From positions 1 to 21,847 of the IMG/VR virus record IMGVR_UViG_3300043446_001926: a DNA stretch of 21,847 bases. One strand, given 5' to 3'. This DNA is from a virus. How positions within the stretch are numbered: the stretch's first letter is position 1; each line of letters opens with the position of its first letter. The position numbers were made by a program, and so were the translations under genes. This document shows positions 1-21,847 of the stretch, piece after piece. The notes under the pieces are model-generated. The model ran no database searches. It worked only from the letters and a program-made list of their open reading frames with translations, and had not been told where the DNA came from.

Positions 1-2
1 AA

Positions 3-260
3 ATCCTCACCGCACCGACAACGCGAATGGCCGACGTACTCGGGTTCATCTATTTGCACTCGGCACCAGAGGCTGAAGTCGCTGAGGCAACCGCCGCTTA
101 TCTCGGTGGGGACAAGGCGCGAATCCTTAAGGCCGCGCTCAAACTTCCTGCGATCCCACTCTCTGACCTCGCCGCAATCGCGGGACAGATTCGCGAGATG
201 ATTGAGCGAGCGATGGGGACTCAGGTGACCGTTGAGGGAGACATGGCGCCGGGAAACTGA
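3..260 (+). CDS. Tail assembly chaperone, short form (lambda gpG-like), 5' partial
   Basis: The reading frame is open from the window edge, so the true start may lie upstream; the first in-frame ATG visible is at 27, giving 77 residues to the TGA at 258-260. The visible part is an acidic, Ala/Leu-rich helical protein of no recognisable fold. The call rests on context. It lies just upstream of the tape measure gene, ends exactly at a -1 slippery heptamer, and is followed in the -1 frame by a second open segment. That is the conserved G/GT arrangement of long-tailed phages, in which G and the G-T fusion coat the tape measure protein during tail assembly and are absent from the finished tail. 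One gene separates it from the tape measure here, which is slightly unusual. Chaperone identity is inferred; the frame and the frameshift signal are seen directly. Confidence 0.7.
   Translation: MLTAPTTRMADVLGFIYLHSAPEAEVAEATAAYLGGDKARILKAALKLPAIPLSDLAAIAGQIREMIERAMGTQVTVEGDMAPGN
251..257 (+). promoter_or_regulatory. Programmed -1 ribosomal frameshift site GGGAAAC
   Basis: The heptamer G GGA AAC is in the frame of the short chaperone and fits the X XXY YYZ rule; lambda G/GT uses the close relative GGGAAAG. The zero-frame stop TGA follows immediately at 258-260. A shift of -1 continues reading at CTG (257) into an open frame that runs to 445. Ten bases upstream lies AGGGAG (235-240), the same hexamer at the same spacing as the internal Shine-Dalgarno stimulator of the E. 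coli dnaX frameshift. I did not find a convincing downstream stem-loop by eye. Confidence 0.8.
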
Positions 261-445
261 GTCGGGCTGGAATCGTGGCGCGGTATGTTCACCATTTCGC
301 AAGCGTCTATGGGTGGCAACCGCGTGAGATTCTGGCCCTCTCCATGCAAGACGCGAACGCACTCTTCGCCGCGCACTTGGAGGCACAGGGGCACCGCATC
401 AAGTCGGCGGTGGATGTCGGAGACAATTGCGATGGGATTCCTTAG
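257..445 (+). CDS. Tail assembly chaperone C-terminal extension (T domain of a GT-like fusion), made by -1 frameshift
   Basis: This frame is open for 62 codons after the slippery site and ends at TAG 443-445. It has no plausible start of its own near 257 (its only ATG is at 344), so it is expected only as an extension of the upstream protein. The text reads like real protein: it contains GIVARYVHHFASVYGW followed by QPREILALSMQDANALFAAH. The aromatic 'YGW, then basic/acidic, then ILALS' pattern recalls T domains of tail chaperones (inference from memory). The competing frame that starts at 285 gives Arg/Ser/Trp-rich text over the same bases, which looks non-coding before 432. By analogy with lambda, the fusion would be the minor product and would bind tail tube subunits while the shared N-terminal part binds the tape measure. 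It overlaps the next gene by 14 bases. Confidence 0.72.
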   Translation: MSRAGIVARYVHHFASVYGWQPREILALSMQDANALFAAHLEAQGHRIKSAVDVGDNCDGIP

Positions 446-1079
446 CGCAACCGTGGACTTCAGAGAGTTCAACCGAGTTCTCACTCGGTACGCCGCGAAC
501 TCGAAAATCACGGTCGAGCAAGCCGTCGCCAAAAAGTTTCGCTCGGTGGTTTTCGAGGCGCGAAAGTTACAACTCGCAACCCGACCGGACACCCTCGCCG
601 AGATCAGCCGGGTGAAGGCGCGGGGAGAACTTGGTATCAGAAAACGCACGATGGCGCGGGTGATGAAGAAGCGCAGCAAACTCGCGCAACAGGTCGAGCG
701 CATGAAGATGGCCGTCGCCAAAGGTGGCAAGCGGGGGCAGAAGGCCGCATTCAAGCTGATGTCAGCGACCACACAACTCCAGAGGAGCGCATCGCAAGAG
801 GCGTGGTCAGCAGAGGTCAAGATGCGCGAGAACGCCGCAGGACGCGCGGGAGCATGGGGATGGAGAATCAAGGGCAACCAGTTCGCGGAAATCGCCGCCG
901 CTGAAAGGTCGGCCAAGGTCGCGAAATCGTCCGACATCTTCCGCACCTTCATCGAAATCACCAACAACCGACCCGAGTCGAACGAGTTTTCTGAACGCAA
1001 AGGCATCGTGAATCGCGCGATGTCCAATGTCCTCGCTGACATGAAAAGCTATCTCGAACGCCAACTTGCAAAACTATGA
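432..1079 (+). CDS. Basic tail-region protein of unknown function
   Basis: This is a 215-residue protein beginning MGFLSATVDF. I place the start at 432 because the longer frame from 285 overlaps the frameshift extension with implausible text, and because GGAG (419-422) sits 9 bases before this ATG. The protein is rich in Lys, Arg and Ala, with a long predicted helical stretch between about residues 35 and 130 (for example KKRSKLAQQVERMKMAVAK), and has no membrane segment or catalytic motif that I recognise. Its gene lies between the chaperone pair and the tape measure gene and overlaps the tape measure start by ATGA, so a role in tail assembly or in the tail tube is likely. A tail-completion or tape-measure-associated role is possible, but nothing in the sequence decides this. 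Confidence 0.75.
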   Translation: MGFLSATVDFREFNRVLTRYAANSKITVEQAVAKKFRSVVFEARKLQLATRPDTLAEISRVKARGELGIRKRTMARVMKKRSKLAQQVERMKMAVAKGGKRGQKAAFKLMSATTQLQRSASQEAWSAEVKMRENAAGRAGAWGWRIKGNQFAEIAAAERSAKVAKSSDIFRTFIEITNNRPESNEFSERKGIVNRAMSNVLADMKSYLERQLAKL

Positions 1080-3262
1080 GCAGCGCAGTAATCCGCATTG
1101 GTGCCGACACCTCAGACTTCCGCAAAGGACTCAACTCCGCACTCGGGGAGATGGGTTCGTTTGCAAAACAGATTGCTGCTGTTGCTGGAGGACAAGCACT
1201 CTTCGCCGGGTTGCAGGGTGCAGTTTCAGCGGTCGGTTCCGCTCTTCGCGGATTCGGTGAAACCTTCAAGGAATCGATTTCGGTCGCTGGTGAGTTCGAG
1301 TCAGTCGTCGCACAGTTCACCACCTTCTACAAATCCGCTGAGACGGCGCAAGGTGCGGTCGCTGAGTTGGCCAAGTACGCCGCAACAACATCATTCCAAC
1401 TCGGCGAAATCTCAAATGCAGGGGCAGGACTCGCGGCAGCTGGTGTACCAGCCGAGCAACTGAAGGAGACCATTCGAGTGCTCGGTGACATCGCTGCAGG
1501 GACGAAAAAACCGCTCGCCGAAATCCTGCAACCCTACGTCAAGACGCTCTCGGTCGGCAAAATGCAGACGGAGACCTTCCTTCAGTTTTTAGAACGAGGA
1601 ATCCCCATTGGGGAGGAGTTGAAGAAGGCGTTGAACCTCGATGACGCAGGACTTCAGAAGGCACTCACAGCAGGGTCTATCTCCGCGCAGGACATGGTCA
1701 ACGCTCTCCAGCAGATGACCACGACTGGTCTCTTCAGCGGGGCAGCAGCAGCACAGGGGCAGACACTCAACGGTCTCCTCTCAACGCTCGCGGACAACGT
1801 CGAGGAGGTGAAGCGCAACCTCGGCATCGCCGCATCCACCGGGCTGAAACCTCTTATCGAGTTCGCGCAGACGCTGGTCGGCAAGTTCGCGCCGATTGGG
1901 ACTGCACTCGGCAACATCTTCACCGCCGCAACCGCGAAGGCGATGCAGTTCAGCGACCAGTTCAGCGCGGGGTTCGGCAAGGCCGTTGACTTCGCGGTCA
2001 ACGCATTCCAAGTCGTCGAGGGGGCGATTAAAAACGGCACCCTCTGGGATGTGCTGGTGACGAGCGGCAAGATTGCCTTCCTAGAAGTCACGGAAGCCGC
2101 CGTCCGTGCGTTGCAGGGCATCGCTGGCATATTCGACGAGGGCAACGCATTGACGGGCCTTGGTGGGCTTTTATCAGAGACCCTCACCGATGCTCTGGGG
2201 ACGGTCGCTGGTTCTGTCGCTGACACTATCGGCAAAGCACTCCTCGACGCTGCGAAGGCGTGGCTGGACTACGTCACTAACGGCATCAAACGCATCCCTG
2301 CCGCTCTCGGTGAGTTGGTCAGCGCAGTATTCTCCTCAGGAAACACCGCTGGTCTCAGTCAGCGCACCTTGCAAGGAATGGGTGCAAACCAGCAGAGGTT
2401 CCAAACCTCGCAAAGCTACATGGCACCGCAAGCAAGTGGGATGACTTCAGCGCAGGCGCAGGAGATTGTGGCCGCGAAAGCCGCAGGCTACCCGACTCCG
2501 CTCACACCGGGGGAAGTTCGTGAGACATTCGCAGGTGGAAAGCGCATCACCTACAACACGAAGGAATCACTCTCGAACGGGGCCATCATTCCACCGAGCA
2601 ACTCGGAAGCGTTCGCCGAGGGAACCCCGGGGCAGGGACTCCTCGCCGCATTCGAACGTGGATTCGGGAAACAGACGAACGCGACCGAGAAACTCCAAGC
2701 TCAGAATGAGAAACTCCGCGTTGAGTTGGCCAAGCTGACTGAGGCCGCACTTCGCAACGCCACCGCGATCCGCGAGCAGTCGAGCACCCTTAAAAGCACC
2801 AGCGAACTCACGGCGAAGCAGGGGCAAGCGCAGGCGCAAGCTCAGAAGGAGGGAAAAGCAGTCAAAACCGCTGACGCATTCACCTCGCTCGAGAAAATCG
2901 GCGGAGGTCGTCGGACGATGAACCTCGCTCCTCGGGGGCCGATGATTGACCTCGAGGGACAACAACCCGGACTGCGAGCAGCTGGTGAACTCGGCGCAGG
3001 ATTTGCAAACTCACCGCGATTCATGCAGGCGCGAGAGGCCGCGCGGAAGCGTGACGAGATGCTCAAGATTCCGGTTCAAGGACCACCCGCTGCACCGTTC
3101 TTTCAACAGCAGAGGCAACAAGCCGCGCAAGCCGCGCAACCGATGCAACAAGCAAATCCAGAAGCAGACCTTCGCAGAATGATGGAAGAGATCTCGCGAG
3201 GGCTCAACGGAGTCACCGCCGCAATCGTCAAACAGGGCTCGCTGAACGTGGCCGTCGTATGA
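1076..3262 (+). CDS. Tail tape measure protein
   Basis: This is a 728-residue protein. Residues about 70 to 255 resemble the tape measure N-terminal domain (TIGR02675 type): EFESVVAQFTTFYKSAE, an Ala/Gly-rich helical stretch, GIPIGEELKKAL, then ISAQDMVNALQQMTTTGLFSG and a closing LSTLADNVEEVKRNLG. A hydrophobic, Gly/Ala-rich middle (about 340-400) may be the membrane-interacting part. A short coiled coil follows near residues 535-565 (EKLQAQNEKLRVELAKL), and a Gln/Ala-rich tract lies near 676-700. Tape measure proteins span the tail tube lumen and set its length at roughly 0.15 nm per residue; if all residues count, this predicts a tail near 110 nm. The start overlaps the preceding stop as ATGA. 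The size and the chaperone pair upstream support a long-tailed phage. Confidence 0.93.
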   Translation: MSSAVIRIGADTSDFRKGLNSALGEMGSFAKQIAAVAGGQALFAGLQGAVSAVGSALRGFGETFKESISVAGEFESVVAQFTTFYKSAETAQGAVAELAKYAATTSFQLGEISNAGAGLAAAGVPAEQLKETIRVLGDIAAGTKKPLAEILQPYVKTLSVGKMQTETFLQFLERGIPIGEELKKALNLDDAGLQKALTAGSISAQDMVNALQQMTTTGLFSGAAAAQGQTLNGLLSTLADNVEEVKRNLGIAASTGLKPLIEFAQTLVGKFAPIGTALGNIFTAATAKAMQFSDQFSAGFGKAVDFAVNAFQVVEGAIKNGTLWDVLVTSGKIAFLEVTEAAVRALQGIAGIFDEGNALTGLGGLLSETLTDALGTVAGSVADTIGKALLDAAKAWLDYVTNGIKRIPAALGELVSAVFSSGNTAGLSQRTLQGMGANQQRFQTSQSYMAPQASGMTSAQAQEIVAAKAAGYPTPLTPGEVRETFAGGKRITYNTKESLSNGAIIPPSNSEAFAEGTPGQGLLAAFERGFGKQTNATEKLQAQNEKLRVELAKLTEAALRNATAIREQSSTLKSTSELTAKQGQAQAQAQKEGKAVKTADAFTSLEKIGGGRRTMNLAPRGPMIDLEGQQPGLRAAGELGAGFANSPRFMQAREAARKRDEMLKIPVQGPPAAPFFQQQRQQAAQAAQPMQQANPEADLRRMMEEISRGLNGVTAAIVKQGSLNVAVV

Positions 3263-3906
3263 GTTTGAACCAACAGTTTCCAGTTTCCGCACAGGTGGAC
3301 GATCGTGGGGCGTTGGAGGTGGTCTATCGTCACCGCTACGCACGAAGCAGTGCAGATGCTCCTCCATTCTCATGGCCGCTCACAAAGACCTTCGGAAACT
3401 CGACGCTCGTGCTGGTGAGTTCACGCGAACTTTCGGACGTGCTCAGTGAAAGCCTCGGAACCACTGAGGCGTCGTATCGTGGCAAGGCATTCTCGAAAGA
3501 CTTCGTCACCGTCGAGGCCTCAATCACCAACGAACCCATCACCGCTCACCCGGACTTCTCGGACTGGGCGGGAACAGCCGACACACCGAACACTGACAAT
3601 GCCATCTGGGAGACCATCGACGGCGTGAATCGGTTCGTGCAGTTCAGGGACGACTATCAACTCGCGGGAATCACAACCTATTTGGCACCAGAGTGGACTT
3701 TCACGCTCGAGTGGATGAGTGATTCCGCAAGCCTCAGCATTCAACCCGGAAACGTCTACGCACTCCCGCCGATTCCCAACTTCTCCATGATCAATGGACT
3801 CTCTCTGCTCGCGACCTCGGTGCAACAGGAGCAGAACGGGGGAGCGTGGAAAATCGGGGTTCAACTCCTCGGAGCACCGAACTGGTCATCTGACCTCTAT
3901 TCCTAG
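3259..3906 (+). CDS. Tail-tip/minor tail protein, paralogue A
   Basis: This is a 215-residue protein starting by ATGA overlap directly after the tape measure, where siphoviruses encode distal tail or tail-tip proteins. It is beta-rich by appearance and carries no catalytic motif that I recognise. Its middle (about residues 94 to 150) matches the next gene: ITAHPDFSDWAGTADTPN, then a Trp (AIW), then RFVQF and a G-I/V-S/T-TY turn. Both also end with a related WK-(I/V) strand and a final (L/I)Y-(S/A). The pair is therefore a tandem duplication that has diverged. Involvement in the tail tip is inferred from position alone. Confidence 0.8.
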   Translation: MSLNQQFPVSAQVDDRGALEVVYRHRYARSSADAPPFSWPLTKTFGNSTLVLVSSRELSDVLSESLGTTEASYRGKAFSKDFVTVEASITNEPITAHPDFSDWAGTADTPNTDNAIWETIDGVNRFVQFRDDYQLAGITTYLAPEWTFTLEWMSDSASLSIQPGNVYALPPIPNFSMINGLSLLATSVQQEQNGGAWKIGVQLLGAPNWSSDLYS

Positions 3907-3908
3907 CC

Positions 3909-4631
3909 ATGCCAACCAATAACGGAGCAACCTATTTCCGAGGCGACAACACCGTCAAAGTTTCACAGGCGTTCGAGCAGGACGAGTGGGGCAACGTCAT
4001 CAAAACCGAGACATGGGTGTTCAAGGGGAACGTGGTCGAGTCAATCGTGGCGCCGTCAGGTCAGGATTCGATGTCGTCAGATTCCGAGCGGGAAATCCTC
4101 TCTCGTTCCATGACTTTCGACGAGGCAACGCAGACGACCACGTTCGAGCAGAGGAAGATTCTCAGCTATGCCTCGCCGTCGAAAAAACGGATGAGCATCG
4201 ACGCCAACAGCGGCACCGAGAGCGTCACCGCGCACCCGCGATTCCAAGAACTCGCGGGAACACCGGACACTCCCAACGAAACCAACGCAGTGTGGATTGC
4301 ATCGAGCGATTCACTGGCCACAAAGCGGTTCGTCGAGTTCAAGAAGCCGAACCTCTACGGGGTTTCATCGTACATCGCAGGGAACGGTTCGACACTGAAG
4401 CTGACTTACTTCGACACGTGGGCGGGATTTGGAAGCGTCACGAACAAGATCGGGCGCATCGACTTTCCAGCCGTCCCGGGATTGTGGGGGACGGCATCGT
4501 CGTGGCTTCTCGCAGGGGCAACCGCCGAACCCTTCGGGAATCAGTGGAAGGTCTCCCTGCTCTATCGCAACGCATCGGAGAACTTCGGGCAGTACACGGG
4601 GGGAGGGTGGGCTGGTCAGATTTACGCATGA
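3909..4631 (+). CDS. Tail-tip/minor tail protein, paralogue B
   Basis: This is a 240-residue protein starting two bases after the stop of paralogue A. Residues about 103 to 165 align with it: VTAHPRFQELAGTPDTPN, AVW, RFVEF and VSSYIAG. The N-terminal 90 residues differ from paralogue A and include GNVIKTETWVFKGNVVES followed by a Ser/Glu-rich loop. No enzymatic signature is visible. The product is probably a structural component of the distal tail, perhaps forming a hetero-oligomer with paralogue A. The stop is overlapped by the next ATG. The family is not one I can name. Confidence 0.8.
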   Translation: MPTNNGATYFRGDNTVKVSQAFEQDEWGNVIKTETWVFKGNVVESIVAPSGQDSMSSDSEREILSRSMTFDEATQTTTFEQRKILSYASPSKKRMSIDANSGTESVTAHPRFQELAGTPDTPNETNAVWIASSDSLATKRFVEFKKPNLYGVSSYIAGNGSTLKLTYFDTWAGFGSVTNKIGRIDFPAVPGLWGTASSWLLAGATAEPFGNQWKVSLLYRNASENFGQYTGGGWAGQIYA

Positions 4632-5782
4632 AGACCGTGACGACCAGAGGGCCGATCGGTGACGCTCTCAACGCGATTCGACGTGAGTTGGTAAGACTCA
4701 AGATTCAATCGACGAAGGACTTTGTCAGCGACGAAACGCCGCGCGGCACGACGCTCTCTGCGCCGAGGATTTCGAGCACCTCCGCAACATCGGAACCGAC
4801 TCCCGCAGGATACCAACCCTTCATCACCGAAGGAACATCCACCTACTTCATCACCCCGTGGCACTGGGGCCTCTGTGGACCCGTGATTCAGGTCGGCAGC
4901 AGGCAGTACCGTGGCTTCCAACTCACCGGAGGACCGAAGGTCATTCTGGCGACGGTGAAGATGAGGGCACGCGCGATCCGCTACGCCGAAGGCGCACAGG
5001 ATCCAGAGAACCCAGAGAACCCGCCAAATGAGTTCTACGCCGTGCTCACCGATCTTTTTCTCAGCAATCAGGCATCCAGCACGTTCAACGGTGACCAAGT
5101 TGGGTTCAGCAACTTCGGAATCCTCCCGGGGCACGCCGTGGTCAACGAGGTCAACGGGTCTTTCGTCACGCAGCGGTGGTTCTTTCCGGTTCGACTCGAA
5201 TCAACATGGCAGGAATCCCAGTCACGCATCTCAGCAGCTGAGATTGTCGCTTCAGGAACGCCAACGTACACCCCCCCAGAGGGCGAGCAGGTCAACCCGT
5301 GGGACCCTCGCGAGTATCAAATGGACTTCGAGGTGGACATCCTCGTGGGCTACGTTCACGAAATCTCACCGGGGGGCGAATATTCTCTGGAACTCGACGA
5401 CTCGACTCTCGAAGGGATTGGAGCCGTTCCGATTGAGACAGACATCGGGGGAGTTTATGGAGCCGACCAGCGATTCGGATTCTGGCACTCGGAGATTCAA
5501 ATCGTTCCCGTGGTCTCGGTCCCACGATGTCCTCCAGCTGAAGGGTTCGCGCCGTGGGAACCTTACGGGTTCACCCTCACAAACCGTGACGCGTTTGGAT
5601 ACCCACCAGGCACTGACTACCCGGGGAGAGACGAGACGAACCTCCTCCGCAACGACTACCCACGGCAGTCGGCGTTCATGCTGCCATTCGGGGTTCTCAT
5701 GCGACCAGTCAACCCCGTGACATCATTTCGCGGGGAAACCGCAACATTCGACAGCAGAGAGGAACCACCGGGATGTCTATGA
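4628..5782 (+). CDS. Tail/baseplate-type structural protein, unknown family
   Basis: This is a 384-residue protein. The frame is open far upstream (to 3986), but that part lies inside paralogue B and reads as Arg-rich nonsense, so I take the ATGA-overlap start at 4628. The N-terminal 40 residues form a module (IGDALNAIRRELVRLKIQ, then T-x-D and TPRG) that recurs at the start of the next gene. The rest is Pro/Trp/Tyr-rich and looks like beta-structure, with short acidic loops and no catalytic motif that I can recognise. The length and position fit a distal tail or baseplate component. The C-terminal 10 bases overlap the next gene. Confidence 0.78.
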   Translation: MKTVTTRGPIGDALNAIRRELVRLKIQSTKDFVSDETPRGTTLSAPRISSTSATSEPTPAGYQPFITEGTSTYFITPWHWGLCGPVIQVGSRQYRGFQLTGGPKVILATVKMRARAIRYAEGAQDPENPENPPNEFYAVLTDLFLSNQASSTFNGDQVGFSNFGILPGHAVVNEVNGSFVTQRWFFPVRLESTWQESQSRISAAEIVASGTPTYTPPEGEQVNPWDPREYQMDFEVDILVGYVHEISPGGEYSLELDDSTLEGIGAVPIETDIGGVYGADQRFGFWHSEIQIVPVVSVPRCPPAEGFAPWEPYGFTLTNRDAFGYPPGTDYPGRDETNLLRNDYPRQSAFMLPFGVLMRPVNPVTSFRGETATFDSREEPPGCL

Positions 5783-6330
5783 TTCCACGACTCAAATCAG
5801 GGGGCGCAATCGCAACCGCCATCAACGCGATCATCGACTATTTGCCGAGGTTGGTGATTCAAAACACCCCGGACATCACTGCATCGCTGACTCCTCGGGG
5901 GCAGTTTGTTTCGCTCAAGAAGCGAATCACCTCGGGAGGTGGTGGATCCACAGGCACAGGGAACTACCCATTCAAGGTCACCGTTGAATCCGAGACCGTC
6001 GGAGAGGCGACCACTTACAAGGTGTGGGTGCGATGGGGCACCGTGAATGGGCAGTCGGTGGTCAACTATCCGAAGGAGGAAGTGGGTGCAGCAGCTGACG
6101 CGAAGAGAGTGGTGCTGAACGTCACAGGCAACTTCAGCGACACCACATCATCGGGCGTCAGCTTCCCGTCCCTCGCAATCGAGGACATGGACACCCTTCT
6201 CACCGCCGACGAGCAACCGGACTCAGTAGCGTACAAAATCGTTCTTGCTTACATCACCGCGAACGACGGGGGGGGATTCACCGTTTCTCAGCAGACCGGA
6301 GGTCACCAAATCATCGGACTTCACAGTTGA
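5773..6330 (+). CDS. Small tail protein sharing an N-terminal module with its upstream neighbour
   Basis: This is a 185-residue protein with two candidate starts (ATG 5773 and ATG 5779). Residues about 11 to 48 repeat the module of the upstream gene: AIATAINAI, then RLVIQNT, a single Asp, and TPRG. A Gly/Ser/Thr linker (GGGGSTGTG, about residues 56-64) separates this from a beta-rich C-terminal domain. The layout suggests a common docking segment with different display domains attached by a flexible linker. The function is unknown; a tail-tip or fibre-base role is inferred from position. Confidence 0.75.
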   Translation: MSMIPRLKSGGAIATAINAIIDYLPRLVIQNTPDITASLTPRGQFVSLKKRITSGGGGSTGTGNYPFKVTVESETVGEATTYKVWVRWGTVNGQSVVNYPKEEVGAAADAKRVVLNVTGNFSDTTSSGVSFPSLAIEDMDTLLTADEQPDSVAYKIVLAYITANDGGGFTVSQQTGGHQIIGLHS

Positions 6331-6348
6331 TGACGGGCGCAGAGATGG

Positions 6349-7383
6349 ATGCTCACGCTCACCGTCGCTCTTGATTCTGGACTCATCTACGTCAGCGGAT
6401 TACGCCGCTCGGACGATCAGGAGGTCTTAGTGCGAAATGGCGACGTCATTCCCGCATCAATCCAGTTTCGAAACACGATCGCATCGACCACCACGGTCGA
6501 CATGGGCAGTTCGACCGGGATGCGGTTGAGCGTGAAACCCAAGGGTCAGTTTGACGCAAACCCTCTCCTTTCATTCTCCAGCTGGACCCGCACGGTGACG
6601 GGGCAGGTGGTCGATTATCGAGCGACACTGAACACCGCGAGCGGTGGCATCGACCGACTTCTCGGTGTGGATCCATACGACGCCGCCGAGGTGGTCGCAA
6701 TCCAGACGACATCCTCGACTGCCGCAGGTGTCTATTTCGACCTCGCAGACGCCGTGGGACCCGTTCGCGTTTGGATGGGTGGCGCATCGACCGCTGCACC
6801 AGAAACTCCAGCAGGTGGCCGACTCATCAAGGTCACCACTCTCGGCACTGAGGATGCAACGGGGATTGCCACCAAAATCGCCGCAGCACTCGACGCTGAC
6901 CTCTCTTTCGTCGCATCGTCAGCACTCGACATCATCACCGCCACCGCATCGACCTTTGGCCAACGCTCTGCACCGCACTCTCGGTCGTCAGGATACGGGG
7001 TCACGGTGCTCGTCGCTGGTGGGGATGAGACGGTGGCCGACGTTCCTTCGGTCGTGCTTCAGGCCGAGATTGCGTGGGCTTACAACGGAAACCTGACGAC
7101 CACGCGAGCACTTCGGTGGAAGGTCGAGAACACCAACCGCCGCGCATCGCAACCTGTCAGCCTCCCTTTTTTCGACACGACGAACATCGCCGCGTCGGTT
7201 GTATTATTCACCCCGCAAGCATTGACCGCTCCGCAGCAAGCGCAGGTGCGTGCAAACATCGGTGCCGGAGCCGCGATTGCAGGCACAGGCGTTGACGGAA
7301 ACATCGTTGGCGTCGTCAGCGGTGTCACCACTTACACAACCCTTGAGGCACTCGGGGTAAAAGTCGACGGGGGCCAAGTTTAA
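6349..7383 (+). CDS. Tail fibre-like structural protein
   Basis: This is a 344-residue protein starting after a double in-frame stop (6328-6333). No strong ribosome binding site is visible; the ATG at 6345 is in another frame that closes quickly. The N-terminal 120 residues are beta-rich (for example DVIPASIQFRN and RLSVKPKGQF). The C-terminus carries LTAPQQAQVRANIGAG, a motif very common near the ends of phage tail fibre and tail-collar proteins. An Ala/Thr/Asp-rich middle has no identifiable motif. The position between tail-tip genes and the collagen-like fibres supports a structural role at the distal tail. The exact family is not recognised. Confidence 0.72.
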   Translation: MLTLTVALDSGLIYVSGLRRSDDQEVLVRNGDVIPASIQFRNTIASTTTVDMGSSTGMRLSVKPKGQFDANPLLSFSSWTRTVTGQVVDYRATLNTASGGIDRLLGVDPYDAAEVVAIQTTSSTAAGVYFDLADAVGPVRVWMGGASTAAPETPAGGRLIKVTTLGTEDATGIATKIAAALDADLSFVASSALDIITATASTFGQRSAPHSRSSGYGVTVLVAGGDETVADVPSVVLQAEIAWAYNGNLTTTRALRWKVENTNRRASQPVSLPFFDTTNIAASVVLFTPQALTAPQQAQVRANIGAGAAIAGTGVDGNIVGVVSGVTTYTTLEALGVKVDGGQV

Positions 7384-7396
7384 CCAATAAAAGACC

Positions 7397-8533
7397 ATGC
7401 CAAACGCCATTCAACTTAAACGCCGCATCTCCTCGACGGGGGTTTCTGGCGTAACTCTCCAAACCGCCGAACTTCTTTGGCAAGAGTTTGATAATCAGCT
7501 CCTTATCAAAAAGTCGACGGGCGACATCATCCCCATTGGCGGGGAGGGTAACGCATCAGCCGAAGGGATGGTCACGACCGCAAATCGTCCGCAGACCATC
7601 GCGGGTCTTAAGACCTTCAGCGGCACGGTGAACCACACCGGACCGTTGCAAATCGGCGGAACCGCAGTGAACGCGACCGCCGCTGAGCTTAATAAACTCA
7701 ACAATGCAACCGTCACGACGACGGAACTCAATAAACTTGCGGGAGTTACCGAAGGTGTGGGTGCAGCAAGCAAGGTCGTCATCCTCGACTCGTCGCTGAA
7801 TCTCAACATCGGGAGCGGTCGCATCTCGTCAACCGCTACGCCGACCGCAGATGCTCATCTCGCCACCAAGAAGTACGTCGATGACGTCGCGCAAGGCCTC
7901 GACGTAAAAGCTTCGGCACACGTTGCAACCACTGAGGCACTTCCTTCCGTAGCGTATAACAACGGGTCGAGCGGAGTTGGTGCAACGCTCACCTCCAACA
8001 ACAACGTCGGCCTTCTCATCGACGGCCACACGCTCGCCGTGGGTGAATCGGTTCTGGTTAAAAATCAGGCCGTCGCTTTGCAGAATGGTCTCTATCGCGT
8101 CACCGCAGCAGGTGGTGAGGATTCGCCGTTCATCCTGACCCGCCGCACCGATGCGGACACAGGCACCGAGTTCTCAGCGGGGTCATTCGTCTTCATCGAG
8201 CAGGGGACCACGAACGGGTCAACGGGTTGGGTTCTTTCGACCTCTGGCGCAATCACGATCGGGACGACCGCGCTGACCTTCTCTCAGTTCTCATCCGCAG
8301 GTGTGGCCGACGCAGGGAATGGTCTACAAAAGAGCGGCACGACTCTTTCTGTCAAAACCGTCTCATCTTCCCGCATCGCCGTTTCATCTGACGGGGTTGA
8401 TCTTGGCACCACCGGAGTTTCCGCAACGACTGACGGCATTGTTTTCTCGGTGGACGTGTACGGGCGAATCACAGCCGCATCAAAGTCGATTGCAGCGAAT
8501 GCAGGCATTTCCATAGATTGTGGCGAAATCTAA
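7397..8533 (+). CDS. Phage tail fibre protein with Mtd-like N-terminal module and TAAELNKL repeats
   Basis: This is a 378-residue protein. Residues 1-50 (IQLKRRISSTG, then LQTAELLWQEFDNQLLIKK, then IPIGG) resemble the short N-terminal attachment module of many phage receptor-binding and fibre proteins (Mtd_N-like). Two copies of the fibre repeat (TAAELNKL and TTELNKLAGVT) follow near residues 95-120. Then come DAHLATKKYVDD and a beta-domain with DGHTLAVGESVLVKNQ, NGLYRVTAAGG and GWVLSTSG, a combination seen in many phage and prophage tail proteins. No template or variable repeat of a diversity-generating element was seen. It likely contributes to the host-contacting part of the tail. Confidence 0.85.
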   Translation: MPNAIQLKRRISSTGVSGVTLQTAELLWQEFDNQLLIKKSTGDIIPIGGEGNASAEGMVTTANRPQTIAGLKTFSGTVNHTGPLQIGGTAVNATAAELNKLNNATVTTTELNKLAGVTEGVGAASKVVILDSSLNLNIGSGRISSTATPTADAHLATKKYVDDVAQGLDVKASAHVATTEALPSVAYNNGSSGVGATLTSNNNVGLLIDGHTLAVGESVLVKNQAVALQNGLYRVTAAGGEDSPFILTRRTDADTGTEFSAGSFVFIEQGTTNGSTGWVLSTSGAITIGTTALTFSQFSSAGVADAGNGLQKSGTTLSVKTVSSSRIAVSSDGVDLGTTGVSATTDGIVFSVDVYGRITAASKSIAANAGISIDCGEI

Positions 8534-8542
8534 ACCGCCAAA

Positions 8543-10111
8543 ATGCCGAACTTCATTCGACAACTTCGAAAGACTACTTCGGGGGCTCCGCCGATTACGG
8601 GGATTCCCTCGGGTGTTCTGCTCGTAAACACCGCCGACCAAACTCTTTCCTTTCCGAACGCCGCTGGGACAGACTGGGTGACGATTCAGGCGGGTGCATC
8701 GTCGCCGTCGTTCGCTCTCAATCAGTTCACCTTCGACGGTAACGGATCGCAAACGGCATTCACCACCACATCGACGGACTCGACCGATGCGCACTTCATC
8801 GTGGCCATCGGTGGAGTCTTCCAAACCGCTGGAACCGATTACACCGTCACCGATGGCGTGGTGACATTTACAACACCGCCGCCGAGCGGGGAGAAGGTTA
8901 ACGTGCTCGTCGCGTCAGGTGGTGTCATGGGGCCTCAGGGACCCGCAGGAGCGCAGGGACCAGCAGGGCCGAGTGGAGTTCAGGGCGTAGAAGGACCAGC
9001 GGGAGGACTCGGTGCGACCGGGTCAACTGGACCGAGCGGGGCGACGGGTCCTATCGGCGCGACAGGCATTCCCGGGCCGAGCGGTGCGCAAGGTGTCGCT
9101 GGTCCTGCCGGGGGAGCGACTGGCGCGACGGGGCCAAGTGGATTGCAGGGACCTTCGGGTTCACCCGGTGGCGCAACCGGACTTCCCGGGGCAACGGGGG
9201 CAACTGGCGCATCCGGAGTTAGTGCGTTGTGGCACTACACGGGAGCATTCGACCTTGGCAACGCTTACGCAGTCGGTGACTTGGCCACGTATCAGGGGCA
9301 ACTGTGGTATCGCTCAGACGCGAACGGGGGCAACGTAGGTGACGTGCCGTCAACGGCTTCCCCGTTCTGGGACCTCATCGCGAGTCGTGGGGCAAACGGT
9401 CCGGCAGGGTATGATGGAGCAACGGGAGCAACGGGTCCGACGGGCGCAACAGGTCCTGCGGGGGCGCAGTACTGGGGGGGCACCCTTGCACCAACGAACA
9501 CGCTCGGCAAAGAGGGTGACGTCTACTTTCGAGAACAGGGGTATGACACCGACACGGGTGCAAAGTTCGTCACGGTCTACGTCAGGCAGGCTGACGGGTG
9601 GTCCTTCCTCGCGTCGATGAGCGGTCCACGGGGTCCGACTGGTGCGAGCGGTCAGGAAGGCGCAACGGGTCCAAGAGGATTCCCGGGGCCTTCGGGCGTC
9701 CCGGGACTCGGGCTGGTGGGACCAGTAGGACCACCCGGGCCCGCAGGACCACAAGGACCTCCCGGCGAAATGGGCACCCGAGGGATGGCAGGTCCACAGG
9801 GAGACACTGGTCCCACGGGGCCGCCGGGAGCAACCGGAGCAACGGGGGCAACAGGTGTCGATGGCGTCGCTGGTGTCGATGGGGCAACAGGCGCGACGGG
9901 TCTCGAAGGCGCGACAGGCGCAACTGGAATGCCGGGCGGTGATGGTCCCCCGGGATTTCCCGGGCTTGATGGAGCAACTGGTGCAACCGGACCAACCGGA
10001 CCGACCGGACCAAACTGGATGCCGACAACGCAACTCCCTTCGACGACGGCTGTTCCGTACGGGTACTTCGACGCAGGGCAAGGAAGGTTGGTGCCTTATT
10101 ACACGGTATGA
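8543..10111 (+). CDS. Collagen-like tail fibre protein with carbohydrate-binding-like module
   Basis: This is a 522-residue modular protein. Residues 1-50 ([14 protein letters not shown] onward) resemble the N-terminal module of the previous gene. Residues about 53-128 form a beta-domain ([12 protein letters not shown], then [12 protein letters not shown], then [12 protein letters not shown]) found again in the next two genes. Gly-X-Y triplets rich in GAT, GPS and GPT run from about 130 to 227 and, with interruptions, from 283 to 491. Residues 228-282 contain an aromatic module ([30 protein letters not shown]) like CBM5/12 chitin-binding domains. A second globular insert lies near 308-360. 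The C-terminal tip is short ([18 protein letters not shown]). Collagen-like stalks trimerise in known phage fibres. Occasional GG steps break the triplet register. Confidence 0.9.
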
Positions 10112-10533
10112 CAAAGGTCTCCAACAACTTACTGAAGGACGCGACGACGACGGGCAAGGCACTAATCAACGCCGCAACTCCCGCCGCTGCACGCACGACG
10201 CTTGAACTCGCAACGGTGGCGAGCACAGGCAACTACAACGACCTCATCAACAAGCCATCAGGTGGGGGTTCGTTCGCGGGAACGTATCATTCCGTTGAGT
10301 TTGTAGCAGATGGAACGAGCATCTCTTTCTACGGGCTTTTCCCTGATGGCATTGGTGATTTAACGCCGCCAACAAGCTCATCCGCTTACGTTGTGAGTGT
10401 CGGAGGAGTGCATCAACCTCCGAGCGCATACGCCATCTCGTACACGACCAATAACACGCCGGAAAAGGGGCTGATCACTTTTGGAGAGGTCATTCCGAGC
10501 GGACTAAAAGTCTCTGTTCAAGTCACTTTCTAA
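10108..10533 (+). CDS. Short fibre-associated protein carrying the shared beta-domain
   Basis: This is a 141-residue protein starting by ATGA overlap with the collagen-like fibre gene upstream. Residues 1-50 contain [20 protein letters not shown], a pattern common in phage tail fibre proteins just before a foldon or tip. Residues about 55-141 are the same beta-domain as in both collagen-like neighbours: [53 protein letters not shown]. It lacks collagen repeats. It could be a collar, adaptor or alternative tip for the fibres. The role is inferred from domain sharing and position. Confidence 0.8.
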
Positions 10534-12943
<2,410 letters not shown>

Positions 12944-12957
12944 GTGAGTTGAGGCTA

Positions 12958-13003
12958 AACCCCTAGGCTGGAAAGGATGACAACTCTCCACTGCCTAGGG
13001 GTT
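12958..13003 (+). promoter_or_regulatory. Hairpin displaying the glycosyltransferase ribosome binding site and start codon in its loop
   Basis: AACCCCTAGGC (12958-12968) pairs perfectly with GCCTAGGGGTT (12993-13003), giving 11 bp. Flanking GAGG (12951-12954) and CCTC (13004-13007) can extend the stem across a 3-base bulge. The 24-base loop holds GGAAAGG (12970-12976) and the ATG at 12977. The right arm is inside the coding region. Such a structure could act as a translational control or a protein-binding operator. Terminator function is less likely because no T-run follows. Confidence 0.6.
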
Positions 13004-14134
13004 CCTCATACCGTCACCCACCCCGATTACTCAGCGTGCGCGTTCACCCAGAAAGTCTTGAAGTTCTTGGAGATGTTCAAGGACTCGAGCGAATACCGCA
13101 CGATCCATTACGGACACCCAGACTCCATCACTGCCGCTCACGAGCACGTCAATGTGACCTCTCGTGACATCCTGCAAGAGACCTACGGGAACTACGACTG
13201 GCGCAGAAACCAGTTCAAGCACTCGTCACAAGACCTTGCACATCGGGCGTTTAACCTCATCGCTGGCGAGGCAATCAAGCGACGCAAGAAGAAAGGCGAC
13301 ATCGTGCTGGCCTTCTGGGGAGGCACGCAGGAGGCAACGCACATCGCCAACGCTGACAAGGACCTGATCATCGTCGAACCCGGCATCGGCAGTGGCCATG
13401 CGTTCGCGCCTTTCCGGTGTTACGAGTCTTATCCACTCCGTTCAGCGTTTGTGGGGACCGATGGCGTATCGTACTGCAATCCAAAGTGGTATTGGAGAGT
13501 GGTTCCCAACTACTTCGACACGCGCAACTTCGACCCGACGCAGAAGCGAGAAGACTATGCGCTGTTCATCGGTCGTCTTGGAACCAACAAGGGCTTGGAT
13601 CTCGCCATCGATGCGTGCAAGCGCATGGGTGTGAGACTCAAGGTTGCTGGCCAAGGTGGACCGGAGGGCATCGGTCTAAAGGAGTGGCCGGATCATGTTG
13701 AGTTCGTCGGCTACGCTGGCATCGAGGAGCGCAAAGAGTTGATGGCCAAGGCTCAGTTTGGGTTCCTGCTCTCAACGTACTGGGAACCGTTTGGCGGAAC
13801 CGCTGTTGAGATGATGCTCTCTGGATGCGTTCCGATCTGCTCTGACATGGGGGCCATGACAGAGTACATCGTTGACGGTGTGAACGGGTTCCGCTGCATG
13901 ACCATGGGCGACATCCTCCGCGCGATCCGATTGGGTTACAAAATCGACCGCGAGCAGATGGTCAGGTTCGCGAGGGCAAACTTCTCGCTCGAAGCAGTCA
14001 AACCCAAGTTCGAGCGAGCATTCGCCGACTTCCGCGACATCCACGAAGGCGCGGGCTGGTATGAAGATCACAACCGCGAGTGGTCGGTTGGCTACGGTCT
14101 CGACTACTCATCACTCCAAAATCAGACGCTATGA
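12977..14134 (+). CDS. GT4-family (GT-B fold) glycosyltransferase
   Basis: This is a 385-residue protein. The C-terminal half has the hallmarks of family GT4: YALFIGRLGTNKGLDLAID (with Arg200 and Lys205, the usual phosphate-contacting pair), then KVAGQGG, VEFVGYAG and the E-x7-E motif EPFGGTAVE (Glu270, Glu278), followed by SGCVPICSDMGAMTEYIVDG. The N-terminal half begins MTTLHCLGVPHTVTH, the first strand of the acceptor domain. Enzymes of this family transfer a sugar from an activated donor, usually a nucleotide sugar. It directly follows the collagen-like fibre genes and precedes lysis genes by an ATGA overlap, so it is probably expressed late. Possible targets are Thr residues of the collagen-like stalks, as in glycosylated Bacillus BclA, or host-surface glycans. 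The substrate cannot be read from the sequence. Confidence 0.9.
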   Translation: MTTLHCLGVPHTVTHPDYSACAFTQKVLKFLEMFKDSSEYRTIHYGHPDSITAAHEHVNVTSRDILQETYGNYDWRRNQFKHSSQDLAHRAFNLIAGEAIKRRKKKGDIVLAFWGGTQEATHIANADKDLIIVEPGIGSGHAFAPFRCYESYPLRSAFVGTDGVSYCNPKWYWRVVPNYFDTRNFDPTQKREDYALFIGRLGTNKGLDLAIDACKRMGVRLKVAGQGGPEGIGLKEWPDHVEFVGYAGIEERKELMAKAQFGFLLSTYWEPFGGTAVEMMLSGCVPICSDMGAMTEYIVDGVNGFRCMTMGDILRAIRLGYKIDREQMVRFARANFSLEAVKPKFERAFADFRDIHEGAGWYEDHNREWSVGYGLDYSSLQNQTL

Positions 14135-14622
14135 AGTTCGATTGGAAAGCACTTTTGCCGACCATTGGCCGCGCTCTCGGGGGACCGCTCGGGGGCATGG
14201 CCGTTGAAGCAGTTGGCAAGGCGATCGGGCTTTCCGATCCGACTCTTCAAAAGGTTCAAACCGCACTCGACGCGGGAACGCTCACGGGCGAACAGGTGGC
14301 CGCACTCCGCGAGGCCGACAATCAACTTGCGATCCGAATGCGCGAACTGGACATCGACCTCGAGCGACTCGCAACCGAGGACCGTGACAGCGCGAGGAAG
14401 ATGCAGGTGCGTTTGAACTCATCGGTTCCAGCACTCCTCGCTCTCGGAATCACCCTCGGATTTTTCGCAGTGCTCGCCGGGTTGCTCACCGGGCACTTCG
14501 ACCTCTGGGACAACGCAGGAATCACGATGCTCATCGGGTCACTTTCGACGTCCTGGGGGATGGTCGTCTCGTTCTACTACGGGAGCGCAGCAACGCCGAA
14601 CAAACCACCTGAGAGAAAATGA
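14131..14622 (+). CDS. Holin-like membrane protein (3TM gene-transfer-release holin type)
   Basis: This is a 163-residue protein. I choose the ATGA-overlap start at 14131 (MKFDWKALLPTIGRALGG) over the in-frame ATG at 14080, which lies within the glycosyltransferase. The N-terminal Gly/Ala-rich segment (about 8-30) may be a first amphipathic or membrane helix. A charged stalk (about 50-97, with DRDSARKMQVR) follows. Two clear membrane segments lie at about 99-121 (VPALLALGITLGFFAVLAG) and 128-151 (ITMLIGSLSTSWGMVVSFYY). This order resembles phage proteins matched to PF11351 holins. It opens a cluster of four membrane proteins before an endolysin, which supports a role in timing membrane permeabilisation. 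Confidence 0.8.
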   Translation: MKFDWKALLPTIGRALGGPLGGMAVEAVGKAIGLSDPTLQKVQTALDAGTLTGEQVAALREADNQLAIRMRELDIDLERLATEDRDSARKMQVRLNSSVPALLALGITLGFFAVLAGLLTGHFDLWDNAGITMLIGSLSTSWGMVVSFYYGSAATPNKPPERK

Positions 14623-14939
14623 ACCTGAAAGAGTACGGAATCGACATCGCACTTCTGGCCGCTGGACTCTTCGGGGCCGTGCTCACCACGGGGCGCAACG
14701 CCGCGAGGAATCTCGGGAGCACCATCTCCTCACTCGTCGCTGGGGCCGCCGCCGCGAACTACCTCACACCCGTCGTCGTGCAGCTGGTGAAGGTCGAGGG
14801 GGAGCGGACACAGTACGCGATCGCATTCCTGCTCGGATTCGTCGGACTCCGCGCGGTCGAGTACGCGTCGCGGAAGTTGATACCACACCCAATAACAGAT
14901 GAACCCGAACCTACTCACCCTCGCAAACGGGGCCGCTAA
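14619..14939 (+). CDS. Small membrane protein of the lysis cassette
   Basis: This is a 106-residue protein starting by ATGA overlap. Three hydrophobic segments are visible at about 7-25 (IDIALLAAGLFGAVLTTG), 32-57 and 66-83, with a short basic/proline tail (HPRKRGR). It could be a holin or an antiholin partner. The last 41 bases overlap the next gene in another frame. No spanin lipobox is present. Function is inferred from topology and context. Confidence 0.75.
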   Translation: MNLKEYGIDIALLAAGLFGAVLTTGRNAARNLGSTISSLVAGAAAANYLTPVVVQLVKVEGERTQYAIAFLLGFVGLRAVEYASRKLIPHPITDEPEPTHPRKRGR

Positions 14940-15285
14940 TGCGCTAATCGCCGCCGGGGGCGTGGCGTTCGTGGTGTTCGTGTTCGGTCGTCCCGAGTCG
15001 GCCATCTATCGCTCGCCGTGGCTCGCGCGACTTCTCAAGGCAGGGCTCTCACTGGTGGCCGTCGGCGCGATGCTCAACATCGTCACCTTCAGCACTCCTC
15101 CAGTCTCTGAAATCATACTCAACATCGGCCTCGGCGTGACGTTCGCCGTGGCCGCAACGTGGCACTTCGTCACGTTCGTCAAACCACACCCACCAAAAGC
15201 CGATGAACCTCGACCAAACAAACCCGCACGATCTCCTCGTCGTTCCAGCGGTAAACTTCGCCGCACTGATGCTCGGGCTGACTGA
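14899..15285 (+). CDS. Small three-segment membrane protein of the lysis cassette
   Basis: This is a 128-residue protein starting at an ATG within the end of the previous gene. Hydrophobic segments lie at about 12-30 (AANALIAAGGVAFVVFVFG), 45-64 and 72-94 (NIGLGVTFAVAATWHFVTFV). The C-terminal 30 residues are basic and proline-rich (PNKPARSPRRSSGKLRR), and the last 83 bases overlap the next small gene, so the tail may be shaped by the overlapping frame. A holin or holin-regulating role is plausible from position. Confidence 0.72.
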   Translation: MNPNLLTLANGAANALIAAGGVAFVVFVFGRPESAIYRSPWLARLLKAGLSLVAVGAMLNIVTFSTPPVSEIILNIGLGVTFAVAATWHFVTFVKPHPPKADEPRPNKPARSPRRSSGKLRRTDARAD

Positions 15286-15379
15286 AGTGCATCAACTGGT
15301 CAGCATCGGGGCCGCCGCCGCCGCGCTCATCTACACGGTGCTCAAGACTATTCAACTCGTTCGGGAACTGCGCAAATGA
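15203..15379 (+). CDS. Tiny holin-like membrane protein embedded in overlapping frames
   Basis: This is a 58-residue protein from ATG 15203 to TGA 15377-15379. It overlaps the previous gene by 83 bases, and its stop is overlapped as ATGA by the endolysin start at 15376. The sequence has a hydrophobic stretch near residues 11-26 and a clear membrane helix near 32-47 (LVSIGAAAAALIYTVLKT), ending in a charged tail (RELRK). Short proteins with one or two helices directly before the endolysin are often holins. Without this gene, 15286-15375 would be empty between two tightly packed genes, which supports it being real. Confidence 0.7.
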   Translation: MNLDQTNPHDLLVVPAVNFAALMLGLTEVHQLVSIGAAAAALIYTVLKTIQLVRELRK

Positions 15380-15987
15380 ACCTCTCACCCGAAGGCCTCA
15401 AGCTTCTCCTCGACTACGAAGTCGGTGGCGGGGAGGACTACTTCCGCAAGTTCTTGAGCCGCCCCACGTGGCCGGGCGAGCAGTCGGGCGTCACCATCGG
15501 CGTTGGTTTCGACCTTGGCTACAACACTGAGCAACAGTTCGCCGAGGCGTGGGGACCAGTGCTCGCGGACACCTCAGTTGAGTTACTCAGGGGCGCACTC
15601 GGGATCCGTGGCGAGGCCGCGCGTCTGTGGCTTCATTCGCGCGAGGCCGTGCGATCCATCGAGATCACGTGGCGTCAGGCTCTCGACGTCTTCGAGCGAA
15701 TCACCGTTCCTCGCTTCTACCTTCAGACCCTGCGCATTTACCCGCAGATTGAAACACTCCCGGAACCCGCACGGGATGCTCTGGTGTCGCTGGTCTTCAA
15801 CCGTGGCGCATCGCTCTCGGGGGACCGTCGCTCGGAAATGGTCAGCATCCAGAATGCTCTAAAGTTCGGACGATTCCGCGAGGTTCCAGACCTCATTCGG
15901 TCGATGAAAAGACTGTGGCCGAACACCACCGGATTACAGAAACGGCGTGACGCAGAAGCTTCTCTGTTTGAGAGTGCTCTGGCGTGA
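15376..15987 (+). CDS. Endolysin, pesticin/T4-lysozyme-like muramidase
   Basis: This is a 203-residue protein. The N-terminus has the lysozyme pattern LLLDYEVGGGEDYFRK, with Glu15 as the likely catalytic acid, followed by SGVTIGVGFDLG, with Thr40 in the position of the catalytic-site Thr of T4 lysozyme and pesticin. Further family features are DALVSLVFNRG (about 137-147) and a C-terminal GLQKRRDAEASLF, where the R-R-x-x-E pattern is typical of phage lysozymes. Such enzymes cleave the MurNAc-GlcNAc bond of peptidoglycan. There is no signal peptide, so export should depend on the holin-like proteins encoded just upstream. The start overlaps the 58-residue membrane protein gene by ATGA. Confidence 0.82.
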   Translation: MNLSPEGLKLLLDYEVGGGEDYFRKFLSRPTWPGEQSGVTIGVGFDLGYNTEQQFAEAWGPVLADTSVELLRGALGIRGEAARLWLHSREAVRSIEITWRQALDVFERITVPRFYLQTLRIYPQIETLPEPARDALVSLVFNRGASLSGDRRSEMVSIQNALKFGRFREVPDLIRSMKRLWPNTTGLQKRRDAEASLFESALA

Positions 15988-16586
15988 ACTACATCCCCGA
16001 CACCACCGAAAAAGCGACAACTCACAAGGATTCATTGTGGATGTTCGACCCAACCTCACTCGACTCTCCCGCCGAGATTCTCGCCGATCGATTCGGAATC
16101 CCCATCGATGTCGCTCGCGCGATTTCGCAATGGCACGATGACGAGGTGGCCAAGGTTGCCGCAACGGTGGACACCCGCACCGGGGGAATGTTCCTTCATC
16201 GCGTTCTCGCGTGGCTTATGGGCCCGGGGGATGCAAAGGCGAAGACCGTGGCTCTCTGCTTTGCCGCTGACCTTCAAAGCCTCATTGGGTGGTCCACGCT
16301 CGCCGAGGCCGCCGAAGACCTCGGCATGACATCCGCGAATCTCTCGAAACTTCAGACCGAGATTCAGGCGTGGCTCTCTCTCCCTGAGACGCAGTGGAAC
16401 AAGACCAAGTATCGTTTCCAGCAGTGCAAAACCCCTCATCTCAAGGAGGTTCCAACGGTTGAACGTGTGGCACAGGGATTCCGCAGATGGGCCCAAAAGG
16501 TTGACCGTGACGCACTTACGCAAGAGCAACGGGCAGTCATTCGGAAATCACTTTCCGAGATAACCGACTACGTGCGAGAGCTTTAG
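15984..16586 (+). CDS. Helix-turn-helix-like protein, possible late regulator or small terminase-like protein
   Basis: This is a 200-residue protein with a GTG start overlapping the endolysin stop (GTGA). Residues about 100-130 (STLAEAAEDLGMTSANLSKL, then QTEIQAW) read as a helix-turn-helix: a sigma-region-4-like or repressor-like pattern with a Gly turn followed by SAN-LSK. The N-terminal part (SPAEILADRFGIPIDVARAI) may form another small helical bundle. The C-terminal third is basic and helical. It ends the late gene block before a 250-base non-coding spacer, which would suit a transcription regulator. A small terminase-like DNA-binding role is an alternative, but no large terminase gene is nearby. 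I do not recognise the exact family. Confidence 0.72.
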   Translation: MNYIPDTTEKATTHKDSLWMFDPTSLDSPAEILADRFGIPIDVARAISQWHDDEVAKVAATVDTRTGGMFLHRVLAWLMGPGDAKAKTVALCFAADLQSLIGWSTLAEAAEDLGMTSANLSKLQTEIQAWLSLPETQWNKTKYRFQQCKTPHLKEVPTVERVAQGFRRWAQKVDRDALTQEQRAVIRKSLSEITDYVREL

Positions 16587-16629
16587 AGGAGACTGTTGAC
16601 ACGTTCGCGCAGTTTGGGACGATTCTTTC

Positions 16630-16697
16630 CTTCAGACGTGTTTGTCTGGGGTTGTGCGGGGCCGCTGACGTGAGGGTTGGCGGTCCCGTTTGCTTTG
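16630..16697 (+). terminator. Candidate tandem hairpin terminator after the late genes
   Basis: The first stem pairs CTTCAGAC (16630-16637) with GTCTGGGG (16644-16651), 8 bp with two G-T pairs. The second pairs GGGGCCGC (16658-16665) with GCGGTCCC (16680-16687), 8 bp with one G-T pair, and is followed by the T-rich GTTTGCTTTG. The T-run is interrupted, so termination may be partial. Confidence 0.4.
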
Positions 16698-16722
16698 TAA
16701 AGTGCTCAAACGCAAAGCACTT
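16692..16722 (+). promoter_or_regulatory. Mutually exclusive inverted repeats, possible operator or RNA switch
   Basis: AAGTGCT (16700-16706) pairs with AGCACTT (16716-16722) around a 9-base loop. GCTTTG (16692-16697) pairs with CAAAGC (16713-16718) around a 15-base loop. The two stems share 16716-16718, so only one can form at a time. As DNA, the longer one would also suit a dimeric regulator. Confidence 0.35.
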
Positions 16723-16752
16723 ATGAGGGATGAAGAAAAAAGAAAAAAAACA

Positions 16753-16782
16753 TTTACAACCGTTCTGGGGGTGTGGTTTACT
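16753..16782 (+). promoter_or_regulatory. Weak sigma70-like promoter candidate for the early genes
   Basis: TTTACA (16753-16758) and TTTACT (16777-16782) are separated by 18 bases, matching the consensus at 5 of 6 and 4 of 6 positions, about 55 bases before the ATG at 16837. A perfect TTGACA at 16596-16601 has no acceptable -10 partner. The host sigma factor preference is unknown, so this is tentative. Confidence 0.25.
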
Positions 16783-16836
16783 GGTTGCAGTTGAGGGCGC
16801 GGTTGCCTGAGACGAAAACCCCAAACGAAAGACAAC

Positions 16837-17430
16837 ATGACAGCGTATCAAAAAGCAGCGGCAGGTGAGTGGATCAGCCCGGCAGACATCGCAGGAATGG
16901 TTCGGAAGACATTAAAAAACGCATTCCCCGAGACGAAGTTCTCGGTACGGTCCAGCAGCTTCAGCGTCTATGTACGCTGGGAAGACGGTCCGACTCAGAA
17001 AGAAGTCGACGCTGTTGTTGACCAGTACGAGACACGCGGCTTCGACGGTTCCATCGACATGGGGCACAGTTACTCCCTGTGGTTGTACCCTGACGGCACG
17101 GCAAGTGTGGCGCACGGCAACGGCACAAGCGGTTCGCTTGGATACGTGCCCGAGGTCATCGGTTCGTCGATTAAACCCGGCGGGGTGCTCTGCGAGCGAA
17201 TCGCGAAGGTGTTCATCTCCACCAGCCGCTGTGTGTCTCCTGCGCTGAAGGTCAAAGCGGCGGCAGCTTTGAAGGCGAAACGGATGTTTGATTTCGAATG
17301 GTCGGCCGAGCAAGTCGGTGAGCGGTTTGTCGTCACTGGCGACCAGTTCATCCAAGGTTGGGGGGCGTGGCTGTCCGAGGTTATCGATTCGGTAGCGAGG
17401 GGCGGGGACAAATACCCAGTGGCGATCTAA
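16837..17430 (+). CDS. LPD29-like domain protein
   Basis: This is a 197-residue protein, first of the right-hand gene block, preceded by GAAAG 6 bases before the ATG. Residues about 13-75 (SPADIAGMVRKTLKNAFP, then TKFSVRSSSFSVYVRWEDGP, then FDGSIDMG) match the pattern I recall for the large-polyvalent-protein-associated domain LPD29: an 'LK-x-AFP-x-x-KFSVRS' strand-helix unit followed by 'V-x-W-x-DGPT' and 'FDG'. Such domains occur in phage and plasmid proteins thought to act early after DNA entry. The C-terminal half (about 100-197) is not recognised. The biochemical function is unknown. It lies far from the RecT/SSB cluster but on the same strand. Confidence 0.78.
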   Translation: MTAYQKAAAGEWISPADIAGMVRKTLKNAFPETKFSVRSSSFSVYVRWEDGPTQKEVDAVVDQYETRGFDGSIDMGHSYSLWLYPDGTASVAHGNGTSGSLGYVPEVIGSSIKPGGVLCERIAKVFISTSRCVSPALKVKAAAALKAKRMFDFEWSAEQVGERFVVTGDQFIQGWGAWLSEVIDSVARGGDKYPVAI

Positions 17431-17437
17431 CAACACC

Positions 17438-17455
17438 GCGCGCCTCCGGGGGCGC
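17438..17455 (+). promoter_or_regulatory. Short GC hairpin between two early genes
   Basis: GCGCC (17440-17444) pairs with GGCGC (17451-17455) around a 6-base loop, in the 53-base gap before the gene at 17484. The following bases are A/C-rich, not T-rich, so a terminator on this strand is unlikely. Confidence 0.3.
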
Positions 17456-17483
17456 ACAACCCCAACCAAAACCCCAACGCTGA

Positions 17484-17711
17484 ATGAAAACGCTTAGAAA
17501 AAACTTCGGACCCTTTAGCATAACGCAGAAAAGCATCCGCGCAACGCTCAGAGACGAACCCGCCACCCTAATCTGCGAACGGCAGACGGGAATGCTTCCA
17601 TCAGGGAAAGGCTACCAAACACGCCTCCTCTGGTGGATTAAAATGGACGGCAGCCTAAAGCATGGGCCGTTCTCAGCACAGCAAATCCGCACTCTCGCAG
17701 TTCGCGCATAA
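17484..17711 (+). CDS. Small protein of unknown function
   Basis: This is a 75-residue protein with a start ATG in a TGAATGAAA context and no Shine-Dalgarno sequence. It is basic and Trp-containing (LLWWIKMDGSLKHGPFSAQQ) with a single Cys and no membrane segment. The GPFS-A-Q-Q-I ending resembles a small beta-strand plus helix. The codon pattern looks normal for the region and no competing frame is better. I do not recognise it. Confidence 0.6.
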   Translation: MKTLRKNFGPFSITQKSIRATLRDEPATLICERQTGMLPSGKGYQTRLLWWIKMDGSLKHGPFSAQQIRTLAVRA

Positions 17712-17811
17712 CACTTTGTCGCTGAGGAATAGAACCGGAGGAGAACTCCGGCAGGGGGTTTGGATTTGCCTCTTCATTGAACACCTCAGCGGCACTCAAC
17801 CACACAAACAA
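17712..17811 (+). other. Structured 100-base intergenic element
   Basis: An outer stem CGCTGAGG (17720-17727) pairs perfectly with CCTCAGCG (17784-17791), enclosing an inner perfect hairpin CCGGAG (17735-17740), loop GAGAA, CTCCGG (17746-17751). The element precedes the small membrane protein gene at 17812 and could be an RNA leader or a small RNA. It has a tRNA-like length but lacks tRNA sequence signatures. Confidence 0.45.
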
Positions 17812-17979
17812 ATGACCGACAAACAACTCGCACCCCTCCTCATCACGATGGCCTCATTCGACGCCGTCGCAATCAGCCAGACGGACATCCTCTGGTTTCA
17901 GTTGGCGATCGGGGCTCTCCTGCTCGTCTCCTTTGCACTCGGATTCCTAGCCGCATTCGGAGAGGAGGAGACGGAGTGA
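17812..17979 (+). CDS. Small single-pass membrane protein
   Basis: This is a 55-residue protein. The frame stays open upstream to 17662 but there it overlaps the previous gene and the hairpin element, so I use ATG 17812, preceded by the A-rich CACAAACAA. One strong membrane helix spans about residues 26-50 (ILWFQLAIGALLLVSFALGF), followed by an acidic tail (GEEETE). It overlaps the next gene by GTGA. Function is unknown; superinfection exclusion or another host-membrane role is possible for such early proteins, but this is speculation. Confidence 0.65.
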   Translation: MTDKQLAPLLITMASFDAVAISQTDILWFQLAIGALLLVSFALGFLAAFGEEETE

Positions 17980-18209
17980 ACCAAGAACTTCAGAACCTAC
18001 TGACCACCCACGCTGACGCCGTGGAGATGGCCATCGAGTCGGGCAGGTATCTTCTGCTCAAGTCAACTCACCTGCACGTGGCCATCCTCCCGGGGAGTCG
18101 GTGCCGCAAGTGCGGTGGATCAGTGCCGAAGGTGCAGGGGCGCAGACTCTGCCTCGCCTGCTCGCCGCAAGCCAAGCAACGCCGCAAACCCATCATTCGC
18201 ATCTCATGA
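17976..18209 (+). CDS. Small zinc-ribbon protein
   Basis: This is a 77-residue protein with a GTG start overlapping the previous stop. A four-cysteine zinc-ribbon pattern is plain: Cys43-x2-Cys46 (CRKCGG) and, 12 residues later, Cys59-x2-Cys62 (CLAC), followed by a basic tail (KQRRKPIIRIS). The N-terminal 40 residues are helical and then beta-like. It is translationally coupled to the RuvC-like resolvase gene by ATGA, so it may help bind DNA, but a role in transcription or translation control is equally possible. Confidence 0.75.
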   Translation: MNQELQNLLTTHADAVEMAIESGRYLLLKSTHLHVAILPGSRCRKCGGSVPKVQGRRLCLACSPQAKQRRKPIIRIS

Positions 18210-18667
18210 GCACGATCGCAATCGACCCCGGGGTGAACGGGGGAATCGCATGGAACGACGCGGACGGACCACGCGCCGTCAGAATGCCTGAGACTGACGG
18301 GGACATCATCACCACCCTGCGAAACCTGCAAGCGGCGGGGGCGCGAACAATCGTGATGGAACTACCCGCGAAAGCGATCTTCGGTGCTGGTCACTCATCG
18401 CTCGCGGTCCTGCATCGGAACGTGGGGTTCATCCAAGGGGTGGCAATGGCGATCGGGTTCTCGCTCCTTCTCATTCAACCGAAGGCATGGCAGAAGGTCA
18501 TCGGGATCTCCAAGCGACCCGGGGAGGAACAGAGGAAGTGGAAAAACCGACTCAAGGAGGAGGCACAGAGACGCTTTCCCAACCTCCACATCACTTTGAG
18601 CACAGCAGATGCGGTGCTCATCCTCGCTGCCGGGTTGGCAGCAAAAAACAACAACAACAGACAGTAA
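18206..18667 (+). CDS. RuvC-like Holliday junction resolvase
   Basis: This is a 153-residue protein starting by ATGA overlap. The RNase H-like fold motifs are in order: strand 1 with the catalytic Asp7 (IAIDPGVNGGIAW), the second acidic site Glu52 (TIVMELP), and the C-terminal acidic site in STADAVLIL with Asp135. A PKAWQK stretch (92-97) and a basic segment (about 103-123) also fit the RuvC/YqgF-like phage resolvases. The length is close to RuvC (about 170). These nucleases cut branched DNA during recombination or before packaging. It lies in the same block as RecT- and SSB-like genes. Only one Asp is seen in the last motif where RuvC often has two. Confidence 0.82.
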   Translation: MSTIAIDPGVNGGIAWNDADGPRAVRMPETDGDIITTLRNLQAAGARTIVMELPAKAIFGAGHSSLAVLHRNVGFIQGVAMAIGFSLLLIQPKAWQKVIGISKRPGEEQRKWKNRLKEEAQRRFPNLHITLSTADAVLILAAGLAAKNNNNRQ

Positions 18668-18669
18668 CA

Positions 18670-18984
18670 ATGAACAAAGAACTAATTGAAATGCTGCTAA
18701 AAGTGGCACTTGGACAAGAAAAACAAGAAAAACAAGCTGAACAAATCGTTCCAGAACAGCAGATTGTAGTGCTCGACAAAGGGTTTGTTTACGTCGGAAA
18801 CGTAACCATCCGAGATGGTTGGGTGAACATTGAAAACGCAAGAAACATCCGCATTTGGGGAACAACCCAAGGGCTTGGTGAACTTCGTAATGGCCCATTG
18901 AAAGAGACCAAGTTGGACGAGTGTGGAATCGTGTTGGCCCCATTAAAAAGTCTTATCCATTTGATACCATGCAAAGGGTTTTAA
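18670..18984 (+). CDS. DUF6948-like small protein
   Basis: This is a 104-residue protein. The frame is open upstream inside the resolvase gene, but ATG 18670 just after that stop is the sensible start. A Lys/Glu/Gln-rich N-terminus (about 8-30) leads into a beta-rich part: VVLDKGFVYVGNVTIRDG, then NIENARNIRIWGTTQGLG, then KLDECG and IHLIPC. The 'G-x-V ... DG ... NARNIRIW ... L ... IPC' pattern resembles the phage domain DUF6948 as I remember it. Base use is more AT-rich than in the neighbours at both ends. Function is unknown. Confidence 0.68.
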   Translation: MNKELIEMLLKVALGQEKQEKQAEQIVPEQQIVVLDKGFVYVGNVTIRDGWVNIENARNIRIWGTTQGLGELRNGPLKETKLDECGIVLAPLKSLIHLIPCKGF

Positions 18985-19169
18985 TTTTAGACGGACACAG
19001 GTCCGTGTCCGGGCACGGGCACGGGTACGGGGACGGGTACGGGGACGGGTACGGGTACGGGTACGGGTCCGGGTCCGGGTACGGGTACGGGTCCGGGGAC
19101 GGGTACGGGTCCGGGTACGGGTCCGGGTACGGGTCCGGGTCCGGGTCCGGGTCCGAGGAGAAATATTAA
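18969..19169 (+). CDS. Low-complexity (Gly-X)n protein encoded by the hexanucleotide repeat
   Basis: This is a possible 66-residue protein: MQRVLILDGHRSVSGH, then 24 Gly-X pairs where X is Tyr (10), Ser (9), Asp (3) or His (2), then EEKY. The start overlaps the previous gene by 16 bases and has no ribosome binding site, so expression is uncertain. Every Gly codon in the pairs is GGG, and every X codon ends in C. Gly/Tyr/Ser-rich peptides are often disordered and self-associating. The alternative is that this stretch matters as DNA or RNA rather than as protein. Confidence 0.45.
   Translation: MQRVLILDGHRSVSGHGHGYGDGYGDGYGYGYGSGSGYGYGSGDGYGSGYGSGYGSGSGSGSEEKY
18992..19011 (+). promoter_or_regulatory. 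Perfect hairpin leading into the hexanucleotide repeat
   Basis: CGGACAC (18992-18998) and GTGTCCG (19005-19011) form a 7-bp stem with a 6-base loop directly at the left border of the repeat. It follows an AT-rich stretch. It could be a replication or recombination landmark, or simply a degenerated repeat edge. Confidence 0.4.
19011..19154 (+). repeat. 24-unit GGG-NNC hexanucleotide tandem repeat with G-quadruplex potential
   Basis: Twenty-four consecutive 6-base units, each GGG followed by TAC, TCC, GAC or CAC, without interruption. Runs of three G recur at exact 6-base spacing, a textbook G3N3 pattern able to form G-quadruplexes in single-stranded DNA or mRNA. The array lies 44 bases upstream of the RecT-like gene. 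Its GGG and terminal C are invariant while the two middle bases vary. Confidence 0.95.
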
Positions 19170-19197
19170 ATAACCAAAAAAAATAACGCTAGACAAA

Positions 19198-19998
19198 ATG
19201 AACAACGAAAACAAACCACTGGCCCTGTTCGCAGGGGTGAACGACCCCGTCGGGGCAGCAATGCAACTAGGTGAGGCCTTCGCGTCCTCGGGGATGTTCG
19301 GGTGCACCAAACCCGCGCAGGGGGCCATCCTCGCTCTGCAATGCCTGACCTCGGGGCTGACGCCGTTTGAGGTCACGCAGACCTACCATCTGCTCGACGG
19401 CAAACTCTCGATGAAGAGCGATGCGATGCTCGGAAAATACGTGCGAGCCGGGGGGCGCGTCCAATGGATCACTCGAACCCACGAACGCTGCAAGGCGAGG
19501 TGGACGTTCCGGGAGAACGACCTCGAGATGGAGGTGACCATGCAGGAACTTGTGGCGAGCGGGGTTGCGCTCGGGAAAGGTGGCGAACTTAAAGACAACT
19601 ACCGCAAGCATCCGAGACAGATGCTCACGGCACGTCTCATCTCAGAGGCCGTGCGACTACTCGCGCCTGACGTTGTCAGCGGCGTTTATACGCCAGAGGA
19701 GGTCACGGACTTCAGTCCAGCAGCTGCACAGCCAATCGCTGACAGACCCATGCCCTTGCCTGTCCTAGACGCTTTGACGGAGCAGAAAAGCGACGTTTCC
19801 GATCCCGTTGCGCCACCCACAGTCGAGGCAGAGGTGATTGAGGACATCGAGGACGAGTTCAAGACCCTCTTAGGAGCACACTACGGAGCAGCACTCGCTT
19901 TCTTCAAGGTCGAGCGTCTCACCAGTTTGTCAACCCGAGTCCAGCAGGACATCCGCAACCGCACCGAAGCTCTCATCAAGAAAATCTCAACGAAGTAA
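19198..19998 (+). CDS. RecT-family single-strand annealing protein
   Basis: This is a 266-residue protein. RecT features include a helical N-terminus with QGAILALQCLTSGLTPFEV (position of the 'A-x-x-G-L-x-P' segment), then THRTHER-type strands with YHLLDGKLSMKSDAMLGK and VRAGGRVQW, the DLEMEV strand, and the family's signature KDNYRKHPRQMLTARLISE, followed by LLAPDVVSGVYTPEEV. The C-terminal 90 residues are acidic and then helical, a likely partner-binding tail. RecT proteins coat ssDNA and anneal homologous strands, often with an exonuclease and an SSB; here an SSB-like gene follows at once but no exonuclease is visible in the window. The leader is A-rich without a Shine-Dalgarno sequence. 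Confidence 0.85.
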   Translation: MNNENKPLALFAGVNDPVGAAMQLGEAFASSGMFGCTKPAQGAILALQCLTSGLTPFEVTQTYHLLDGKLSMKSDAMLGKYVRAGGRVQWITRTHERCKARWTFRENDLEMEVTMQELVASGVALGKGGELKDNYRKHPRQMLTARLISEAVRLLAPDVVSGVYTPEEVTDFSPAAAQPIADRPMPLPVLDALTEQKSDVSDPVAPPTVEAEVIEDIEDEFKTLLGAHYGAALAFFKVERLTSLSTRVQQDIRNRTEALIKKISTK

Positions 19999-20001
19999 AG
20001 T

Positions 20002-20496
20002 ATGGCATTTATCATCAATCGAAAGGCTGGCGAAGGTCAGTTCATCCGCACTCCCGGCATCTACAAGGGGACGATTCAGTTCCCGCGTGAAATAGAGTGC
20101 ACGCCAAAGGGCGACACGAAGATCAAACTCGAGTTCGTCACGACCTCGGGGAAGGTGGTCGACGATTACATCAACTCCGAGAAGATGTGGTGGAAGTTAA
20201 ACAACCTTCTCGCGGCCATCGACCCAAAGGGCGAAAAGTACGCCGCAGACGGTGTTGAGTTGGACTTCACAGACACGCAGAACTTCATCGCATTCGTGAG
20301 GAAAATGGACGGGGCTGAGATTTGTTTCGCAGTCTACACCGAGACGTACCGCAAACAGGACGGAACAGAGGGAGTCGCTGTGCGAACTCGCCCAATGGAT
20401 TCGTCACGGGGGCGCAAACAACTCAACCCAGCAATCCTCGCGCAGATTGAGGCCGCTGAGAAGGCCGCTGAAGGCCCGGACGAGGTACCATTCTGA
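20002..20496 (+). CDS. SSB-like single-stranded DNA-binding protein with acidic C-terminal tail
   Basis: This is a 164-residue protein starting three bases after the RecT-like stop. The body looks like an OB-type beta-protein (IYKGTIQFPREIECTPKG, then KIKLEFVTTSGKVVDDY), comparable with DUF669-type phage SSBs. The last residues, PDEVPF, match the acidic C-terminal peptide of bacterial SSB (DDDIPF), which recruits recombination and repair proteins. The body sequence is not typical SSB, so assignment rests on the tail, size and RecT linkage. It probably protects and presents ssDNA to the annealase. Confidence 0.72.
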   Translation: MAFIINRKAGEGQFIRTPGIYKGTIQFPREIECTPKGDTKIKLEFVTTSGKVVDDYINSEKMWWKLNNLLAAIDPKGEKYAADGVELDFTDTQNFIAFVRKMDGAEICFAVYTETYRKQDGTEGVAVRTRPMDSSRGRKQLNPAILAQIEAAEKAAEGPDEVPF

Positions 20497-20500
20497 TCGT

Positions 20501-20770
20501 ATGCAACCCCAGCAAATCGACCGACTCATGGAACGAGCAAACCAAGCAGTCGAACTTGCGCGGGAAGCGGCACGCATCGAGGTGCGTGCCGCCCTGTACA
20601 GCGCAGAGTTTTGCGACCACATCCGGGCACTGATCCGAGATGAACAGACTGAAAACCGACCAGCGGAATCGAGGCAATCGATGGCGTTTGAAATCAGGTT
20701 CCTTCGGCGCGAAATCGAAGCTCTCACCAAGCAACTGAAGACCATCTCAACCTCGGAGGATGTCGAATGA
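20501..20770 (+). CDS. Small coiled-coil protein of unknown function
   Basis: This is an 89-residue protein. ATG 20501 is chosen over the open upstream frame because that part lies inside the SSB-like gene. The protein is almost fully helical, with heptad-like Leu/Ile spacing near residues 5-35 and 60-83 (FEIRFLRREIEALTKQLKTI), and highly charged. No domain is recognised. It overlaps the next gene by ATGA, suggesting a coupled small-gene series. Confidence 0.7.
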   Translation: MQPQQIDRLMERANQAVELAREAARIEVRAALYSAEFCDHIRALIRDEQTENRPAESRQSMAFEIRFLRREIEALTKQLKTISTSEDVE

Positions 20771-21066
20771 AATACGACCTTTCTGTCATTCTGAGGAGAG
20801 GATTCGAGCGTGTGAATGCGAAGGTTCGGGACTGGAACCATTGGTGTTCGCTCGAGGAGTTTCGCCCTCATGCGTGGGAAGAGGCTGTGCTCGAGGAACT
20901 GCAAAAGTCGAAAGACAACCAGCACTTCGCCGAACTTTGGAGTCTGACACATCTGGCCTTTCAGCAGTTCAACCTCGCGCAAAGGGCGTATGTCGAGCCG
21001 ACTGAGTTCGATGCGATCTTGGGAGAAATGACGCTTTTGCTCCAAGGAGAGGAGGCCGCGAAATGA
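20767..21066 (+). CDS. Small acidic helical protein of unknown function
   Basis: This is a 99-residue protein starting by ATGA overlap. It contains two Trp-rich turns (DWNHWCSLEEFRPHAWEE) and a helical C-terminal half with an acidic end (GEMTLLLQGEEAAK). No motif for an enzyme or membrane segment is visible. I do not recognise the family. Confidence 0.68.
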   Translation: MKYDLSVILRRGFERVNAKVRDWNHWCSLEEFRPHAWEEAVLEELQKSKDNQHFAELWSLTHLAFQQFNLAQRAYVEPTEFDAILGEMTLLLQGEEAAK

Positions 21067-21272
21067 GCAACTCAATGGAAGACTGGGAGAAGGTACGTAT
21101 CCAAGCCGCAATCGCGGCGATGCAGGGACTCATCATCGCGGATTGGCATGTGGAAGACCAGCAAGGGTGCGCCGAATACGCCGTGAACTTTGCTTTTGAA
21201 CTCGTCCACAAACTCAGGAAAAGCGAGGGTCGAATGCCGTTGGAAGTCAAACGAGAGGAGTTGCTGCCGTGA
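21063..21272 (+). CDS. Small hypothetical protein
   Basis: This is a 69-residue protein starting by ATGA overlap. The AAIAAMQGLIIADWHVED core and EYAVNFAFELVHKL helix look like the small phage proteins frequently annotated as hypothetical, whose function I cannot name. It has one Cys and no membrane segment. Confidence 0.68.
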   Translation: MSNSMEDWEKVRIQAAIAAMQGLIIADWHVEDQQGCAEYAVNFAFELVHKLRKSEGRMPLEVKREELLP

Positions 21273-21508
21273 CCAACGACCAAATCAACGCTGCCATCTC
21301 GCAGCTATACGGGTGGTCCGCAAATTACTGCAACGACCTCAACGCCATGCACGAGGCAGAGGACGAACTCAGTGGAAACCAATACATGGTTTACGCTAAC
21401 ATCTTGGGTGCCGTAGAGGGGTCTTTATTTGGCATTCGCGCCACCGCACGGCAACGCGCAGAGGCGTTTCTGCGGACACTGGGGAAGTGGGAGGAGGGGG
21501 CGGAATGA
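21269..21508 (+). CDS. Small hypothetical protein with ATARQRAEAFLRTLG motif
   Basis: This is a 79-residue protein with a GTG start overlapping the previous stop. The N-terminus is helical (INAAISQLYGWSANYCNDL), then NAMHEAEDEL and, near the end, ATARQRAEAFLRTLGKWEE. That closing pattern recurs in small phage proteins that I remember, but the function is not known. The codon-level spacing fits a coupled operon. Confidence 0.68.
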   Translation: MTNDQINAAISQLYGWSANYCNDLNAMHEAEDELSGNQYMVYANILGAVEGSLFGIRATARQRAEAFLRTLGKWEEGAE

Positions 21509-21847
21509 GCGACCACAAAATCATCTGCGACTATTTGCAGGAAGCTCTCGATGAGATGCCTGACACGGTCGTTTACACAGATGCGACAACCGGGATCATG
21601 GATTCGCAACTGAACCGCGAGAAGCGGCAGCTGTTACGCATCCTCACCGACTTCCGGGAGAGGAACCCGTGGACGCTTGCCAAGGGTTACTGCACCCGGG
21701 CCGAACAACTCGCACTTAGGGTGCAAGAGTTGGAGGCCATGATTCCGCAAGCCTCGCAAGTGCTCCACAGGCGCAACGCGGAACTTCAACGGCAACTCGA
21801 CGCCTCTCTCGTTCGGGAAGCTCAACTAGACCAACTCCTAAGCGGCA
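21505..21847 (+). CDS. Coiled-coil protein of unknown function, 3' partial
   Basis: ATG 21505 overlaps the previous stop as ATGA, and the frame stays open for 114 codons to the window end. The protein starts MSDHKIICDYLQEALDEMPD and contains a short helical segment (NREKRQLLRILTDFRERNPW), then a long heptad-like region from about residue 70 (ALRVQELEAMIPQASQVL, then RRNAELQRQLDASLVREAQL). It is charged and Gln-rich. No family is recognised. The C-terminus lies outside the window. Confidence 0.7.
   Translation, partial: MSDHKIICDYLQEALDEMPDTVVYTDATTGIMDSQLNREKRQLLRILTDFRERNPWTLAKGYCTRAEQLALRVQELEAMIPQASQVLHRRNAELQRQLDASLVREAQLDQLLSG

Follow-up and report, generated by a model that had tools for sequence, protein, structure and literature searches.

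The window analysed here is the full 21,847-base fragment of an uncultured phage that makes up IMG/VR record IMGVR_UViG_3300043446_001926. It opens inside a small open reading frame (ORF) that ends at a slippery heptamer and is continued in the -1 frame by a second coding stretch. We refer to the two parts as G and T; the features of the locus, all on the plus strand, are as follows.

3..260, plus strand: 3' two thirds of the G-type ORF (putative short chaperone product), open to the window edge; homologous ORFs of relatives encode 126-130 aa
235..240, plus strand: AGGGAG, Shine-Dalgarno (SD)-like, within Glu-Gly-Asp codons, 10 nt before the heptamer; window's clade only, synonymous control P = 0.54-0.57
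251..257, plus strand: slippery heptamer G GGA AAC; unchanged in L053 and the 17 close relatives, GGGGGAG in L014/L021
258..260, plus strand: TGA stop of the zero frame, adjoining the heptamer; 17/17 close relatives have TGA or TAA in this position
257..445, plus strand: extension in the -1 frame (T-type domain), 62 codons and a TAG stop; conserved protein with third-position substitution bias
264..338, plus strand: whole stem-loop, about 75 nt; -43 kcal/mol for 258-345, z -4.54, 0/200 shuffles
264..274, plus strand: 5' arm of the stem, GGGCTGGAATC, beginning 6 nt past the heptamer, putative stimulator; from folding, alignment and recoding
328..338, plus strand: 3' arm of the stem, GATTCTGGCCC; from folding, alignment and recoding
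432..1079, plus strand: downstream gene for a basic protein of 215 aa, possibly with a neck or tail-completion role; found in relatives too, no family matched with confidence
1076..3262, plus strand: tape measure protein gene; phrog_9959 (E 8.5e-31), Pfam PF20155 TMP_3 (E 3.6e-21)

Read in the frame that TGA 258-260 closes, GGGAAAC is divided as G|GGA|AAC, and the extension comprises the codons at 257-442 that follow the shared Gly-Asn, its frame remaining open until the TAG at 443-445. An earlier sequence-only reading of this DNA had given the whole arrangement exactly (AGGGAG at 235-240, spacer at 241-250, GGGAAAC at 251-257, TGA, and a -1 frame of 62 codons running to 445). In the relatives, the G ORF opens with an ATG situated 147 nt upstream of the codon at window position 27, about 120 nt beyond the window edge, and the whole G protein would thus comprise 126 aa.

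A scan of IMG/VR with the fusion protein retrieved 21 loci, and profile scans of the same database added one record, L053; further IMG/VR scans with G or T profiles recovered the same 22 records and nothing new. The window forms a clade with L002-L006, next to a separate sister clade, and L053 and the pair L014/L021 are more distant. Identity of the G part ranged over 54-99% among the IMG/VR relatives (70% in L014/L021 and 54-57% in L053). Homologues of G or T were found neither among GenBank phages, to which the tape measure and terminase proteins showed distant similarities, nor in 84,980 species genomes.

In most of the seven records scanned, chance had also placed a heptamer elsewhere close to the end of an ORF with a long -1 frame after it, and thus the case for this locus rests on conservation and comparison. 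The combination of GGGAAAC, an immediate stop and an extension of 60-62 codons was intact in 17 of the 17 close relatives covering the site, and a -1 extension of 47-68 codons was present in all 20 complete IMG/VR relatives. L053 keeps GGGAAAC in the same frame, with the stop several codons after the heptamer and an extension of 47 codons. The extension is open, coding and conserved: its identity among relatives was 41-97%, the codons immediately 3' of the slip are also conserved, and substitutions in 11 sequences were distributed over codon positions 1, 2 and 3 of the -1 frame as 274:171:1155, a third-position excess indicating that the extension is under protein selection. Since neither protein has a family annotation, ordinary gene calling would miss this extension, as the sequence-only reading had anticipated; its assignment of the locus to -1 frameshift cassettes of the tail-chaperone (lambda G/GT) kind likewise agrees with the conservation of heptamer, stop and extension among the relatives.

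The ATG of the basic 215-aa gene overlaps the final 14 nt of the extension, and this gene sits between the putative frameshift gene and the tape measure gene. In G001, a genome of the window's clade, the order is terminase, portal, capsid-like, small tail-like, frameshift gene, basic 215-aa gene and tape measure, where terminase and tape measure were tested against families and databases and the other names come from position or from reading of the sequence. The gene thus lies between major-tail-like genes (named by position in G001) and the tape measure gene, which is the position of G/GT, and this synteny points to a lambda G/GT-like tail assembly chaperone. Neither G nor T matched a Pfam or PHROG family, and hhalign detected no relationship to lambda gpG. 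The AlphaFold model of G reached a pLDDT of 70, with four of the five models poor, and a fold search of the pLDDT-70 model against the PDB and BFVD gave no significant match (the best hit, an uncharacterised Caudovirales protein, had an E of 0.019). Tail assembly chaperones are known for low sequence similarity (PMC5009743).

Several other genes are worth noting. In the window, two long proteins (8543-10111 and 10540-12936) are rich in collagen-like G-X-Y repeats and are probably tail or fibre proteins, and an ORF of Gly-Tyr/Gly-Ser/Gly-Asp repeats (GYGYGDGYGDG...) at 18921-19169 stands just before a RecT-like gene at 19198. Upstream of the terminase in G001 (L060/L061, reverse strand) there are genes resembling a DNA cytosine methyltransferase, a glutamine-dependent asparagine synthase and a SAM methyltransferase, with called starts at 1186, 2310 and 3681.

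The stem-loop downstream of the heptamer

The sequence-only reading had supposed that AGGGAG acts in place of an obvious downstream structure, which proved to be wrong. The segment 258-345 folded at -43 kcal/mol compared with a mean of -28.4 for 200 dinucleotide shuffles, none of which was as low (z -4.54), and the other close relatives that were folded gave z values of -2.8 to -4.7. Within the stem-loop, inner helices pair 276-293 with 312-327, and in several members 259-261 are also able to pair with 340-342. The hairpin is thereby stable, is supported by the evolutionary evidence given below, and begins 6 nt 3' of the heptamer, within the roughly 5-9 nt expected of such an element. Neither an Rfam match (window 1-1200) nor a shared pseudoknot was found, the latter in a search for complementarity between the apical loop and downstream sequence that was common to all members.

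The pairing was next examined across the alignment. A consensus of 22 pairs was formed in 95-96% of alignment cells and in 37-69% for slid versions (37-53% for shifts of one to three columns in the alignment that gave 96%), and the covariation score of the stem was equalled in 0-1 of 500 shuffles. The most telling pair joins columns 18 and 84, which read G-C, A-U or U-G with synonymous third positions on both sides; columns 21 and 81 show a compensatory third-position exchange of G-C for A-U. These covariation statistics ignore relatedness and the independent lineages are few, so that they are to be read together with a synonymous control. As the stem region is coding, the same peptide was recoded with the phage codon usage, and none of 500 recodings of the window folded as well as the real sequence (0-2 of 500 across eight close sequences).

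The stem extends to part of the more distant relatives. All ten outer pairs are retained in L014, with G-C exchanged for A-U among them, and its spacing is likewise 6 nt. L053 is without this stem and has an unrelated hairpin 6 nt after GGGAAAC (-21.7 kcal/mol, z -3.14). The 88-nt folds of L014 and L053 were no more stable than shuffles. Taken from sequence comparison, the conserved downstream hairpin, not the upstream AGGGAG, appears to be the signal that aids slippage.

The upstream AGGGAG and the start signals of the phage

Aligning related phages, as the sequence-only reading had proposed for AGGGAG and its spacing, revealed no conservation beyond the window's clade. The motif is identical in the window and L002-L006 and was found at that spacing nowhere else; the sister clade shifts or loses it, and its retention of Glu-Gly leaves a GAAGGG or GAGGG at a more upstream position. 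In L020 there is just GAAGG, and L053 shows nothing comparable. Random synonymous codons equalled or bettered the match to the anti-SD (aSD) in 54-57% of cases in the window clade, and the sister clade gave 63-84%. Neither this synonymous control nor the alignment of relatives gave a sign of selection on the AGGGAG codons, and hence no SD-like motif that is conserved or selected was found about 10 nt upstream of the heptamer.

Gene starts elsewhere in these phages do not appear to be SD-led. SD 4-mers occurred at 16-26% of called starts, which equals the background, compared with 47% in lambda by the same procedure. Over 61 distinct intergenic starts, G was depleted across most of -22 to -7, A reached 54% at -3, and a strong SD-like motif was present at 4; with starts so poor in G and in strong SD motifs, aSD interaction would not be the usual mode of this phage. 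Most starts of the window and its relatives (e.g., L003 at about 5833-5856) have an A/C-rich, G-poor leader, such as CCTAACCATAACC-ATG, with A at -3, and the frameshift gene itself is preceded by leaders of this type. Such start regions lacking an SD motif suggest an SD-scarce host. When the terminase profile was run against species genomes, the only relative came from a Pedosphaera MAG (39%), a genus of the Verrucomicrobiota, and the G/T profile had no match in that MAG genome; the terminase lead hints weakly at a Verrucomicrobiota host. Bacteria in which SD motifs are scarce although the aSD is intact are found in the Bacteroidota and in part of the Verrucomicrobiota (PMC10783764).

AAAGGA was observed in G003, G006 and G007 of the sister clade (called starts 6588, 7997 and 6788), at the gene that follows a small decoration-like gene. 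In position this gene corresponds to the putative major capsid gene, and G001 of the window's clade is without AAAGGA.

The few sister-clade starts with AAAGGA imply that the anti-SD may be accessible, and a minor role of AGGGAG in the window's clade is accordingly conceivable. Both elements might then act as in dnaX, the stem-loop as the main stimulator and AGGGAG as a modest boost in the window's clade only. The suitable spacing and the few genes with good SDs, such as those with AAAGGA, would fit this arrangement, but the codons bear no sign of selection and conservation is limited to very close relatives, and we regard it as rather unlikely. More improbable still is that slippage at the same heptamer depends mainly on pairing of AGGGAG with the 3' end of 16S rRNA in the manner of E. 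coli dnaX, with no downstream structure, which is close to what the sequence-only reading had put forward. Its 10-nt spacing falls inside the 9-14 nt range for -1 stimulators (PMC5009743), the motif is identical across the window clade, GARGG arises from the Glu-Gly codons at wider spacing in the sister clade, and dnaX itself pairs an upstream SD with a stem-loop. Against these points, AGGGAG is not kept outside the clade and is absent from L053, synonymous codons do equally well, starts are SD-poor, and a strong, conserved and covarying stem-loop is present 6 nt after the heptamer.

The remaining alternatives dispense with slippage. The downstream frame might be a separate gene reached by re-initiation or coupling after TGA 258, with no fusion, given that the sister clade has ATG at the codon aligned with window position 272 and the window has GTG at 275. 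However, no start codon is conserved, the aligned codon being ATC in the window clade; that codon falls inside the stem, the exact heptamer is invariant and the post-slip codons are conserved, all of which leaves this explanation very improbable. Chance or sequencing error, whereby the two frames would be unrelated or a single frame broken by an assembly error, is hardly credible. Similar patterns do arise by chance in most records scanned, but many metagenomes yielded the same arrangement, 17 close relatives in all, and in these the stop is conserved and the extension evolves at third positions.

Proposed mechanism and comparison with known systems

On these grounds, the locus very probably represents a tail assembly chaperone gene of the lambda G/GT type whose expression involves programmed -1 frameshifting, with the stem-loop at 264-338 as the putative stimulator. 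The evidence is comparative and consists of the conserved heptamer, stop, coding extension, stem-loop and genome position; from it we infer slippage, stimulation by the stem, the efficiency or product ratio, and the chaperone function. The points against this reading are the missing match to a known chaperone family, the one gene before the tape measure, the noncanonical heptamer of L014/L021, the low efficiency reported for GGGAAAC in E. coli, and the 88-nt folds of L014 and L053. As AGGGAG is unsupported and the hairpin is conserved, the likely device is a slippery heptamer with a 3' hairpin, i.e., the classical device, and probably a known mechanism in a new phage group.

In the proposed mechanism, most ribosomes would terminate at TGA 258 and release the short protein. 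The stem, positioned at the mRNA entrance, would pause ribosomes on G GGA AAC, and in a minority the P- and A-site tRNAs would re-pair from GGA AAC to GGG AAA in a tandem slippage. The slipped ribosomes would then translate 62 more codons (...GN|LSRAG...) to give the fusion. Lambda-type product ratios require only a few percent frameshifting, and a weak GGGAAAC would suit a low fusion ratio together with a strong stimulator. In E. coli, GGGAAAC is a low-efficiency heptamer, and G_GGA_AAC is apparently used by insertion sequence (IS) elements (PMC4066793). By analogy with lambda, the short form may coat the tape measure protein and the fusion may recruit the major tail protein, following the G/GT biology described for that phage (PMC5009743).

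The locus resembles the lambda G/GT system in its fundamental features: a small gene situated between the major tail genes and the tape measure gene has, close to its end, a G GGA AAN at which a -1 shift would yield a short and an extended product. The same kind of gene is found in HK97 and in P2 (E/E'). The heptamer is GGGAAAG in lambda and GGGAAAC in the window, where the stop codon follows it without a gap. In the window a further gene also separates the extension from the tape measure gene, and no protein similarity to the lambda system was detectable. The 88 nt after GGGAAAG in lambda also folded above chance (z -2.6).

Other systems share single elements. The g-t genes of the haloarchaeal siphovirus HCTV-1 use exactly G_GGA_AAC for their tail chaperone shift (PMC5009743), although the host is archaeal and the likeness is one of heptamer and gene. 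In the IS3- and IS1-family cassettes, G_GGA_AAC is among the more frequent heptamers and 3' structures serve as stimulators (PMC4066793), but in a transposase context; an upstream SD has been estimated for 56% of the IS elements with such frameshifting (PMC5009743). E. coli dnaX combines a slippery heptamer with a close 3' stem-loop, both of which are present in the window, and an upstream element that AGGGAG resembles in the window's clade. In contrast, its heptamer is A AAA AAG, its SD is a demonstrated stimulator whereas that of the window is unconserved, and its frameshift product is the shorter one, while that of the window phage would be the longer.

The departure from this scheme lies in L014/L021, in which the stem, with its 6-nt spacing unchanged, is preceded by GGGGGAG (L014:6231-6237; same offset in L021) and not by GGGAAAC. 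The frame at the aligned site reads G GGG GAG, and after the slip the -1 extension aligns residue for residue. An AAAAAGC found upstream in L014 was considered as the slip site and rejected, since it lies 15 nt before the stem and offers no A-site re-pairing. The GGGGGAG of L014/L021 would be the only part surprising to a specialist. As a tentative and possible wider reading, chaperone frameshifting in a phage lineage with an SD-poor uncultured host, perhaps Verrucomicrobiota, may have become dependent on a large covarying 3' stem-loop and a GGGAAAC that is weak in E. coli; the L014/L021 branch would have retained the stem and exchanged its heptamer for GGGGGAG, with slippage that would proceed without canonical A-site re-pairing.

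The upstream SD-like motif thus represents an attractive, E. coli-centred reading, and the part that evolution has conserved is the hairpin. GGGAAAC and GGGGGAG before the same stem, together with the replaced hairpin of L053, offer a natural comparison for the evolution of -1 signals, and for a phage group in which no cultured member was found, the locus supplies a frameshift gene pair that is well supported and whose putative RNA stimulator can be named.

Follow-up and report, generated by a model that had tools for sequence, protein, structure and literature searches.

The 24-copy array of GGG-NNC hexamers at positions 19011-19154 of the window (the whole 21,847-nucleotide stretch of viral DNA analysed here) is very probably, at a probability of about 0.88, the coding sequence that makes up the body of a small gene, gene B. 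Under the same estimate, this gene and the overlapping gene A (DUF6948 superfamily) form a compact two-gene phage cassette in which B encodes a Gly-dipeptide low-complexity protein, and the two are inserted together as one unit, both among phage early/recombination genes and at other places.

An in-frame hexamer array in the window

Analysis of the window showed that 19011-19154 consists of 24 uninterrupted GGGNNC units; nowhere else in the window do even two such units follow one another. In 200 mononucleotide shuffles, GGGNNC runs reached at most 3 units (compared with 24 in the window) and TRF placed a 6-base repeat of 23.8 copies at 19010-19152, which confirms the 24 copies counted by an earlier reading of the same DNA (the sequence-only reading). 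The middle bases of the 24 units are TA (10), TC (9), GA (3), and CA (2). Read in the frame of gene B, the array specifies 24 Gly-X dipeptides in which X is Tyr in 10, Ser in 9, Asp in 3, and His in 2. An ATG at 18969, which lies inside the 3' end of ORF A, opens the reading frame of the array (ORF B), and because of this predicted coupled start the reading of the array as an intergenic element was rejected. The 3' end of the array is 43 nt before recT. The features of this region are as follows.

18209..18667, + strand: RuvC-like Holliday junction resolvase (PHROG 1770, E=9.8e-14); upstream flank, outside the cassette
18670..18984, + strand: gene A, 104 aa, predicted to have an Sm/LSm-like fold; probable divergent relative of DUF6948 (PF22253)
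18969..18984, + strand: A/B overlap, with the B start codon inside the 3' end of gene A; predicted translational coupling
18969..19169, + strand: gene B, 66 aa, (XG)n low complexity, MQRVLILDGHRSVSGHGHGYGDG...SGSEEKY, in the -1 frame relative to gene A
19011..19154, + strand: 24 GGGNNC units, equal to 24 Gly-X dipeptides, probable body of gene B
19198..19998, + strand: RecT-like annealing protein (PHROG 561, E=2.3e-24); downstream flank, outside the cassette

Predicted translation of gene B

The product of gene B reads MQRVLILDGHRSVS, then the 24 Gly-X dipeptides, then EEKY, with the stop at 19169. The codons before the array (MQRVLILDGHRSVS) recur in relatives as M.R.LTLDG, and in subfamily A1 the N terminus of B is usually M-x-R-x-L-T-L-D-G. 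In the window, B starts at an ATG 16 nt before gene A ends, a layout that is the same in L165-L172. An overlapping ATG was found at 112 of 163 loci, at a distance of 13, 16, or 19 nt upstream of the end of the A stop codon, and it is often made up of an adenine and the TGG of the C-terminal Trp codon of gene A. The overlapping ATG and the recurrent N terminus of B argue for translational coupling rather than frameshifting, and initiation by coupling within the 3' end of gene A is, judging from the sequences, the most likely origin of the predicted B protein.

An alternative is that a -1 ribosomal frameshift near the A stop codon makes A and B a single protein, with the array as the C-terminal tail of A, and the position of B in the -1 frame relative to A at 152 of the 163 loci is consistent with this. 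However, the -1 frame follows from an ATG that overlaps the last Trp or Cys codon of A, no common slippery heptamer was apparent at the junctions when these were read by eye, and at a small number of loci B lies in another frame and has a start of its own. In addition, an SD-like 4-mer is present at the right distance for 51 of the 69 overlapping ATGs in the A2 set (a raw count with no background rate). A frameshifted A-B protein is thus unlikely, and we treat B as a separately initiated gene.

Neither A nor B from the window gave a usable match in Pfam, PHROGs, or NCBIfam, and the weak Pfam matches of gene B were only to keratin-like low complexity. The short LTLDG leader prompted the idea that B is a RiPP precursor, which was rejected because no recurrent modifying enzyme was found among the neighbour clusters. 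Fused forms of B were also seen. At L281, no stop separates the (XG)n ORF behind A (A match at 4001-4276) from a ParB-like protein (ParB_N, E=6.3e-25), and the whole reading frame of 712 aa is a possible Rosetta-stone fusion. At one locus of each subfamily (L187 and L249), B is fused to a common domain of ~110 aa (..CTERALHATIIPPKW.GDRWWIVALIGEVQW..) for which no Pfam match was found.

Linkage of (XG)n genes to gene A

The linkage between A and B was counted in a census whose queries were alignments of A alone, from subfamilies A1 and A2, and which covered 80 viral loci for each subfamily and 16 loci in bacterial genomes. An (XG)n array was present behind A on the same strand at 77 of the 80 A1 and 76 of the 80 A2 viral loci, so that ∼95% of the sampled viral A relatives have an (XG)n gene directly behind them. 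X in the linked ORFs is Tyr, Ser, Asp, or Asn. Among the bacterial-genome loci, an array was found behind A in 13 of 16, and within 62 nt in 12 of 16. The background for (XG)n arrays elsewhere in the same loci was 0.0055 per 900 bp, or ∼170 times rarer; 12 such arrays were found, several of them just upstream of A. Seven loci with room behind A were scored as array-less. In four of these (L174, L265, L150, and L164), there is an array that is degenerate, masked, or of different composition, and no array was found behind A at L260, L321, or L162.

The reverse test used only the DNA pattern GGGKMC x6, and A was directly upstream in 67 of the 91 arrays that had at least 250 bp of upstream sequence. 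Many of the arrays without A were Gly-Ala repeats in unrelated frames. Two single scans found at least 470 and at least 580 viral contigs that encode A relatives. No A was found in the plasmids searched. Among 299 Pseudomonadota genomes, A occurred only in the seed genome (0 in the other 298), from which we conclude that A and B are mainly a viral cassette. One contig, IMGVR_UViG_3300017948_000002, holds two cassettes ∼0.9 kb apart, one of each A subfamily (L222 and L317), and so one phage appears to carry both. At several loci (L165, L169, L171, L177, L183, L184, and others), the contig ends no more than about 200 bp after A, either in the array or next to it; the arrays may thus be interrupting assembly, and the counts of B may be too low.

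The array travels with gene A

Among 17 recT relatives taken from the viral collection, 14 lack the cassette and have the resolvase gene (in one case another gene) directly before recT, with no array. An array is present at the recT locus in L124/L027, L053, and L130, and its unit number and order differ among them. Unit number and order differ even between copies with identical A (L165 and L027), and L165 has an A identical to that of the window and a different array order. At L166 and L167, a 99%-identical A and B pair lies between an unrelated upstream gene and a gene named by eye as DUF669-like, with no recT start nearby. The array thus travels with gene A, not with recT, and the absence of the cassette from most recT relatives, together with the near-identical A and B elsewhere, indicates that the pair is transferred as a unit.

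These findings do not support the suggestion in the sequence-only reading that the array could be tied to the control of recT. Two observations that it had named as speaking against its view of the array, loss in close relatives and synonymous variation among relatives, are both present: most recT relatives have no array, and in L053 and L130, which carry both A and B, the Gly codons vary synonymously (GGA, GGC, and GGT) and other units occur (GTG, ATG, and GCC), including units that are not NNC. A comparison of gene A in the window and in L168 showed 47 codons that differ synonymously and 15 that differ by replacement.

At least 44 of the 177 loci have an SSAP or exonuclease family no more than 3.5 kb away, a raw count with no background rate that we do not claim as an enrichment. 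Because annealing proteins or exonucleases are this close, a role of the cassette in recombination is possible; a recombination neighbourhood as a rule was set aside, since the 44 loci are a lower bound without a background rate. Further observations concern genes outside the cassette. The recT of L122 is 97% identical to that of the window and the resolvase just upstream is clearly different, as if there were a recombination junction at the start of recT. The ORF behind recT (20002-20496), called SSB-like in the sequence-only reading, had no useful match in Pfam or PHROGs. Two long window ORFs (8543-10111 and 10540-12936) contain collagen-like Gly-X-Y repeats unrelated to gene B and are probably tail or fibre proteins.

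Variation within and between arrays

The dominant Gly codon over 151 distinct arrays was GGC in 119, GGG in 17, GGT in 12, and GGA in 3, and the Gly codon was 95% uniform inside arrays and different between loci. In the 138 arrays with at least 10 units, the two synonymous positions of the hexamer, 3 and 6, had a mean entropy of 0.17 and 0.15 bits and the two replacement positions, 4 and 5, one of 0.96 and 0.83 bits, and 73 of these 138 arrays had zero synonymous variation. The uniformity of synonymous sites that the sequence-only reading saw in the window therefore holds generally. Point mutation alone would be expected to give the opposite pattern, and the combination of uniform synonymous bases with diverse replacement bases indicates that plain protein constraint is insufficient and that fast turnover is needed too.

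The X residues over the 151 arrays were Tyr (1474), Ser (1041), Asp (968), and Asn (135), with others rare. Within NNC codons, GCC (Ala) was observed 9 times compared with 225 expected from independent positions, and ACC (Thr) 3 times compared with 36, a depletion that points to selection on residues. The Ala deficit was present in GGC (6 observed, 178 expected), GGG (1 and 26), and GGT arrays (1 and 29) and is therefore not explained by one restriction site.

Rapid turnover with selection at the protein level fits this pattern and is the most economical answer. Gain and loss of units would homogenise all positions within an array, and selection for mixed Tyr, Ser, and Asp (and Asn) and against Ala and Thr would maintain diversity at positions 4 and 5. 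Turnover is supported by arrays that are uniform inside yet differ from locus to locus, by the changes of unit number and order between copies with identical A, and by repeated X words longer than in shuffles in 11 of 111 arrays (p<=0.01). X order is otherwise near random in most arrays, which turnover and selection do not fully explain, and duplication has left only weak direct traces. The sequence-only reading had offered recent slippage or selection on the DNA or RNA itself, and the first survives in part, since the required turnover is close to slippage; selection on the nucleic acid as a G-quadruplex does not.

The arrays could also be a neutral product of hexamer slippage with no function, in keeping with the variation of length and order among near-identical copies, the block duplications in some arrays, and the presence of the array in about a fifth of recT relatives and its absence from the rest. 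Neutrality is nevertheless very unlikely, as unrelated phages encode the same X residues by different codons, Ala and Thr are selected against, B is almost always linked to A, and its start codon and N terminus are conserved. Diversification of the X codons by a base-targeted mutator (for example, adenine-specific retroelement mutagenesis) would account for the restriction of variation to hexamer bases 4 and 5. However, in GGT arrays the T of the Gly codon departs in 8 of 257 cases and the next base, usually also T, in 91 of 257; the single long GGA array keeps its A; and neither the listed ORFs of the window nor the recurrent neighbour clusters showed a reverse transcriptase on reading, which leaves a mutator very improbable. 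Turnover under protein-level selection is thus the reading that we carry forward.

The G-quadruplex question

From the regular G3N3 spacing, the sequence-only reading had predicted G-quadruplexes on the sense strand. In models of the window array RNA, the predicted energy was -87 kcal/mol with quadruplexes allowed and -68 kcal/mol without, so a quadruplex is physically plausible in the window itself. It is not a conserved property of the arrays, because a sense-strand G3 quadruplex motif is possible in only 21 of the 151; the window-lineage relatives L171 and L172 use GGC, as does L175. A DNA or RNA element whose quadruplexes pause replication or control translation of recT would agree with the G3N3 spacing throughout the window array, with its modelled stability, and with the 43-nt distance to recT. 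Against this, the motif is rare and GGC is the usual Gly codon, the array is linked to A and not to recT, and positions 4 and 5 are not independent, as predicted by amino acid and not by base-level selection. Such an element is accordingly a very improbable explanation of the array, and we retain its reading as the coding sequence of B.

Predicted fold of gene A

PF22253 was matched by 39 of 54 aligned members of the gene A family (best E=2.7e-33). The A of the window alone fell below the reporting level for this profile, and the copy in RcapNL, which is 53-58% identical to it, gave E=1.3e-4, below the cut-off. The nearest viral fold matches of A include DUF6948 proteins, and the predicted fold of the window A matches the DUF6948 protein A0A6J5PFX8 (BFVD) with E=5e-7 and an rmsd of 1.4. 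A thus probably belongs with the DUF6948 superfamily. In Pfam, this superfamily is entered as one domain of unknown function, and the entry does not extend to the linked (XG)n gene.

AlphaFold models of the window A and of a subfamily A2 member had pLDDT values of 90.8 and 95.9. When two separate A models were compared with the PDB by Foldseek, the best 50 matches were nearly all Sm/LSm proteins, with best E values of 4e-3 and 1e-3 and TM of 0.4-0.7 for these predicted models. The matches include 3by7, the solved structure of an Sm/LSm-like protein known from environmental sequence, and the five-strand Sm fold is present in the predicted A models. By sequence, A had no match in the PDB, and comparison of the A profile with 19 Hfq sequences (hhalign) gave control-level scores, and so no sequence-profile similarity (Sm1/Sm2) was seen. 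The likeness of A to Sm/LSm/Hfq proteins is therefore one of predicted fold only, not of sequence membership. A search of the 54 A members against the PADLOC defence models gave no support for a defence protein, as it returned nothing beyond one marginal BrxA match (E=0.016).

Putative function of the cassette

The Sm-like fold of A suggests RNA binding, the Tyr-rich Gly/Ser/Asp low complexity of B suggests multivalent self-association, and the tight coupling and cotransfer of the two suggest joint action. A may be an RNA-binding protein of Sm/LSm-like type, and B may be a partner built of stickers (Tyr) and spacers (Gly, Ser, and Asp). Made together, they would form a ribonucleoprotein assembly or condensate during infection that protects or handles phage RNA or DNA or counters host defence. 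We infer the formation of a ribonucleoprotein assembly by Sm-like A and Tyr/Gly-rich B only tentatively. More speculative still is a widespread mobile phage ribonucleoprotein-condensate system, in which a putative ring-forming Sm-like A and a coupled Tyr/Ser/Asp-Gly scaffold B supplied in trans might build a protective or replicative compartment or counter host defence.

Gly-dipeptide or Tyr-Gly-Ser composition is known from silk fibroin (GX)n, FUS-type Tyr/Gly/Ser domains, and the EBNA1 Gly-Ala repeat, and silk and FUS low-complexity domains self-associate. The likeness of B to these proteins is one of composition and no homology is claimed; in contrast to them, B is Asp-rich, has almost no Ala, is phage-encoded, and is coupled to a DUF6948 gene. 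The nearest published parallel that we found is the Sm ribonucleoproteins of Borgs, some of which have fast-evolving disordered N-terminal amino acid tandem repeats (PMC9879509). Both cases join a mobile-element Sm protein (here, by predicted fold) to a fast-evolving, repeat-born region predicted to be disordered, but the Borg repeat is fused N-terminally and has longer units, whereas here the repeat is a separate overlapping gene of Gly-X dipeptides.

No paper on DUF6948 and no description of the A/B pair were found in the literature searched, whose scope lay outside most subscription papers, and the cassette, widespread in phages, is apparently undescribed. Through its linkage to B, DUF6948 would gain a partner and, with it, a candidate role. 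The B genes would supply a natural family of Gly-dipeptide polymers with hundreds of variants, and their arrays would show cleanly how repeats turn over while selection acts on composition.

The cassette in cultured phages

With the window A as query, relatives were found in Rhodobacter phage RcapNL, Rheinheimera Barba phages, and a Manatee Spring metagenome myovirus, and the second subfamily added Pectobacterium, Iodobacter, Vibrio, and Chlorobiaceae phages. An (XG)n ORF lies behind A in RcapNL, Barba18A, the Manatee Spring myovirus, Taid, PhiPLPE, and Vibrio IKEMa6-1. The pair is thus carried by cultured Rheinheimera, Rhodobacter, Pectobacterium, Iodobacter, and Vibrio phages and is testable now. 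The pair also carries a warning for annotation, as the array can be missed or assigned a wrong reading frame, and as several contigs stop shortly after A. The (XG)n ORF of the Manatee Spring myovirus, which uses GGC codons, is annotated as "lamprin." In Chlorobiaceae phage CV-1-33, gene 25 (L327, 3283-3528) lies behind A and is annotated as a protein that reads MAMAMALAM, which probably comes from translating an (XG)n array in the wrong frame.
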